Shown in pieces: positions 1-64,000 of a DNA stretch of 64,000 bases. Below the pieces are notes generated by a model. The model saw only the letters and a list, made by a program, of their open reading frames with translations. It ran no database searches and was not told the origin of the DNA. Source of the DNA: Armatimonadota bacterium. GTDB taxonomy: Bacteria > Sysuimicrobiota > Sysuimicrobiia > Sysuimicrobiales > Humicultoraceae. Every line of letters begins with the position of its first letter. The first letter of the stretch is position 1. The stretch spans positions 540,059-604,058 of the forward strand of contig JAVKHP010000001.1 of the NCBI GenBank assembly GCA_031459855.1, written 5' to 3'. Position numbers and translations under genes: made by a program.

Positions 1-807
1 GGGAACCCACCCTACGACGTGGTGATCGCCAACACCACCTGGGTCTCGGCCGTACGGCGGGAGGGGTTCTTCGAGAAGCTCACCGTGCAGAAGGTGCCCA
101 ACCTCGCCGACGTCTGGCCCGACCTCCGCTACAAGGACGACGTGGGCGTCATCACCCTGGTCGGGCCGTTGGGCATCGCGTACCGGACCGACGTGATCCA
201 GACCCCGCCCAAGAGCTGGAAGGACCTCTGGAAGCCCGAGTACAAGGGCAAGCTGGTCATCTACAGCATCGCCAACTCGGCGACGCCCATGTTCCTCATG
301 CTCATCTCGCGGATCTACACCGGTTCCGACACCAACATGGACGTCGCCTTCCAGAAGATCCAGGAGCTCAAGCCCTTCCGCCAGACCGACTTCTCGGGCG
401 ACATGGAGATCATCCTCACCCGCGGCGAGGCGGCCATCGGCATCCTGGACGCGCCGGCGGCGGCGCGGCTGAAGCGGCAGGGGGTGCCCATCGAGTGGGT
501 CTTCCCGCGGGAGGGCGTCTTCATGTTCGAGCAGGACACCAACGTGACCGCCGGCTCACGGGTCAAGGACCTGGCCTTCGCCTGGGTCAACTACTTCCTG
601 TCGGTACCGGTGCAGGAGAAGTGGGCGCGCCAGTACTTCTGGACGCCCGCCAACCGCAAGGTCAAGATCACGGGCGAGCTGGCCCAGGCGATCCCCGTGC
701 ACACCCAGGCCCAGATCCGGCAGATCATGAAGTGGGACTGGGACTGGGTCAACGCCGGCAACCGCGAGCGGATGATCGAGCGGTGGAACCGGGAGATCCT
801 CCGTTAG
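1..807 (+). CDS. ABC transporter substrate-binding protein, spermidine/putrescine (PotD) type, 5' partial
   Basis: The reading frame is open from the first base, so the N-terminus and signal peptide lie outside the window; about 268 residues are visible. The protein resembles the periplasmic PotD/AfuA-type solute-binding proteins (SBP family 1/8), with the typical stretches YRTDVIQTPPKSWKDLW and EYKGKLVIYS, and a C-terminal segment placing the ligand-binding hinge and closing helices. It is followed by an ATPase and two permeases on the same strand, so it is the binding component of a complete importer. The ligand may be a polyamine, an opine-like compound or another small organic molecule. 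The downstream hydantoinase/oxoprolinase genes suggest a nitrogenous cyclic amide, but that is inference. Confidence 0.85.
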   Translation, partial: GNPPYDVVIANTTWVSAVRREGFFEKLTVQKVPNLADVWPDLRYKDDVGVITLVGPLGIAYRTDVIQTPPKSWKDLWKPEYKGKLVIYSIANSATPMFLMLISRIYTGSDTNMDVAFQKIQELKPFRQTDFSGDMEIILTRGEAAIGILDAPAAARLKRQGVPIEWVFPREGVFMFEQDTNVTAGSRVKDLAFAWVNYFLSVPVQEKWARQYFWTPANRKVKITGELAQAIPVHTQAQIRQIMKWDWDWVNAGNRERMIERWNREILR

Positions 808-875
808 TGTAGCGCCGGGAGGTCCGGGCCTGACCTGACGAAACGGGCCGGGGTGAGATCGCTGGGAGCGCACCG

Positions 876-1928
<1,053 letters not shown>

Positions 1929-1933
1929 CGCCA

Positions 1934-2830
1934 ATGGCCCGCGTGGCGACCACCGTCCTCCGTCCGCTCCCGCAGCCGGCCCGGCGCCGGGGTGCGTGGA
2001 ACGGCCTGCTGATCGCCCCGACGCTCCTCTTCCTGCTGGCGTTCTTCGTCGTGCCCTACGCCAACATGGTCTACATGAGCGTCCTGTACAAGCCGCCGGA
2101 CGGCCCCTACCTGCGGGTCTTCACGCTCGACAACTACGCGCAGGCCTTGGGCGACCCATTCTACTGGCGGATCCTGGCCAACACGTTCTGGTACGCCCTG
2201 CTCACCACCGCCGTCACCCTGGTGCTGGGCTACCCCGTGGCCTACTACATCGCGCGGGCGCCGACCCGGCGGCGGGGGTGGCTGCTCACGCTGCTCATCG
2301 CGCCGTTGCTGGTCGGGGTGGTGATCCGCAGTTTCGGCTGGATGATCATCCTGGGGCGCGTGGGGCTGATCAACACCGTCGTGCGCTGGCTGGGTGGGCC
2401 GGAGCTGCCGCTGATGTACAACGTCTTCGGCATCATCGTGGGCCTGGTGCACGTCTACCTGCCGTTCATGGCCCTGTCGATCGCCGGCGCGCTGCAGAAC
2501 ATCCCGCCCGACCTCGAGCGCGCGGCGCGCTCCCTGGGCGCCTCGCCGTGGGTGACGTTTTGGCGGGTGACGTGGCCCCTGTCGCTGCCGGGAGTGTTCG
2601 CCGGCACGCTGCTGGTCTACGTGCTGGCGGTCAGCTCCTACGTGATCCCGATCCTCCTGGGCGGCAACAACGTGCTGGTCATGCCGATCATCATCGTGCA
2701 GAAGCTGCTGGACGCCTTCAACTGGCCGTTGGGCTCGGCGCTCTCCATGGTGCTGTTCGGGCTCACCGCGCTTGGGGTCTGGGGGTACGTCAAGCTGATG
2801 AACCGCATGCTCCGATGGACGACACCCTAG
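1934..2830 (+). CDS. ABC transporter permease, PotB type
   Basis: This is a 298-residue inner-membrane permease of the spermidine/putrescine-type importer. Hydrophobic segments are visible from about residue 20 (LLIAPTLLFLLAFFVVPY) onward, about six in all. The cytoplasmic EAA-loop motif (ERAARSLGASPWVTFWRV), which docks on the ATPase, lies near residues 195-212. The ATG at 1934 was chosen because it directly follows the ATPase stop; the frame stays open much further upstream but only antisense-like, arginine/proline-rich sequence lies there. It pairs with the next permease as a heterodimer. Confidence 0.9.
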   Translation: MARVATTVLRPLPQPARRRGAWNGLLIAPTLLFLLAFFVVPYANMVYMSVLYKPPDGPYLRVFTLDNYAQALGDPFYWRILANTFWYALLTTAVTLVLGYPVAYYIARAPTRRRGWLLTLLIAPLLVGVVIRSFGWMIILGRVGLINTVVRWLGGPELPLMYNVFGIIVGLVHVYLPFMALSIAGALQNIPPDLERAARSLGASPWVTFWRVTWPLSLPGVFAGTLLVYVLAVSSYVIPILLGGNNVLVMPIIIVQKLLDAFNWPLGSALSMVLFGLTALGVWGYVKLMNRMLRWTTP

Positions 2831-3672
2831 CCCTCCCGGCCGCAGCCGCCGCCCGGCGGTCTCCGCGGCCGCCGGCGGGCCGCGCGTGGCTGTTGCCGCT
2901 GGTCGTGGGGGCGATCTACGTCTTCCTGCTGGCGCCCATCGTCATCGTGGTGCTGGCGGCGTTCAACAGCGGCGAGTACCTGCGCTTCCCGCCCGAGGGG
3001 TTCTCGCTGCGGTGGTTCGTCAAGGCCGCCCAGCACCAGCCGTTCGTCCGGGCGTTCGTCTACAGCCTCCGGCTGGCCGTCCTGGCCACCCTGGCCAGCA
3101 CCGTCCTGGGGACGATGGCCGCGCTGTTCGTCGTGCGCTACGCGCGGCGGGCGCGGGACCTGCTGCGGCTGCTCCTGGTGGCGCCGCTGCAGTTCCCGGC
3201 CATCCTCACCGGGATCGCCCTGTTGATCTTCTTCTACGCCACCGGGCTGGGCACGCGCGGCATGCGGGCGCTGCTCGTCGGCCACACGCTGGTGGCGCTC
3301 CCGTACGTCTTCCTCACGGTCTCGACGGTGCTGGTGGGATTCGACCGATCGCTGGAGGAGGCGGCGCGGTCGCTGGGCGCGGGCCCCCTGGTCACGTTCT
3401 GGCGCATCACGCTGCCCCTGATCAAAGGGGGGCTGATCTCGGGCGCGCTGTTCGCCTTCATCACCTCGTTCGACCAGTTCCCGATCTCGCTGCTCCTCAT
3501 CAGCGTGGGGAACACCACCCTGCCCATCCAGCTGTTCGACTACCTGCGGTTCTCCTTCGACCCGGCCGCCGCGGCGGTGTCGACGGTCAGCATCGTGCTC
3601 AGCGTGATCATCGTCGTCCTGATCGAACGGCTGGTGGGGCTGGAGTCCATCTACTGGGGCGGGCCGCGGTAG
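2815..3672 (+). CDS. ABC transporter permease, PotC type
   Basis: This is the second permease subunit, about 285 residues, with the family pattern: an N-terminal membrane segment (VVGAIYVFLLAPIVIVVLAA), a short FNSGEYLRFP periplasmic stretch and an EAA loop (EEAARSLGAGPLVTFWRI) around residues 181-198. Its ATG at 2815 lies inside the end of the preceding permease gene, overlapping by 16 bp, which points to translational coupling. The stop is followed 10 bp later by the hydantoinase A start, so transport and catabolic genes are probably co-transcribed. Confidence 0.9.
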   Translation: MDDTLALPAAAAARRSPRPPAGRAWLLPLVVGAIYVFLLAPIVIVVLAAFNSGEYLRFPPEGFSLRWFVKAAQHQPFVRAFVYSLRLAVLATLASTVLGTMAALFVVRYARRARDLLRLLLVAPLQFPAILTGIALLIFFYATGLGTRGMRALLVGHTLVALPYVFLTVSTVLVGFDRSLEEAARSLGAGPLVTFWRITLPLIKGGLISGALFAFITSFDQFPISLLLISVGNTTLPIQLFDYLRFSFDPAAAAVSTVSIVLSVIIVVLIERLVGLESIYWGGPR

Positions 3673-3682
3673 GGGAACGTCC

Positions 3683-5770
3683 ATGACGGCACGGTACCGG
3701 CTCGCCGTCGACATCGGCGGCACGTTCACCGACCTCGTCCTCCACGACGCCGCCACCGGACGGCTGGCGGTCCACAAGGTCCTGACCACGCCCGAGGATC
3801 CCGCCGAGGGGGCGCTGCGCGGTCTGGATGCGCTCTGCGCCCAGGCGGAGGTGCCCTTGGCCGAGGTGGGCCTGCTGGTGCACGGCACGACGCTGGTCAC
3901 CAACGCCATCATCGAGCGTCGCGGCGCCCCCACCGGCCTGCTGTGCACCCGCGGCTTCCGCGACGTGCTGGAGATCGGCCGCGAGCAGCGCTACGACATC
4001 TACGACCTGTTCCTGCGCTACCCCGACCCGCTGGTGCCGCGCCGCTGGCGCCTGGAGGTCGACGAGCGGTGCAGCCGCGACGGCACCGTGCTGCGGCCGC
4101 TGGACCTGGAGCAGGTGCGTGCCGCCACCCGCGCGCTGGTCGCCCAGGGCGTGCGGGCGCTGGCGGTGGTCTTCCTCCACGCGTACCGCAACCCCGCCCA
4201 CGAGCAGGCAGCGCGCGACCTGGTGCGCGCCGAGTTCCCCGACCTCGCCGTCTCGATCAGCAGCGACGTGGCCCCCGAGATCCGGGAGTACGAGCGCACG
4301 TGCACTACCGTCGCCAACGCCTACGTCCAACCCCTGGTCGCGCGCTACCTGGACCGGCTCGAGGCGGCCGTCGCCGCGCGCGGCTTTCGCGGGCGCTTCT
4401 TCCTGATGCAGTCCTCGGGCGGCCTGCTCGCCCCTGAGGCCGCCCGCCGGTACCCGATCCGGCTGCTGGAGTCCGGACCCGCCGGCGGCGCGCTGGTCGC
4501 GGCGTTCTTCGGCGCCCGCGCGGGTCGCCCGACGGTGGTGGCGTTCGACATGGGCGGCACCACTGCCAAGATCGCGCTGGTGCGCGATGGACGGCCCGAC
4601 GTGCGGCCCATGATCGAGGCCGCGCGGGTCCACCGGTTCAAGCGCGGCTCGGGCATCCCGATCACGATCCCCGTGGTGGACATGATCGAGATCGGCGCGG
4701 GTGGCGGCTCCCTGGTGCGGATCGACGCGCTGGGCCTGCTCAAGGTCGGGCCCGACAGCGCCGGGGCCGTGCCCGGACCGGCCTGCTACGGCTTCGGCGG
4801 CCGCGAGGCGACCGTCACCGACGCGTGCCTGGCGCTGGGGTACTTCGATCCGCACTACTTCCTCGGCGGCGCCATGGCCCTGGACGCCGCGGCGGCCCAC
4901 GCGGCCCTGGCCCGCGCCGGCGCGCCCCTGGAGCTCGACGCCGTGCAGACCGCCTGGGGCGCTTACAGCATCGCGTGCGAAGCCATGGCCGCCGCTGCCC
5001 GCGTGCATCTCATCGAGCGGGGCGAAGACCCGCGCCGGTTCACGCTCATGGCGTTCGGGGGCGCGGGGCCCGCCCACGCGGCGCGCGTGGCCCGCATTTT
5101 GGGGATACGCGACGTCGTGGTGCCGCCAGCCCCGGGCGTGGCGTCGGCGATCGGTTTCCTCGTGGCGCCTGCCAGCGTGGAGCTCGCCCGGTCCCTGCCC
5201 GGCGAGCTGGAGACCCTCGACTGGCAGGCGGTGGATGCGCTGCTGGCCGACCTGGAGGCCCGCGGCCGGCAGGTCCTGGCCGAGGCGGGCGTGGCCGCCG
5301 GGCACGTCCAGGTCGAGCGCCGCGCCGAGATGCGCTTCGCCGGCCAGTTCCACGACATCGCCGTCCCGCTGCCCGCGGGCGCGCTGGCCGCCGGCGGCGC
5401 CGCCGCCCTGCAGCAGCGGTTCGCAGACGCGTATCGCGCGCTGTACGGCCACGTGCTGGACGGCTACCGCGTCCAGGCCCTGAACTGGCGGGTGCTGGTC
5501 ACGGGGCAGCGGCCCGAGGCCGCGCTGCTGGCGGCGTGGACGCCGACCGGGGGCCCACCGCAGAAGGGGGTGCGGCGGGCGTACTTCCCCGAGCGCGGCG
5601 GCTTCGTGGAGGTGCCCGTGTTCGAGCGCGCCCGCCTGCCCGTGGGCGCGGTCGTGGTCGGGCCGGCCATCGTCGAGGAACGCGAGGCCACCACGGTCGT
5701 CGGGCCGGAGGACCGGCTTACCGTCGACCGCCACGGCAACCTCATCATCGCCATCGGCGCTGCGTCGTGA
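3683..5770 (+). CDS. hyuA: Hydantoinase/oxoprolinase subunit A (HyuA family)
   Basis: This 695-residue protein belongs to the ATP-dependent hydantoinase/5-oxoprolinase/acetone carboxylase superfamily. The N-terminal actin-like fold is marked by DIGGTFTD at residues 10-17, and a second phosphate-binding stretch FDMGGTTAKI lies near residues 289-298. Family members use ATP to open cyclic amides (5-oxoproline, N-methylhydantoin) or, in related enzymes, to carboxylate ketones. It is followed by subunit B after a 73-bp gap and preceded by a complete ABC importer, which suggests that the imported solute is its substrate. The exact substrate cannot be read from sequence. Confidence 0.9.
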   Translation: MTARYRLAVDIGGTFTDLVLHDAATGRLAVHKVLTTPEDPAEGALRGLDALCAQAEVPLAEVGLLVHGTTLVTNAIIERRGAPTGLLCTRGFRDVLEIGREQRYDIYDLFLRYPDPLVPRRWRLEVDERCSRDGTVLRPLDLEQVRAATRALVAQGVRALAVVFLHAYRNPAHEQAARDLVRAEFPDLAVSISSDVAPEIREYERTCTTVANAYVQPLVARYLDRLEAAVAARGFRGRFFLMQSSGGLLAPEAARRYPIRLLESGPAGGALVAAFFGARAGRPTVVAFDMGGTTAKIALVRDGRPDVRPMIEAARVHRFKRGSGIPITIPVVDMIEIGAGGGSLVRIDALGLLKVGPDSAGAVPGPACYGFGGREATVTDACLALGYFDPHYFLGGAMALDAAAAHAALARAGAPLELDAVQTAWGAYSIACEAMAAAARVHLIERGEDPRRFTLMAFGGAGPAHAARVARILGIRDVVVPPAPGVASAIGFLVAPASVELARSLPGELETLDWQAVDALLADLEARGRQVLAEAGVAAGHVQVERRAEMRFAGQFHDIAVPLPAGALAAGGAAALQQRFADAYRALYGHVLDGYRVQALNWRVLVTGQRPEAALLAAWTPTGGPPQKGVRRAYFPERGGFVEVPVFERARLPVGAVVVGPAIVEEREATTVVGPEDRLTVDRHGNLIIAIGAAS

Positions 5771-5843
5771 GCACTCCGCCCGTTGTGTCCCAGCCCGGTA
5801 CCCGGCCGGTGGGTGCGCCCATCCTCACCATCGGAGCCCCAGC

Positions 5844-7526
5844 ATGAGCGTCGTCTTCGATCCCGTCACCCTGGAAGTGATGTGGAGCCGTCTGATCACC
5901 ATCGCCGAGGAGTGCTGGGTCACCATCTGGCGGACCGCCTTCTCGACCATCATCGGCGAGGCGCAGGACGTGGGGTGCGAGCTGTTCGACGCCGAGGCGC
6001 GTTCCATCGCCCACGCGCCGCGCTCGATGCCCGTCTTCAACCTGACCCTGCCCCTGGCGGTGCAAGCGATGCTGCGCCACGTCCCCCCGCACGACCTGCG
6101 CGAGGGCGACGTGCTCATCACCAACGACCCGTGGATCTGCGCCGGGCACCTGTTCGACCTGGCCGTGGTCATGCCGGTCTTCCACCGCGGCGCGCTGGTC
6201 GGCCTGGTGGGCACCATCGCCCACTGCTCCGACATCGGCGGTACCCGGGACCCGGAGCGCGTCCGCGAGATCTACGAGGAGGGGCTGCAGATCCCGCCGC
6301 TGCGGCTGTACGACGCGGGGCGCCTGAATCAGGACCTGGTCGCCGTCATCCGCGCCAACGTGCGGCGTCCGGAGATGGTGCTGGGCGACGTCCAGGCGCA
6401 GGTTTCGGCGTGCCACGTGGGCGCCGAGCGGCTGCGGGCGTTCCTGGACGAGTACGGGCTCGACCGGCTGACCCCGCTCGCCCACGAGGTGCAATCGCGC
6501 GCCGAGGCGGCCATGCGGGCGGCGATCCGCGCCGTGCCCGACGGCGTCTACCGCAGCGAGGTGACCATCGACGGCGTCGAGGGCCCGCTGCGGCTTCCCT
6601 GCGCCGTGGTGGTGGCGGGCGACGAGATCACCGTAGACTGGAGCGGTGCGCCCCCCCAGTCGCCGCGCGGCGGCGTGAACTGCACCTACACCTACACCGC
6701 CGCGCACACCGTCTACGCCCTGAAGTCCATCCTGACCCCGACCATCCCGTCCAACGCCGGCTGCTACCGCCCGCTGCACGTGCGGGCGCCGGAGGGCAGC
6801 ATCCTCAACTGCCGGCGGCCGGCGGCGGTCAACCAGCGCACCATGACCGGGTGGTTCTGCGGCCCCGCCATCTTCCGGGCCCTGGCGCCGGTGCTGCCGG
6901 ACGCGGTGCAGGCGTTCACCGGCCTGCCGTCGTATGCGGGCGCCTACGGCCGCGATGCCGCCGGCCGCACCTTCAACGACCACCTCCTGCTGGGCGGCGG
7001 CCAGGGCGCCAGCGCCCACGGCGACGGCAAGGCGGCCCTGCTCTACCCCACCTCGGCCGGGAACGTCTCGGTGGAGATGTTCGAGCAGCGCACCCCGCTC
7101 CTGGTCGAGGCCAAGGAGCTGATCCCCGACTCCGGCGGACCCGGCGCTCACCGCGGCGGGCTGGGGCAGCGGCTACGGCTGCGCAAGCTCTACGACGACG
7201 GCCTGCCGGTCTGGGTGGACGCCCACCCGATCGGCGCACGCGTGAGCCAGCCCGGACTGCACGGGGGCCTGGCCGGCCGGCGCGCGCGGTTTCGCATCAT
7301 CGAGGCGGGACGCGTTGTGGCCGAGCCCGAGTGGAGCGAGCTGGTGGAGCTGCGCTCGCCAGCGCAGGAGATCGTCCTCGAGACGGCCGGCGGCAGCGGC
7401 TACGGCGACCCGGCGCGACGACGCCCCGAGGACCTGGCGCACGACCTCCAGGAAGGCTACGTCACCGAGGCGGGGGCGGCGGCGTACGCGCCGCCCCCGC
7501 CCGACGCCCACGCCGCGGCTGGCTGA
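5844..7526 (+). CDS. hyuB: Hydantoinase/oxoprolinase subunit B (HyuB family)
   Basis: This 560-residue partner of the preceding subunit has the family hallmarks DPVTLEVMWSRL at the N-terminus, the metal-site region with ITNDPWICAGHLFDL (about residues 92-106) and a glycine-rich C-terminal part (LILGGGQG-like stretch LLGGGQGASAHGDG). HyuA and HyuB homologues form a heteromeric enzyme for ATP-dependent ring opening of cyclic amides. Length is normal for the family. A few alternative starts exist upstream, but the ATG at 5844 gives the conserved N-terminus directly. Confidence 0.9.
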   Translation: MSVVFDPVTLEVMWSRLITIAEECWVTIWRTAFSTIIGEAQDVGCELFDAEARSIAHAPRSMPVFNLTLPLAVQAMLRHVPPHDLREGDVLITNDPWICAGHLFDLAVVMPVFHRGALVGLVGTIAHCSDIGGTRDPERVREIYEEGLQIPPLRLYDAGRLNQDLVAVIRANVRRPEMVLGDVQAQVSACHVGAERLRAFLDEYGLDRLTPLAHEVQSRAEAAMRAAIRAVPDGVYRSEVTIDGVEGPLRLPCAVVVAGDEITVDWSGAPPQSPRGGVNCTYTYTAAHTVYALKSILTPTIPSNAGCYRPLHVRAPEGSILNCRRPAAVNQRTMTGWFCGPAIFRALAPVLPDAVQAFTGLPSYAGAYGRDAAGRTFNDHLLLGGGQGASAHGDGKAALLYPTSAGNVSVEMFEQRTPLLVEAKELIPDSGGPGAHRGGLGQRLRLRKLYDDGLPVWVDAHPIGARVSQPGLHGGLAGRRARFRIIEAGRVVAEPEWSELVELRSPAQEIVLETAGGSGYGDPARRRPEDLAHDLQEGYVTEAGAAAYAPPPPDAHAAAG

Positions 7527-7540
7527 TGCCGGGATGCGGC

Positions 7541-8056
7541 TTACGCCGACGCTTCCCGCCGGCGGAACATGAACGCCGAGTAGTCGAGGTTCTGCGCGGC
7601 CACCCCGAGCTGGCGCAGCATGGCCATGGCCTGGGCCCGGTGATGCACTTCGTGCAGCAGCATCTGGGTCACCAGGTCGGCCTTGGTGGCCGTGATCCAC
7701 ACGACGGGCTGGCCGGGCCGCGCGAACTGGTACGTGACCTCCGTCGCCCAGTCGGTGATGCCCGCCAGCAGCGCCCGCGTGCGCGGGGCCATCTCGGTCC
7801 AGAAGCGTTCCAGGTCGGCGAAGGCGGGCAGCCGGTCCTCCCGCACCGGCCACTGGTCCGGTGGCGGCAACGGTTCCCCGCGCAGGCGATGGCCGTAGGC
7901 CCATTCGCCCCGGGCCATCTCCACCAGCGTGGCGCGCAGGCTCTTCATCCCGAAGGGGAACTCCCGGGTGTACTGCTCCTGGCCCAACGGCCGCACCCAG
8001 TCGAAGAGCCGCGCCCGCGCCTGGGTGAGGTAGTCGTAGATGCGAACCGGATCCAT
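7541..8056 (-). CDS. DinB-family (YfiT-like) putative metalloprotein
   Basis: This 171-residue protein has the DinB four-helix-bundle pattern, with histidines placed for a metal site: H56 (WAYGHRLR) and H135/H139 in LLHEVHHRAQ. DinB relatives include thiol transferases that use bacillithiol or mycothiol and proteins of unknown activity. The start was placed at the ATG at 8056 because it follows a strong AAGGAGGG ribosome site; an upstream ATG would add 15 poorly conserved residues. It converges on hyuB with only 14 bp between the stops. Function beyond the family is not known. Confidence 0.8.
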   Translation of the reverse strand: MDPVRIYDYLTQARARLFDWVRPLGQEQYTREFPFGMKSLRATLVEMARGEWAYGHRLRGEPLPPPDQWPVREDRLPAFADLERFWTEMAPRTRALLAGITDWATEVTYQFARPGQPVVWITATKADLVTQMLLHEVHHRAQAMAMLRQLGVAAQNLDYSAFMFRRREASA

Positions 8057-8097
8057 CGTGCCCTCCTTCTCGTGTGGCGGTGTCGACGTGCGAAGCG

Positions 8098-8154
8098 TCA
8101 TGGCAGCAGATAGTCCTCCACGGTGAACCGGCGTCGCAGGAGCGGAGTGATCAT
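8098..8154 (-). pseudogene. 18-codon remnant resembling the start of a Uma2-family endonuclease
   Basis: A small frame begins ATG at 8154 behind a good ribosome site (AAAGGGGTGGG) and reads MITPLLRRRFTVEDYLLP before a TGA. RRFTVEDY is the characteristic N-terminal opening of Uma2 (DUF820) restriction-like proteins, which are normally about 190 residues. Nothing resembling the rest of the family follows. It may be the 5' stub left by a deletion, or a chance short frame. The identification rests on about 10 residues. Confidence 0.35.
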
Positions 8155-8204
8155 CCCACCCCTTTCATCGGCCCAGTCGTCCCCTGATGTGCAGTATAGC
8201 CCTT

Positions 8205-9113
8205 CTACCGCACTCCCCGCAGCCGCGCGTCCAGCACGTCGCGGAGGCCGTCCCCCAGGAAGTTGAAGCCCATCACCGCGGTGAAGATCGCCAGGCCGGG
8301 GAACGTCCCCACCCACCACTCGAAGAACTTCTGCCGGCCGGCGGCCACCATGGCGCCCCACTCGGGCGCTGGCGGCGTGGCGCCCAGCCCCACGAAGGAC
8401 AGGGCAGCGGCGATGATCATGACGTTGCCGACGTCCAGGCTGGCCTTCACGAGCGCCAGGGGGAAGATGTTGGGAGCGATGTGCCGGCCGAGGATTCGGG
8501 CGTCGGACGCCCCCAACGCGCGCGCGGCCGCCACGTACTCCATCTCGCGGAGACTCAAGACCTGTCCGCGCACGATGCGGGCATACTCGGGCCACAGCAC
8601 CAGCACCATGGCCAGCAGCGCGTTGCGCAGCCCGGGCCCCAGCGCGGCGGTGATGGCCATGGCCAGGATGAGCGAGGGGAAGGCCAGGACGGCGTCGCTC
8701 GTCCGCATCAGGGCGTCGTCGACGACCCCCCCAGCGTAGCCGCTCACCGCACCCAGCACGGTACCCAGCAGGGCGGTGAGCGCCACCACGCCGAGCGCCG
8801 TGGGGATGGACAGGCGCGCGCCGAAGAGCACGCGGCTCAGCACGTCACGGCCCAGCTCGTCCGTGCCCAGCGGGTAGCGCGCCGACGGCGGCGACAGGCG
8901 GTCGGCCAGGTGCTGCTCTGTGGGCGAGTGGGGCGCCAGCCAGGGGGCGCACACCGCCACCAGCGCCCACAGCCCGACCACCGCCAGGCCCAGCATCGCC
9001 GCGCGGCTGCGCCGGAGCTCACGCCACACGTCCACGCCACCCCGCAGACTCCGGCCGCGCGCGCGGCCGGGACCATCGCGCTCCTGCGGGTCTCTCACGC
9101 CCCATGGCCCCAC
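8205..9113 (-). CDS. Peptide/nickel-type ABC transporter permease (DppC/OppC family)
   Basis: This permease of about 300 residues is the second membrane subunit of the family 5-type importer encoded just upstream. The periplasmic signature LSPPSARYPLGTDELGRDVLSR after the first membrane helix is diagnostic for DppC-like proteins, and the EAA-type loop (EYVAAARALGASDARIL) is present. The N-terminus is uncertain: ATG at 9113 gives a basic leader, while GTG codons at 9032 or 9026 would start nearer the conserved WRELRRSRAAMLG. No ATPase gene follows, so the ATP-binding subunits must be encoded elsewhere. Confidence 0.87.
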   Translation of the reverse strand: MGPWGVRDPQERDGPGRARGRSLRGGVDVWRELRRSRAAMLGLAVVGLWALVAVCAPWLAPHSPTEQHLADRLSPPSARYPLGTDELGRDVLSRVLFGARLSIPTALGVVALTALLGTVLGAVSGYAGGVVDDALMRTSDAVLAFPSLILAMAITAALGPGLRNALLAMVLVLWPEYARIVRGQVLSLREMEYVAAARALGASDARILGRHIAPNIFPLALVKASLDVGNVMIIAAALSFVGLGATPPAPEWGAMVAAGRQKFFEWWVGTFPGLAIFTAVMGFNFLGDGLRDVLDARLRGVR

Positions 9114-9183
9114 CCCGAGGACCGCCGCACCGCGCCGCGCGCGCCCTGGCCGTCCGCGTCGGGCCCTCGTGCGGCCGGCGCAT

Positions 9184-10206
9184 CTAGCCGAGCCGGATCC
9201 GCGGGTCCAGCAGCCCGTAGGCGAGGTCGACCAGGAAGCTCACGCTCACGTAGACCACGGCCACGAAGAGCGTCACGCCCATGATCGCCGGGAAGTCCAG
9301 TTTGCTGGCCGCGTCCACCGCGTAGCGGCCGATCCCTGGCCAGGCGAAGATCGTCTCGGTCATCACCGCGCCGGCCATCAGGTTGCCGAAGGCCAGCCCG
9401 ACCACGGTGACCGTGGGGATCAGCGCGTTGCGCAGCGCGTGGCGCCCGATCACCGCGCGCTCCGGCAGCCCCTTGGCGCGGGCCGTGCGGACGTAGTCCT
9501 GGGCGAGCACCTCGAGCACGCTGGACCGGGTGATGCGCGTGATCGTCCCCATGACGTAGGCGCCCAACACCAGCGCGGGCAGCGCCAGGTGGTGCAGTGC
9601 ATCGGCCAGGGCGTCCCACCGCCCGCGCACCAGGCTATCGACGACCAGCAGCCCGGTGAGCGGCTCCGGCGGGACGAGCTGCGGGTCCAGCCGGCCGGGC
9701 CCGGGCGCCAGCCGCAGCCGGTAGTAGAAGACGGCCAGCGCCAGGAGGCCCAGCCAGAAGACCGGCATCGAGACGCCCACCAGCGACCCCACGCGCGCCA
9801 CGTGGTCGGCCGCACGGTCGCGGTGCACCGCGGCCAGCACGCCCAGCGGCAGCCCGACCACCACCGCGACCACGATGGCGGCCACCGCCAGCTCGACGGT
9901 GGCGGGGACGAACGCCTTGAGATCGTCGAGCACCGGCTGCTGGGTCGCGATGGACGTCCCCAGGTCGCCTTGCAGCAGGTTGCCCACGTAGGTGAGGTAC
10001 CGGAGGTGCGGCGGTTGGTCCAGACCCCAGCGGGCGCGGTAGGCGCGCACGATCTCGGGGTTGGCCATCGCCCGCTCCGACAGCACCATGGCCAGCGGGT
10101 CGGCCGGGATCAGGTACGTGAGGACGAAGCCCAGCAGCGTGACCAGGAACAGGACGGGCACCGTGACGAGCACCCGGCGCACCACGAACCGCCAGAAGCT
10201 GCTCAC
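9184..10206 (-). CDS. Peptide/nickel-type ABC transporter permease (DppB/OppB family)
   Basis: This 340-residue first permease opens with the family's usual MSSFWRFVVRRVLVTVPVLF membrane segment and continues with the LTYLIPADPLA motif. A further five or so membrane helices and the cytoplasmic loop VRTARAKGLPERAVIGRHAL follow. It lies 210 bp after the binding-protein gene and 70 bp before the second permease. Together these make the membrane and binding parts of a dipeptide/oligopeptide/nickel-type importer. Confidence 0.9.
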   Translation of the reverse strand: MSSFWRFVVRRVLVTVPVLFLVTLLGFVLTYLIPADPLAMVLSERAMANPEIVRAYRARWGLDQPPHLRYLTYVGNLLQGDLGTSIATQQPVLDDLKAFVPATVELAVAAIVVAVVVGLPLGVLAAVHRDRAADHVARVGSLVGVSMPVFWLGLLALAVFYYRLRLAPGPGRLDPQLVPPEPLTGLLVVDSLVRGRWDALADALHHLALPALVLGAYVMGTITRITRSSVLEVLAQDYVRTARAKGLPERAVIGRHALRNALIPTVTVVGLAFGNLMAGAVMTETIFAWPGIGRYAVDAASKLDFPAIMGVTLFVAVVYVSVSFLVDLAYGLLDPRIRLG

Positions 10207-10416
10207 CCGGCGCCACCCTGCCCCGCGCGTGTTGCGCCGCTACCGCACGTCTGTGCCCGCGCGGCTGTCTGCCACGGCCATCCGGTCCGCAGCACGTCCT
10301 CCCGCTGCGCCGCCGGCCCCGGAGACCGCGGCCGGGGCCGCGAGAGACGCGCCCCCGCTGGCCCGCGGGTGGCTGGGACTGCTCAGCCCGGGCCGTCGAC
10401 CGCGGCGCACGTCCGC

Positions 10417-12006
10417 CTACCGGATGAAGTAGTAGTCCAGGAAGTAGACCGGGTTGTACACGACACCCTGCACCCCCGGCGCCACGGCCAGGTTGACCTT
10501 GGGCTGGATCAACCCGACGAACGCCGCGTCGTTGATCAGGATGCGCTGCAGTTCCAGGTACAGCTGCGCCCGCCGCGCGGGATCGGTGATGCGCCCGGCC
10601 TCGGTCGCCAGCTGCGCTGCCCGCGGATTGTCGTAGTAGACGCGCCGGGCCGCGGCCGCGCCCTTCACGGCGAACGGCACCGCCCACCCGTGGGGATCGG
10701 CGAAATCCGGCGTCCAGTCGGCGATGGTGATGGCGAGCTTGCCGCCGCGGTAGTCCGCACGCCACTGCACCGTCTCGCGCGGCTCGAGCTGCAGCTGCAC
10801 GCCGATCTGCGCCAGGTCGGCCTGGAGCTTGGTGACCAGCGTCTCAGCGGCAAGGCCACCCACCAGCACGGTGGTGGGGTAGACCATCTTCACCGGGAAG
10901 CCGTTGGGGTAGCCGGCCTCGGCCATCAGGGCCTTCGCCCGCGCCAGGTCGCGTTTGGGCGCGAGGCCAGGGTCGGTCCCGAGCAGGCCCACGGGGATGA
11001 TCGACGGGATCTGGATGGCGGCACCGCGCATCAGGCCCTTGACGATGCCGTCGTAGTCGATGGCGGCCGCGATGGCCTGCCGCACGCGGCGGTCGGCCAG
11101 CGCCGACGAGATCTGCAGGTTGGTGGTCATCGCCAGGTAGGTCATGTCCAGGGTGTTCCCCTCGACCACCTGTCCGCGGCCGGACCGGCGGAAGCGGGCG
11201 ATGAGGTCGGCGTCCAGGCTCTGGGCGATGTGCACGTCGCCCCGCTCCACCTGCTCCAGCTGCGTGGCCGGGTCGGGGATGTCGCGGACGACGATGCGTG
11301 CCACGGGCGACGGGGCGCGCCAGTAGTTGGGGTTGCGCTCCAGCACCACCTCGACGCCGCGCTTCCACCCACGCAGGATGAACGGCCCCGTGCCGGCCGA
11401 GTTCTGGTCGAGCCAGTCGGTGGCCCGGTCGGCCTTGTCGGCGCCGGGCGCGTCGGTGCCGCCGCGGGCCCGCACCGCCTTGCTGTCGACCACCGCGAAG
11501 TTGGGAGAGACCAGCATCGCCAGGAAGGCCGCGTTGGGCTCCTTGAGCGTGATGCGCACCGTCTGGGGATCGACTGCCGTGATGGCCGCCACGTGGTCGC
11601 TGAACAGCCACGCCGGGTTGTCCTTGAGGTTCCCCAGCCGCGTGAAGGAGAAGACGACGTCCTGGGCCGTCATGACGTTGCCGGTGTGGAACCGCACGCC
11701 CCGACGCAGCCGGAAGGTGTAGACCTTCCCGTCGGGCGAGACGGTGTACGACTCGGCCAGCAGCGGCTCCAGCTTCGTCAGGCTGCGTCCCTGCTCGCCC
11801 AGGGTCACCAGCGTCTCGTACGCCGCGCGGATGATCTGGGGCGGCGCGATCTCGTACTGGCGATGCGGGTCGAGCGTGCGGATGTCCATCTTGGCGCGGG
11901 CCACGACGAGCGCGCGCCCGCCGGGCGCCGCCTGCACGGCGGCCCCACCCGCTGCCAGCACGCCTGCGAGCACGACGACCAGCACACGTCCTGCGACTCT
12001 GTTCAC
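10417..12006 (-). CDS. ABC transporter substrate-binding protein, family 5 (DppA/OppA type)
   Basis: This is a periplasmic binding protein of about 529 residues. It has a Sec-type signal (VNRVAGR, then a long Val/Ala/Leu core ending AVQA), the family 5 opening MDIRTLDPH and the middle motif LRRGVRFHTGNVMTAQDVVFS. The start was set at GTG 12006, which follows AGGAGGAGGG and overlaps the alcohol dehydrogenase stop as GTGA. An earlier ATG in the same frame would read through the neighbouring gene. Family 5 proteins bind peptides, nickel-chelates, opines or sugars; the ligand here is unknown. The coupling to metabolic enzymes suggests a dedicated substrate. Confidence 0.9.
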   Translation of the reverse strand: MNRVAGRVLVVVLAGVLAAGGAAVQAAPGGRALVVARAKMDIRTLDPHRQYEIAPPQIIRAAYETLVTLGEQGRSLTKLEPLLAESYTVSPDGKVYTFRLRRGVRFHTGNVMTAQDVVFSFTRLGNLKDNPAWLFSDHVAAITAVDPQTVRITLKEPNAAFLAMLVSPNFAVVDSKAVRARGGTDAPGADKADRATDWLDQNSAGTGPFILRGWKRGVEVVLERNPNYWRAPSPVARIVVRDIPDPATQLEQVERGDVHIAQSLDADLIARFRRSGRGQVVEGNTLDMTYLAMTTNLQISSALADRRVRQAIAAAIDYDGIVKGLMRGAAIQIPSIIPVGLLGTDPGLAPKRDLARAKALMAEAGYPNGFPVKMVYPTTVLVGGLAAETLVTKLQADLAQIGVQLQLEPRETVQWRADYRGGKLAITIADWTPDFADPHGWAVPFAVKGAAAARRVYYDNPRAAQLATEAGRITDPARRAQLYLELQRILINDAAFVGLIQPKVNLAVAPGVQGVVYNPVYFLDYYFIR

Positions 12007-13028
12007 CGTGCACCCTCCTCCTGCGGTTCTGGTTCCACGACGACCTTGATCGCCCCGCGGCGACGGACCAGCTCCAGGGCGCGGGAGATCTCGGACAGGG
12101 GAAACGTGTGGCTCACCAGCGGTCGGATCTGTCCGGACGCCAGGAGCGCCAGTGCCTGCTCGTACTCGTCCCACGTATAGCACAGGCGGCCGACGAGCCG
12201 CAATTCTCGGCGGACCACGATCCCCAGGTCCACCGGCACGGGCTCGTGGAAGACCCCCAGGACGACGATGCGGGCACCCTTCGCCGCGCTGGCCAGGACC
12301 TGCGGCACGACCGGCGGCGCGCCGGTGGCCTCGACCACCACCGAGGCCCCGCCGCCCGTGAGGTCGCGCACCGCGGCGACAGGATCCTGGGCGCGCAGGT
12401 CAACCACCGCCGCCCCGAGGTCCTGCGCCAGCCGCAGCGCGTCGTCACGGCGCCCGACCGCCACCACCCGCCGCGCCCCCGCCCGCCGGGCCAGCTGGAC
12501 GGCGTACAGCCCGATCACGCCCACCCCGAACACCGCCACGGCGTCGGCGGGCGTGACCTGCACGGCCGCCAGGCCGTGGAGCGTGGACGCCAGCGGATCG
12601 GCGGCGGTCGCGTCCGCGAACGACAGGCGCTCGGGCAGCCGGTGCAGGTTGGCCGCGGGCGCCACCATGTAGTCGGCGAAGCCGCCGTTGGCGTCGATGC
12701 CAAGCTCCACCAGCGCGTCGCAGAGCTCCGGCTGCGCGGCCGCGCACGCCGCGCAGCGCCCGCACGCCACGACCATGCCCACGGCCACCCGCTCCCCCGG
12801 CGCCCACCCGTCCACGCCGGGGCCGAGGCGGTCGACTTCGCCGGCCACCTCGTGTCCGGGAATCAGCGGCAGGGGCACGCGCCGGCGGCCGTCGACGATG
12901 GGGAGGTCCGAGCCACAGATGCCCGCCGCACGCACCCGCACGCGCACCCAGCCCGGCGGCGGCAGGGGAGCGGGGACCGTGCGGAGCGCGATCCCCGGGC
13001 CCTCGCGCTCCTTGACCGCGGCCAGCAT
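12003..13028 (-). CDS. Zinc-dependent medium-chain alcohol/polyol dehydrogenase
   Basis: This 341-residue MDR-superfamily enzyme oxidises an alcohol or polyol with NAD(P). The catalytic zinc ligands C38 and H59-E60 (GHE) are present. The structural-zinc lobe has C89, C92, C95 and C103. The Rossmann motif GVGVIGLYAVQLA lies around residues 168-180. Overall it resembles threonine/sorbitol dehydrogenase-like proteins. Its ATG at 13028 overlaps the aminotransferase stop as TGATG and its own stop overlaps the binding-protein start. It is thus coupled to both neighbours and likely acts on the same compound. Confidence 0.87.
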   Translation of the reverse strand: MLAAVKEREGPGIALRTVPAPLPPPGWVRVRVRAAGICGSDLPIVDGRRRVPLPLIPGHEVAGEVDRLGPGVDGWAPGERVAVGMVVACGRCAACAAAQPELCDALVELGIDANGGFADYMVAPAANLHRLPERLSFADATAADPLASTLHGLAAVQVTPADAVAVFGVGVIGLYAVQLARRAGARRVVAVGRRDDALRLAQDLGAAVVDLRAQDPVAAVRDLTGGGASVVVEATGAPPVVPQVLASAAKGARIVVLGVFHEPVPVDLGIVVRRELRLVGRLCYTWDEYEQALALLASGQIRPLVSHTFPLSEISRALELVRRRGAIKVVVEPEPQEEGAR

Positions 13029-14332
13029 CAGACCGGGGTGGGCGCGCTGACCTGCCGCAGGACGCCCAGGAGCGCGTCGACCGCTTCCTGGGCCTGTTCC
13101 CGGGTGAGCACCAGCGGCGGCGAGATGCGCAGCGTCGCCTCGCCGCACTTGGTGAGGACCACCCCGGCACGCGGTGCGGCCGCCAGGGCCGCCCGCGTGC
13201 GGGCCGCATCGGGCCGACCGGTGGCGGGGTCGACCACGTCGGCCCCGATCATCAGCCCCAGGCCGCGGACGTCGCCGAGCGCCGGCACGTCGGCCCGCGC
13301 CGCACGCAGCGCGTCCACGATGAACGCGCCCACGACCCGCGCCCGCTCCAGCAGCCCCTCGGCCTCGATCACGTCGATGGTGGCCAGGCCCGCGCGACAC
13401 GCGACGGGGTTGCCGCCAAAGGTCGAGCCGTGAGCCCCGGGTGCCCAGGCATCGGCCAGGTCGCGCCGGGCGAGCACGGCGCCCAGCGGCAACCCGCCGC
13501 CCACGGCCTTCCCCAGCACCAGGATGTCGGGGACGAGCCCCCAGTGCTCGACCGCGAACCACCGCCCGGTGCGGCCCAGGCCGGTCTGCACCTCGTCGGC
13601 GATGACGAGGAAGCCGTGACGCCGGGCCAGGGCCCAGACGCCCTCCAGGAACCCTGGCGGGGGCAGCAGGTAGCCGCCCTCACCCATGATGGGCTCGATG
13701 ACGATGCCGGCCACGTCGTCAGGCGGGACGACCGTGCGCAGCGCGTCCTCCAGCAGCGCCAGCGCTGCGGCGCCCCGCGCTTCGGGCGTCGTACCCAGGG
13801 GCAGGTGCGGCGCGGGGTACACGGCGTGGTAGACGCCCGGCAGCAGCGCCGCCAGGCGTCGTCGGTACGCGGCCACGCTCGCCGTCAGGCCGAGCGCGCC
13901 CATGGGGCGGCCGTGGAACGCGTGGTGGAACGCGATGAGCAGCGGCCGGCCCGTCGCGTACCGGGCCAGCTTGGCCGCGGCCTCCATCGCCTCGCTCCCG
14001 CTGTTGAGCAGCAGCCCGCGGCCCTCGCGGAGCGCCCCCGGCGCCAGCGCCCGGAGACGCTCCAGCAGGTCGACGTAGGGCGCCATCACGCCGATGTGGG
14101 CCGCGGCGTGCAGCAGCGTGCGCGCCTGCTCGGTGACCGCCGCCACGACCCGCGGGTGGCAGTGGCCCACCGCCATGGTGGCGATGCCGGCGGCCAGGTC
14201 CAGGTAGCGGCGGCCGTCGGCGTCGTACAGGTAGACCCCCTCGCCGCGGACGAACGTCAGGTCCGTGTACCGGTAGAGCACGGGCGCCACCGCGTCCGCG
14301 TAGCGTCGCAGCAGGTCGGTGGCCTCGCTCAT
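13028..14332 (-). CDS. Class III (omega/acetylornithine-type) aminotransferase
   Basis: This 434-residue PLP-dependent enzyme has the fold-type I class III signature. IADEVQTGLGRTG (about 244-256) contains the PLP-ring aspartate D246. The Schiff-base lysine is K275 in LVLGKAVGGGLP. The substrate-side SGSEAMEAAAKLAR is near 111-124. It would move an amino group between an omega-amine or amino acid and a 2-oxoacid. The gene overlaps the ketosynthase stop (ATGA at 14329-14332) and the dehydrogenase start (TGATG). The substrate is unknown; 4-aminobutyrate, acetylornithine and diamine transaminases are all possible relatives. Confidence 0.88.
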   Translation of the reverse strand: MSEATDLLRRYADAVAPVLYRYTDLTFVRGEGVYLYDADGRRYLDLAAGIATMAVGHCHPRVVAAVTEQARTLLHAAAHIGVMAPYVDLLERLRALAPGALREGRGLLLNSGSEAMEAAAKLARYATGRPLLIAFHHAFHGRPMGALGLTASVAAYRRRLAALLPGVYHAVYPAPHLPLGTTPEARGAAALALLEDALRTVVPPDDVAGIVIEPIMGEGGYLLPPPGFLEGVWALARRHGFLVIADEVQTGLGRTGRWFAVEHWGLVPDILVLGKAVGGGLPLGAVLARRDLADAWAPGAHGSTFGGNPVACRAGLATIDVIEAEGLLERARVVGAFIVDALRAARADVPALGDVRGLGLMIGADVVDPATGRPDAARTRAALAAAPRAGVVLTKCGEATLRISPPLVLTREQAQEAVDALLGVLRQVSAPTPV

Positions 14333-15567
14333 GCCTTCGCGAACACCGCCACGATGTTCTGCCCGCCAAACCCGAACCCGTTGGCGATGGCCGCGCGCAC
14401 CCGGGCGAGGCGCGCGCGGTGCGGCACGCAGTCCAGATCGCACTCGGGGTCCTGTCGGTCCAGGTTGATCGTGGGCGGGATGAGGTCTTCCTGCACCGCC
14501 TTCACCGCTGTCAGGGCCGCCAGCGCCCCGGCCGCGCCCATCAGGTGGCCCACCATGGACTTGGGCGCGCTGACGGCCAGGTGGTCGGCATGGGCACCGA
14601 ACACCTTGCGGATGGCGCGACATTCGGCCACGTCACCCACCGGCGTGGCGGTGGCATGCGCGCAGACGTAGTCGACGTCGGCGGGCGCCAGCCCGGCGTG
14701 TTCGAGGGCCCGGCGCATGGCGCGCGCCGCGCCGTGCCCCTCGGGGTCGGGCGCGGTGATGTGGTAGGCGTCGGCGGTCATGGCACCGCCCAGCACGGCG
14801 GCGTAGATGCGGGCGCCGCGTGCCAGGGCGTGGTCGCGGCGCTCGAGCACCAGCGCCACGGCGCCTTCCCCGAAGACGAACCCGTCGCGGTCCACGTCGA
14901 AGGGACGGCTGGCGCGTTCGGGCTCGTCGTTGCGCCGCGACAGCGCCCGCATGTTGGCCATGGCCGCGATCGACAGCGGCGTGAGCGCCGACTCGCTGCC
15001 GCCGGCAATGATGACGTCGGCGTCGCCGTCGCGGATCAAGCGCAGCCCGTCGAGGATGGCCTGCACGCCCGACGCGCAGGCGGCGGTGGCGGTGACCGCC
15101 GGGCCGCGCAGGCCCAGCTGGATCGACACCTGACAGGCACCGATGTTGGGCATCATCATGGGGACGAAGAAGGGGCTGACCCGGCGCGGCCCCTTCTCCA
15201 GCAGGACCAGCCGCTCGCGCTCGACCAGGGGCATGCCGCCGCCCCCGGTGTTCATCACGACGCCGATGCGGTCGGCGGCGTCGCCGTCGGGCGTGATGCC
15301 GGCGTCGGCCAGCGCCTGCACCGAGGCCGCCACGGCGAACTGCGTGAACCGCTCGAGCCGCCCCACCATCTTGGGGTCGACGTAGGGCGCGGGGTCGAAG
15401 CCCTTCACCTCGGCGGCGATCTGGACCGGCAGATCCGAGGGATCGAACAGCGTAATCCGGGCCACGCCGGACCGCCCCTCGACCAGCCCCTGCCAGGTCG
15501 CTCCTGCAGACAGGCCGAGCGGCGTCACCGCCCCCAGGCCGGTCACCACGACGTCAGGCGCACCCAC
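14329..15567 (-). CDS. Beta-ketoacyl-ACP synthase II-like protein (FabF/KAS II)
   Basis: This 412-residue condensing enzyme has the thiolase-fold triad. The nucleophile C164 sits in TAACASG, followed by H304, K336 and H341 (KSMVGHLMGAAG), with the family C-terminus NGFGFGGQN. The loop around the first histidine reads AHATATPVGD instead of the usual AHGTGTPLGD, a visible deviation. It probably elongates an acyl chain on a carrier protein. Its placement at the head of an aminotransferase-dehydrogenase-transporter operon is not typical for housekeeping fatty acid synthesis, and no carrier-protein gene is adjacent. The start is a GTG at 15567 with AGGA upstream. Confidence 0.87.
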   Translation of the reverse strand: MGAPDVVVTGLGAVTPLGLSAGATWQGLVEGRSGVARITLFDPSDLPVQIAAEVKGFDPAPYVDPKMVGRLERFTQFAVAASVQALADAGITPDGDAADRIGVVMNTGGGGMPLVERERLVLLEKGPRRVSPFFVPMMMPNIGACQVSIQLGLRGPAVTATAACASGVQAILDGLRLIRDGDADVIIAGGSESALTPLSIAAMANMRALSRRNDEPERASRPFDVDRDGFVFGEGAVALVLERRDHALARGARIYAAVLGGAMTADAYHITAPDPEGHGAARAMRRALEHAGLAPADVDYVCAHATATPVGDVAECRAIRKVFGAHADHLAVSAPKSMVGHLMGAAGALAALTAVKAVQEDLIPPTINLDRQDPECDLDCVPHRARLARVRAAIANGFGFGGQNIVAVFAKA

Positions 15568-15627
15568 GGCAGTCCTATGGTAGCAAATTCCGCCGCGATC
15601 GTCGCAGGCCGGGGACCGGCGCGCGGC

Positions 15628-16338
15628 TCAGCCGGACGGTCGCTCCGCCTCTCCGGGGGCCGGCGCGTGCGCCCGCACCACGTCGGTGATGGCGGCCACC
15701 AGGTGCGCTTCGGGCACGGCGCCCACCACTTCGCCCACGTCGTTGATCACGGTCTTGGGCACCGCGTACACGTTGTACCGCTGGGCCAGGTCGGGGAACT
15801 CGCTGGCCTCGACGATGTCCGCGCGGACCCGCGGGGACGCGATCGCGAGATCGGCGGCCAGCCTGGCCGCCCGGGGACAGTGGGGTCAGGTGGGCGTGAC
15901 GAAGACCTGCAGGTGGACGTCGACGGGCAGGCGCTCCAGCGCCGCGCGGGTCTCGTCGGAGATGGGCGCGCGCCCTTTGGAGACGTCCAGCACCAGGTCC
16001 AGCAGGGTCACGAACTCGTAGCCGGCCGGCGCACCGTAGAAGCGGACGCCGTAGTCCTCGGCGCCGATGACCAGCGTGGCCGGCGCCCGCGCCACGCCGT
16101 ACTGGCGCGCCAGGTCGGGCTCGCCCGCCAGGCTGTGCTCCTCCAGGTGCACGCGGTCCGAGAGCCGGGCGAACTCCTGCAGGATCCGCCGCGTGTACTC
16201 GGCCATCTCCCAGTCCGCCCCGGGCACCGCCAGACCGCCCAGACTCGGGGCGAAGAAGACCAACCGCACGTCGTGCACCAGCTCGTCGGCCAGCCGCTTG
16301 CGGACGAACGCTGCATCCTGATCGGTGAGCAACGGCAT
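15628..16338 (-). CDS. Selenocysteine-containing protein disulfide oxidoreductase (UPHC active site, TGA recoded)
   Basis: A 236-residue glutaredoxin-like protein disulfide oxidoreductase (PDO) begins at ATG 16338 behind GGAGG. A TGA at 15886-15888 falls exactly where the first cysteine of the C-terminal CPHC active site is expected (residue 151, TPT-U-PHC-PRAARLAADLA). The same frame continues for 85 residues with textbook thioredoxin-fold sequence, including the cis-proline motif YNVYAVPKTVIND, to a TGA at 15628. A hairpin suited to a bacterial SECIS follows the UGA. The N-terminal thioredoxin repeat lacks a CxxC, so the U-x-x-C pair is probably the sole redox centre. The protein would be a cytosolic thiol-disulfide or peroxide-handling factor. 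Automatic gene calling would stop at the UGA or miss the C-terminal third. Confidence 0.85.
15853..15871 (-). promoter_or_regulatory. Putative bacterial SECIS hairpin
   Basis: On the coding strand the mRNA reads GGCGGCCA-GGC-TGGCCGCC, a perfect 8-bp stem with a 3-nt loop (or 7 bp with loop AGGCU). The loop begins about 22 nt after the UGA codon. This matches the known bacterial pattern: a stem-loop within the coding region just 3' of the UGA, with a guanine among the first loop bases. It would bind SelB and direct selenocysteine insertion. SelA/B/C/D genes are not in the window. Confidence 0.7.
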
Positions 16339-16405
16339 CGTGTCCTCCGATCTCCCTCCCGCGCCAACGAGAGGCGAGGCGGGCGTATTCCGCGAATGCT
16401 CCGGT

Positions 16406-16471
16406 GTGACCGCCACGCCCGTGCTGGACGACAAAGGCCCGAGGGGACGGGCCCGCAGCTTCGAGCCGTGA
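16406..16471 (+). other. 21-codon upstream frame overlapping the HTH gene start (GTGA)
   Basis: A GTG at 16406 opens a 21-residue frame (VTATPVLDDKGPRGRARSFE and one more residue) whose TGA overlaps the GTG start of the next gene as GTGA. Its first 27 bases are a one-mismatch copy of the first 27 bases of that gene. It could be a translated leader, but no ribosome site precedes it and it may simply be a by-product of a short duplication. Confidence 0.3.
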
Positions 16472-16494
16472 CCGCCGCGCCCGTGCTGGACGAC
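16406..16494 (+). repeat. Imperfect direct repeat, two 27-mers 62 bp apart
   Basis: The segment 16406-16432 recurs at 16468-16494 with 26 of 27 bases identical (A versus G at the tenth base). Both copies start with GTGACCGCC and end with GCTGGACGAC. The second copy is the start of the HTH protein gene. The 62-bp offset is not a multiple of three, so this is not an in-frame coding repeat. Confidence 0.8.
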
Positions 16495-16842
16495 GACGCC
16501 AGGGTCCTGGCCCACCTGCGGGGGTACCCTGAGGACCTGCGGCACTTCAGCAACCTCGTCAAACAGGCCCACCCGCGGGGCATCTCGGCGCTGCGCCTCG
16601 TGCTGAGCCGTCCGCAGGCGTCCGACTCGTTCGTCGCTGCCGTGTGCCGCGCGGTCGCCGAGGGCATCCCGGTCGTGAGCGCCGTGGAGGCGGCAGAGCG
16701 CTTCGGCCTGCCCCCGCGGCGCTTCCTCGACGAGGTGGCCGCGCGCCCGGACTTCCCCACGCCGTTGTTCGCCTCGGGGGACCGACGCCTGTGGCGGGCC
16801 GACGACGTCGAGCGCTACCGGGCAGCCTGGCCAGCAGGGTGA
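16468..16842 (+). CDS. Small helix-turn-helix DNA-binding protein (AlpA/MerR-like fold)
   Basis: This is a 124-residue protein starting at GTG 16468. Its C-terminal half (about residues 70-122) looks like a winged HTH of the excisionase/AlpA type: VSAVEAAERFGLPPRRFLDE, then a RPDFPTPLF turn and RRLWRADDVERYRAAW. Such proteins bind short operators as small transcription factors. The N-terminal half is not recognised. It is divergently arranged with the selenoprotein gene, 129 bp apart, and 4 bp upstream of a zinc-ribbon gene. It could regulate the selenoprotein operon, but that is inference from position. Confidence 0.6.
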   Translation: MTAAPVLDDDARVLAHLRGYPEDLRHFSNLVKQAHPRGISALRLVLSRPQASDSFVAAVCRAVAEGIPVVSAVEAAERFGLPPRRFLDEVAARPDFPTPLFASGDRRLWRADDVERYRAAWPAG

Positions 16843-16846
16843 TCCG

Positions 16847-17074
16847 ATGGCCGCATTTGCCCTGTGGGTGACGTGCGTCGCGTGCCGCCGGCCTTTCGAC
16901 AGCGGGCTGCGGATGGATCGCGCCTCGTTCGCCCGCGGCACGCTGGCCGCCAACTACCACACCTGCCCGCACTGCGGGGTGCGCGCGACGTACCGGAAGG
17001 CCGACTACACGCTGCACCCGGCGCCACCCCGCAGGGATGCGGGCGCGCGCGGCGGGCGTCTGGCGCGCGACTGA
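16847..17074 (+). CDS. Small zinc-ribbon protein of unknown function
   Basis: This is a 75-residue protein with two cysteine pairs, CVAC at about 10-13 and CPHC near 40-43, spaced as in zinc ribbons. A basic tail follows. The ATG at 16847 lies 4 bp after the HTH gene, so the two are co-transcribed. No specific family was recognised; zinc-ribbon proteins of this size often bind nucleic acid or assist larger complexes. Confidence 0.6.
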   Translation: MAAFALWVTCVACRRPFDSGLRMDRASFARGTLAANYHTCPHCGVRATYRKADYTLHPAPPRRDAGARGGRLARD

Positions 17075-17175
17075 CGGGACGCGGCGGCCGGGCTGGCCCG
17101 CGTCAGCCTCAGAGGCTCCGGGCCCAGCGCGGGGCGCACAGACCGCCGGGGCCACCGCCGCGGCGGGCCGCCGTG

Positions 17176-18096
17176 TCAGCGCCGCGCGGCGTGCGCCGGA
17201 GGACCGGCCCGCAGGTAGCGCGCGGGGAGCGGCCGACCGAGCACCCCCTCGATGTAGCGTGACGCCGCCCGCACCGCCTCGAGATCCACGCCGGTTGCGA
17301 TCCCCAGGCCGTGCAGCATGTAGAGCAAGTCCTCGGTGGCGACGTTGCCCAGGGCGCCGGGCGCGAAGGGACATCCGCCCAGGCCGCCCGCCGACGCGTC
17401 CACGGTGGCGATGCCGGCGTCCAGCGCTGCCAGGACGTTGGCCAGGGCGGTCCCGCGGGTGTCGTGGAAGTGCACGGCCAGCCGTTCGGCGGGCAGATCG
17501 CGCAGCACGGCCTCCAGCAGCCGCGCCACCTCGCCGGGCGTGGCCGCGCCGATGGTGTCGCCGAGCCCCACGTCGGTGCAGCCCATCTCGGCCAGGGCCA
17601 GGGCAACGCGCCCGGCCGCCTCCGGGGCGACGGGCCCCGCGTAGGGACACCACCACGCCGTGGACACGTACCCGCGGACGTGCATCCCTGCAGCGGTGGC
17701 CTCACGGACCACGTCCCGGAAGACCTGCAGGGACGCCTCGATCGTCATGCCGATGTTGGCCTGCGCGAACGCCTCGGAGGCCGCGGTGAAGACGGCGATG
17801 GCGCGTGCCCCGGCTGCCACCGCACGTTCCAGGCCCCGGCGGTTGGGCACCAGGACCACGTACGTGACCCCGGGCCGGGCGGGCAGCCGGCGTAGCACCG
17901 CGTCGGTGTCGGCCATCTGGGGCACGCGGTCGGGGCGCACGAACGCGCCGACCTCGATCACCGAGAACCCCGCCTCGACCAGGAGCTCGATGAACCGCAC
18001 CTTGGCCTCGAGGGGCACGACGCCGGCCTCGTTCTGCAGGCCGTCGCGCGGACCGACCTCGACCACGCGTACGCGGGCGGGATACCGCAGGCTCAC
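17176..18096 (-). CDS. liuE: Hydroxymethylglutaryl-CoA lyase
   Basis: This 306-residue DRE-TIM-family lyase cleaves HMG-CoA to acetoacetate and acetyl-CoA, the last step of leucine breakdown. The visible signatures are VEVGPRDGLQNE near residue 10, metal-ligand region HFHDTRGTALAN (about 207-218), and the catalytic-cysteine loop GGCPFAPGALGNVATED (about 242-258). The start is GTG 18096, which overlaps the biotin-carrier gene stop and follows GGAGGGG. It is the last gene of a leucine-degradation operon, and its family assignment is among the firmest in the window. Confidence 0.93.
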   Translation of the reverse strand: MSLRYPARVRVVEVGPRDGLQNEAGVVPLEAKVRFIELLVEAGFSVIEVGAFVRPDRVPQMADTDAVLRRLPARPGVTYVVLVPNRRGLERAVAAGARAIAVFTAASEAFAQANIGMTIEASLQVFRDVVREATAAGMHVRGYVSTAWWCPYAGPVAPEAAGRVALALAEMGCTDVGLGDTIGAATPGEVARLLEAVLRDLPAERLAVHFHDTRGTALANVLAALDAGIATVDASAGGLGGCPFAPGALGNVATEDLLYMLHGLGIATGVDLEAVRAASRYIEGVLGRPLPARYLRAGPPAHAARR

Positions 18097-18848
18097 CCCA
18101 GCCCCTCCAGCTCCACGAGCACGGCGCCGCCCTCCACCTGGCTCCCCGGTGTTGCGGCGATGCGCGTGACCCGTCCGGCGACCGGCGCGGTCACCACGGT
18201 CTCCATCTTCATGGCCTCCAACACGCACAGCGGCTGTCCCGCGTCCACCGTCTCTCCTGTGGCCACCAGCACGCGGGTGACGACGCCCGGCATTGGCGCA
18301 CATGCCTGCCACGGCCCCACGGCGATGCCCGGCACCGGTGGAACGGCGCGGGCGTGAGGCTGCTCCGATGGCGGCGCGCCCGTCCGAGCCTCCAGGCGAC
18401 CGAAGGTCGCCTCGTGCGCAGCCGTCGGCGCACCGAGCGCCGGGGGGGCCGGGGCGATGGGCTGGACGACCGCGTGCCCGCCGACAGGCACACCCGTGTC
18501 GGTCGGTCCGGGTGGAGGCGCCTCCGGGCGCACGCGGCGGAAGACGAAGTCGGTGCCCGCGGCGTGCAGGTGGTGCGTCTCACCATCTGCGGCGTGGTGC
18601 ACCAGGAACGTCTGTCCCTCGACCGTGACCACGTAGCGGCCCGGCGCCTGCGGGCGCAGCGTCACGCGCAGCGGCGCGCCCTGGCCGTCTACCACCACCT
18701 CGGCCTGCACGATCCCGCCGGCGGCGTCCGGCGGTCCCAGGCCGGATGCCGGGGCGAGGCCCCACGGGCCCGCGGCGGCGATCTGGCCCCGGACGTCGGC
18801 CGTGACCGTTCGTTCCCCCGCCTGCAGCACCACCCGTGCGCTCAGCAT
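18093..18848 (-). CDS. Biotin carboxyl carrier subunit of an acyl-CoA carboxylase
   Basis: This 251-residue protein carries a C-terminal biotinyl domain with the biotinylation site EAMKMET (K214) and the usual PMPGVV start of that domain. The N-terminal part (about 1-110) has the beta-rich look of the BT linker domain of methylcrotonyl/propionyl-CoA carboxylase alpha subunits; a proline-rich linker follows. In most bacteria this region is the tail of a single 650-residue alpha chain, but here it is a separate gene starting 16 bp after the biotin carboxylase stop. Confidence 0.87.
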   Translation of the reverse strand: MLSARVVLQAGERTVTADVRGQIAAAGPWGLAPASGLGPPDAAGGIVQAEVVVDGQGAPLRVTLRPQAPGRYVVTVEGQTFLVHHAADGETHHLHAAGTDFVFRRVRPEAPPPGPTDTGVPVGGHAVVQPIAPAPPALGAPTAAHEATFGRLEARTGAPPSEQPHARAVPPVPGIAVGPWQACAPMPGVVTRVLVATGETVDAGQPLCVLEAMKMETVVTAPVAGRVTRIAATPGSQVEGGAVLVELEGLG

Positions 18849-18864
18849 CCTCTGTCACCCGTGC

Positions 18865-20352
18865 TCATCCAAGCCGCCACCCGGTCAACCGCGTCCACGG
18901 ATCGGCGAAGACCGTGCTCGCTCCCGGGCGCGCGGCGGGCGGCGCCGCCTCGTGCAGCGCCGCCAGCACGGCGGCCACCGCCGCGACCGACGGCGGCGGC
19001 TCGGGGCGCCGCCAGCCGGCGAGGTGCTCGGCCAGGAAGCCGGTGGTGAGCGCGCCCGCGACGAACGCCGGGTGGTCGACGATGGCCCGCAGGAACGCCA
19101 CGTTGGTTTTCGGCCCCATGATCACGTACTCGGCCAACGCCTGCGCGAGGCGCCGCCGCGCCTGCTCCCGGTCGACGCCCCAGGCGACGACCTTGGCCAG
19201 CAGGGGATCGTAGACCCGTGGGATCTCCAGGCCCTCGACGATCCCGGAGTCGATGCGCACCCCGGGCAGGTGGGGTTCGACCAGCCGCAGCACGCGGCCG
19301 GGCGCCGGCGCGAACTCGGCCTCGGGGTCCTCGGCGTACACGCGCGCCTCGATCGCCCAGCCCCGCGGGACGAGGTCCGCCTGCCGCCACGGCAGCGGCT
19401 CGCCCGCGGCCACACGCAGTTGCGCGACGACCAGGTCGACCCCCACGACGAGTTCGGTCACCGGATGCTCGACCTGCAGCCGGGTGTTGGCTTCGAGGAA
19501 GAAGAACGCCTCGCCGTCGACCAGGAACTCGATCGTCCCCGCGTTGACGTACCCCGCCGCCCGGGCCAGGCGCACGGCGGCGTCGCCCAGCGCCTCACGC
19601 AGCCGCGGGGGCAGGCCAGGCGACGGCGCCTCCTCGACGACCTTCTGGTAGCGGCGCTGCACGCTGCACTCGCGCTCGCCCAGGTGGACCACGCCGCCGT
19701 GCGCATCAGCCAGGATCTGCACCTCGACGTGGCGCGGCTGCTCCAGCAGCCGTTCCAGGAAGATCGCGTCCTCCCCAAACGCCGCTCGCGCTTCCCGGCG
19801 TGCGGAGGCCACCGCAGCCGGCAGGTCGTCGGGCCGGCGCACCACGCGCATCCCACGCCCGCCGCCACCGGCAGCGGCCTTCACCAGCAGCGGGTAGCCC
19901 AGCCGCGCTGCGGCCTCGCGCAGCGCGCCGTCGTCCGCCAGGCCTTCCGCGCCCGGCACCACGGGCACGCCCGCCTCGGCCGCCAGACGCCGGGCGGCGG
20001 TCTTGTCGCCCAGACGCGCGATCACGTCGGCCGGCGGCCCGATGAAGACCAGGCCCGCGTCCGCGCAGGCCCGCGCGAACGCCGCGTCTTCGGCCAGGAA
20101 CCCGTAGCCCGGATGGATGGCGTCGGCACCGACGCGCCGCGCGATGTCGATGAGGCGCGCCCCGTCCAGGTACGAGCGCGCGGGCTCGGCCGGGCCGATG
20201 CAGATCGCCTCGTCGGCCAGTGCCACGTGTGGCGCAGTGGCGTCCGCCTCGGAGTAGACGGCCACAGCGCCGATGCCCAGCTCGCGACAGGCGCGGATGA
20301 TGCGCACGGCGATCTCGCCGCGGTTGGCGATCAGCACCCGCGAAAGCCTCAC
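18865..20352 (-). CDS. Biotin carboxylase subunit of an acyl-CoA carboxylase (probable methylcrotonyl-CoA carboxylase)
   Basis: This 495-residue ATP-grasp enzyme charges biotin with bicarbonate. It starts VRLSRVLIANRGEIAVRI, typical of AccC, and has the ATP-loop GGGGRGMR, the EANTRLQVEHPVTE motif near the active site and the C-terminal DPWTRLTGWRLG, where alpha chains of MCC normally run on into the biotin-transfer region. The GTG start at 20352 overlaps the enoyl-CoA hydratase stop. Context assigns it to leucine catabolism; propionyl-CoA or geranyl-CoA carboxylase would be the alternatives. Confidence 0.9.
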   Translation of the reverse strand: MRLSRVLIANRGEIAVRIIRACRELGIGAVAVYSEADATAPHVALADEAICIGPAEPARSYLDGARLIDIARRVGADAIHPGYGFLAEDAAFARACADAGLVFIGPPADVIARLGDKTAARRLAAEAGVPVVPGAEGLADDGALREAAARLGYPLLVKAAAGGGGRGMRVVRRPDDLPAAVASARREARAAFGEDAIFLERLLEQPRHVEVQILADAHGGVVHLGERECSVQRRYQKVVEEAPSPGLPPRLREALGDAAVRLARAAGYVNAGTIEFLVDGEAFFFLEANTRLQVEHPVTELVVGVDLVVAQLRVAAGEPLPWRQADLVPRGWAIEARVYAEDPEAEFAPAPGRVLRLVEPHLPGVRIDSGIVEGLEIPRVYDPLLAKVVAWGVDREQARRRLAQALAEYVIMGPKTNVAFLRAIVDHPAFVAGALTTGFLAEHLAGWRRPEPPPSVAAVAAVLAALHEAAPPAARPGASTVFADPWTRLTGWRLG

Positions 20353-21155
20353 CGGGGTTCCGGCCGCCCGGGGTCGGCCGCCCCGGGCGCCCATGCGGGC
20401 CGACGGCGCTCGAGGAACGCCCGCATGCCTTCCTGCGCTTCGGGCCCGGCGCGCACGCGGGCGATGAGGTCCACCGTGTACGCCCGCGCCTGCTCCCACG
20501 ACAGGCGCGGCACGGTGTCGAACAGCGCCTTGACGCCCCCCAGAGCCTGCGGGCCAGCTGCGAGGATCGCCTGCGCCCAGCGCGCGATCACCGCCTCGCG
20601 GTCCTCCGCCACGGCGTTGACGAGCCCCATGGCCTGCGCATGGGCGGCCCCGAACCGCTCACCGGTCAGCGCCGCCTGCAGCACCAGGTGGCGCACGGCC
20701 TTGCGCAGCAGGAACGGGAAGATCATGGCCGGCACCAGCCCCAGGCGCACCTCGGTGAGGCCGAAGGTGGCCTCCGGGGTCGCCACCGCGAGGTCGCAGG
20801 CCGCCAGCAGGCCCACTCCACCGCCCAGCGTCGCGCCGTGCACCGAGGCGATCACGGGCTTCGGACAGGCCACGATAGCGTCCAGGAGCGCCGCCAGCCG
20901 CGCCGCGTCGGCACGGTTCTCGTCGGGCGCAAGGGCCAGCGACGCGCGCATCCAGGCCAGGTCGGCGCCGGCACAGAACGAGGGGCCCTCGCCGGCCAGG
21001 ACGACGTACCGGACATCGGGATCGGCGGCGGCAGCGGCGAACGCCTCGGTCAGCGCCCCGATCAGCCGGGGCTCGAGCGCGTTGTGCACCTCGGGACGCG
21101 TCAGGGCCAGGCGCAGGGCCGGGCCGTGGCGCATACGGCGCAGAACGTCGCTCAC
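20349..21155 (-). CDS. liuC: Enoyl-CoA hydratase/isomerase family, probable methylglutaconyl-CoA hydratase
   Basis: This 268-residue crotonase-fold protein has the oxyanion-hole segment EGPSFCAGADLAWMR (about 56-70) and the second one GATLGGGVGLLAACDLAV (about 108-125). A C-terminal trimerisation helix region follows. The glutamates expected for hydration lie in ATPEATFGLTEVRLGLVP. Sandwiched between carboxylase subunits and HMG-CoA lyase, it most likely hydrates 3-methylglutaconyl-CoA. Crotonase specificities are hard to tell from sequence, so the role is inferred from the operon. Confidence 0.85.
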   Translation of the reverse strand: MSDVLRRMRHGPALRLALTRPEVHNALEPRLIGALTEAFAAAAADPDVRYVVLAGEGPSFCAGADLAWMRASLALAPDENRADAARLAALLDAIVACPKPVIASVHGATLGGGVGLLAACDLAVATPEATFGLTEVRLGLVPAMIFPFLLRKAVRHLVLQAALTGERFGAAHAQAMGLVNAVAEDREAVIARWAQAILAAGPQALGGVKALFDTVPRLSWEQARAYTVDLIARVRAGPEAQEGMRAFLERRRPAWAPGAADPGRPEPR

Positions 21156-21159
21156 CGGC

Positions 21160-22767
21160 TCACATCCGGAACACGCCGTGGCGCGCCGGCTCGATGGGCG
21201 CGTTCAGGGCCGCCGAGATGGCCAGCCCCAGCACATCGCGGGTCTGGGCCGGGTCGATGATGCCGTCGTCCCACAGGCGCGCCGTGCTGTAGTACGGGCT
21301 GCCTTCCCGCTCGTACTGCTCGAGGATCGGCCGCGCGATGGCCTCTTCCTCCTCGGGCGTCAGCGTCTTGCCCTCCCGCGCCAGCTGCTCGCGCTTGACG
21401 GTCACGAGGACGCTCGCGGCCTGCTCGGGCCCCATGACGTTGATGCGCGCGTTGGGCCACATGAAGAGGAAGCGCGGCTCGTAGGCCCGCCCGCACATGG
21501 CGTAGTTGCCCGCGCCGTAGGACCCGCCGATGATCACGGTGAACCGGGGCACGCCGCAGGTAGCCACGGCGTGCACCATCTTGGCCCCGGCGCGGGCGAT
21601 GCCGGCTGCCTCGTACTGGCGTCCGACGATGAACCCGGTGATGTTCTGCAGGAAGACCAGCGGGATGCGGCGCTGGCCGCACAGCTCGATGAAGTGCGCC
21701 CCCTTCTCGGCGCTGTCCACGAAGAGCACGCCGTTGTTGGCGACGATGCCCACCAGCACGCCGTGGATGCGGGCGAAGCCGCAGACCAGCGTCGTCCCGT
21801 ACAGGGCCTTGAACTCGTGGAACCGACTGCCGTCGGTGATGCGCGCGATCACCTCGCGCACGTCGTAGGGCCGGCGCAGGTCGGCGGGGACGATCCCGTA
21901 AAGCTCCTGGGGATCGTAGGCGGGAGGTTCGGGCGCGGTCACGTCCACCTCGGGGGTCTTCCGGCGGTTCAGCGTGCTCACGATGTGGCGCACGATGCGC
22001 AGGGCGTCACGGTCGTCGGTAGCGTAGTGGTCCACCACGCCCGAGCGCCGCGCGTGCACGTCGGCACCGCCCAGCTCCTCGGCCGTGACGTCCTCGCCGG
22101 TGGCGGCCCGCACCAGGGGCGGGCCCGCCAGGAAGATGGTCCCCGTGCCCCTGACGATCACGGCTTCGTCGCTCATGGCCGGGACGTAGGCCCCGCCCGC
22201 GGTGCACGACCCCATCACCGCCGCGATCTGCGCGATGCCGGCAGCCGACAGCCGCGCCTGGTTGTAGAAGATGCGCCCGAAGTGCTCGCGGTCGGGGAAC
22301 ACCTCGGCCTGCAGGGGGAGGAACGCTCCGCCGGAGTCCACCAGGTAGACGCAGGGCAGGCGGTTGGCCAGGGCGATCTCCTGGGCCCGGACGTGCTTCT
22401 TCACCGTCATCGGGTAGTAGGTGCCGCCCTTCACCGTGGCGTCGTTGGCCACGATCATGACCTCCTGGCCCGCGACCCGCCCGATGCCCGTCACGATCCC
22501 GGCGGCCGGCGCCTCGTTGTCGTACATGTCCCAGGCGGCCAGCGGGGACAGCTCGAGAAAGGGCGAACCGGGATCCAGCAGCAGGTCGATCCGCTCGCGC
22601 ACGGGCAGCTTGCCCAGCTCGCGCTGCCGGCGCCGCGCGCGTTCGCCCCCACCCTGGCGCACCAGCGCCAGGCGTTCGCGCAGCTGCGCGACCAGCGCTT
22701 CGTGGTGTCGGCGGTTGGCCTCGAAGTCCGGGCTGCGCACATCGACGCGCGAGACGAGACGTTCCAT
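21160..22767 (-). CDS. liuB: Acyl-CoA carboxylase beta subunit, probable methylcrotonyl-CoA carboxylase
   Basis: This 535-residue carboxyltransferase has the MCC-beta pattern: N-terminal [20 protein letters not shown], the acyl-CoA site [20 protein letters not shown], the oxyanion-hole glycines ([15 protein letters not shown]) and the biotin-side motif [17 protein letters not shown]-terminal [17 protein letters not shown] completes the family profile. It is the first gene of the operon LiuB-LiuC-biotin carboxylase-biotin carrier-LiuE. An acyl-CoA (isovaleryl) dehydrogenase is not in the window. Confidence 0.92.
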
Positions 22768-22944
22768 CGCGCAGGGTGACTACACCGCGGCAGGCGGCGT
22801 CTCCTGTGGGATCGGGGAACCCACCGGGACCGGGAAGGTTCCTGGGGCCGGGACGGTGGGGACCTCGGGGCGACGGGGCCGGGACTGCCCGGACGAACCC
22901 GCCAGCCGGCGCAGCCCTCCGGGGCGCCACCGGGACCAGCGGGA

Positions 22945-23553
22945 CTACCGCCGGCCCTGCTCCTCGGCCAGCCGGCGGGCAGCGTCCAGCAGCCGCAGGG
23001 TCTCGATCTCGAACGTCTCCTGGATGAGGACGAAGCGGGCCTGCTGGGACGGTGTCAACGCCTCGGCGATCCCCGCCAGCTGCTCGCGCCGTCGTCGTTC
23101 CATGTCGGCCCGCAGCTGGTTCAGCTCGGCCATCCGCAGGCGTATCAGCTCCTCGTCGCGCGGCTGTGCGGCCAGCAGCTGGCGGAGCTCCTTCACGAGC
23201 GGGCGGATACGCCGCCCCATCTCCAGGCGGATCTCCTTCAACGCCCGCACGCGCGGGAAGATCCGGGCGATCTGGGCCTCGGTGAGGTCGAGCTCGTCCA
23301 CCAGGCGCCAGATGAGCAGGGCCTCGATGATGCGCTCGGGCCGCGGGGGGGCCGGGCGCGGCTCCTGGCCCACCGCGGGCAGGGCGAGCGCGACCAGTAC
23401 GACGAGCGCTGCCGCTGCAAGACGCACGGCCGCCCTGGGGGCAGGTGCCGTCCGGAGGCCGACTCGCTGTGCCGCAGACGTTCGGACAGGCCCACGCACG
23501 GCCCCGTCGTCGCCGCCCCTGCGGGTGGCCGCAGCGCCCACGTCGCGCACCAT
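22945..23553 (-). CDS. Exported LTXXQ/Spy-like protein
   Basis: This is a protein of about 202 residues with a hydrophobic export segment (about 43-62, ending VGQEPRP) and a helical, charged mature part containing LDLTEAQIARIF and later ALTPSQQARFVLIQE. These two LTxxQ-like repeats are the hallmark of the CpxP/Spy/heavy-metal-resistance periplasmic proteins. The start is uncertain, since several downstream GTG codons would also leave the signal. It follows an ECF sigma factor and its anti-sigma factor by 15 bp, so it is probably part of that regulon. Confidence 0.65.
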   Translation of the reverse strand: MVRDVGAAATRRGGDDGAVRGPVRTSAAQRVGLRTAPAPRAAVRLAAAALVVLVALALPAVGQEPRPAPPRPERIIEALLIWRLVDELDLTEAQIARIFPRVRALKEIRLEMGRRIRPLVKELRQLLAAQPRDEELIRLRMAELNQLRADMERRRREQLAGIAEALTPSQQARFVLIQETFEIETLRLLDAARRLAEEQGRR

Positions 23554-23568
23554 CGCCCGGCTCCGCCC

Positions 23569-24069
23569 CTACCGGCCGCTGCGGGTGAACACCACGTCTG
23601 GTTCGGTGAGCCCCACCCGCCAGAGGTCGAGCGTCTCGTTCAGGGCGGGCAGCGTGGTGGTCATCGCCTCGGTCACCAGGACCCTCGCTCGCGCCAGATC
23701 AGGATCGGCCGGCGGCGAGCCCGGGTGCACCGCGAGCCACAGCCCGGCGGCCGTGGCCACCGCGAGGGCCGTGGCCACCCACGCACGGCGCGGGACGGCC
23801 AGCCAGCGGCGCAGGCGCACACCCGCCGGCAGCCGCTCGCGCGCGAGCCGCCGGTCCAGCTGCCGCATGAACGCGGGCCAGAACCCCGGCGGCGCCGCCG
23901 GCGCGTGCCGACGCAGGAGGGCGGCAGTCGCTTCCAGCGCGGCCACCTCGTCGCGGCACGCCGCGCAGGCCGCCAGGTGCGCGAGCACCGGGGCACGCGC
24001 ATCGGGCGGCATCGAGCCCGTCGCCAGCTCCGTGGCCCGCTCCAGCGCCTCGCGACAGGACAGGCTCAC
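23569..24069 (-). CDS. Zinc-finger anti-sigma factor
   Basis: This 166-residue protein starts at GTG 24069, overlapping the sigma factor stop. The N-terminal cytoplasmic domain has the ZAS signature HLAACAAC (HxxxCxxC) around residues 31-38, preceded by a helix. One membrane segment (AWVATALAVATAAGLWLAV) lies near 97-115, with a short extracytoplasmic tail. It should hold the ECF sigma factor at the membrane until a signal releases it. It is recognisable from domain layout and gene order rather than from full-length similarity. Confidence 0.8.
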   Translation of the reverse strand: MSLSCREALERATELATGSMPPDARAPVLAHLAACAACRDEVAALEATAALLRRHAPAAPPGFWPAFMRQLDRRLARERLPAGVRLRRWLAVPRRAWVATALAVATAAGLWLAVHPGSPPADPDLARARVLVTEAMTTTLPALNETLDLWRVGLTEPDVVFTRSGR

Positions 24070-24623
24070 ACCCGCACCCCCTGCGCGTCCAGCGCCCGGC
24101 GCAGCTTGCGCAGCGCCGCGAACATCGTGGCCTTGACCGTGCCCTCCGAGCAGCCCATGATGCGGGCGATCTCCTGGTAGGGCAGGTCGTGGTACACCCG
24201 CAGGGTCACCATGGCGCGTTGCCGCGGCGGCAGCGCCGCGATCGCGCGGCACACCAGCCGGCCCGTCTCGCGCGCGGCCGCTTCCTCCTCGAGATCGGCC
24301 TCCGCCGCGGCCGCCGTCGTGGGACCGTCGTCGTCGAGCAGCGGCGCGCGCGCCACGCGCGCCCGCACGTCCAGGCACAGGTTGACGGTGACGCGGTACA
24401 GCCAGGTGGACAGCTTCGACCGGCCGTCGAAGCGCGCCAGCGCCCGGAAGGCGCGGATGAACACCTCCTGGGTGGCGTCCGCGGCGTCTTCGTGGTTGCC
24501 CAGCATGCGCCGGGCCAGTCGGTAGACCGCCTCGCGGTACTTGATGACGAGCGCGGTGAACGCGCTCTCCTCACCGCGCCGAAACGCCTCCAGCAGCCGC
24601 TCGTCCTCGGCCTGCATCCGCAT
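24066..24623 (-). CDS. ECF (RpoE-type) RNA polymerase sigma factor
   Basis: This 185-residue sigma-70 family protein has only regions 2 and 4. Region 2 includes YREAVYRLARRMLGNHEDAADATQEVFIRAFRAL-like sequence (about 29-62) and a LSTWLYRVTVNLCLD stretch. Region 4 has LPPRQRAMVTLRVYHDLPYQEIARIM with the HTH and EGTVKATMFAALRKLRR. Coupling to the zinc anti-sigma factor (GTGA overlap) and an LTXXQ protein points to an envelope or metal stress response. Confidence 0.92.
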   Translation of the reverse strand: MRMQAEDERLLEAFRRGEESAFTALVIKYREAVYRLARRMLGNHEDAADATQEVFIRAFRALARFDGRSKLSTWLYRVTVNLCLDVRARVARAPLLDDDGPTTAAAAEADLEEEAAARETGRLVCRAIAALPPRQRAMVTLRVYHDLPYQEIARIMGCSEGTVKATMFAALRKLRRALDAQGVRV

Positions 24624-25016
24624 CCCTCGTCCACTACTGTAACATCCCGCGCCCCCGCCTGCGTTTAGTCCCCGCCCTCGAGGGGACCGCCAGCAGGCGA
24701 TCGGCGGCCTGCACCAGGGCGGTGGGCCGCGCGCTCAGGCTCGGGCCTCGAGGCGTCAGGATCGGGCGCGGCGACGCGCGCCAGACAGTGTGCTGCGCGC
24801 GCTCGGCCTCGGGGCTCGAGGGGCTGCGGCGCACCACCGTCACGTGGTGCACCCCGCGTGGGTGTGGCTCGCAGCCAGCGCCCGGGACGATCGTGGCCCG
24901 CGCAGGGCAGCAGGGACGCGTCCATTCGGTCGCGAATTTGTAAGCGTTCCCTGTGTGGATGGTCTGGAGCCTGGCAGGACGCCAGGGACGTGACGCGCGC
25001 CAAGGAGGAGGAGCCC
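24624..25016. other. Gene-free divergent intergenic region
   Basis: No frame here has a recognisable product. The region separates the ECF sigma gene (-) from superoxide dismutase (+) and must hold both promoters; none is clear enough to mark. A small inverted repeat (CCTGGC-N5-GCCAGG, 24970-24986) lies in the likely sod leader, and an AAGGAGGAGG ribosome site precedes the sod start. Confidence 0.5.
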
Positions 25017-25646
25017 ATGCCGTTCGAACTGCCCCCGTTGCCGTACCCGTACAACGCCCTCGAGCCGCACATCGACGAGATGACGATGCGGATCCACCAC
25101 GACAAGCACCACGGGACGTACGTGGCCAACCTGAACAAGGCGCTCGAGAGCGCGCCCGAGCTTGCCAGCAAGCCCATCGAGGAGCTGCTGGCCAACCTGC
25201 AGGCAGTGCCCGAGAGCATCCGCACCGCCGTGCGCAACAACGGCGGCGGCCACTACAACCACACCCTCTTCTGGGAGATCATGAAGCCCGGCGGGCCGGC
25301 TGCGCCCTCGGGGGCGCTGGCCAGCGCCATCGACGCGGCGTTCGGCTCGGTCGACAAGATGAAGGAAGCGGTGAACGCCGCGGGCCTGGGCCGGTTTGGG
25401 AGCGGCTGGGCCTGGGTGGTGCTGGGGCGGGATGGAAAGCTCGCAGTCACCAGCACCCCGAACCAGGACACGCCCATCATGGAGGGCCTGGCGCCGGTGC
25501 TGGGCGTGGACGTCTGGGAGCACGCCTACTACCTCAAGTACCAGAACCGGCGGGCCGACTACCTGCAGGCCTGGTGGAACGTCGTCAACTGGGACGAGGT
25601 GGCCCGCTACTACGCCGCCGCCCAGGAGTGGATGAGAACACGCTGA
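25017..25646 (+). CDS. sodA: Superoxide dismutase, Mn/Fe family
   Basis: This 209-residue enzyme disproportionates superoxide. The four metal ligands are visible: H27 (RIHHDKHHG), H82 (HYNHTLFW), D165 and H169 (DVWEHAYY). The STPNQDTP stretch (about 146-153) is more like manganese than iron enzymes, but metal choice cannot be settled from sequence. The ATG at 25017 follows a strong AAGGAGGAGG site. No signal peptide is present, so it is cytoplasmic. Confidence 0.94.
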
Positions 25647-25858
25647 CGGTCCCGGTCGTGTAGCGCGCCGCAGCCGCACGGTCCACGACGGGCACCGGGC
25701 GGGCGCGCCTGCGTTGGGTGGGCCCGCGCGCGGCCGGGCCGCCCCGGTCCCCTCGGGCCGCCCGGCCGGACCGCCGCGCCCGTCGGCGGTCCGGGGCAGG
25801 CAGGAGCCGGCCCCCCGACCCGCGAACCGGAGCCGCGGGGAGTCAGGGAGGGCTCGTT

Positions 25859-26035
25859 ATGCCTCCGCAGGAGCTGACCTGCCCGAACTGTGAGACGGTG
25901 ATGGACCTGCGCTACTTCCTGCACATGCCGGACTACGTCTGGTACGAGTGCCCGATCTGCGGGCACCGGGCGATCCCGCGGGGTACGCGCTTCGAGACGC
26001 CCGACGACGAACTGCCGCAGCCGCTACACCGCTAG
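25859..26035 (+). CDS. Small zinc-ribbon protein of unknown function
   Basis: This 58-residue protein contains two CxxC knuckles (TCPNCETVMDL and YECPICGHRA) about 25 residues apart, typical of a zinc ribbon. The ATG at 25859 follows GGAGGG at suitable distance. It sits 212 bp after sod on the same strand. Function is unknown; the size and pattern fit nucleic-acid or metal-binding ribbon proteins common in high-GC genomes. Confidence 0.65.
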   Translation: MPPQELTCPNCETVMDLRYFLHMPDYVWYECPICGHRAIPRGTRFETPDDELPQPLHR

Positions 26036-26127
26036 CGCGCGTCCGCCACACGCGTCGCCAGCCACGGCCCGGCATCCCGGGGCCGCGCATTGCGCCTCGA
26101 GACGCCTGAGCGCAGTGGTGCCGGCCG

Positions 26128-26892
26128 TCACGCCTCGAGTTGTCGCTGCACCGCGGCGGCCAGGTGGTCCACGAGGCGGTCCAGCACGGCGGTGCCGATC
26201 TGCGGGCTGGCGTGCCTCGCGTCGCCCAGGATGCCGTTGGGCGTGATCGCCCGCAGCCCGCGGCGGAACAGCTCGTCAGGATCGATCCGGCCCAGGTAGC
26301 CTTTGTCGCGCTGCGCCGCGTCCACCAGGTGGGGATGCAGCGCCATCATGATGGAGGTCTCACAGGCGTCGGCGTGGATCGCGTCGACGTCCTGCGGCGC
26401 GCCCAGCGCCGCCGCGGTCTCCACCATCACGCGCATCATCTCCATCAGGGCCCTGCGCCCGGCCACGTCCACGATGCGCACCCGGGTCTGCGCATACTCC
26501 TCCCGCAGACGGCGCGCCGCGATCTCCAGGGGCCCGAAGTTGCCGCCGTGGGACGACAGCAGCACGAAGGTGTCGAACCCGTGGGGCACCAGGGAGCGCA
26601 CGTAGGCCGCCACCGTCTGGATGAACACCTCCTGCGGGATCGAGAGGCTCCCGGGGAAGGCCAGGTGGTGGTCCGAACAGGCCGGGCGGATCACCGGGGC
26701 CAGCAACGCGCCAAGCCGCCTGGCCAGCCGCTCGCCCACGGCCTGGCCGATGGCCGCGTCGGTCAGCAGCGGCAGGTGCGGCCCGTGTTGCTCGGTGGAG
26801 GCCGTCACGATCACCACCGTCCGCACGCCGCGCGCCAGCGCCTCCTCGACCTCGGGCCACGAGAGCTCCTCCAGGAGCACGGTGTCCTTCAC
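26128..26892 (-). CDS. Creatininase-family amidohydrolase
   Basis: This 254-residue protein is of the creatininase/ArfB/MftE family. Dinuclear metal ligands are conserved: E and H in TASTEQHGPHLPL, the following D in LLTDAAIG, H in LLSSHGGNFG and E in DACETS. The start GTG 26892 follows GGAGGTGG. Family members hydrolyse creatinine, deformylate FAPy in archaeal riboflavin/F420 synthesis (ArfB) or cleave mycofactocin precursor (MftE). It is the last gene of the riboflavin operon, which is suggestive, but the presence of GTP cyclohydrolase II makes an ArfB step unnecessary. The exact reaction is therefore unknown. Confidence 0.8.
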   Translation of the reverse strand: MKDTVLLEELSWPEVEEALARGVRTVVIVTASTEQHGPHLPLLTDAAIGQAVGERLARRLGALLAPVIRPACSDHHLAFPGSLSIPQEVFIQTVAAYVRSLVPHGFDTFVLLSSHGGNFGPLEIAARRLREEYAQTRVRIVDVAGRRALMEMMRVMVETAAALGAPQDVDAIHADACETSIMMALHPHLVDAAQRDKGYLGRIDPDELFRRGLRAITPNGILGDARHASPQIGTAVLDRLVDHLAAAVQRQLEA

Positions 26893-26983
26893 GCGCCACC
26901 TCCATGCTCGAGTCTCGCGACTCACGCACCCTGTGCCTTCCTGCCACGATCTCTCCGCTCGGCCTCGCCGACGACCCGGCTCA

Positions 26984-28645
26984 TCAGCCCGGTGTCCCCG
27001 CGCCCACGCCCGGCGCCGCCGCCAACCCCGCCAGCGGTCCCGCGGCGTAACGGACCCGGCCGTCCACCACGGTAGCCAGCACCTGCACCTGGAGGAGGCC
27101 TTCGGGCTGGCCCGCGTACGGATCGCGGTCCAGCACGATGAAGTCGGCCACGTAGCCTGGCGCGAGCCGCCCCCACTCCTGCTCGGCACGCGCGGCGTAC
27201 GCCGGACCCTGGGTGTAGGCCTGTAGCGCCTGCTCCAGCGTCAGGCATTCGTCGGGGTACCACGCCGGCGCCTGCGGCTCGTCCTCCCGCCGGCGCGTCA
27301 CCGCCGCGTAGAGGCCGCGCCAGGGGTCGGGCGTCTCGACGGGCGCGTCCGAGCCGAAGGCCAGCACCGCGCCGGTCTGGCGCAGCGACTGCCAGGCGTA
27401 GGCCCAGCGCGCGCGGCGCCCCCAGTACCGCTCGGCGACGTCGCGGTCGGCCGTGGCATGGACGGGCTGCATCGACGCCACCACTCCCAGGCGGCCCAGG
27501 CGTGGCAGGTCGTCGCGGTGGAGCAGCTGCACGTGCTCGATGCGGTGGCATAGCCCCGCGCGCGCGGAGGCCGCCGCGTACCGTTCCAGCACGTCCAGCA
27601 CCGTCCGGTTGGCGCGGTCACCAATGGCGTGGATCGCCGTGGCCAGCCCCGCGGCGACCGCGCGCCGTACGAGCCCGTCGATCTCCTCGGGCGTGCGCAC
27701 GGCGATGCCCGTGTTCTGCGGCTGCCCGTCGAACGGCTCCAGCATCCACGCGGTCTGCGCGCCCAGCGTGCCGTCGGCGAAGATCTTCACCGGCCCCAGG
27801 CGCAGCATCGCGTCGCCAAACCCGGCGCGCAGCCCCACCGCCGCCGCAGCGTCCAGCAGGTGGTCGGGGAGCGTCGCCACGGTGCGCAGGGTCAGCTCGC
27901 CACGTGCCCACAGCGCCTGCAGCGCCGCGAACTGCTCGGCCCCCTCGTCGCCGCCCCCGGTGAAGGCGTGTACGCCCGTGAGTCCCAACCGGTGGAACTC
28001 GGCCGTCGCCGCCCGGACCGCCTCCTCGCGCATGGCAGCCGAGGGCGCGGGGATCGCGTGCCGCACGAGCGCCCTGGCCTCTTCCTTCAACAGTCCGTCG
28101 GGTTCGCCGTCGGGCCCACGGCCGATGGCGCCGCCGGGCGGGTCGGGCGTCGCACGGGTGATGCCCGCCAGGCGGAGGGCCGCCGTGTTCACCCAGAGCA
28201 GGTGCCCATCTTTGCTCGTGCACGCCGCCGGTCGGTCCGGCAACACCGCGTCGAGGTCGGCGCGTGTGGGGAAGCGGTCGTCGACCCAGGTGTTCTTGTC
28301 CCACCCCCGCCCCAGCACCCAGGCGTCCTGCGGCCGGCGGGCGGCAGCTTCGGCCAGGCGCCGGGCCGCCTCGGCGATGGAGCGTGTCCCGCGCAGGTCG
28401 ACGTGCAGCAGCCCCAGGCCGTAGGCGACGAGGTGCACGTGGGCGTCGACAAGCCCGGGGAACACCGGCCGCCCGCCCAGGTCCACGCGACGGGCCCGGG
28501 GAAACGCATCGCACAGGTCGTCGGCAGCGCCGACGGCGAGCACCCGCCCGCAGGCCACGGCGAGTCCGTCTGCGACCGGCCGCGGGCCTGCGTCGGCGTG
28601 CACGCGGCCGCCGAGGAACACCGTGACGTCGGTCTCGGCGATCAC
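26984..28645 (-). CDS. Amidohydrolase family 3 protein (YtcJ-like)
   Basis: This is a 553-residue metal-dependent hydrolase. The HxH motif is in FPGLVDAHVHLVAYG (about 61-75), and later histidines occur in AIHAIGDRANRTVLD and CHRIEHVQLLH; AFGSDAPVETPDPW carries the conserved aspartate. YtcJ-like enzymes act on amide or formamide bonds of varied small molecules. Its ATG overlaps the lumazine synthase stop (ATGA, 28642-28645), tying it to riboflavin synthesis genes. No published link is implied, and the substrate is unknown. Confidence 0.85.
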   Translation of the reverse strand: MIAETDVTVFLGGRVHADAGPRPVADGLAVACGRVLAVGAADDLCDAFPRARRVDLGGRPVFPGLVDAHVHLVAYGLGLLHVDLRGTRSIAEAARRLAEAAARRPQDAWVLGRGWDKNTWVDDRFPTRADLDAVLPDRPAACTSKDGHLLWVNTAALRLAGITRATPDPPGGAIGRGPDGEPDGLLKEEARALVRHAIPAPSAAMREEAVRAATAEFHRLGLTGVHAFTGGGDEGAEQFAALQALWARGELTLRTVATLPDHLLDAAAAVGLRAGFGDAMLRLGPVKIFADGTLGAQTAWMLEPFDGQPQNTGIAVRTPEEIDGLVRRAVAAGLATAIHAIGDRANRTVLDVLERYAAASARAGLCHRIEHVQLLHRDDLPRLGRLGVVASMQPVHATADRDVAERYWGRRARWAYAWQSLRQTGAVLAFGSDAPVETPDPWRGLYAAVTRRREDEPQAPAWYPDECLTLEQALQAYTQGPAYAARAEQEWGRLAPGYVADFIVLDRDPYAGQPEGLLQVQVLATVVDGRVRYAAGPLAGLAAAPGVGAGTPG

Positions 28646-29175
28646 CGCCGACGCCCGCGCCCTGGCGTGTGCTCCCCGCTCGGCGCCCGGCGGCGCTCCG
28701 AGGGGTGTCGCCGCGCCCCGGGCAGCGCCCGGAGCAGCGTCGCCATGCGAATCGCCGCCACCGCTGCTTCGACGCCGCGGTCCAGCCGGCCGCCGGCCCG
28801 CTCATGGGCCTGGGCCGGGTCGTAGACCGCCAGCACCTCGTTGATCACCGGCACGCCCTCTTCCAGCGCGACCCGGCTCAAGCCTGCCGCCGCCTCGCGG
28901 GCCACCAGGTCGAAGTGGAGCGTCTCGCCCTTGATGACGCACCCCAGCGCGATCACGGCGTCGTAGCGGCCGGTGGCGGCCAGGCGCCGCGCGGCCAGCG
29001 GCAACTCCAGCGCGCCCGGCACCCACGCCACGTCGACGGCCGCAGCGCCCCGCGCCTCCAGCGTCTGCCGACACGAGGCCAGCAGGCGCGCGGTGATCGC
29101 CTCGTTGTAGCGGCTCACCGCCACGGCGAACCGCAGGCCGGTGGCGTCGTCGCTGCCGTCGTAGACCTGGCTCAC
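28642..29175 (-). CDS. ribH: 6,7-dimethyl-8-ribityllumazine synthase
   Basis: This 177-residue enzyme condenses 5-amino-6-ribitylaminouracil with dihydroxybutanone phosphate. Family signatures are VSRYNEAITARLL (about 20-32), the WVPGALELPLAA segment, and the ALGCVIKGETLHFDLVA catalytic stretch with its histidine. The last 25 or so residues are an Arg/Pro-rich extension beyond the usual fold. It follows ribBA after 91 bp. Confidence 0.93.
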   Translation of the reverse strand: MSQVYDGSDDATGLRFAVAVSRYNEAITARLLASCRQTLEARGAAAVDVAWVPGALELPLAARRLAATGRYDAVIALGCVIKGETLHFDLVAREAAAGLSRVALEEGVPVINEVLAVYDPAQAHERAGGRLDRGVEAAVAAIRMATLLRALPGARRHPSERRRAPSGEHTPGRGRRR

Positions 29176-29266
29176 CGTCGCTCCACGAACCCCTTCGTGA
29201 CCGCCGTGCGGGCTCCCCGACCCGTCGTCGTGTAGGGCCGGATGCTCCTACACTGCTCCCAGCCGG

Positions 29267-30493
29267 CTACTCGACGCTCAACAGGTGGCCCAGCCGGTGG
29301 CGCTTGGCCTTCAGGTACGCGTAGTTCTCGCGCGTCGGCGGCACTTCCAGGGGCACGCGCTCGACGATCTGCAGCCCGTAGCCCTCCAGCCCGGCGCGCT
29401 TCTGCGGGTTGTTGGTCAGCAACCGGACCTGCCGCACGCCCAGGTCCACCAGGATCTGGGCCCCGACGCCGTAGTCCCGCGGGTCGGGCGGGAACCCCAG
29501 CAGCTCGTTGGCCTCGACCGTGTCGCGCCCTTCGTCCTGGAGCGCGTAGGCGCGGATCTTGTTGCCGAGCCCGATGCCGCGGCCCTCCTGGCGGATGTAC
29601 ACGATGGCCCCGCGTCCCTCGCGGGCCACGGCGCGCAGGGCCGCGTGGAGCTGCTCGCGACAGTCGCAGCGCAACGACCCGAACACCTCACCGGTGAGGC
29701 ACTCGGAGTGCATCCGCACCAGCACGGGTGCGCCGTCGTCCACGGTTCCCTTGACCAGCGCGAGGTGCTCGGAGCCGTCCAGCAGGTTGTCGTAGACGAT
29801 GGCGGTGAACTCGCCGAAGAGGGTGGGGAGCCGGGTGGCCCCTTCCCGCCGCACGAACCGGTCGGTGCGCAGGCGGTGGGCGATCAGGTCCCGCAGCAGG
29901 AGGATCTTGAGCCCCCAGCGTGCCGCGAACTGCTGCAGGTCCGGCAGGCGTGCCATGGCGCCGTCGTCGCGGACGATCTCGCACGCCACGCCCACGGGGT
30001 GCAGGCCGGCCAGGCGGGTCAGGTCCACGATCGCTTCGGTGTGGCCGGCCCGCTGGAGCACGCCCCCCGGCGCGGCGGTCACGGGGAAGACGTGGCCGGG
30101 CCGCACCAGGTCGTCGGGCCGCGTGGCGGGATCCGCCAGTAAGCGCACGGTCATCGCCCGCTCGTGGGCCGAGACACCCGTCGTGGCAGCGCGTGCATCC
30201 ACCGAGACCGTGAACGCCGTGCCGAACAGCGACGTGTTCTGGGTCACCATGGGCGGCAACTGCAACTGCTGACACCGCTCGGCGGTCATCGGCACGAAGA
30301 CCAGCCCCCGGGCATGGGTGATCATGAAGTTGATCGCCTCGGGTGTGGCGAACTGCGCCGCCATCACCAGATCGCCCTCGTTCTCACGGTCCTCGTCGTC
30401 CACGACGATGAGCATCCGTCCCGCGCGGATCTCGTCCACGGCCTCCTCGACGGTCGCGAACGGCCGCGCGGCGACCTCCGCTGCTTCACTCAT
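29267..30493 (-). CDS. ribBA: Bifunctional 3,4-dihydroxy-2-butanone 4-phosphate synthase / GTP cyclohydrolase II
   Basis: This 408-residue fusion enzyme supplies both riboflavin precursors. The N-terminal RibB domain (about 15-205) has [15 protein letters not shown] and the GH-VFPVTA region. The C-terminal RibA domain (about 210-405) has the zinc-binding [16 protein letters not shown] and the catalytic [13 protein letters not shown]. Its ATG overlaps the riboflavin synthase stop (30490-30493). Confidence 0.95.
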
Positions 30494-31161
30494 GGCTGGC
30501 GCGCTCCTTCCAGCAACCGCTGCACGTACTTGGCCAGGATGTCGACCTCCAGGTTCACCGGATCACCCGGCCGCCGGCGGCCCAGCGTCGTCACCGCCAG
30601 CGTGTGCGGGATCAGGGCCACCGCGAAGCGGTCGGGCGCCGGCAGCGCCGCGACCGTCAGGCTTACGCCGTCGACGGCGATCGCCCCCTTCTCGACGATG
30701 TAGGGCAGCAGCGCCGGCGGCGGGGTGATCTCCATCCAGGCACCCGTGCCCTCCGGCCGCACCGCGACCACGATCCCGACCCCGTCCACGTGACCCTGCA
30801 CAAAGTGCCCGCCCAGCCGCTGATCGGCGCGCAGCGGGCGCTCCAGGTTCACCAGGTCGCCGGGCCGCAGACGCCCCAGGGTCGTGCGGCGCAGCGTCTC
30901 GGCCGTCAGGTCGGCGGTGAAGACATCACCGTCCAGGCGCGTGACGGTCAGGCAGACGCCGTCGACCGCGATCGAATCGCCCGGCCGCACACCGTCCAGC
31001 ACCACACCGGCCCGGACCCGCAGGCGGGCGCCCGCCTCGTCATCGTCCACCGTGCCCGCGGCGAACCCGTGCGTCGCGGCGTCTGCACCCCGCGCCCCGC
31101 GCGCTCCCGGACGGTCGACGCCCACCACCTCGCCGAGCGCCTCGACGATGCCGGTGAACAT
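30490..31161 (-). CDS. ribE: Riboflavin synthase, alpha subunit
   Basis: This 223-residue protein consists of two lumazine-binding repeats: [12 protein letters not shown] at the start, the [14 protein letters not shown] motif and its second copy [14 protein letters not shown], each followed by an LGRLRPGD or LGRRRPGD segment. Two dimethylribityllumazines are dismutated to riboflavin. The first repeat has an inserted glycine/alanine-rich stretch of about 20 residues (about 17-38) that is longer than usual. The ATG overlaps the ribD stop as TGATG. Confidence 0.94.
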
Positions 31162-32354
31162 CACGCTGCCCCGCCGGTCCGCCCGGCGGCGGCATCGCCG
31201 TGCTGCACCGCGCCGTGGCCCTCGGACAGGTATCCCTCGATGGCCACGTCCCCGCCCAGGTCGGCGAGCACCCGCACGTCGCGCAACCGCCGCGGTGCCC
31301 AGGCGTCCGCACCCGTCCCTGCCGACGGCAGCGCGGCCACGGGGGCCGGCGCACCCGGCTCCCCGATCAGCACCGGTGCTACGAGCGCGATCACCTTGTC
31401 GGCCAGGCCCGCGGCCAGGAACGCCGCGTGCACCGTGGCCCCGCCCTCCACCAGCACGCTGAGCACGCCGCGCCGCCCCAGGTCCTCCAGCAGGGGCCGC
31501 AACGCCACGCGCGGGACCGCGTGTTCCTGCACCAGCACTTCCACGCCCGCGCGCCGCAGCGCCTCCACGCGCGTGGGGGACGCCGCCGTCGTGGTCGCCA
31601 CCAGCGTGGGGGCCTCGCCGGCCGTGGCGACCACGCGCGCCGTGGGGGGCGTGCGCAGATGCGAATCTACTACCACGCGCATCGGGGTGCGCCCGCCGGG
31701 CAGGCGGCACGTCAGCAGGGGGTCGTCGGCCAGTACCGTCCCGACGCCCACCAGCACCACGTCGTGGGTGTTGCGGAGCTCATGGGCGTAGCGCCGCGCC
31801 GCCTCACCGGTCACGGCGACCGGCCGGCCGCCGGCGCCGGCGATGCGTCCGTCCAGGCTCATCGCCCACTTCAGCGTGACGAAGGGCAGGCCCGTGACGC
31901 GGTGCTTGATGAACGCTTCGTTCAGCCGTTGCGCGCGATCCTCGAGCACCCCCACGTCGACCTCGACCCCGGCCGCACGCAGGCGCGCCAGGCCCCGCCC
32001 GCGCACCTGCGGGTCGGGGTCGACCATCGCCACCACCACCCGGCGCACGCCGGCGGCGACGAGCGCATCGGCGCATGGACCGGTCCGGCCCTGGTGCGCG
32101 CACGGCTCCAGGGTCACGTACACCGTGGCGCCGCGGGCCCGCATCCCGGCCTCGCGCAGCGCAAGCACCTCCGCGTGCGGCTCGCCCGCCCGGGCGTGGA
32201 AGCCGCGGCCGACGACCTCGCCGCCGGCGACCACCAGCGCGCCCACCATGGGGTTGGGGCTCGTCCGGCCCGCCGCGCGCGCGGCCAGGGCCAGCGCCTC
32301 CTCCATGTACCGGCGGTCGTCCGTCCGCTCGCTCGTGTCCGCCACCGTGGCCAT
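31161..32354 (-). CDS. ribD: Bifunctional diaminohydroxyphosphoribosylaminopyrimidine deaminase / reductase
   Basis: This 397-residue enzyme performs the second and third steps from GTP in riboflavin synthesis. The deaminase domain has zinc ligands H60 (HAE), C85 and C94 (LEPCAHQGRTGPC). The reductase domain begins about 150 with FVTLKWAMSLDGRIA. The start at ATG 32354 gives the conserved N-terminus; no good ribosome site is visible, and the region upstream can fold around a GGAGG, so translation may be controlled by the riboswitch. It is the first gene of the rib operon. Confidence 0.92.
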   Translation of the reverse strand: MATVADTSERTDDRRYMEEALALAARAAGRTSPNPMVGALVVAGGEVVGRGFHARAGEPHAEVLALREAGMRARGATVYVTLEPCAHQGRTGPCADALVAAGVRRVVVAMVDPDPQVRGRGLARLRAAGVEVDVGVLEDRAQRLNEAFIKHRVTGLPFVTLKWAMSLDGRIAGAGGRPVAVTGEAARRYAHELRNTHDVVLVGVGTVLADDPLLTCRLPGGRTPMRVVVDSHLRTPPTARVVATAGEAPTLVATTTAASPTRVEALRRAGVEVLVQEHAVPRVALRPLLEDLGRRGVLSVLVEGGATVHAAFLAAGLADKVIALVAPVLIGEPGAPAPVAALPSAGTGADAWAPRRLRDVRVLADLGGDVAIEGYLSEGHGAVQHGDAAAGRTGGAA

Positions 32355-32449
32355 CGAACAATCACGCCCGGGGTCGCAGACCTCCGGGCGCGGAAACCAC
32401 GGCCCCACCGCGCGGGACGCCAACCACCACCCCGCCCGGTGCGGGCGTT

Positions 32450-32602
32450 GACCTTCTCCCATCCGGACTGTACCGTCGGCCCCGGAGTTTCACCGGATCG
32501 TGCCGCCGCACCGCCTGCGCGGCGCGGCTGGCTCGCGGGCTCTACCGCCGATCGGGAATTGCCGGGCGCGCACGCCGCCCGGCTCACCCTGCCCCGAAGG
32601 TC
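32450..32602 (-). promoter_or_regulatory. FMN riboswitch (RFN element)
   Basis: The leader of ribD carries all the conserved RFN segments in order: a closing helix GACCTT...AAGGTC, GGGCAGGGTGAGCC, ATTCCCGATCGGCGGTA, AGCCCGCGAGCC, CCGGTGAAACTCCGG, GGCCGACGGTACAGTCCGGA and GATGGGAGAAGGTC. It should bind FMN and reduce expression of the riboflavin operon. About 95 bases separate it from the ribD ATG. Confidence 0.95.
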
Positions 32603-32624
32603 TGCTATGCACTTGGTCACGGCC

Positions 32625-32653
32625 AGTGTACCATCCCACCCCCCGACGGGCAA
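32625..32653 (-). promoter_or_regulatory. Putative sigma-70-type promoter of the riboflavin operon
   Basis: On the minus strand TTGCCC (32653-32648) and TACACT (32630-32625) are separated by exactly 17 bp. Each hexamer matches the consensus at four of six positions. Transcription would begin about 15 bases upstream of the riboswitch, which is the expected layout. Confidence 0.55.
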
Positions 32654-32871
32654 CACCACGGGTGCCCAGCGCGGTCCGTCATCCGCACCCCCCGCGCGCG
32701 CCGCGACCGTCCACGCAGGGACGGCACGGCGTTCGCCGAACACCCTCTGCGGCCGCGGGGTCGCCTCCGTGGACTGCAGCGCCTACGGGCGCGACATGCC
32801 GAGGGACGCTGTCCGGCACTCCATCCTGGGACGTCGTCTGTTGCTCCTCGCCGTTGGCTGATCGCCGTACC

Positions 32872-33525
32872 GTGCCCTGGTCACCCGGACCCCCGCCCCC
32901 TGAGGCCTTCACCCGGCAGGAACGGGCGATCATCGAGGCCCACCGCACCCCGCGGCAGGTCCAGCAGTGGCTGCGGTCCCTGCGCTACTGCCACCGGTGC
33001 GTCGGGGTCACGCTGCGGTCGTTCCGCGAGGTGGTGCCCGCCGGCGAGGCCCACTGTCTGGAGGCCGCACTGGCCGCCACCGTCATCATGGAGCAGCACG
33101 GCTACCCGCCGCTCGTGCTCAGCCTGGAGTCGCAGGACAACCTCGACCACGTGGTCTTCGTCTTCCGCCACCGCGGACGCTGGGGTGCCGTGGGGCGCTC
33201 GCGCGACGCCGGGCTGCACGGCCGACGGCCGGTGTTCCGGTCGATCCGCGACTTGGTCTGGAGCTACTACGCGCCCTACGTGGACTTCACCGGACGCATC
33301 GTGGGGTACGCCCTGGTCGACCTGCGCGCGCTGGGCACCTACGACTGGCGCCTGAACCGCCGCAACATGTGGAAGGTCGAGCGCTTCTTGATCGCCTATC
33401 CCCACAAGGTCCTGCGCTCGTCGGACGCCCGCTACCGGCGCCTGCTGGCCGCCTACCGGGCGTTTCGCGCACAGCACCCCACGGCGCCGGCCGAGTACTA
33501 CCCTGATCGGCACACCTGGTGGTAG
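32872..33525 (+). CDS. Transglutaminase-like (papain-fold) conserved protein
   Basis: This is a protein of about 217 residues with a Cys-His-Asp arrangement of the transglutaminase-like superfamily: AHCLEAALAATVIMEQHG, then LDHVVFVFR and a SRDAGLHG segment. Such proteins are often peptidases or inactive relatives in bacteria; there is no signal peptide. The start is uncertain: GTG 32872 is used here, and a TTG slightly upstream is possible. It is divergent from ribD and convergent with the M28 peptidase. The specific function is unknown. Confidence 0.65.
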   Translation: MPWSPGPPPPEAFTRQERAIIEAHRTPRQVQQWLRSLRYCHRCVGVTLRSFREVVPAGEAHCLEAALAATVIMEQHGYPPLVLSLESQDNLDHVVFVFRHRGRWGAVGRSRDAGLHGRRPVFRSIRDLVWSYYAPYVDFTGRIVGYALVDLRALGTYDWRLNRRNMWKVERFLIAYPHKVLRSSDARYRRLLAAYRAFRAQHPTAPAEYYPDRHTWW

Positions 33526-33529
33526 CCGG

Positions 33530-34876
33530 TCACCCGCGGGCGCGCGCGGGCGCCCGTCCGGCGCTGCGCGCGCCCGCCAGCTCCTGCACCAGCGCCACCA
33601 CCAGCCGGGCGGCCTCCTCCAGGTGGCGGGGCTCAATGTTCGCCGGGACATCGGTCGGCCGGTGGTAGTGGGGGTCCACCCCGCGATGCAGGAAGACTGC
33701 GGGCACGCCCGCTCGCTCGAAGCTCGTGTGGTCGCTTGCCGTCGCGCGGAAGCGGGTGGCCTCGATACCCAACCGGCGCGCCACCTCCAGCGCCACGCCC
33801 ACGGGTCCCTCGTCACGGCCCGACGCGTTCCCAACCATCAGGCGGTCGCCCCAGCCGACCATGTCGAGGTTGATCATCGCCACCACGCCCGCACGCCGCT
33901 CGCCCGCGAAGGCCGCCGAACCGTGCAGCCCGAGCTCTTCGGCTGAGAACAGCACGAACTGCACCGTGCGGGCCAGCGGGACGTCCGCCAGCACCCGTGC
34001 CGCCTCGAGCACTACCGCCACGCCCGAGGCGTTGTCGTTGGCACCCGGGCTGCCCGGCACCGAGTCGAGGTGCGCGCCGACCACCACGATCTCGTCGGCC
34101 CGCGTCGTCCCGCGTTTGGTGGCCACGACGTTGGCGGCGGTGCGGGTCTCGTGCACCGCGTCCACCACCACGCGCAGCCGGAGGCCCCCGCGCCGCGCCG
34201 TCTCGACCAGCGCCCGGCCGTCGTCCTGCGAGACGACGACCGCCGGAAGCTCCCCGCGCTGCCCCAGCGTGCCCGCTACGACCCCCGGCCGGTTGTTGTA
34301 GACCACGACGGCCACGGCGCCGCGGGCCGCCGCGTGGGCGACCTTCTCGCGGAAGGTGATCACGCCGCGCTCGACCAGCACGATCGCTCCGTCGGCCCGC
34401 CGGCCGTTGTAGTCCTCGGGCCGGCCCAGCCCCGCGACGAGCACGTCGGCCTCGACACCGCCTGGTGGGGTCGCCGCCGACAGCGCCAGCACCTCCGCCG
34501 GGATCGGACGGGGCGCCGCTCCCGCCACCTGCACCTCCACCCGCCGCGCTTCGAAATAAGGAAACTGGAACGCGTGGAGCTCGACGGGGTACCCGTACTG
34601 TCGCAGGGTCGCCGCCAGGTACTCGACTGCCTGGCGTTCGCCAGGCGTGCCAGCCGGCCGCGGGCCGATGACCCCTGCCAGGTGCTGGACGTGGGCGAAG
34701 GCCTGGGTGCCGGATGGACCCAAAGGTGCCTGGTTCAGAAGGACGCCACTCGCCCTCTGGGTGTCCGGCGGCGCCGCGATCCCAACGGGCGCAGCCACCC
34801 CAAGCGCCGCAACGCACGATAGCGCCACCACAGGGATCAGGATCGTGCGAACGCGCACGGCGCTCTTCGGGCGCAT
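33530..34876 (-). CDS. Exported M28-family zinc aminopeptidase with PA domain
   Basis: This 448-residue protein begins with a Sec signal (MRPKSAVRVRTILIPVVALS...). A protease-associated (PA) domain lies at about 150-235. The M28 catalytic domain has the metal ligands in VVVGAHLDSVPGS, GANDNASG, FSAEELG and NLDMVGWGD, with a final histidine in HRGVDPHYHRPTD. It should remove N-terminal residues from peptides outside the cytoplasm. A GAGAGGTGATC ribosome site precedes its ATG. Confidence 0.88.
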   Translation of the reverse strand: MRPKSAVRVRTILIPVVALSCVAALGVAAPVGIAAPPDTQRASGVLLNQAPLGPSGTQAFAHVQHLAGVIGPRPAGTPGERQAVEYLAATLRQYGYPVELHAFQFPYFEARRVEVQVAGAAPRPIPAEVLALSAATPPGGVEADVLVAGLGRPEDYNGRRADGAIVLVERGVITFREKVAHAAARGAVAVVVYNNRPGVVAGTLGQRGELPAVVVSQDDGRALVETARRGGLRLRVVVDAVHETRTAANVVATKRGTTRADEIVVVGAHLDSVPGSPGANDNASGVAVVLEAARVLADVPLARTVQFVLFSAEELGLHGSAAFAGERRAGVVAMINLDMVGWGDRLMVGNASGRDEGPVGVALEVARRLGIEATRFRATASDHTSFERAGVPAVFLHRGVDPHYHRPTDVPANIEPRHLEEAARLVVALVQELAGARSAGRAPARARG

Positions 34877-35036
34877 CGATCACCTCTCAGCACCGCAACC
34901 TTGCCTTCAACCCGCTGATGGGCACAACGTCGCCTGAGGTGGATTCCTTCCCGCGGCGCATACACTCTCGTCCCCACAAGATCTGCGAGATCTGCGGTGA
35001 TGCCCTGCACCGCAGCGTCGAGTGACGGAAGAGGCC

Positions 35037-36500
35037 CTACTGCGGCTGCCCCACCGGCGCCACCCGCCCACCCGTGGCGCGCACCAGGTCGGCGGGCGAC
35101 ACCGCGAACACCGCCGTGGGCGTGCCGGCTGACGCGTACACGACGTCGTACGCGAGCAGGTCCTCGTCGACCACGACCTCCAGCGGCGTGGCGTGGCCCA
35201 CCGGTGGCACCCCGCCGATGGCGAAGCCGGTGAGGGCGCGCACACGGTCGGCATCGGCGCGCTCGACCCGCGTCGCCCCCAGCACCCTGGCCAGCCGCCC
35301 GGGGTCCACGCGGTTGCGCCCGGAGACCAGCACCAGCACCCCCCGCCCGTCGGCGAGGAAGACCAGCGACTTCACGATCTGCGCCACGTTGGTGCCGACA
35401 GCCGCCGCGGCCTCCTGGGCGGTGCGCGTCCCTTGCGGGAACTCCAGGACCTTGGCGGCGATGCCCGCCGCGCGCAGGGCCGTCACCACGCGCTCGGTCG
35501 CGGGCGTGCGGGCGGCCGGACGGTCAGGGGCCTGTCCTGACACCGGCGCACCAGCCGGGGAAGGCGTCTCCGGTGGCCCGACGGTCGGCCCCTCTCTCTG
35601 CCCCCGGGTGGCCCGACTGGTCGACCCGCCCTCTCCGCCCCCGGGCGATCCGTCGGGAGATGGAGGCTGCCCGGATGCCGGTGCCCCGCCGGCCACAGGG
35701 GCCACGCCGATCCCGCGGCGGCGCGTCGGAAACCGTCCGGCCAGCGCGTCCTGGACGATCAGCTTGACCTCGGGGTGGAAGTCCTTGCGCAGGATCCACT
35801 GCAGGAAGCCGGGGTCCCGCCTGGCCACCTCCCGCAGCGGACGGCCGCGGATCCCCTCGGGCCCAAAGTTCACCACGGCCTCGTCGTCCTGCCAGACGAA
35901 CCGGCCCTCCGGGTCGATCCAGGTGGGATCCCGCGGCGTGAAGTACGCGTCCAGCTCGTGGGGGGTACGCGGCAGGTCGGGGTAGGCCGCGAGCTGCGCG
36001 TCCAGGACCTCCACGCAGGCGGCGATGTCGGCGCCCGCGCTGTGGGCCTGGGTCAGGTCCTTCCCGCAGTAGTACTGGTAGGCGGCGGCGAGGTCGCGTG
36101 GCACCCTGCGGTGGTAGATGATCTGCGCGTCCACCACGGCGCGGCCGTCCATGTCGAGCCGGCAGCCGGCCGCCGACAGCTCGCGGCGCAGCAGGGGCAG
36201 GTCGAACCGCTGGATGTTGAACCCCGCGAGGTCGCCGTCGCCGATGAACGCCAGCACCTCGGCGGCGATCTCCGCGAACGACGGCGCGCCGGCCACGTCG
36301 GCGTCGGTGATGCCGTGGAAGCGCGTGGACTCCGGCGGGATGGGCACGCCGGGGTTGACGCGGCGCAGGTAGGTCTCGCGCCGGCCGTCGGGGTGCACTT
36401 TGATCATGGCGATCTCGACGATCCGGTCGGCCGTGGGCGAGATGCCGGTGGTCTCCAGGTCGATGAAGACGAGCGGACGCTGCAGGTGCAGATGCCGCAT
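35037..36500 (-). CDS. DnaQ-like 3'-5' exonuclease fused to a YbaK/ProX aminoacyl-tRNA deacylase domain
   Basis: This 487-residue fusion has two parts. Residues 8-170 are a DEDDh exonuclease: FIDLETTG (D14, E16), the GFNIQRFDLPLLRRE segment and HSAGADI with the catalytic histidine and aspartate. Residues about 190-285 match the C-terminal region seen in exonuclease X-like proteins (VNFGPEGIRGRPLREVARRDPG). After a Pro/Gly/Ser-rich linker (about 290-345) comes a YbaK domain with NVAQIVKSLVF (invariant Lys) and GGVPPVGHATPL. YbaK-type domains hydrolyse Cys- or Ala-tRNA(Pro). No stop or start interrupts the linker. The ATG 36500 was chosen since upstream codons are low-complexity. Confidence 0.85.
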   Translation of the reverse strand: MRHLHLQRPLVFIDLETTGISPTADRIVEIAMIKVHPDGRRETYLRRVNPGVPIPPESTRFHGITDADVAGAPSFAEIAAEVLAFIGDGDLAGFNIQRFDLPLLRRELSAAGCRLDMDGRAVVDAQIIYHRRVPRDLAAAYQYYCGKDLTQAHSAGADIAACVEVLDAQLAAYPDLPRTPHELDAYFTPRDPTWIDPEGRFVWQDDEAVVNFGPEGIRGRPLREVARRDPGFLQWILRKDFHPEVKLIVQDALAGRFPTRRRGIGVAPVAGGAPASGQPPSPDGSPGGGEGGSTSRATRGQREGPTVGPPETPSPAGAPVSGQAPDRPAARTPATERVVTALRAAGIAAKVLEFPQGTRTAQEAAAAVGTNVAQIVKSLVFLADGRGVLVLVSGRNRVDPGRLARVLGATRVERADADRVRALTGFAIGGVPPVGHATPLEVVVDEDLLAYDVVYASAGTPTAVFAVSPADLVRATGGRVAPVGQPQ

Positions 36501-36723
36501 CGTTCTCACAGTTCTCGGGGGCCGAGGCGGTTCCTGCCGTCGCGACGCCACGACGCGTGCGCCATGCTGCGGCCGGGGAGGCCATGGACGGCCGTGACGC
36601 GTTGAGAAACCAGGTGCGGGCGTTCGCCACGTGGATCGTCCGGACAGGTCCTCGGATGTTTCGCGTGAGACCACAGAGCATCGACCGGTGATCCCGCCCG
36701 CCGAGATCGCCCGGGCACCGCTC

Positions 36724-37731
36724 CTAGAAGTGCGCGATCAGCCGGTGGAGATACCCTAGCCCCACGCTCAAGAGCAGCACGACCGCACCCAGGCCCGCGG
36801 CAACGCGCACCCAGCGCGCCGTGCGACCTGCCGGTGCGGGGTGGCGCGCCAGCACGGTGAGCACGGCGAGGACACCGAGCAGCGCGGCGATCAGCGCGTG
36901 CTTGGCCAGCAGCAGCAGGCCGTAGCTCGGCCCGAACGGCACCCGGGCGAAGGCGGCGACGTGCGCCCCGACCCCGCCCCGGAACCACTCGACCTGCACC
37001 GGCATGCCGTAGAGCGAGTTGTAGACGCCCGTCGCCATCATCACCGCGGCCGCAGCCCACGAGAGCGCAACCAGCCGCCGGAGCCCGGCGGCTCGTGGCG
37101 GCCGTGCCGCCGCCAGCGCGAGGCCGGCGACCCAGGTAGTCCCGACCGCCAGGTGCGTCGCGAGCACCGCCAGGCCGAGCCACTCCCGCGCGCCGAGCCG
37201 GAGGCCGGTGATGGTGGTCGCTACACTGGCGACGCGCCCAGGAGTGCCAGGCCCGCTGCGGGCTGGAGGGGTCACGTCGACGTCCAGGACCTTGCGCACG
37301 GGAGTCACCGGTCCAAAGACTTCCACCGTGAGCGTCCACCGGGCGGGGTGCAGGAACGTAACCGCGCCGCTGTACAGCCCGGGTACGAACGGCGACTCCT
37401 CGAGGGTCACGGCCGGCAGGACCATGCGGTGCGGCTCGGCCATGGACGGCACCACGCGCACCGTAGCTCCGCGTACGGGCTCGCGGGAGTCGTCGTCGAC
37501 GAGGCGCACCGAGAGGAGCCAGGTGATCTGCTCGGTGGGCTGCGGCAACACCGTGACGTCGGGCACAGGCCTGCCCAGGCGGTGCGCCTGGGCGACGCCC
37601 GTGACGAACGACGCCGTGCGCGGTGCCACGCCCCCGAGCCCCGCGCCGACCACCCACGCGGCGCCGACGAGCGCCAGCACGCAACGCCACACCCACCTGC
37701 GGACGCCTGAAGGGACCCGTAGCGGTCTCAT
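36724..37731 (-). CDS. CopD/YcnJ-like copper-related membrane protein
   Basis: This is a protein of about 335 residues. After an N-terminal membrane anchor, residues about 50-160 form an extracytoplasmic beta-rich domain similar to FixH/YtkA-like or CopC-like folds (SVRLVDDDSREPVRGATVRV, FVPGLYSGAVTFLHPARWTL). Four to five membrane helices follow (about 185-335), containing THLAVGTTWVAGLAL and TGVYNSLYGM, as in CopD copper-import proteins. Copper handling is likely but not proven. The start is ambiguous between ATG 37731 and a GTG at 37755. Confidence 0.6.
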   Translation of the reverse strand: MRPLRVPSGVRRWVWRCVLALVGAAWVVGAGLGGVAPRTASFVTGVAQAHRLGRPVPDVTVLPQPTEQITWLLSVRLVDDDSREPVRGATVRVVPSMAEPHRMVLPAVTLEESPFVPGLYSGAVTFLHPARWTLTVEVFGPVTPVRKVLDVDVTPPARSGPGTPGRVASVATTITGLRLGAREWLGLAVLATHLAVGTTWVAGLALAAARPPRAAGLRRLVALSWAAAAVMMATGVYNSLYGMPVQVEWFRGGVGAHVAAFARVPFGPSYGLLLLAKHALIAALLGVLAVLTVLARHPAPAGRTARWVRVAAGLGAVVLLLSVGLGYLHRLIAHF

Positions 37732-37815
37732 GCCGAACCGCACCGGCTGCACCACGGTCGCGGCCGGCGATGCCCGAGGCGGGTCGGCGCGTGCGGCGCG
37801 CGGCGCACGGACCGC

Positions 37816-38346
37816 CTATGGCGTCCAGATGCGTGTCCGCGGCCGGTAGGACGCCCACGAGAACCAGAAATGGTTGCCGTGGGGTACGGGCGCCAGCCGC
37901 CGCCCCGCCAGGGGCCCGCCCGTGGCCTGGCCGAGGATGTTCCAGGTGCTGCGGGTGGCCGCATCCACGAACTGTCCGCCCCGCGCCGCGAACGTGAGCC
38001 GGCGGCCGTCGAGCACGGGCGAGAACACCGCCGCGGCACCGACGTCGCGCCCGGCGGCGATGTCGCCGGCGTCCAGCGCCGAGGCCGTGCCCTTCTGGTA
38101 GAAGACGACGATGGGCACGCCGCCCACGACATCGTGGACCACGCCCACGGTGGCCAGGGCGCTGAACGGATACGCGGCGTCCTCGCCGCCCAGCGAAACG
38201 GTCACGACGCGCTCCATGGGCCGCAGGCGCCGATCGGCCGGCCCCGTGTACAGGAACGGGGAGGCGTTGATGTCGTCGTAGCCGACGTAGGGGTTGCGGC
38301 CGTAGGGACGGCTGTGGCCCGTCTCGCAGGCGCGCCTCCATCGCCC
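37816..38346 (-). pseudogene. N-terminally truncated DUF3179 gene
   Basis: The frame is open from just after a TGA at 38349-38347 and gives about 176 residues that match only the C-terminal half of DUF3179 proteins: TGHSRPYGRNPYVGYDDI, the repeat core AYPFSALATVGVVHDVVGG, TASALDAG, STWNILGQATGGPLAG and the end PHGNHFWFSWAS. Full members have about 370 residues with a signal peptide. No start codon precedes the conserved part; the first ATG (38217) falls in its middle, and no matching N-terminal half was found upstream. It is most simply a deletion remnant. Confidence 0.65.
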
Positions 38347-38583
38347 TCACCCCCCAGGTCGCGTCGTCATGCCGCGACCGGCTGCTCACCGCACCCTGCC
38401 GACCGCATCCTGCGACCCCACCGCCCGAGGCCGATTCTATACCGCCGCCGCGCCTCGATTTTGTAAGGAGGCTCACAGCGCACCCCGACCTCCCGCGTAT
38501 CCTGGGAGATACGCGTACCCGTCGGAGGCACGCGGAACCTCCAGGCAGGGCGCGACAAGCTCCGGACGAGGGGGGAATGGACC

Positions 38584-39123
38584 ATGCGGACCGCACGCAC
38601 GATGCTGGTGGGCCTGGCCGTGGCGCTGGTGCTGGTGCTGGTGGCGTTCGGCGCCGGCTACCGCGCCGGCGCCCAGCAGGCGAAGCTCAGCGACACCTTC
38701 GCCCAGCAGATGGGCAAGCAGCTGGCCGAGCAGCTCTCGTACAAGAGCCCGTTCGAGACCGACGCGCCCGACCACATCTGGGCGGTGGGCGACGACCGGA
38801 GCGTGACGTTCATCCACCTGGACAAGCCCTACGCCGAGGCCACCCGGGTGATCTACGTGGGGTTCGGTGTCCGCGGCCGCTGGTGCGCCGAGGACCAGCA
38901 GCGGATCGAGGCGCTGGCCGGCAAGGGCTTCACGCACTTCCACCGCACGGCCAAGGTCGCCGCCTGGGACGCCGGGCACGGCGGCGCCAAGGCCGGCGAG
39001 CCGGGCTACTGGCTGAAGCACATGGCGGTGGGCCCGGGCTTCAAGATGCCCTGGGGCGACGTCAGGCCCGGGACGACCGACACCGCCTTCATGCCGACCG
39101 CCGCGCCGCGGTGCGGCAGCTAG
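38584..39123 (+). CDS. Membrane-anchored or exported protein of unknown function
   Basis: This is a 179-residue protein with an N-terminal hydrophobic segment (residues 8-26, then GYRAGAQQ), so it is exported or anchored with its bulk outside. The remainder has an unusual histidine/glycine-rich stretch, FTHFHRTAKVAAWDAGHGG, then GEPGYWLKHMAVGPGF, that could form a metal site. Two cysteines are far apart; there is no heme motif. I do not recognise the family. It lies 110 bp before a lipoprotein cytochrome c. Confidence 0.6.
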   Translation: MRTARTMLVGLAVALVLVLVAFGAGYRAGAQQAKLSDTFAQQMGKQLAEQLSYKSPFETDAPDHIWAVGDDRSVTFIHLDKPYAEATRVIYVGFGVRGRWCAEDQQRIEALAGKGFTHFHRTAKVAAWDAGHGGAKAGEPGYWLKHMAVGPGFKMPWGDVRPGTTDTAFMPTAAPRCGS

Positions 39124-39233
39124 GGTTCGTGCGCCGCACGCGCGCCGGGGGGGACAGTGGCGTGCGGCCAGTTCGCACGGCAGACGCCCGCGGCGGGGCG
39201 GGCGCCCGCACCCGGGAGACGGCGGCGGGAGTG

Positions 39234-39650
39234 ATGCCTGGGAGCGCTCCCGTCGCCGTCCTCCTTGTCGTCGCGCTCCTGGCCGCTGCCTGCAGCCGCC
39301 AGCCACCCGTGTTCCGGGGAGCCGACGGCTCGGAAGTCCGCGGGAACCCCCAGCGGGGCGCCGAGCTGTTCGGGCAGATGGGGTGCAACGGCTGCCACAC
39401 GATCAACGGCGTGGGCGGTCAGGTGGCGCCCGACCTTACCAACGTCGCACGCCTGGACCTGGCCCGCGACCGCCCCGGCCGGACCTGGCCGGGGATCGTG
39501 GCCTACCTCCGCGAGTCGCTCGAAGATCCCCAGGCCTACATCGTGCCGGGCTTCGAGAATCCCTCGCGCATGCCCAGCGCCAAGCAGTTCAAGCTCTCCG
39601 AGCGCGACGTCAACGACCTGCTGGCGTACCTGCTGAGCCTCCAGCGGTAG
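39234..39650 (+). CDS. c-type cytochrome lipoprotein
   Basis: This 138-residue protein has a lipoprotein signal ending LLAAAC (lipid-modified Cys near 20), the single heme-binding site CNGCH in FGQMGCNGCHTING (about 50) and a distal methionine in NPSRMPSAKQF, as in class I cytochrome c and cytochrome oxidase cytochrome domains. C-terminal LSERDVNDLLAYLLSLQ is typical. It would carry electrons at the outer face of the cytoplasmic membrane. Confidence 0.9.
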   Translation: MPGSAPVAVLLVVALLAAACSRQPPVFRGADGSEVRGNPQRGAELFGQMGCNGCHTINGVGGQVAPDLTNVARLDLARDRPGRTWPGIVAYLRESLEDPQAYIVPGFENPSRMPSAKQFKLSERDVNDLLAYLLSLQR

Positions 39651-39662
39651 CCTGGCCGCACC

Positions 39663-40460
39663 TCAGCCGTCGGAGGCGGTGCGCACGCCGCGCACGGCCA
39701 GGGCGGCGAGGTCCCGGACGACGATGTGCCGGTCCTCGACGGCGATGAGCCCCTCGTCACGAAAGCGGGTGAGCGTCAGCGTGACGGTCTCGCGGGTGGC
39801 CCCGACCATTCCGGCCAGGTCCTGGTGGGTGACCCGCAGCGCCAGCCGCCGCCCGGTCCCGTGTGGCTCGCCGTAGGCCTCGGCCAGGCGTACGAGCAGC
39901 GCGGCCACCCGGGCCGGCACGTCGTGGAGCGCCAGCCGCTCGATGGTCTCTTCGGCGTCGCGCAGCCGCTCCGCCAGGACGCGCACGACGCGCAACGCCA
40001 GCTCGGGCTTGCGGCGCACCAGGTCCTCGAAGTCCTCACGGCGCAGGACGCAGACCAGCGTGTCCTCGAACGCCTCGCAGTGCACCTCGGGGGGCGCGCC
40101 CACCAGCGCCCGTTCCCCGAAGATGTCACCCCGTTCGAGCAGAGCCAGGATCTGCACGCGGCCCGCGGGCGAGTACCGACAGAGCTTCACGCGACCTTCC
40201 TTGATGAGGTAGATGGTGTCGGGCGGATCGTCGGGGTGGGCAATCACCTGACCGCGCGCGTACCGCCGCATCTGGGTGCGCTCCGCCAGGCGGCGCATGT
40301 CGTCGGCGGTCATGTCGGCGAAGAGGTTGATGCGCTGCAGGTACCAGAGTTTCTCGGCCTGCGCCGCGCGCTCCCCCAGCCGCTCGGGCGGCGCCACGGG
40401 CCTACCCCCGGGCGGCCCGCTGGCCCGGGGGAACGTGCGCCGCAGCCACGACGCGCTCAT
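39663..40460 (-). CDS. Crp/Fnr-family transcription regulator
   Basis: This is a 265-residue regulator. Residues about 40-155 form the cyclic-nucleotide-binding beta-barrel (NLFADMTADDMRRLAERTQ, IYLIKEGRVKLCRYS, LALLERGDIFGERALVG). A dimerisation helix and a winged HTH (VTHQDLAGMVGATRETVTLT, about 210-229) follow. No Fnr-type cysteine cluster is seen, so it is likely ligand- or redox-independent of iron-sulfur. It converges with the cytochrome gene (stops 12 bp apart). Confidence 0.9.
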   Translation of the reverse strand: MSASWLRRTFPRASGPPGGRPVAPPERLGERAAQAEKLWYLQRINLFADMTADDMRRLAERTQMRRYARGQVIAHPDDPPDTIYLIKEGRVKLCRYSPAGRVQILALLERGDIFGERALVGAPPEVHCEAFEDTLVCVLRREDFEDLVRRKPELALRVVRVLAERLRDAEETIERLALHDVPARVAALLVRLAEAYGEPHGTGRRLALRVTHQDLAGMVGATRETVTLTLTRFRDEGLIAVEDRHIVVRDLAALAVRGVRTASDG

Positions 40461-40472
40461 CGCGGGGTCCCC

Positions 40473-41915
40473 TCAATAGGCCCGCGCGTAGTACACCGTC
40501 GCCCCAGACGGCCGCCCGCACACCACGCACGCACCGCGCGGGCGGTCGTCCAGCGGAATGACGCGCGGGGAGGCGCCCGTGCGCTCGCGTACGGCGTCCT
40601 CGCACGCCTGGTCCTGACACCAGCCGACCTTCACGAAGCCGCGCCGCTCCCGGATCGCCGCCTCCAGTGCCTGCAGCGTGTCGGCCTCGACGACGTGCGC
40701 GTCGAGGAAGGCCCGGGCTCGGGCGTAGTAGGCTCGCTGGACCTCCTCGAGGGCCGCCTGCACGGCGGCTTCCAGCCCGTCCAGGGGCACGGCGGTGCGG
40801 CCCGGCGCGGTGCGCTGCACCAGGGTGACCTGGCCGGCGGCCAGGTCACGGGGCCCCAGTTCCACGCGCAGCGGCACCCCGCGCATCTCCCAGTCGTTGA
40901 ACTTCCAGCCCGGGGTGTATTCGTCCCGGTCGTCGAGCCGCACCCTGGCGACGGCGCGCAGGCGTTCGGTGACCTGTCGGGCGGCCGCCAGTACCCTGTC
41001 GCCCTCCTTGCCCGGGATGGGCACCACCACCACCTGGAGCGGGGCGATCCGCGGCGGCAGCGCCAGGCCCCGGTCGTCCCCGTGGGCCATGACCAGCGTG
41101 CCGAGCAGGCGTGTCGTCACCGCCCACGACGTGGTCCACACGTACTTCTCGGTGTTGTCCCGGTCGAGGAACTTCACGCCGAACGCGCGGGCGAAGTTCT
41201 GCCCGAGGAAGTGGCTCGTGCCGGCCTGGATCGCCTGCCGGTCGGGCATGAGCGCCTCGAGGGTGTAGGTCCAGTCCGCGCCGGCGAACTTCTCCGAGGG
41301 CGGCTTCTTGCCCACCACCACGGGAATGGCCAGCACGTCCTCGAGGAGCTGCCGGTAGATCTCCAGGATCGTGCGGCACTCCTGGTCGGCCTCCTCCCCT
41401 GTGGCGTGGGCGGTGTGCCCCTCGTGCCAGAGGAACTCGGCGGTCCGCAGGAACAGACGCGTGGCCTTCTCCCACCGCACCACGCTGTTCCACTGCAGCA
41501 GCAGCACCGGCAGGTCGCGGTAGGACTGGATCCACTTGGCGTACATGGGCATGATGATGGCTTCCGACGTGGGGCGCACCGCCAGACGCTCGGCCAGGGG
41601 CTCCTCGCCCCCGTGGGTGACCCACGCCACCTGCGGGGCGAACCCCTCGACGTGCTCGGCTTCCTTCTTGAGCAGCGACTCGGGCACGAACAGGGGGAAG
41701 TAGGCGTTCTGGTGGCCGGTGGCCTTGAAGCGCTCGTCGAGCCAGCGCTGGATGCCCTCCCACAGCGCGTAGCCGTACGGTCGGATCACCATGCACCCGC
41801 GCACTGGCGAGTAGTCGGCCAGTTCGGCCTTCAGGCAGACGGCCGTGTACCACTCGGCGAACGCCTCGGTCTTGCTGGGGATCTCCTTGACGAACGTCTG
41901 GGCGTCGGTGGACAT
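40473..41915 (-). CDS. proS: Prolyl-tRNA synthetase, archaeal/eukaryotic type (ProS3)
   Basis: This 480-residue class II synthetase starts with the motif SKTEAFAEWYTAVCLKAELADY region of the short ProRS type. Motif 2 (about 150-175, LLQWNSVVRWEKATRLFLR-like) and motif 3 (TTRLLGTLVMAHGDDRGLALPPRIA) are present. The anticodon-binding domain and a C-terminal zinc-like region with CQDQACEDAV and CVVC follow. There is no bacterial INS editing insert between motifs 2 and 3, so misacylated Cys/Ala-tRNA(Pro) must be cleared by a separate deacylase, such as the YbaK fusion at 35037-36500. Confidence 0.95.
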   Translation of the reverse strand: MSTDAQTFVKEIPSKTEAFAEWYTAVCLKAELADYSPVRGCMVIRPYGYALWEGIQRWLDERFKATGHQNAYFPLFVPESLLKKEAEHVEGFAPQVAWVTHGGEEPLAERLAVRPTSEAIIMPMYAKWIQSYRDLPVLLLQWNSVVRWEKATRLFLRTAEFLWHEGHTAHATGEEADQECRTILEIYRQLLEDVLAIPVVVGKKPPSEKFAGADWTYTLEALMPDRQAIQAGTSHFLGQNFARAFGVKFLDRDNTEKYVWTTSWAVTTRLLGTLVMAHGDDRGLALPPRIAPLQVVVVPIPGKEGDRVLAAARQVTERLRAVARVRLDDRDEYTPGWKFNDWEMRGVPLRVELGPRDLAAGQVTLVQRTAPGRTAVPLDGLEAAVQAALEEVQRAYYARARAFLDAHVVEADTLQALEAAIRERRGFVKVGWCQDQACEDAVRERTGASPRVIPLDDRPRGACVVCGRPSGATVYYARAY

Positions 41916-42097
41916 GCTCCCCCCGGTGCGGCCCTCGCGGTGTGCATCACCCCGGATGCGTAGGGCAGTCTAGCACGCGCCCCGGGCGGGCAGCAACCGC
42001 AGGGGGCGCGCGGGGCGCGCCGGGCGCCAGGGTTCGAGGGCCGCCCGTCGAATCCCGTGCGCGACATCGGCCGCGATCGGCCGCTGTGGAGGTGCCC

Positions 42098-42790
42098 ATG
42101 CCCAGCGTGCTGGCCACCGCGCTCGTGGTGCTGCTGGCGGCTCCGGCGGGCGCAGCGACCACCTACCGGACGCTCCACGCCGCCCGGCCCGGGGCCTACG
42201 AGGTGTCGGTGCGCTACCCGCAGTTCACCGCCCGCACGCCGCTGGCGCGCGCGGTGAACCGGGCGGTGGACGAGTGGGTGCACAACGAGCTGCGCCTCTG
42301 GACGCGGCTGTTCGCGGCACCGGCCGAGGGCGGGCCGCCCCAGGTGCAGCCGGCCGCGTACGTCGCGATCCCGCGCGTCACCTTCTACGACCCGTGGCGC
42401 CTCATCAGCCTGCACCTGGAGATCACGGAGACCACGGGCGCGGGCTCGGCCTATCCGTATCTCGTGGTCTTCAACTACGGGTGGCTCGACGGGCGCATCG
42501 CAGCCCTGCAGCTCCGTGACCTCTTCGCCCCGGGCGCGCCCTACCGGAGCCTCGTGGGCCGGCAGGTGGTGCGCAAGCTCCGCGACGCCGGCGCGCCGGC
42601 GGTCACCAGCGGACGCCTGACCATCCTCCCCGACGACATCCTCGACCGGTTCATCGTCGAGCCCGACGGGCTTCGCTACGTCTTCCTGCCCGGTGTGCTG
42701 GGCCCCCTGGCCGCCGGCAGCTTCGAGGTGAAGCTCACCCTGGACGACCTGGGCCCGTGGTTCCGCCGGACCCTGCTGCGGCGGGACTGA
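42098..42790 (+). CDS. Exported DUF3298-like (RsiV-type) protein
   Basis: This is a 230-residue protein with a Sec signal (MPSVLATALVVLLAAPAGAA) followed by a mature domain like the DUF3298/RsiV extracytoplasmic fold: VRYPQFTARTPLARAVNRAV, ISLHLEITETTGAGSAYPYL, FNYGWLDGRIAALQLRDLF and the end SFEVKLTLDDL. It lacks a cytoplasmic anti-sigma part, so it is a periplasmic stand-alone domain, often thought to bind peptidoglycan fragments or lysozyme in relatives. TGGAGG precedes its ATG. Confidence 0.65.
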   Translation: MPSVLATALVVLLAAPAGAATTYRTLHAARPGAYEVSVRYPQFTARTPLARAVNRAVDEWVHNELRLWTRLFAAPAEGGPPQVQPAAYVAIPRVTFYDPWRLISLHLEITETTGAGSAYPYLVVFNYGWLDGRIAALQLRDLFAPGAPYRSLVGRQVVRKLRDAGAPAVTSGRLTILPDDILDRFIVEPDGLRYVFLPGVLGPLAAGSFEVKLTLDDLGPWFRRTLLRRD

Positions 42791-42800
42791 GGCAAAGCGG

Positions 42801-44354
42801 CTACCGCCGCTCCAACCACACGTTCCAGAAGGCGTGGCCCGGCTGCCCAGTGTACCCGCGCAGCTCGCGGCGGTGCACGTGCAGCAGGAAGTAGTCGCCG
42901 TACTTGATCGCCGGGACGTCCTCCCAGAACAGCCGTTGCGCGCGCCGCCAGATCTCCATGCGCACCCGGGGATCTGCGTGGCGGGCCAGCAACGTCAACA
43001 TCGCCTGCATCTCCCGGTTCTCGTACCAGCCCGGCCAGGAGGCGTTGAGCACCAGCACCTGGGTGGGGTCCGGGAAGGTCAGCTGCGCGGTGTTGAGGGC
43101 GTCCCAGAGGTCGGGCCGGTTGCGGCGCGAGATCAGCGTGGCCCAGTCGACCACCTGAAAGTCGAAGACGAAGCCCACGCGCTCCAGCATGGGCTTGGCG
43201 ATCTGCGCGGAGACCCCGTAGGCCTGGTACTCCATGGTGGTCATCCACTTGATGGGCTCGCCGCGGTAGCCGGCCTCGGCCAGCAGCTGCCGCGCCCGCT
43301 CCGGGTTCTTCTGGTTGTAGTGCTCCTTCCCCACGTCGGTCCACATGTAGTGCGGTTTGGGCAGCAGCGCGGGATCCAGACGGTAGAACCGCGGGGACCC
43401 GAACGTGCCCCGCATGACGGCCTCCATGTCCAGCGCCGCCAGCCATGCCTGCCGGAGCTTGCGGTTGACGAACGGCCCGCTGCGCTTGTTGAAGACGGTG
43501 GTCAACCACAGTGGCACGGGTGGGATGAAGGGCACGACCGCCGGGTCGGCCTGCAGCCGGGCGAACTCGTCCTGGGGGACGCTGTCGGCGAAGTGGTACT
43601 CCCCGCGCTGCACGCCAGCGATCCGGACGGCCACGTCGGGCACGGGGACGAAGAGCAACGTGTCCAGGTAGGCGGTCTTGCGACCCGCAAACCCGTCCGG
43701 GGCGTCGCTGCGGCTCGCGTACCCGTCGAACCGCTCCAGGCGCACGTGTCGGTCCGGCAGATGCTCGACGAACCGGTAGGGCCCCGTCCCGATGTATCGG
43801 CGGATCGGTCCGGTACCCGCCTCGTCGACCACCTCCTTGGGGTAGATGGCGGCGCCCTGCAGCGGCAAGGCCAGGTCCAGCAGCACCAGGCTGTAGGGCT
43901 CCTTGAGCCGCAGGACCACCGTGCGGGGATCGACGGCCTCCAGCGCCCGCACCGCCGCGAACAGCGCCCGCCCGCGCGTGGCGAGCCGGCCCCACCGTTG
44001 CAGCGACGCCACCACGTCGTCGGCGGTCAGCTCGCGCCCGTGGTGGAACCGCACCCCACGGCGCAGGGTGAAGGTGTAGGTCAGGCGGTCCGGGCTGAGG
44101 CGCCACGCCTCCACTAGCATCGGTTGCGGCTGGAAGCGGCTGTCCAGCGCGAAGAGCTGCTCGTAGACGTGCAACATGATGTCCTGGACGATCACCGCGG
44201 TGGTCAGGTGCAGGTCCAGCGTCGGTGGCTCGCCGATGTGCGCCATGCGGAAGACGCCACCCCGGACGGGCTGCGCCGTGCCCGGTGGCGCCATCGCCGC
44301 GACCACCGCCACGGCCAGCCCCAGGACGCCCAGGACGTAGGCTCGCCGCCTCAT
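42801..44354 (-). CDS. ABC transporter substrate-binding protein, family 5, without adjacent permeases
   Basis: This 517-residue periplasmic binding protein has a signal peptide (MRRRAYVLGVLGLAVAVVAA), FRMAHIGEPPTLDLHL, LRRGVRFHHGRELTADDVVAS and the family C-terminus. It resembles peptide/nickel/opine-binding proteins. Its ATG overlaps the thioredoxin stop (44351-44354), and neither permeases nor ATPase follow; it may use the membrane subunits at 8205-10206 or others elsewhere. The ligand is unknown. Confidence 0.88.
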   Translation of the reverse strand: MRRRAYVLGVLGLAVAVVAAMAPPGTAQPVRGGVFRMAHIGEPPTLDLHLTTAVIVQDIMLHVYEQLFALDSRFQPQPMLVEAWRLSPDRLTYTFTLRRGVRFHHGRELTADDVVASLQRWGRLATRGRALFAAVRALEAVDPRTVVLRLKEPYSLVLLDLALPLQGAAIYPKEVVDEAGTGPIRRYIGTGPYRFVEHLPDRHVRLERFDGYASRSDAPDGFAGRKTAYLDTLLFVPVPDVAVRIAGVQRGEYHFADSVPQDEFARLQADPAVVPFIPPVPLWLTTVFNKRSGPFVNRKLRQAWLAALDMEAVMRGTFGSPRFYRLDPALLPKPHYMWTDVGKEHYNQKNPERARQLLAEAGYRGEPIKWMTTMEYQAYGVSAQIAKPMLERVGFVFDFQVVDWATLISRRNRPDLWDALNTAQLTFPDPTQVLVLNASWPGWYENREMQAMLTLLARHADPRVRMEIWRRAQRLFWEDVPAIKYGDYFLLHVHRRELRGYTGQPGHAFWNVWLERR

Positions 44355-44773
44355 CGACCGTCCCCCTCCACCCCGAGCTGCCGCGCCAGCCGCTCGGCCG
44401 CCGCAGGGCCGGTGTTGACGGCGCGCACGCGCCCATCGCTGGTGATGACGACGGTGCTGGGCACCGTGAGGATCCCAAACCGCCTCACCAGCCCTCGCTC
44501 GCGGAGCGCGTCCACCTCTGCCACGACGACCTGGCCGGGGAAGCGCCCGACCAGGGCCTGGAGCGCCGGCCGCTGCACGGTCTTGCACGACGCGCACGCC
44601 GGCGTCACGAACGACAGCACCAGGGCTCGGGCGCCATTGACGCCGTAAGCCGCCACCAGGTCGGCTGCCCCCTGGCGCAGCACCCGCCGACGACGCCACG
44701 CCAGCGCCAGGGCCACGCCCCCCACCACGAGCGCGACGACCCCCAGGGCCACGACCGGCGCGGGCCAGGTCAC
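44351..44773 (-). CDS. Membrane-anchored thioredoxin-family protein
   Basis: This 140-residue protein has one N-terminal membrane helix (APVVALGVVALVVGGVALAL). A thioredoxin domain with the redox site FVTPACASCKTVQRPAL (CASC) and cis-proline RFGILTVPST follows. It should face the extracytoplasmic side or be tethered at the membrane and exchange disulfides. The GTG start overlaps the DUF4395 stop; the stop overlaps the next gene's start. DUF4395 proteins are commonly encoded next to thioredoxins in other bacteria. Confidence 0.85.
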   Translation of the reverse strand: MTWPAPVVALGVVALVVGGVALALAWRRRRVLRQGAADLVAAYGVNGARALVLSFVTPACASCKTVQRPALQALVGRFPGQVVVAEVDALRERGLVRRFGILTVPSTVVITSDGRVRAVNTGPAAAERLARQLGVEGDGR

Positions 44774-45216
44774 GACGAGCCCTCCGGGCGGCGCAGCCAG
44801 CCACGCCGCGCGAGCTGGTAGTAGACGAAGCACCCGGCGCAGAACCCGGCCACCACGTTGAGCAGCGCCAGCACCGCCACCAGCGCCGCCAGCACCCACC
44901 CGGCGACCGACGCCCCCACGAAGAGCGCCAGCGTGGCCACCCAGAGCACGCCCGCGCCGAGCGCCTGGGCGAAGCGGTGGGGGGCGGGGTCGTCGGGAAT
45001 CACCCGGGGGCGGACCACGCCCAGGGGCACCGCCACCCGCTGGTAGAGCCACCGGAAGAGGCTGCGCTCGGGCGTGGCGGCACTGAGCGCCAGGGCCGCT
45101 GCCAGGAACAGCACGAGCCAGGGTGCGTTCAAGACGCCCGCGACGACGATCCACAGCGCCACCACCGTCTGGGCGAACTTGATCGCGGTCTGATCCACCA
45201 TCGGCATCTGCGACAT
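44770..45216 (-). CDS. DUF4395 membrane protein
   Basis: This is a protein of about 148 residues with four hydrophobic segments and the typical ending VVAGFCAGCFVYYQLARRGW. It carries the DUF4395 (formerly paired with thioredoxin/rhodanese) signature, in which two cysteines of FCAGC face a membrane surface and may be oxidised by the thioredoxin. The ATG 45216 was preferred since a GAGGGA sequence precedes it; a GTG 21 bp upstream is possible. Confidence 0.8.
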   Translation of the reverse strand: MSQMPMVDQTAIKFAQTVVALWIVVAGVLNAPWLVLFLAAALALSAATPERSLFRWLYQRVAVPLGVVRPRVIPDDPAPHRFAQALGAGVLWVATLALFVGASVAGWVLAALVAVLALLNVVAGFCAGCFVYYQLARRGWLRRPEGSS

Positions 45217-45546
45217 GCGTCCATCCCTCGCCTGCACCAGAATCCGAGCGGGCGGACGGCTCCCGCCCGTCCCACGGCCTGCGGCGGAGACGTCGCCGGC
45301 GCCTGCGCTAGGGGTGAAAGCTGGTTACAGCAGGGAAGCGGCGAAGGCGCCAGGCGACCTCCGCCACGGACAGATGCATTTCCGCGGAGCGTACAGCATG
45401 GCGCCAGGATACAAGCGGGACAGGATCACGACCACCTCACCGCGCCGCATCGGCGCAGTCGGTCCTTGACGCCCTTGTACCAGGACCCGGGTGGCGTGTC
45501 AAGGCGGCCCGGGTGCCATGGCAAGGCGGGTGGAACCGGGCGCCCG
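45217..45546. other. Gene-free region between the DUF4395 operon and plsC
   Basis: No coding frame was supported. Apart from the promoter described at 45474-45502, nothing recognisable is present; the segment from 45238 to 45470 is an unusually long leader for this compact genome. Confidence 0.5.
45474..45502 (-). promoter_or_regulatory. Putative sigma-70 promoter of the DUF4395-thioredoxin-binding protein operon
   Basis: On the minus strand a perfect TTGACA (45502-45497) and TACAAG (45479-45474; four of six consensus bases) are 17 bp apart. It lies about 260 bp upstream of the first gene, leaving a long leader in which no further element was recognised. Confidence 0.5.
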
Positions 45547-46167
45547 TCATGACGCGTGCTGCCCGATCCACGCCATCGTCGCCGCCAGCGCCGCGTCCAT
45601 GGCTTCGCGGGTCTGCGCCGGTGGCGGCAGCGGCGGGCCGAAGCGCACGCGCACGGCGCCTGGCCGCGGCACGCGGGCCCCCAGCGGAAAGACCCGAGCA
45701 GAACCCGCCACCGCCACGGGCACCAACAGCACGCGGGCGCGGGCGGCGATGAGCGCGGCGCCGCGGTGCGGTGGCAGGGGATGGGGCGTGACGCGGCCTT
45801 CGGGGAAGACGCCGACCTTGCGTCCTGCGGCGAGTGCGCGCACGGCCTGACGCACCGCCGGAAGGTCCACCTCGCCGCGCCGGACCGGAATACAACCGTA
45901 GGCGCGCATCACCCAGCCGATGCCGCGCCACTCCAGGAACTCCGCCGCCGCGACGAAGAGGATGCGCTCGGGCACCGCGGCAGCGACGAACAGCGGGTCG
46001 AGGGCGCTGCGGTGGTTGGCGACGAGGACCGCCGGTCCCGCCGGATAGTGCTCCCGTCCTTCGACATGCAAGCGCACGTACACCCGCAGCAGGCCGCGCA
46101 CCGCGCGGTGCACCAGCCAGAACCACCGGCTCTCCGGGGGGCCGACCGCTCCCCGCTCCGCCGCCAT
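45547..46167 (-). CDS. 1-acyl-sn-glycerol-3-phosphate acyltransferase (PlsC family)
   Basis: This 206-residue membrane-associated acyltransferase adds the second acyl chain in phospholipid synthesis. The catalytic NHRSALDP (HX4D) box is near 59-66 and the glycerophosphate-binding FPEGRVT near 131-137. Between them the segment IGWVMRAYGCIPVRR is typical. The start at ATG 46167 was chosen over long upstream extension that lies antisense or in the TerC gene. Confidence 0.88.
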   Translation of the reverse strand: MAAERGAVGPPESRWFWLVHRAVRGLLRVYVRLHVEGREHYPAGPAVLVANHRSALDPLFVAAAVPERILFVAAAEFLEWRGIGWVMRAYGCIPVRRGEVDLPAVRQAVRALAAGRKVGVFPEGRVTPHPLPPHRGAALIAARARVLLVPVAVAGSARVFPLGARVPRPGAVRVRFGPPLPPPAQTREAMDAALAATMAWIGQHAS

Positions 46168-46256
46168 CGCAGCGTGCGCGCCGGCGCCGCCGCACCGCGC
46201 TACGGGCGCACGCGGACTAGCCGCCCGCCGCGGGCTCGCGGTGCCCGCGGCACCGC

Positions 46257-47174
46257 TCACGGGAGCGTCGCGCGGCGGTTGCGCACGGTCGCGCGCATCG
46301 TCGCCACGGCCCACCGGCCCGCCCGCAGGCTGCCGCGCACCGCGCCGCCCACCGGCCGCAGGAACCGGCGGGCCGTCATGCTGACGACGGCCAGGGCCCG
46401 GCGCAGCCACCGCAGCCGCGCGCCCAGCGCCTGCAGCGCCGGGACGTGCGCGTAGAGCAGCGAGGCCGCCAGGATCCCGGCCGAGATCAGGAACTTGTGG
46501 AGGTGCGAGATGTGGACGGCGAGCAGGTCCTCGGCCAGCACCTCGAGGCCGATGGCGAACACCAGCAGGTAGGCCGCGGCCTCCAGGATCGGCTCGCGGG
46601 CGATGAGCCGGACGAAGATGCCCGCGGCAAACCGCATGGTCACGATCCCCAGGAAGACGCCGGTGAGGATGACCCACATCTCGCGGGACAGGGCCACCGC
46701 GGCCACGACGTTGTCGAGGCTGAAGGCCAGATCGGCCAGCTCCACGTTGAGGACCACCACCCAGAACGCGCGCGAGGCGGCGACGAGCACGTCGCTGCGG
46801 TCGGCCAGCTCGGCCTTCTCGGCCTCGGCGCCGAAATGGGTGATGGCCAGGTAGATCAGGTACAGGCCGCCCACCAGCAGCAGCCAGCGATTGCGCACGA
46901 CCCAGGCGGCAGCGAACAGCATGGTCCCCCGCCCCAGGTACGCACCGAGCAGGCCCGCCTTGAGCGCCGCCATCTGCTGGCCGCCGAGCAGCCGGTGGAC
47001 CGGCCGCGCCAGGAACTGCAGGGGCCGGGGCCAGGGGATCGGCTCGTGGCGCGGCAGGGCCGAGACCATGGCGCCCAGGACCGCGGCGTTGTCGATAGAG
47101 AGGATCCCCTCCAGGTAGACCAGCTGGAGGACGATCAGGATGGCGCTCCAGTCGATCGCCGGCACGCCCGTCAC
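46257..47174 (-). CDS. TerC-family integral membrane protein
   Basis: This 305-residue protein has seven or so membrane helices and two copies of the TerC metal-motif: EGILSIDNAAVLGAM near residue 22 and LAFSLDNVVAAVAL near 148. Recent work links TerC relatives with manganese export or metallation of exported proteins; older names tie it to tellurium resistance. Basic C-terminal tail of about 50 residues is cytoplasmic. It lies 25 bp upstream of the kinase-like gene's stop. Confidence 0.88.
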   Translation of the reverse strand: MTGVPAIDWSAILIVLQLVYLEGILSIDNAAVLGAMVSALPRHEPIPWPRPLQFLARPVHRLLGGQQMAALKAGLLGAYLGRGTMLFAAAWVVRNRWLLLVGGLYLIYLAITHFGAEAEKAELADRSDVLVAASRAFWVVVLNVELADLAFSLDNVVAAVALSREMWVILTGVFLGIVTMRFAAGIFVRLIAREPILEAAAYLLVFAIGLEVLAEDLLAVHISHLHKFLISAGILAASLLYAHVPALQALGARLRWLRRALAVVSMTARRFLRPVGGAVRGSLRAGRWAVATMRATVRNRRATLP

Positions 47175-47199
47175 TCACCCCGTTCCCGCCACAGCGCCC

Positions 47200-48012
47200 T
47201 CACCGCAGCGGCATCCGCGCCACGGTGATCTCGTCGGCCACCGCCGTCACCCGCGGTACGCTGCGAGCCACCGCGACCGCGGCCGCCCGCTCGTCGGGGT
47301 CGAAGACGACCCCTGCCAGCGTGACGGTGCCGCCGCGGGCCGTCACCTGCAGGTCCACGTGGCCCAGGCGGTCGTCCATCTTCAGCGCCTCCGCCACGCG
47401 GGCGGCCAGCGCGCGGTCTGCCACCTCCTGGCGCGAGGCGTCGTCAGGCTGGAACGCCGGGTCGTCCAGCAGGCGCTCGATGAGCTCGCACGCCGGCTCC
47501 ACCGCGATGCGCTCGGTGTTGACCACCAGATCGTAGAGGTCGCTGTCCTCCCACTCCACGTCGAAGAACTGTCGCAGGCGCGCCCGCACGCCGTCGTCGT
47601 ACCGCTGGGCCAGGGCCTGGGCCTCGTGGCGGGGCACCGCCAGCCGCTCCGTCAGGCGCGCCACCCGCACCTCCAGCGGGGCGCAGACGCGCACGCGCAC
47701 CGCGTGGCGTACGCCCCGCAGCAGCATGGTCGACCAGCGCCCGAGGATCACCACGTCGTCGGCCGCCGCGACCTCCAGCACCCGGGCAGCCACGTGGTGG
47801 AAGTTGCGGCGCGCCGGCAGGCTCAGGCGCTCCCACAGCCCCGGCGCCTGCTCCACCGAGCGGAGCAACGCCTCCTCGCTGACCTCGCCCACCCGCGCCG
47901 CCGCTTCCAGGATCTCGCGGCGCACGTAGCGGTAGCCGCGGCGCACGGCCAGCCGTTCCGCAATGAAGGTGCCCAGGCTGCCCAGTTCGCGGGTGAACGC
48001 GACGATACCCAT
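47200..48012 (-). CDS. Cytidylate kinase-like protein fused to a BON domain
   Basis: This is a 270-residue protein. Residues 1-185 match the cytidylate kinase-like family (MGIVAFTRELGSLGTFIAERL with a degenerate P-loop-like GSLGTF, then LGRWSTMLLRGVRHAVRVRV and RYDDGVRARLRQFFDVEWED). Residues about 195-268 form a BON domain (KMDDRLGHVDLQVTARGGTVTLAGVV, ARSVPRVTAVADEITV). The kinase part may be nucleotide-binding or signal-sensing; BON domains usually bind membranes. The gene sits 8 bp after tctA and is likely co-transcribed. The biochemical role is unknown. Confidence 0.7.
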   Translation of the reverse strand: MGIVAFTRELGSLGTFIAERLAVRRGYRYVRREILEAAARVGEVSEEALLRSVEQAPGLWERLSLPARRNFHHVAARVLEVAAADDVVILGRWSTMLLRGVRHAVRVRVCAPLEVRVARLTERLAVPRHEAQALAQRYDDGVRARLRQFFDVEWEDSDLYDLVVNTERIAVEPACELIERLLDDPAFQPDDASRQEVADRALAARVAEALKMDDRLGHVDLQVTARGGTVTLAGVVFDPDERAAAVAVARSVPRVTAVADEITVARMPLR

Positions 48013-48020
48013 CTGCGCCG

Positions 48021-49565
48021 CTAGCCCCGCGGCGCCGGCGCGGGTGCGGGGGCGGCGCCCCGGCGCCCGCGGGCCTGGCGGCGCAGCGCCCGCAGGGCCG
48101 GCAACGCCACCAGGGCCAGCGCGGCCGCCATGAAGGTCAGGGCGATGGGACGGTGCAGGAAGATCGCCGGCGAGCCCTGGCCCATGATCAGGCTCTGCCG
48201 CAGCGCCTGCTCGGTCATGTCGCCGAGCACCAGCGCCACGACCAGCGGCGCCAGCGGGTACCCCAGCTTCTTGAACAGGTAGCCGGCCAGCCCGGACGCC
48301 AGCATGATCCACAGGTCGAGGACCTGGTTGTTGGCGGCGTAGGCGCCCACGCTGGAGAGGATGACGATCAGCGGCGCCAGGATCCCGAACGGGATGCGGT
48401 TGATGGCCGCGAACGCCGGCACCATGGTGAGGACGATCAGCACGCCGATGACGTTGGCCAGGTACATGGAGCCGATGAGGCCCCAGACGAACTCCCGCTG
48501 CTCCCGGAACAGCAGCGGTCCGGGGTTGAGGCCCCAGATGAAGAAACCGGCCAGCATCACCGCGGCCGTGGGCGAACCCGGGATCCCCAGCGTGATCATG
48601 GGCAGCAGCGCTCCGATGCCCGCCGCGTGGGCTGCCGTCTCGGGCGCCACCACCCCTTCCACCTCGCCGGTGCCGAACCGGTGGCCGCGCGGGCTGAACT
48701 GCCTGGCCAGGCCGTAGCTCATGAACGACGCGGGCGTGGCCCCGGTCCCGGGCAGGACGCCGATCCAGAACCCCAGCGCGGTGCCCCGGATGATGGTCCA
48801 GACGTAGCGGGGGAACAGCTTCCACGTCTCCCACACGTCGCGGAAACTCAGGCGCGCGCGCACGCCCTCCAGCCGCAACCCCTCCTCCACCGTCAGGAGG
48901 ATCTCGCCGAGCCCGAACAGGCCGATGGCGATCACGATGAAGTTGATGCCGCTCTGGAGGGCCACCACGTCGAAGGTCATGCGCGGCGAGCCGCTGACGA
49001 TGTCGAACCCGACGGTGCCCAGCAGCAGCCCCAGCAGGGTCATGAGCACCGACTTGAGGGGGTCGCCCCCTTCGAGGCCCGCAATGGTGGCGAACGCCAG
49101 CAGGAGCACCGCGAAGTTCTCGGGCGGGCCGAACTTCAGGGCGACCTCGGCCAGCGGCGGCGCGAAGAACGTGAACAGCACGATGGAGATGAACGCGCCG
49201 ATGAACGACGAGGTGAAGGCCGCCGCCAGCGCGATCCCCGGCTTGCCCTGCTTGGCCAGGGGATGGCCGTCGAACGTCGTGGCCACCGACCAGGGCTCGC
49301 CCGGGATGTTGAAGAGGATCGACGTGATGGCGCCACCGAAGATGGCGCCCCAGTAGACCGACGAGAGCAGGATGATGGCCGACGTCGGCTGGAGCCGGAA
49401 CGTCAGCGGCAGCAGCAGCGCGATGCCGTTGGTCCCGCCCAGGCCCGGCAGGACGCCGATGGCCGTACCCAGCAGCAGCCCCACGGCCGCCACGAAGAGG
49501 TTGGTGGGCGAGGCCGCCACCCCGATCCCGTAGAGCAGGTCGTGGAAGATCCCCAGCAGGCTCAT
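48021..49565 (-). CDS. tctA: Tripartite tricarboxylate transporter large membrane subunit
   Basis: This 514-residue permease has about 12 membrane helices and two copies of the family motif, GTAIGVLPGLGGTNGIALLL near the N-terminus and LGFWIGVLPGTGATPASFMS in the second half. It works with a small membrane subunit and a periplasmic binding protein to take up carboxylates using a sodium or proton gradient. The gene is 6 bp after tctB. Confidence 0.94.
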   Translation of the reverse strand: MSLLGIFHDLLYGIGVAASPTNLFVAAVGLLLGTAIGVLPGLGGTNGIALLLPLTFRLQPTSAIILLSSVYWGAIFGGAITSILFNIPGEPWSVATTFDGHPLAKQGKPGIALAAAFTSSFIGAFISIVLFTFFAPPLAEVALKFGPPENFAVLLLAFATIAGLEGGDPLKSVLMTLLGLLLGTVGFDIVSGSPRMTFDVVALQSGINFIVIAIGLFGLGEILLTVEEGLRLEGVRARLSFRDVWETWKLFPRYVWTIIRGTALGFWIGVLPGTGATPASFMSYGLARQFSPRGHRFGTGEVEGVVAPETAAHAAGIGALLPMITLGIPGSPTAAVMLAGFFIWGLNPGPLLFREQREFVWGLIGSMYLANVIGVLIVLTMVPAFAAINRIPFGILAPLIVILSSVGAYAANNQVLDLWIMLASGLAGYLFKKLGYPLAPLVVALVLGDMTEQALRQSLIMGQGSPAIFLHRPIALTFMAAALALVALPALRALRRQARGRRGAAPAPAPAPRG

Positions 49566-49571
49566 CGGGGG

Positions 49572-50045
49572 CTACCGTCCATAGAGGAACCACTCCAGGG
49601 CCAGGCCTTTGGGCATCGGCATCAGGAACCACCGCTCGAAGATCAGGAACAGCACCAGCGGCAGGGCGACGCTGACCACCGCCACCTGTGCCCAGCGGTG
49701 GCGCCCGACCAGCCGCATGTAGCCCGCCAGGTACAGGGCCCCGCCCAGGTAGATCCCCAGGTAGTGGATGAGCGCCACCACGGCCACCATCGGGAAAAAG
49801 ACGATCGCCAGCGGCTTCCAGGCGCCCGGGGGGACGAAGGGCTCGTCGCGCCGCCGCCCGGCGCGCCAGGCCCGGACCAGGATGACGGCGGCCACGATGG
49901 TGACGCCGACGGCGAGCCAGAACGGGAAGAAGCCGGGGCCGGGCCCTGCGCTCGTCCAGGCGATGGGGAGCCGCAGGGCCTCGCGGACCAACAGCAGCGC
50001 GCCGGCCACCAGGCCCAGCGCCATCAGCAGTTCGCCTCGCTGCAT
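49572..50045 (-). CDS. tctB: Tripartite tricarboxylate transporter small membrane subunit
   Basis: This 157-residue protein has four hydrophobic segments as expected for TctB, including SAGPGPGFFPFWLAVGVTIV, the conserved pattern of this otherwise variable family, and LGIYLGGALYLAGYMRLVG. ATG 50045 was chosen; an upstream ATG in frame would add about 20 low-complexity residues. It lies between the binding protein and tctA. Confidence 0.88.
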   Translation of the reverse strand: MQRGELLMALGLVAGALLLVREALRLPIAWTSAGPGPGFFPFWLAVGVTIVAAVILVRAWRAGRRRDEPFVPPGAWKPLAIVFFPMVAVVALIHYLGIYLGGALYLAGYMRLVGRHRWAQVAVVSVALPLVLFLIFERWFLMPMPKGLALEWFLYGR

Positions 50046-50114
50046 GGGGGATGCGGCCAGGAGCCCTGCGCTGGGGCCGCGCGCCGTCGCGCGCGGCCCC
50101 AGCAACTCGGTGCG

Positions 50115-51128
50115 CTACTCCTTGGGCGCGAGCCCTCCCTTCACCATCAGGCTGCGCACCGCGGCGTCCTTCTCCTGCAGCCACCGCACGAACTCGGGGC
50201 CGGTCTGCCACGCCTTGGTGTAGGCGCCCCGCTCGATGAACTCGGTCATCTCCGGGGTGTCCATGACCTTCCGGAAGACGTCCTGGTAGAACGCCACGGC
50301 CTCGGCCGGCATCTCCGGCGGCCCGAAGATCCCGCGCAGCATCTGGTACTCCAGCGGGAAGCCCAGCTCTTTCATCGTGGGGATCTCGCCCCACTTGCCG
50401 ACCCGCACCCGCTCTGCGGCGAAGATCGCCAGCGGCCGCACCCGACCGCCCTCCCAGTGGCCCACGGCCTCGATGGGGTTGTTCACCGTGAAGTCGACCT
50501 GCTTGCCCACCAGTGCCCCGGCCACGGCCCCGCCGCCGGGGAACGGGACGTACGTGAAGTCGACGCCCCACGCCTGCTCCAGCATGACCATGATGATCTC
50601 GTCCTCCTGCTTGGAGCCGGTGCCGGCCATCTTGAGGCTGCCCGGCGGGGCCGCCCGCGCCGCCCGCTGGAAGTCGGCCACGGTGCGCCACGGCGAGTCG
50701 GCGTGCACCCACAGCACGAAGTGGTCGAGCAGCAGCCGCGCGATCGGCGTGAGATCCCGCCACGAGAACCGGGAGCCGTCGCGCTTGCGGATCACCTGGG
50801 CGACGGGCGTCGCGAACAGGTTGTCCAGCGTGATCAGGATCGTGTGCGGGTCGCCCGTCTTGTCGATCATCCACAGGAACGCCTGGGTGCCCGCCCCGGC
50901 GGCCCGGTTCACCGGAATGAAGGGTTGCGGCGACAGCCGGTGTTTCTCGATCAGGGGCTGGATGAAGCGCGCCTGCTGGTCCGCACCGCCTCCGGTCCCG
51001 GCCGGGATCGTCCACTCCACCGGACGGCGTGGCGTCCAGGCCGGTCCTCCCCAGGCCAGGGCCACAGCCAGCAGCACGGCCCCCAGGCCCCCCATGACGC
51101 TCACGCGCGCTCTACGCCACCGTTCCAT
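50115..51128 (-). CDS. tctC: Tripartite tricarboxylate transporter periplasmic binding protein
   Basis: This is a 337-residue Bug/TctC-type binding protein with an N-terminal signal (residues about 8-28, RVSVMGGLGAVLLAVALAWG). PVEWTIPAGTGGGADQQARF is the ligand-clamp region, and VPFPGGGAVAGALVGKQVDF the typical glycine-rich loop before the second lobe. Its substrate is most likely a mono-, di- or tricarboxylate. It is first of the tctCBA operon; the gap upstream contains a strong hairpin. Confidence 0.92.
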   Translation of the reverse strand: MERWRRARVSVMGGLGAVLLAVALAWGGPAWTPRRPVEWTIPAGTGGGADQQARFIQPLIEKHRLSPQPFIPVNRAAGAGTQAFLWMIDKTGDPHTILITLDNLFATPVAQVIRKRDGSRFSWRDLTPIARLLLDHFVLWVHADSPWRTVADFQRAARAAPPGSLKMAGTGSKQEDEIIMVMLEQAWGVDFTYVPFPGGGAVAGALVGKQVDFTVNNPIEAVGHWEGGRVRPLAIFAAERVRVGKWGEIPTMKELGFPLEYQMLRGIFGPPEMPAEAVAFYQDVFRKVMDTPEMTEFIERGAYTKAWQTGPEFVRWLQEKDAAVRSLMVKGGLAPKE

Positions 51129-51287
51129 GCCCACGCCACCTCCCAGGCGCGATGTTGATGTACCCGCAGCGCGTCCTCCACGCGGCGCGCGGGGACCGCG
51201 GCGATGACAAGGCGGGGCCGCCGCGCTGCTCCGTGGTCCCCGGGCGTGGAGTCGGAATACCTCACCGACGCGGTCAAGAATGTGTGC

Positions 51288-51314
51288 GGCGGCACCGCCC
51301 TGTGCGGTGCCGCC
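51288..51314 (-). terminator. GC hairpin between the oxidoreductase operon and tctC
   Basis: A perfect 11-bp stem, GGCGGCACCGC and GCGGTGCCGCC, flanks a 5-nt loop. It lies 54 bp after the porB stop and 160 bp before the tctC start. There is no clear T-run on either strand, so it could be a factor-assisted terminator or a mRNA-stabilising structure rather than a classical intrinsic terminator. Confidence 0.45.
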
Positions 51315-51367
51315 GCCATGGCTGCCTCTGCCCATCGACGCAGCATCGCGGGTCACGGCCCGCCCGG

Positions 51368-52402
51368 CTACGCCGGAGGCTTGTCCCGCACGATGTCGCT
51401 CCAGAACGGGATCACGCCCGGAATGATCCACTTCTCCCACATCTCGTCGACCTTGGCCTGGAAGTAGTCGATGTCGTCGTCGGTGAAGTGGGCGAAGCGG
51501 CCCTGCCGCAGCAGGTAGTCGCGCACCGGCTTGCGCCGCGTCCGGCCCTCGGCGATGCCCCGCGTCTTCCCGTAGAGCTTCAGCTGGTGGTTCTCCACCT
51601 CGTACAGCGGCCAGATGCCGCACTCCACCGCCAGCTCGCCGAGCTCGTGGGAGAGGATGGGGTCGTAGTCCCAGCCCTTGGGGCAGGGGTCCAGCGAGTG
51701 GATGAACGTGGGCCCGCCGATGGACAGGGCCTTGCGGACCCGGTTCATCATGTCCACCGCGTACGAGGCGCACACGGTGGCCACGTACCGGCACTCGGGG
51801 TGGCCGGCGGCGAGCATGCCGGCCACGTTCTTCTTCCACCGGGTGTGCAGGATGCGCTTCATGCGTCCCGGTGGCGAGAACGTGGTGTGGGCGCCCCACG
51901 GCGTGACGCCGGAGAGCTGGATGTCGGTGTTGGCGTAGGACTCGTTGTCGTAGAGGAGGATGAGGAAGTTGTAGTCGGTGTGGGTGAGCGCCGCCGAGAT
52001 GGCCGACAGCCCCATGTCCGCGCCGCCGCCGTCGCCGCAGAAGGCGATGACGTTGATCGGCTCCACGGGGATCTTGCCCTTGCGCATCAGCACCTTCAGG
52101 GCCGCCGCCGTGCCCAGCCCCGCCGAGCCGCTGCTGCCCAGCTGGGTGTGCATCCAGGGCACCACCCACGAGGTGCTGTAGTAGGTGGTGTTGGCCACGT
52201 ACATGCACCCGGTGCTGCCCAGCACCACGGTGCGGGGCCCGGCGGCCTTCACCATGAGCTTCATGACCAGGGCCGACTCGCACCCCTGGCACGTCCGGTG
52301 GCCGGAGGTGAAGTACTCCTCCAGCGGCACCTTCTTGACCCCCTTGAACGGCTCCAGGGTCGGGACCGGATAGGTCTCCACCGCATCTGCCATGGTCGCC
52401 AC
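51368..52402 (-). CDS. porB: 2-oxoacid:ferredoxin oxidoreductase beta (TPP-binding) subunit
   Basis: This 344-residue subunit binds thiamine diphosphate through the FCGDGGGADMGLSA...NESYAN motif (about 121-155). A [4Fe-4S] cluster is likely held by the pattern RTCQGCESAL plus TGCMYVA and a later VCASYAVD cysteine, as in pyruvate:ferredoxin oxidoreductase. The enzyme decarboxylates pyruvate or another 2-oxoacid to an acyl-CoA with reduction of ferredoxin. The gene ends the operon porGD-porA-porB. Confidence 0.92.
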   Translation of the reverse strand: MATMADAVETYPVPTLEPFKGVKKVPLEEYFTSGHRTCQGCESALVMKLMVKAAGPRTVVLGSTGCMYVANTTYYSTSWVVPWMHTQLGSSGSAGLGTAAALKVLMRKGKIPVEPINVIAFCGDGGGADMGLSAISAALTHTDYNFLILLYDNESYANTDIQLSGVTPWGAHTTFSPPGRMKRILHTRWKKNVAGMLAAGHPECRYVATVCASYAVDMMNRVRKALSIGGPTFIHSLDPCPKGWDYDPILSHELGELAVECGIWPLYEVENHQLKLYGKTRGIAEGRTRRKPVRDYLLRQGRFAHFTDDDIDYFQAKVDEMWEKWIIPGVIPFWSDIVRDKPPA

Positions 52403-52446
52403 GCTCCCTTGTGCAGCACGCTCCCGCCCGCGGCGGTGCCGGCGGG

Positions 52447-53670
52447 CTACTCCCGCAACCCGATCCAGTACGTGTCGACGAGCCGTTCGCCGCCGGCGGC
52501 CCGGTACAGGTAGTCGGTCATCTCCCGGACGTTGGGCACCGTGACCTCGCGGCCGCCCAGCCCGCAGATGAACCCCACCACCGGCGGCCGCTGCGGGGCG
52601 GCGTAGAGGGCGGTGCGTACCTCGTTGGCCACGACGCCGCTGTAGTAGGGCGATCCGAAGGAGTAGTCGCGGTCGATGACGCCCACGGCGGCGAACCGGC
52701 CCAGGCAGGCCGCCAGCGCCTCGGTCGGGAACGGCCGGAACCAGCGCAGGCGCACGAACCCGACCTTGCGGCCCTCCTTGCGCATCTTGCGGATGGCCAC
52801 CTTCACCGGCATGGACAGCGTGCCCATGCCCAGCAGCACCACCTCGGCGTCCTCGGTCTCGTACTCCTCGAAGAACGGGTTGCCGTAGCGGCGGCCGAAG
52901 ATGCGCTCGAAGTCGGCGTAGGCCTCCCGGATCACCTGGGGCGCACGCCGCATGGCGGCGTCGTTCTGCTTGCGGATCTCCATCACCCAGTCCTCGTTGG
53001 CCTGCGGCGCGACGGTGATGGGGTTGTCGGGGTGCAGCCGCAGGTCGCCGCGGTTATACGGCGGGAGGAACTCGCGCACCCGTTCGGCCGCCGGGATCCG
53101 CACCAGCGCCTGGGAGTGGGTCAGGAAGGCCCCATCGCACCCGATGGCGCACGGCAGGAAGACCCGCCGGTCCTCGGCGATGCGCCACGCCAGCAGGGCG
53201 GTGTCCAGCGCTTCCTGCGCCGTGTCGACCCACACCAGCATCCAGCCCAGGTCGCGCACGGCCAGGGCGTCGTTGTGCTCCACGCCAAACGCCCCCGGAT
53301 CGTCCAGCGCCCGGTTGCCCACCATGGCCACCATGGGGATGCGCAGGGCCGGGGTGACCGTCAGGGCTTCGAAGGCGTACATCCAGCCGACGCCCGAGGA
53401 TCCCACGAACACCCGGGCGCCCACCGCCGAGGCGTGCTTGACGATCTCGAACTGCGAGTGCTCGCTCTCGGCGACGATGTACTCGCAGTCCATCTCGCCG
53501 TTGGCCACCAGCTTGGCCACGTACTGCATCACGGTGTCGTACGGCCGGATGGGATAGGCGGTGATGACGTCGACGTCGGCCAGCTTGCAGGCCACCGCGA
53601 TGGCCTCGCTGCCGCTGATGAGCTCCTCCTTGTCGCCCAGGGCGACTGTCGGTTCCTGTACCGTCGCCAT
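52447..53670 (-). CDS. porA: 2-oxoacid:ferredoxin oxidoreductase alpha subunit
   Basis: This 407-residue protein starts with the family motif ELISGSEAIAVACKLADVDVITAYPIRP, contains the EHSQFEIVKHASAVGARVFVGSS region and ends in the C-terminal domain with LRLRWFRPFP. It provides the pyrimidine site of TPP and the CoA-binding domain. Preference for pyruvate over 2-oxoglutarate or 2-oxoisovalerate cannot be settled by eye. The gene starts 2 bp after porGD. Confidence 0.92.
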   Translation of the reverse strand: MATVQEPTVALGDKEELISGSEAIAVACKLADVDVITAYPIRPYDTVMQYVAKLVANGEMDCEYIVAESEHSQFEIVKHASAVGARVFVGSSGVGWMYAFEALTVTPALRIPMVAMVGNRALDDPGAFGVEHNDALAVRDLGWMLVWVDTAQEALDTALLAWRIAEDRRVFLPCAIGCDGAFLTHSQALVRIPAAERVREFLPPYNRGDLRLHPDNPITVAPQANEDWVMEIRKQNDAAMRRAPQVIREAYADFERIFGRRYGNPFFEEYETEDAEVVLLGMGTLSMPVKVAIRKMRKEGRKVGFVRLRWFRPFPTEALAACLGRFAAVGVIDRDYSFGSPYYSGVVANEVRTALYAAPQRPPVVGFICGLGGREVTVPNVREMTDYLYRAAGGERLVDTYWIGLRE

Positions 53671-53672
53671 TG

Positions 53673-54902
53673 TCACGCCCCTCCTGCGCTGGCTTCCGTG
53701 GTGTCCTCGCGGCCGACCTTCTCCTCGCCGCCGGGGGCCAGGCCCACGGCGGCCAGGGCCTTGATCTGCTCCTGGTAGAGCCCGCGGAGCCGGAACCCGT
53801 GGGCCCGCTCGGGCCGGGCGCTGATCTTCTCGGCGACCCAGGCGCGATAGCCCTCCCGGTCCGCCTTCCACATCTCCCACTGGCTGCGGTTGTCCGTGAA
53901 CGCGCTCTCGTTGACCATGGTGATGCAGTGCTCGATGGGGCACACCGCCTCGCACACCCCGCAGCCGCAGCACGACTCCATGCGCACGTCGTAGAGGCCG
54001 TCGGGGGTCACGTCGAAGCAGGAGTCCGGGCACTGCAGCCAGCAGAGCGTGCACTTGATGCACTTCTCGAAGTCGATCACCGGCCGCATCGTGCGGGTGG
54101 TGAACTTCTTGAAGTAGGGGTTCACCGCCGCGCGGTAGCCGCCGACCTGGCCGGTCACGGGATCGGTGATGGCACCCCCCATGGGGATGTTGCGGATCGC
54201 GATGCCCTCGGGCATCTCCCGCCAGCCTGGCAGCGTGAACGCGTAGGGCTGCTCGGGGTTCCCGACACCGGGCGGCACCACCGTGGTCTCGACCCGGCTG
54301 TAGGCCTTGCGGGCGGAGGTGACCTTCAACTCGTCCTTCCACTCGTCGCGAATGGCGGCCTCGATCGCCGCCAGCGAGAGCATCTCCGGCACCAGCCGCG
54401 CGATGGTGCCCAGGATGCGGACGTCGGTGTGGTCGTCCTTGAAGACCCACAGCCCGGAGAACGAGGGGATCCCGCGCACGATGGCCAGCTCGTAGGGCAC
54501 GTCCTTGGCGTGGATCATCTTCAGCAGGTCGTCAAACCCCAGCATGCTGGTCACAACCAGCTTACCGCCGGGGCCGAGCAGCCGGTTGACGGGCTGCAGG
54601 CCGTACCACGCCCAGGACTCCACACCCTTGCACAGGGTGTCGTCGACGACCACCGTGACGTCCACCTGCTTGGGCTCGTACTGGGCCATGCTCTCCTCGA
54701 GGGTGACCTCGTCGGGAGCGATGATGGCGAAGTTCTTGGCGGGAATGCCGTTGCGTTCGGGCGAGTCGCCGTAGCGCCCGAAGGAGATGCCGGTCTTGCC
54801 CTCCTTGGCCGCCGCCAGCACCAGCCCGCGGCTGATGTGCTTGGCCAGGGTCTTCTGGAAGATGCCGCGGTAGATGATCTCGACGGCGTAACTGCGGTCC
54901 AT
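53673..54902 (-). CDS. 2-oxoacid:ferredoxin oxidoreductase gamma-delta fusion subunit
   Basis: This is a 409-residue fusion. Residues 1-190 are the gamma domain (MDRSYAVEIIYRGIFQKT, RYGDSPERNGIPAKNFAII). A joining section of about 60 residues follows, and residues about 240-345 are a delta ferredoxin domain with two clusters, CIKCTLCWLQCPDSC and CCGCGVCEAVCP. The two parts are separate genes in many archaea and bacteria. The gene stops 4 bp upstream of the regulator's end, in an operon driven from the regulator promoter. Confidence 0.9.
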   Translation of the reverse strand: MDRSYAVEIIYRGIFQKTLAKHISRGLVLAAAKEGKTGISFGRYGDSPERNGIPAKNFAIIAPDEVTLEESMAQYEPKQVDVTVVVDDTLCKGVESWAWYGLQPVNRLLGPGGKLVVTSMLGFDDLLKMIHAKDVPYELAIVRGIPSFSGLWVFKDDHTDVRILGTIARLVPEMLSLAAIEAAIRDEWKDELKVTSARKAYSRVETTVVPPGVGNPEQPYAFTLPGWREMPEGIAIRNIPMGGAITDPVTGQVGGYRAAVNPYFKKFTTRTMRPVIDFEKCIKCTLCWLQCPDSCFDVTPDGLYDVRMESCCGCGVCEAVCPIEHCITMVNESAFTDNRSQWEMWKADREGYRAWVAEKISARPERAHGFRLRGLYQEQIKALAAVGLAPGGEEKVGREDTTEASAGGA

Positions 54903-54906
54903 GGGC

Positions 54907-55659
54907 CTATACCCCCTTGGCCGCGCCGACGGGTTCGGGCGCCGGCAGCAGCGTCTCCTCGATCTGCTCCAGGTGAGCCAGCATCGCGCGGGCGGCCGCC
55001 TCGGGGTCGCGCCGGCGGATCGCCTCCAGGATCTGCCGGTGCCCCCGCAGCGACCGCTGCGGCCGGCCGCGCACCTGCAGGGACCGTTCCCGGCCCTCGC
55101 GCAGCAGGTCCATCAGCACGTCGATGACCTTCAGCACCACCTGGTTGCGCGAGGCGCGCGCGATCATGTCGTGAAAGGCGGTGTCCTCGTCGATGGCCAG
55201 CCCGCCGGCCTCGATCTTGGCGGCCTGGCGGGCGAGGATCGCCTCCATCTGGCGGATCTCGTCGGGGGTGGCGCGGCGCGCGGCCTCGCGGGCCATGGCC
55301 GGTTCGATCATCTTGCGCACCGCCATGAGGTCGGCCAGCAGGTCGCGGCGGGTGAGCAGCGCCGAGGCCAGGGGCGCCATGATCGACTCGGGCGAGACCT
55401 CCCGCACCACCGTGCCCTCGCCCTGGCGCGGCTCCAGCAACCCCGCCATCTGCAGTGCGCGGATGGCGTCCCGCACCGACGTACGGCTGACGCCCAGCGC
55501 CTGCGCGAGCTCGCGCTCGGGCGGCAGCTTGTCACCGGGGCGCAGGTGGCCGTCGGCGATCAGGCGCCGCAGCCGTGCTGCGACCTCCTCGTATACCTTC
55601 GTCCGCCGCACCGGCTCCAGGGTCGCCGCGAGGCGCCCGGGGCGAGATTCTTGACTCAT
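54907..55659 (-). CDS. FadR/GntR-family transcription regulator
   Basis: This is a protein of about 250 residues. The N-terminal winged HTH (residues about 20-85) has YEEVAARLRRLIADGHLRPG, LPPERELAQALGVSRTSVRD and LEPRQGEGTVV, the GntR pattern. The FCD ligand-binding domain (about 100-230) has the histidine/aspartate cluster DEDTAFHDMIARAS. It is the first gene of the oxidoreductase operon and lies next to a direct repeat in its own leader, so it may sense an organic acid and repress this operon. ATG 55659 was used; a TTG at 55686 would place the operator inside the coding region. Confidence 0.87.
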   Translation of the reverse strand: MSQESRPGRLAATLEPVRRTKVYEEVAARLRRLIADGHLRPGDKLPPERELAQALGVSRTSVRDAIRALQMAGLLEPRQGEGTVVREVSPESIMAPLASALLTRRDLLADLMAVRKMIEPAMAREAARRATPDEIRQMEAILARQAAKIEAGGLAIDEDTAFHDMIARASRNQVVLKVIDVLMDLLREGRERSLQVRGRPQRSLRGHRQILEAIRRRDPEAAARAMLAHLEQIEETLLPAPEPVGAAKGV

Positions 55660-55671
55660 CGGCTCAAAAAA

Positions 55672-55686
55672 GGTCCAATGGTCCAA
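55672..55686 (-). promoter_or_regulatory. Putative operator for the FadR-like regulator
   Basis: Two direct copies of TTGGACC separated by one base (TTGGACCATTGGACC on the minus strand) lie between the promoter and the regulator gene. TGGACCA is itself nearly palindromic, the type of half-site bound by GntR proteins. The position (about +10 to +25) suits autorepression. Confidence 0.45.
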
Positions 55687-55703
55687 CGTCTGCCTTTAGG
55701 GGC

Positions 55704-55732
55704 ATTATCGGAACGACCGCCAGTGCTGTCAA
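55704..55732 (-). promoter_or_regulatory. Strong sigma-70-type promoter of the fadR-por operon
   Basis: A perfect TTGACA (55732-55727) and GATAAT (55709-55704; five of six consensus bases) are separated by exactly 17 bp on the minus strand. It is the clearest housekeeping-type promoter in the window and drives the regulator plus the oxidoreductase genes. Confidence 0.75.
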
Positions 55733-55965
55733 GGCTGTCAGGGTGGCCGGCCGGTCTGCAACAGCAGTCGCGGCCCCGTTCCGGTGCCACGGGGGCGCGC
55801 TGCTCCGCTCGTGCTGCCCCCGGGCCCGATGGCTGCCGTGGGCGGTGGATGCCCTGCATCGCACGTCGAGCGCGTGTCCGGCAGACGACCGGTCGCCTTC
55901 ACCGAACCTTCACACGGACCGGCTAGGCTCGAGCCGGCACCGGACGACGTCGGGCGGAGGTGGCG

Positions 55966-56544
55966 ATGGTCGTCACGCCGGAGGGAGACGCGGCGCAGCG
56001 CGCGAACGACGCCCAGCGACGCTTCGAGGATCTCGTGGGGAGGCGACTGGGCCTGCTGCGCAGCGCCGCCATGCGTCTCGTCCGCAACCCGACCGACGCC
56101 GACGACCTCGTCCAGGAGACGCTGCTGCGGGCATGGCGGTCCTTCCACACGTTCCGCCACGCCCGCAACCCCACCGGCTGGTTGGTTCGCATCCTGCGCA
56201 ATGCGTACATCGACCGGCTGCGGACGTACCGCCGCGCGCCAGCAGTAGTGCCGCTCGACGACGTGCTGGACGAGCCGGCGCGCCTGCCCGCGTGGCCGGC
56301 GTCATCTGACGCGGGCGACCCCACCCGCCGCGTGGAAGCCGTGCTGGACCCCCGGCTCGCTGACGCGCTTCGCGCGCTGCCGGCACCGTTTCGGCGCGTG
56401 GTCGTCCTGGCCGACGTGCACGCCCTGCGCTACCGCGAGATCGCCGCCACCATGGGCATCCCCATGGGCACGGTGATGTCCAGGTTGCTGCGCGGCCGCC
56501 GCCGGCTGCGCCGCCACCTGGAGGGCCTGCAGGCGGCACCATGA
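55966..56544 (+). CDS. ECF (RpoE-type) RNA polymerase sigma factor
   Basis: This 192-residue ECF sigma factor has region 2 sequence RNPTDADDLVQETLLRAWRSFHTF (shortened here as DADDLVQETLLRAW) and the 2.4-like WLVRILRNAYIDRLRTYRR. Region 4 includes LPAPFRRVVVLADVHALRYREIA and PMGTVMSRLLRGRRRLR. The ATG 55966 follows GGAGG. Its stop overlaps the protease gene (ATGA); no anti-sigma gene is adjacent, which is unusual. Confidence 0.9.
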   Translation: MVVTPEGDAAQRANDAQRRFEDLVGRRLGLLRSAAMRLVRNPTDADDLVQETLLRAWRSFHTFRHARNPTGWLVRILRNAYIDRLRTYRRAPAVVPLDDVLDEPARLPAWPASSDAGDPTRRVEAVLDPRLADALRALPAPFRRVVVLADVHALRYREIAATMGIPMGTVMSRLLRGRRRLRRHLEGLQAAP

Positions 56545-57539
56545 ACGCCCCGCCCCAGACGTCAGGGCGTGGAGGTCCGGTGCGCGCGTTCGCGGTCCTC
56601 GTCGCCGTCCTATCGCTGGCCGCGAGCCTGCGCCCGGGTGTGGCCGCATCCCCGGCGCTGGCCGACGCCCAGGCGGTCTACGACCGCGCGGCGCCGGCTG
56701 TCGCGGTCGTGCAGGTGGTGCGCGACGGGCGCAACGGTATCGGCACCGGCTTCGCCATCGCTCGGGAGGGCCTGCTGCTCACGGCCGCCCACGTGGCGCG
56801 GCGCGCCGAGGAGGTGACGGTGGAGTTCCCGGACGGCCGCCTCCTGCGCGCCACCCTCAAGGGCTACGATGCACGCCGCGATCTGGCGCTGCTGGCGGTG
56901 CGCCCGCCGGCGCCACTGCCGACCCTGGAGGTCGTGGGAGGCCCCGTGCGCGCCGGCGAGCCCGTGGTGGTCATCGGCGCGCCGCGCGGGCGCGCCGGTG
57001 TCATGACCACCGGCGAGGTCACAGCCCCCCGCGTCTCCCTCCCGGGCCTGGCCCGTGACATCCTGGTGCGCGTCAGCGCCTCCGTGGCCCCCGGCAACTC
57101 GGGCGGCCCCGTACTCAACCGGCAGGGGCAGGTGATCGGTCTAGTGATAGCAGGAACGTGGGCCGACGGCGGGGGGGCGCTGGCGGTGGCCGGCGACGTC
57201 ATCCTGGCGACGCTGCCCGCGCTGCGCGAGGGTGCCCGCGTGGAACGCGCGTGGATCGGCGTCGCGGGGGAGACCGTGACGCCGCTCCTGGCGCGCCAGC
57301 GGCACCTGGCGACAGAGCGCGGCGCGCTGATTCGCGAGGTGGTGCCCGACAGCCCCGCTGCGGCCGCGGACCTGCGGCCCGACGACGTGATCGTCGCGCT
57401 GGACGGCATCCCGATCGCGACGTGGACCGACCTCCTGGTGGCGGTGGGCGAGCGCGAGCCGGGCCGGCGCGTGCAGCTGGCCATCGTGCGGGGCGGCACG
57501 CGGCTCGAGGTGGCGGTGACCCTGGGCGTGCGTCCGTGA
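56541..57539 (+). CDS. HtrA/DegP-like exported serine protease with PDZ domain
   Basis: This 332-residue protein has a signal sequence (about 13-36). A trypsin-like domain carries the triad: H in LLTAAHVARR (about 79), D in YDARRDLALLAV (about 114) and S in VAPGNSGGPVLN (about 191). One PDZ domain lies at about 250-330 (RHLATERGALIREVVPDSPA, RPDDVIVALDGIPI). It is a periplasmic quality-control protease. It is translationally coupled to the ECF sigma gene, so it may regulate or be regulated by it. Confidence 0.92.
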   Translation: MNAPPQTSGRGGPVRAFAVLVAVLSLAASLRPGVAASPALADAQAVYDRAAPAVAVVQVVRDGRNGIGTGFAIAREGLLLTAAHVARRAEEVTVEFPDGRLLRATLKGYDARRDLALLAVRPPAPLPTLEVVGGPVRAGEPVVVIGAPRGRAGVMTTGEVTAPRVSLPGLARDILVRVSASVAPGNSGGPVLNRQGQVIGLVIAGTWADGGGALAVAGDVILATLPALREGARVERAWIGVAGETVTPLLARQRHLATERGALIREVVPDSPAAAADLRPDDVIVALDGIPIATWTDLLVAVGEREPGRRVQLAIVRGGTRLEVAVTLGVRP

Positions 57540-57558
57540 GCGCGCCCGCCGCGGGGGG

Positions 57559-58254
57559 ATGGATGAGATGACGCGGGTGCTGGTGGTCGAAGACGAGCCG
57601 CAGCTCGCCGCGCTGCTGCAGGCCCACCTGGCGCGGGCCGGGTTCGAAGTGTACGTGGCGCGCGACGGCGAGAGCGCTCTGCGCACGTTCGAGGAGCGCG
57701 CCGCCGACCTGGTGGTCCTGGACCTGATGCTCCCGCGGCTGGACGGCTGGGCGGTGACACGGCGGTTGCGCGCGCTGGCGCCGGTCCCGATCGTCATGCT
57801 CACCGCACGCGACCAGGAAGACGACCGGATCCGCGGGCTCGAGCTGGGCGCCGACGACTACATCGCCAAACCGTGCAGCCCGCGCGAGGTGGAGGCCCGG
57901 ATCCGCGCCGTGCTTCGCCGCCACCGGCACGACGGCCGCGATGTGCTGGAGGTCGATGGACTGCGCATCGACTTCCGCACCCGGCAGGTGACCGTCGACG
58001 GCACCGCGGTGCGGCTCACCCCCACCGAGTGGCGGCTGCTGGAAACCCTGGCCGGGCACCCCGGGCAGGTCTTCAGCCGCCTGCAGCTCATCGAGCGGGT
58101 CTACGGCCATCTGTTCGAGGGGTTCGAGCGGACGGTGGACGCCCACGTCAAGAACCTGCGCCAGAAGATCGAGCACGACCCCAGGCATCCGCGGTACGTG
58201 CTGACGGTATACGGCGTCGGCTACAAGTTCGGGGGGAGGACCCATGGCGCCTGA
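57559..58254 (+). CDS. OmpR-family two-component response regulator
   Basis: This 231-residue regulator has a receiver domain (1-115) with the acidic pair DE in VVEDEP, phospho-acceptor D in LVVLDLMLPRLDGW (near 54) and K in YIAKPCSP (about 104). A winged-helix OmpR-type DNA-binding domain (about 128-230) follows, ending HPRYVLTVYGVGYKF. It overlaps its kinase gene by 11 bp. It lies 19 bp after the protease stop and is likely in the same transcript. Confidence 0.95.
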   Translation: MDEMTRVLVVEDEPQLAALLQAHLARAGFEVYVARDGESALRTFEERAADLVVLDLMLPRLDGWAVTRRLRALAPVPIVMLTARDQEDDRIRGLELGADDYIAKPCSPREVEARIRAVLRRHRHDGRDVLEVDGLRIDFRTRQVTVDGTAVRLTPTEWRLLETLAGHPGQVFSRLQLIERVYGHLFEGFERTVDAHVKNLRQKIEHDPRHPRYVLTVYGVGYKFGGRTHGA

Positions 58255-59617
58255 GGTGCGCGGTCGCGGCGACGTCATCGCGGCCCCGACCGCGTCGGAA
58301 CGCGGACGGACGTTCACGCTGGCCACGTCGCTGGCTGTCGCCCTCGCCACCGTGGCGGTGGCCACGGCGGGGCTCGTCGGCCTGTGGGCGCGCCACCTCA
58401 GCGCGCAGCACGTGGCAGCCTACCAGGAGCGCATGCGCCGTGGTGACGTCGCGTGGATGAGCGACCAGCCTCCGGAGGTCCGGGAAGTCGTCCTGCGCGC
58501 AGGGGACGTCGGGCCGCTGGCCGCCGCGCACCGCGCGCTCGTGGCGGGCCTGGACCGGGCGCTGTGGCTCGGGGGCGGCAGCGCGGGCTTGCTGGCCGCC
58601 CTCGGCGGTCTCCTCCTGGCCAGGCGCGTCGCCCGGCCGCTGCGGGCCCTGCGACAGGCCGCGGCCGACATCGCGGCAGGAGAACTGGCGCAGCGCGTGC
58701 CCGTCGAGGGCGAGCGGGAAGTGCAGGATATGGCCAGATCGTTCAACGCCATGGTCGCACGCCTGCGCGAGAGCGAGCGCCTGCGCCGCCAGTTCCTGGC
58801 CGCGGTCGCCCACGAGTTGCGCACGCCGCTCGCCATCGTGCAGGGCACCCTGGAGGCCATGGTGACCGGCACCCTCGCTCCGACCCCCGCCCGACTGGCC
58901 GCCCTGTACGGCCAGAGCGCGCTGCTGCAGCGGCTGATCACCGACCTGCGCGACCTGGCCCTGGCCGAAGCCGGCCGTCTGACGCTGTGCCGCCGGCCGA
59001 TCGACCTGGCGGCGCTGTGCGCCGACGCCGTGGAGGTGCTGCGGCCGTGGATCGAGGAACGCGGCGTGCTGGCCACCGTGGCGCCCGCCGGGCCTGCGGT
59101 CGTCGACGCCGACCCCGACCGCATGACGCAGGTGATCCACAACCTGCTGCACAACGCGATCCGGTTCACGCCCGCAGGCGGCCTGGTCCGCATCGCGGTG
59201 ACGCGCACGGACGGCGTCGTGCAGCTCGTCGTGGACGACAGCGGGCCCGGCATCCCGCCCGAGCGCCTGCCCTGGATCTTCGACGCCTTCGCCCGGGCGG
59301 ATCCCGCCCGGGAGACCGCCGGGGGCTCGGGGCTTGGCCTGACGGTGGTCAGGCACCTGGTGGAAGCGCACGGCGGGCAGGTCCGGGCCGAGAACCGGCA
59401 GGACGGCGGGTGCCGGATGGTGGTCACCCTCCCGGCGACGGGCGGTGCTGCGCCTGGAGGATCCGTCGCGGGGCACCGTGCCCGCTGGCCTGCTGCGGGG
59501 GAGGGACCGACACGGACACACCCGTACGACGAACTCCCGGGCAACCCGGCTGCAGGTCGCAGCCCAACAGGTGACCGCGCAGTGCGGACAGCCCCGTGTG
59601 ACGAGCAGGAGGTGTGA
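58244..59617 (+). CDS. Sensor histidine kinase, HAMP type (BaeS/CpxA-like)
   Basis: This 457-residue membrane sensor has two membrane helices (about 25-48 and 107-126) flanking a short extracytoplasmic sensor. A HAMP segment follows (ARRVARPLRALRQAAADIAA). The HisKA domain has the phospho-acceptor histidine in VAHELRTPLA (about 191). The ATPase domain has the N-box NLLHNAIRFTP and G1 DDSGPGIPPE, G2 GGSGLGLTVV. The short sensor is typical of kinases sensing envelope stress. A poorly conserved tail of about 60 residues follows the kinase domain. Confidence 0.93.
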   Translation: MAPEVRGRGDVIAAPTASERGRTFTLATSLAVALATVAVATAGLVGLWARHLSAQHVAAYQERMRRGDVAWMSDQPPEVREVVLRAGDVGPLAAAHRALVAGLDRALWLGGGSAGLLAALGGLLLARRVARPLRALRQAAADIAAGELAQRVPVEGEREVQDMARSFNAMVARLRESERLRRQFLAAVAHELRTPLAIVQGTLEAMVTGTLAPTPARLAALYGQSALLQRLITDLRDLALAEAGRLTLCRRPIDLAALCADAVEVLRPWIEERGVLATVAPAGPAVVDADPDRMTQVIHNLLHNAIRFTPAGGLVRIAVTRTDGVVQLVVDDSGPGIPPERLPWIFDAFARADPARETAGGSGLGLTVVRHLVEAHGGQVRAENRQDGGCRMVVTLPATGGAAPGGSVAGHRARWPAAGEGPTRTHPYDELPGNPAAGRSPTGDRAVRTAPCDEQEV

Positions 59618-59619
59618 GT

Positions 59620-60306
59620 GTGCACACGCGTTCGACGACCTGGACGAGATGTCAGCACCGGCGCGGACGGGCACCCTGGGCCGTCTGGGCCCTGCTGGCT
59701 GCCGTCGCGGTCAGCGTCCCGCTGTCCTCGTCTGCGGACGTCACCGCGGCCCCGACACCGGGACCCCAGCGCTACGTCATCGTCCCCGGGGAGTCCAAGG
59801 TCATCTACCGTGTCGGCGAGGTGTTCCTCAACCAGAACAACCGCTTCAACGTGGCCGAGGGCACGACGACCGCGGTCCGCGGCGAGATCGTCATCGACCG
59901 CGCCGCACCGCGCAACAGCCGCGTGGGGACCATCACCGTCGACATCAGCCAGTTCCGGTCCGACTCAGCCCGACGTGACAACGCCATCCGCGAGCGGTGG
60001 CTGGAGTCGGCCCGCTACCCGCTGGCGACCTTCACGCCGACGGCGATCGAGGGACTGCCGGCCACGTACACCGACGGCCAGGAGCTCCGGCTGAAGATCA
60101 CGGGTGACCTCCGGGTCCGCGAGACGACCCGCCGCGTCACCTTCGACACCACGCTGAAGCTGGAAGGCACGACGCTCACCGGCGTGGCCGCCACCCAGAT
60201 CCGCATGACCGACTTCGGCTTCGACCCGCCGGCGATCCTGGGGATCCTGCGGGCCGAGAACGACGTCCGCCTGGAGTTCCACATCGTCGCCCGGGCCGCC
60301 CCGTAG
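59620..60306 (+). CDS. YceI-family exported lipid-binding protein
   Basis: This is a 228-residue protein with a Sec signal (about 20-43) and a YceI beta-barrel domain: YVIVPGESKVIYRVGEVFL, GTITVDISQFRSDSARRDNAIRERWLE and FGFDPPAILGILRAENDVRLEF. YceI proteins bind isoprenoid-like lipids in the periplasm. GTG 59620 gives better spacing to AGGAGG than the GTG at 59614. It is the last gene of the sigma-protease-two-component-YceI cluster. Confidence 0.88.
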   Translation: MHTRSTTWTRCQHRRGRAPWAVWALLAAVAVSVPLSSSADVTAAPTPGPQRYVIVPGESKVIYRVGEVFLNQNNRFNVAEGTTTAVRGEIVIDRAAPRNSRVGTITVDISQFRSDSARRDNAIRERWLESARYPLATFTPTAIEGLPATYTDGQELRLKITGDLRVRETTRRVTFDTTLKLEGTTLTGVAATQIRMTDFGFDPPAILGILRAENDVRLEFHIVARAAP

Positions 60307-60392
60307 CCGGCCGCATCGCGCCTTCCCCGCGGGACGCACCGCCCGAGACGGCCTCCCAGGGTTGGCGCCGAGGCGGGCTGGGCCCGCGCCCC

Positions 60393-61685
60393 CTAGCCGC
60401 CCGCGGCGCGGCGCGCGACCAGCAGCGGCACGATCTCCACCCCCGACAGCCGTCCGAGCGCCCCGCGGGCCGCGGCGCGCTCCCCGAACCGCCCGGCGCC
60501 GTCGGGGTCCACGCCCGCACCTGCCAGGAGCAACGGCACCGGGTCGGCCGCATGCCCCCGCAGCGCGCACGGGGTGGCGTGGTCGGCCGTCACAGCCACC
60601 AGCGTGGCCGCCAGGTCCAGCCGGGGCACCAGCGTGCCGAAGAAGTGCGCGTCGATCTCCTCGATGACGCGCCGCTTGCCGTCGGCATCGCCGTCGTGCC
60701 CGGGCTCGTCGGGCCCCTTGAGGTGCAGGTAGAGCGCGTCGTGGGCCGGGAGTACCTCCAGCGCGCGCTCGGCCCAGGCGCGGTAGACGTCGGCCCGGGG
60801 CGCACCGGCCCGGTGGGGCACTTCGACCACGCTCATGCCCAGGAAGCGGGCGATCCCGCGCTCCACCGGCATCTCCACGAAGCAGCCCCAGCGCAGGCCG
60901 AACCGGTCCGTCATCGAGGGAACGTGCGGCAGGTGGTCGCCGGCGTCGCGCAGCAGGATGAGGTTGGCGGGCAGCTTCCCCTCCGCCCGTCGCCGGACGT
61001 TCACCGGATGGGCGTCCAGGATCGCGCGGCTCTTCTCGGTGAACTCGTTGACCAGGGCTGCCGCCGCGGCCGCCTCGGCGCTGTCGTCGAGCGGCTGGCA
61101 GACGGCCACGTCGTCGACGAACGTGCTGAGCGCGATCCCCAGTCCCCCGACCCGCGCGTAGGCGGGATCGGTGTTGGACACCTGCGCGCTCAGGCGGCCG
61201 CCTTGGGGGTAGAACACGACCGCGCAGCGGTACCCGATGGAGGCGGCGACGACGACCCGGGCGGGCGCAGCCTCCAACCGCAGCTGCGCGGTGACCGCTT
61301 CGGCGAGGACCCGGGCCTCCTCCGAGGTGAGGGTGCGGCCCACGCGCCGGTCCACGATGCGACGCCCCTCGCCGCCGCTGGCGAAGTTGCCGCGCAGGGC
61401 CAGGTCGCCGTCGTGAAACGGCAGGCCCACGCCGATCGCCTCCAGGGGTCCCCGCCCGGCGTGGTAGCGGGTTGGGTCGTATCCCAGGATCGCGGTCACC
61501 GCGACGTCGGACTCGGGCGCGAGCCCCTCGCCCACCGTGGTGACCAGCCCCTGCTGGCCCGCTGCCGCCAGCCGGTCGAGGTGCGGGGTGGCCGCGGCCT
61601 CCAACGGTGTCCGGTCGCCCAGCGCGGGCACCGGCCGGTCACCCAGCCCGTCGAGCACCACGTAGAGGATCCTGGCCGCGCTCAT
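60393..61685 (-). CDS. apgM: 2,3-bisphosphoglycerate-independent phosphoglycerate mutase, archaeal type (ApgM)
   Basis: This is a 430-residue alkaline-phosphatase-superfamily enzyme interconverting 3- and 2-phosphoglycerate. The metal site starts with YVVLDGLGDRPVPALGDRTPLEAA and the nucleophile serine is in APESDVAVTAILGYDP. C-terminal ligands are in HLKGPDEPGHDGD and VTADHATP. The GRGPLEAIGVGLPF stretch marks the ApgM rather than the bacterial GpmI family. Confidence 0.92.
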   Translation of the reverse strand: MSAARILYVVLDGLGDRPVPALGDRTPLEAAATPHLDRLAAAGQQGLVTTVGEGLAPESDVAVTAILGYDPTRYHAGRGPLEAIGVGLPFHDGDLALRGNFASGGEGRRIVDRRVGRTLTSEEARVLAEAVTAQLRLEAAPARVVVAASIGYRCAVVFYPQGGRLSAQVSNTDPAYARVGGLGIALSTFVDDVAVCQPLDDSAEAAAAAALVNEFTEKSRAILDAHPVNVRRRAEGKLPANLILLRDAGDHLPHVPSMTDRFGLRWGCFVEMPVERGIARFLGMSVVEVPHRAGAPRADVYRAWAERALEVLPAHDALYLHLKGPDEPGHDGDADGKRRVIEEIDAHFFGTLVPRLDLAATLVAVTADHATPCALRGHAADPVPLLLAGAGVDPDGAGRFGERAAARGALGRLSGVEIVPLLVARRAAGG

Positions 61686-61766
61686 CGCTACCCACCGCCC
61701 TCCGCAGCCGCGCGCGACGCCCCGCCCGCGGTGCTTACGGTCCGTGAGAGGTTCGCGCGGCCGCGC

Positions 61767-62651
61767 TCACCGCCCATCGAGGGTCGTCAGCACCTCCACC
61801 AGGTCGTCGCTGAGGGTGCCCGCGTACACCTCGGACGCCGGCCCCGTCATGCGGACGCTCCAGTCGTCGGCCACCTGGATCCGCAACTCGCCACCCGGCA
61901 TCCCCACCGTGACGTCCCGATCGGTGGCGCCCGCCCGCACGGCCGCCGCGGCCACGGCCGAGGCGCTGCTGCCCGATGCCATCGTCTCCCCGGCACCGCG
62001 CTCCCAGATCACGATCTCGATGCGGTCGCGGGCCACGACGCGGGCGAACTGGACGTTGGTCCGGTGGGGGAACAGCGGGTGCGTCTCCAGCAACGGCCCG
62101 AGGTGATGCAGTGCCACCTGCCCCAGGTCGGGCACGAACACCACGCAGTGGGGGTTGCCCACCGACACGCCCGTGAACGTCAGCAGCTGTCCGCCGACCT
62201 CGATCGGTTCGCCCACCACCTCACGGCGGGGCCCCGCCACGGGGATCTCGTCGCTCCAGAACGTGGCGCGCCCCACGTCCACCGTCATGAGCCCCACGCG
62301 GCCGTCGCGCAGGTGCAGCGTCACGTCGGCCACCCCGCCGGGCGTCTCGATGGTGAACCGCGCGCGCCGCGTGTACGCGTGGTCGTAGAGGAACTTGGCG
62401 AAGATCCGCAGGCCGTTGCCGCTCTTCTCGGCCTCGCTGCCGTCGGGGTTGAAGATCCGCAGGCCGAAGTCGGCGCGTGTCGTCGGCGCCAGCGCCAGGA
62501 TCCCGTCGGAGCCGACGCCGAGGTGGCGGTCGCACAGGCGACGGATCACGGCAGGGGTCAGCGCAAAGGTCAACGCCCCCGGGTCGAGCACCACGTAGTC
62601 GTTGCCCAGCGCATGCGACTTCACGATCCAGTTGCGTCCCTGTAGCGGCAC
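61767..62651 (-). CDS. DapF-like epimerase homologue lacking both catalytic cysteines
   Basis: This 294-residue protein is of the diaminopimelate epimerase fold, with both halves recognisable: SHALGNDYVVLD, NPDGSEAEKSGNG, GNPHCVVFV and ERGAGETMASG. In true DapF the two acid/base cysteines sit in GNGxRC and GETxACG; here they are I83 (GNGLRIFAK) and S226 (GETMASGSS). The enzyme cannot use the normal two-thiol mechanism. It could be a different isomerase or a non-catalytic paralogue, despite its location next to ddl. GTG 62651 follows GGAGGAG. Confidence 0.8.
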   Translation of the reverse strand: MPLQGRNWIVKSHALGNDYVVLDPGALTFALTPAVIRRLCDRHLGVGSDGILALAPTTRADFGLRIFNPDGSEAEKSGNGLRIFAKFLYDHAYTRRARFTIETPGGVADVTLHLRDGRVGLMTVDVGRATFWSDEIPVAGPRREVVGEPIEVGGQLLTFTGVSVGNPHCVVFVPDLGQVALHHLGPLLETHPLFPHRTNVQFARVVARDRIEIVIWERGAGETMASGSSASAVAAAAVRAGATDRDVTVGMPGGELRIQVADDWSVRMTGPASEVYAGTLSDDLVEVLTTLDGR

Positions 62652-62870
62652 GGCCGCGCACTCCTCCACCCGAGGGTCAGGGCTGCACGAAACGCTCCCG
62701 GCCCACCTCGCCCCGCACCCCCGATGGTCTTGGCACAGGTCGTATGCCCCGTGCTGGGGCCCGGACTCGCCTCCCGCACCCGGTCCGCCGGCGCACCACC
62801 GCGCGTGCCGTCGGCGCCACCAGATGGGGACCGCCGGCAGCCCGGCACGCCGACCCCACCGCACGTTCGC

Positions 62871-63845
62871 CTACGCGATGCGCACTCCCTCCGCGAGCCG
62901 GCCAGCCCGCCGCAGCGCCGCGGTGATCAGCCGGTCCACCAACCTGGGGAAGTCGATGCCCGCGGCCTGCGCGGCCTTGGGCAGGAGGCTCTCCTTGGTG
63001 AGGCCCGGGATGGTGTTGACCTCCAGTACGACCACGTCAGCGTCGCGCACGAAGAGGTCGACGCGGGCGACATCGGCGCAGCCCAGCGCCCGGTAGGCCC
63101 GCAAGGCGGCCGCCTGTGCCCGCCACACCGCGGCCGGCGGCAGGCGCGCGGGGCAGATCTCCTCGGCCGCGCCGGGGGTGTACTTGGCCTCGTAGTCGAA
63201 GAACTCGCGCGCCGGCACGATCTCCACCAGCGGCAGCGCCACCGGGCCGCCCACGTCCGGGTCGTCCAGGATGCCGCAGGTGGCCTCGACGCCGGTCAGG
63301 TACTCCTCCACCAGCACGAGGTCGCCCAGGGCGAAGGCCGCCTCGAGGGCGCGCGGCAACTCCGCGGGGGCGCGCACGATGGACACGCCGATGCTGCTCC
63401 CCTGCGCGTTGGGCTTCACCACGCAGGGGAACCCCAGCGTCTGCTCGATCTCGCGCACCAGCCCGCCCTCCCGGGCCGCCAGCGCCTCGCGCTCCACGGC
63501 CAGCGACGCCGGCACCGGCACGCCGTTGGAGGCCATCACGTGGCGCGCCCGCCGCTTGTCCATCGCCAGCGCGCTGGCCAGCACGCCCGACCCCGTGTAG
63601 GGGATCCCGGCGAACTCCAGCAACCCCTGGATCGTGCCGTCCTCCCCGTAGGGTCCGTGCAGCGCGATGAAGGCCACGTCCAGCCCCTCGGGCGGCATCC
63701 ACGGTCCCGTTCGCGGGATCTCCACCGGCACCGCCTCGTAGCGGCTGCCCTCCAGCGCCTCGAGCACGCACGCGCCGCTGCGCAGCGAGACCTCGCGCTC
63801 GGGCGAGCGGCCACCCATCAGCACCCCGACCCGCAGCCGGTTCAT
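62871..63845 (-). CDS. ddl: D-alanine--D-alanine ligase
   Basis: This 324-residue ATP-grasp ligase makes the D-Ala-D-Ala end of peptidoglycan. Visible are RVGVLMGGRSPEREVSLRSG at the start, FIALHGPYGEDGTIQGLLE, YTGSGVLASALAMDK, and the metal-binding RVDLFVRDADVVVLEVNTIPGLT. Its ATG overlaps the stop of an upstream gene that runs out of the window. Confidence 0.95.
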   Translation of the reverse strand: MNRLRVGVLMGGRSPEREVSLRSGACVLEALEGSRYEAVPVEIPRTGPWMPPEGLDVAFIALHGPYGEDGTIQGLLEFAGIPYTGSGVLASALAMDKRRARHVMASNGVPVPASLAVEREALAAREGGLVREIEQTLGFPCVVKPNAQGSSIGVSIVRAPAELPRALEAAFALGDLVLVEEYLTGVEATCGILDDPDVGGPVALPLVEIVPAREFFDYEAKYTPGAAEEICPARLPPAAVWRAQAAALRAYRALGCADVARVDLFVRDADVVVLEVNTIPGLTKESLLPKAAQAAGIDFPRLVDRLITAALRRAGRLAEGVRIA

Positions 63846-64000
63846 GCCGACGCCCTCCTTGCGGCCTGGCGCGCGTGGCGCGCGCGCCAGGCCGCGATGC
63901 GTTCCTGCAGCACCGCCACCGCGCCCTCGCTCAGGACGCTGGCGAAGGGCACGACGCGGACGCGCGCGGGGACGAGGTCGCGAATCCTGGCCAGCACCCG
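63842..64000 (-). CDS. C-terminal end of an unidentified gene (partial)
   Basis: The last 52 codons of a minus-strand gene lie here, stopping with a TGA that overlaps the ddl ATG (63842-63845). The visible residues are RVLARIRDLVPARVRVVPFA and a helical, Arg/Ala-rich tail. This is too little to assign a family; its coupling to ddl suggests a role in cell-wall metabolism or a shared operon. Confidence 0.6.
   Translation of the reverse strand, partial: RVLARIRDLVPARVRVVPFASVLSEGAVAVLQERIAAWRARHARQAARRASA

Follow-up and report, generated by a model that had tools for sequence, protein, structure and literature searches.

A predicted selenocysteine form of protein disulfide oxidoreductase in Candidatus Sysuimicrobiota

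In the stretch of DNA analysed here (the window; 64,000 nt), the standard code splits a gene for a protein disulfide oxidoreductase (PDO) in two. Such a split would suit a pseudogene or a sequencing error, i.e. a TGA that arose from TGC or TGT in a dead gene. The original prediction proposed instead that the TGA encodes selenocysteine (Sec). Is the gene broken, or is it read through? We conclude that the apparently broken gene is almost certainly intact, with its internal stop read as Sec at the active site.

The gene, its active site and its fold

The features of the locus are as follows.

15628-16338, minus strand: gene for the putative Sec-containing protein disulfide oxidoreductase (matches to TIGR02187.2 and to the PDO fold)
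15886-15888, minus strand: in-frame TGA, predicted Sec codon 151, opening the UPHC motif (TGA in 21 genomes)
15877-15879, minus strand: resolving Cys154 of the UPHC motif, codon TGT (from translation; invariant in the alignment)
15757-15759, minus strand: Pro194 in VYAVPK, expected to be the cis-Pro in the second thioredoxin fold (from translation; invariant in the alignment)
16201-16212, minus strand: degenerate N-terminal active site W43-E-M-A46 (Cys forms have CxxC there)
15853-15871, minus strand: bacterial SECIS-type hairpin, apical loop AGGCU at 15864-15860, spaced 21 nt from the TGA

Direct translation from the ATG at 16338 on the minus strand gave 150 sense codons upstream of the TGA and 85 downstream, i.e. 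236 codons including U151, followed by a TGA stop at 15630-15628. As the gene's own terminal codon is TGA, this codon is unlikely to have been reassigned generally. The context of codon 151 (VFVTPT-U-PHCPRAARLAADLA) confirmed two parts of the original prediction, namely that the TGA falls exactly on the first active-site Cys, in the TPT-U-PHC of a tandem-thioredoxin PDO, and that the same frame runs on for 85 residues to a natural end. The first thioredoxin repeat was also correctly described as lacking CxxC: it reads GADWEMAEY, with W43 and A46 replacing the Cys residues of relatives, and the absence of this N-terminal motif supports, for this protein, the claim that the Sec-Cys pair is the only redox centre. 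Pro194 is presumably cis, as judged from knowledge of the family. The label '80-kDa-type', which had been attached to Sec incorporation, is inapplicable to a protein of 236 residues.

With C in place of U, the protein scored 223.7 bits against the NCBIfam model TIGR02187.2 PDO_seleno_TRX (curated cut-off 185 bits), covering profile positions 2-207 of 209, and U151 aligned with the first Cys of CPYC in the Pyrococcus PDO (1a8l). An AlphaFold model (pLDDT 91.7, pTM 0.87) had two tandem thioredoxin folds and matched the Aquifex (2ayt) and Pyrococcus (1a8l) enzymes with TM 0.85-0.86 over 228-231 columns. The C/UxxC of the second fold is present as U151-P-H-C154, at positions that are invariant in the alignment. 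Archaeal-type PDOs are also characterised by a CxxC in the first fold (PMC7465337), where the present protein has the degenerate site.

Homologous copies and the Sec machinery

A family search over 43 genomes of the phylum found a copy with TGA at this codon in 21 of them, and 11 further in-phylum copies with a Cys codon (TGC/TGT). The checked outgroup copies (WOR-3, Caldisericota, Chloroflexota and archaea) had Cys at the site. A peptide-pattern search of public genomes identified eight close relatives, and every one had TGA (8/8); their records are among those of the 21 genomes and were counted once. It had been proposed to see whether Cys replaces U in homologues, and among the copies examined the site held either TGA or a Cys codon, with no other residue seen. 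Sec and Cys PDO paralogues occurred together in three genomes, G013 (L068/L095), G024 (L070/L094) and G004 (L096/L080).

That 21 genomes share a TGA at this codon places its position beyond chance. In every comparison with 19 Sec relatives, identity was higher after the TGA (57-75%) than before it (33-71%), and third codon positions differed most on both sides, the pattern expected if translation continues past the TGA. A dead or misread gene would account for the split under the standard code, but not for a TGA shared by 21 genomes from many assemblies, for the constraint on the downstream frame, or for a hairpin and a rare AGG codon conserved only in the TGA copies (see below). The 21 concordant genomes led us to reject a pseudogene or a sequencing error, either of which we regard as extremely improbable. 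The same conservation bears on a different possibility, that the TGA mainly serves regulated termination, with the 150-residue N-terminal half as the main product and the full-length protein as a minor one. Bacterial Sec insertion is often inefficient, as this would require, but the N-terminal half has no redox motif and the half downstream of the TGA is the better conserved part; we give regulated termination almost no credence.

Sec insertion requires dedicated machinery, and the original prediction proposed a search for selA, selB, selD and tRNA-Sec. All four were present in the source genome (3.19 Mb, four contigs, 97.7% complete).

C1:2651865-2651956: tRNA-Sec (66 bits; SeC(tca) by ARAGORN)
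C1:2654244-2656115: SelB (349-350 bits, cut-off 242)
directly beside SelB: SelA (549.5 bits, cut-off 268)
G000:C1:1149867-1150790: SelD (L060; 388.5 bits)

The tRNA-Sec gene lies ∼2.3 kb from the SelA/SelB pair. SelD is itself a second Sec gene of this genome, with one in-frame TGA in CAG-U-ASK, which we take to be its usual Sec site. Formate dehydrogenase was considered as a further Sec gene, and this genome's TIGR01591 matches contained no in-frame TGA.

Among genomes at least 90% complete, SelB scored over the cut-off in 12 of the 13 with a Sec copy and in 3 of the 7 with Cys copies only. Five TGA-form genomes had no SelB above the cut-off. Completeness is 69-87% in four of them; the fifth, G019, which is the one exception among the 13, carries a SelB fragment where a contig ends. 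SelB was also over the cut-off in genomes without a PDO match (G006-G010, G022, G025, G026, G028 and others), which probably have other Sec genes. Since there are several such genomes, the PDO is not the sole reason for retaining the Sec machinery.

The hairpin downstream of the TGA

The perfect hairpin reported at bacterial SECIS spacing is real. At 15871-15853 (GGCGGCC-AGGCT-GGCCGCC) it has a 7-bp stem and a 5-nt loop of NGNNU form, and the TGA-to-loop distance is 21 nt. The published bSECIS model has a loop of 3-9 nt, a stem of 4-16 bp, an MFE of -7.5 or lower, a G in the first two loop positions and a distance of 16-37 nt from the UGA (PMC13188914). In agreement, the G is at loop position 2, the 25-nt hairpin stretch folds at -16.9 kcal/mol (z -2.5), and loop, stem and spacing all lie within these ranges. 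The folding energy of a 54-nt stretch was ordinary at such GC content (z -0.24 vs shuffles) and thus uninformative, so the case for a SECIS rests on the comparison of Sec and Cys copies and not on energy.

Over the 21 Sec copies, 133 of 147 pair cells (90.5%) were formed, compared with 38 of 77 (49%) in the 11 Cys copies, which is no better than shuffles, and the covariation score of the Sec copies was higher than in any of 500 shuffles or any slid register; the shuffle figures, like the Fisher p-values, ignore the kinship of the sequences and serve as a guide only. Eight pair cells of the Sec copies were altered on both sides, i.e. compensated. In three f4 genomes, the G-C pair at columns 21/33 was changed to A-U on both sides via synonymous codons. 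The Arg codon of the loop was AGG in 19 of 21 Sec copies and in none of the 11 Cys copies; over the rest of these Sec genes AGG is rare, at 14 of 320 Arg codons. Six Sec copies (the three f4 copies, G011, G042 and, for one pair, G012) had outer stem pairs unformed in this register, but all retained the loop G and the four innermost pairs. The proposed bSECIS check thus found a hairpin that fits the published model and is conserved, with compensation, in the Sec copies.

Low-level misreading of UGA is generally known, and the present evidence, being sequence comparison, is also compatible with plain read-through or with another amino acid at this codon (e.g. Cys or Trp, from a near-cognate tRNA). 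Such a reading has to contend with the complete Sec machinery in the genome, the SECIS-type hairpin and the in-phylum paralogues that use Cys codons at the site, even alongside a Sec copy (G013, G024 and G004), and we consider it very unlikely. Decoding of the TGA as Sec, the central claim of the original prediction, is strongly supported by the sel machinery, the site restricted to Sec or Cys and the conserved, compensated putative bSECIS.

Proposed mechanism, history and relation to known proteins

We propose, with high confidence, that the gene encodes a tandem-thioredoxin PDO in which SelB and Sec-tRNA-Sec would decode UGA codon 151 as Sec, guided by the hairpin that lies 21 nt further on. 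The sole redox centre would be Sec151 and Cys154 of the second thioredoxin fold, and the first fold, without CxxC, would have a structural role, like its counterpart in AhpF's N-terminal domain. The nucleophile that attacks is probably Sec; Cys154 would resolve the selenenylsulfide, which would then be re-reduced by an NADPH-dependent thioredoxin reductase, a likely partner whose gene is in the genome (G000:C1:1012799-1013695; 417.8 bits). Protein disulfides or peroxiredoxins are the predicted substrates. Without selenium, or without the hairpin, translation would be expected to stop, leaving a 150-residue fragment. In the Sulfolobus PDO, thiol transfer depends mainly on the C-terminal site, isomerase activity requires both sites, and NADPH and thioredoxin reductase feed the enzyme, which regenerates peroxiredoxins (PMC7465337). 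By analogy, we infer that the one-site Sec enzyme would be a reductase fed by thioredoxin reductase rather than an isomerase.

In a tree of 49 copies, 18 Sec copies formed one clade (91/80) and three fell in another beside Cys copies. This tree needs two changes of state, although Sec may still have arisen only once in the phylum. In the large Sec clade the N-terminal CxxC persists in the first branch (G029, G030 and G032) and has been lost from the remaining 15 copies, that of the window among them. Retention was seen in 6 of 21 Sec copies and in 10 of 10 testable in-phylum Cys copies; within the phylum, loss occurred only among Sec copies. Because the first branch and all the testable Cys copies retain the motif, the move to Sec most likely came before the loss in this phylum. 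Cys copies without the N-terminal CxxC also occur outside it (e.g. in Caldisericota), so the loss does not require Sec.

Two small genes are divergent from the Sec-PDO gene: one at 16468-16842 (plus strand) is unclassified, with no Pfam or NCBIfam match, and one at 16847-17074 (plus strand) is zinc-ribbon-like (CxxC...CPHC), with sub-threshold matches. Both are conserved beside most Sec copies that lack the N-terminal CxxC, and neither was found when looked for beside the f4 Sec copies and the Cys copies. A 28-base direct repeat with two differences (16406-16433 and 16468-16495; expected 0 by chance) is also present: one copy covers the likely start of the divergent gene, and the other, out of frame, lies 62 bases upstream. 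We tentatively suggest, while leaning somewhat against it, that in the phylum Cys was replaced by Sec at the second site first, which freed the first fold to lose its CxxC, and that a two-site PDO so became a one-site selenoenzyme with a new task (reductase, not isomerase) tied to the two small divergent genes found beside this clade only.

The claim of a 'new selenoprotein' did not hold at the level of the family, since the UxxC form of TIGR02187 is already listed (PMC1794560, PMC9312934, PMC13188914). A 2006 census gave a 'homolog of AhpF, amino-terminal domain' as a selenoprotein in Carboxydothermus and Symbiobacterium (PMC1794560), inventories of 2022 and 2026 list TIGR02187, UxxC, ABB15282.1 (PMC9312934, PMC13188914), and the Sec form is also recorded in Asgard archaea. 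Indeed, the NCBI model name PDO_seleno_TRX already says 'seleno'. The gene adds a new lineage to a selenoprotein family that is already known. The phylum, Candidatus Sysuimicrobiota, was formerly CSP1-3 (NCBI entry for ANGP1). Its main genomic description does not mention selenium (PMC11604079), and no paper linking CSP1-3 with selenocysteine or reporting selenium use in the phylum was found in the literature covered, which was incomplete. The spread of the Sec form through this lineage is apparently unreported, as apparently is the in-phylum loss of the N-terminal CxxC only among Sec copies, which leaves U151-C154 as the sole redox pair. What is added here is the presence and history of the selenium form across one little-studied bacterial phylum: a gene split by the standard code becomes a probable functional selenoenzyme, and a putative Sec-decoding lineage is documented in an uncultured phylum. 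Sec and Cys copies occur within one phylum, sometimes within one genome, and differ in whether the N-terminal site survives; they form a natural series that can be used to ask what Sec contributes to a disulfide oxidoreductase.

Among known systems, the AhpF N-terminal domain (1zyn, 5h29, 6il7) also has tandem thioredoxin folds, which our AlphaFold model matched with TM 0.72-0.80, and has one functional active site, in the second fold. The present protein differs in being stand-alone, without a flavin reductase fusion, and in the predicted replacement of Cys by Sec. The PDOs of Pyrococcus furiosus, Aquifex aeolicus and Sulfolobus (1a8l, 2ayt) likewise have two thioredoxin folds per chain, with a C-terminal CPYC that corresponds to UPHC, but are Cys enzymes with CxxC in both folds (PMC7465337), whereas the present protein has the predicted Sec in its second fold and no CxxC in its first. 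The TIGR02187 'Homolog of AhpF N-terminal domain (Grx-like domain protein)' ABB15282.1 shares both the family model and Sec at the first position of UxxC, a likeness judged by the family model and the published motif. Selenoproteins of this type are those of Carboxydothermus hydrogenoformans, Symbiobacterium thermophilum and Asgard archaea, and the lineage described here belongs, by its relatives, to Ca. Sysuimicrobiota.
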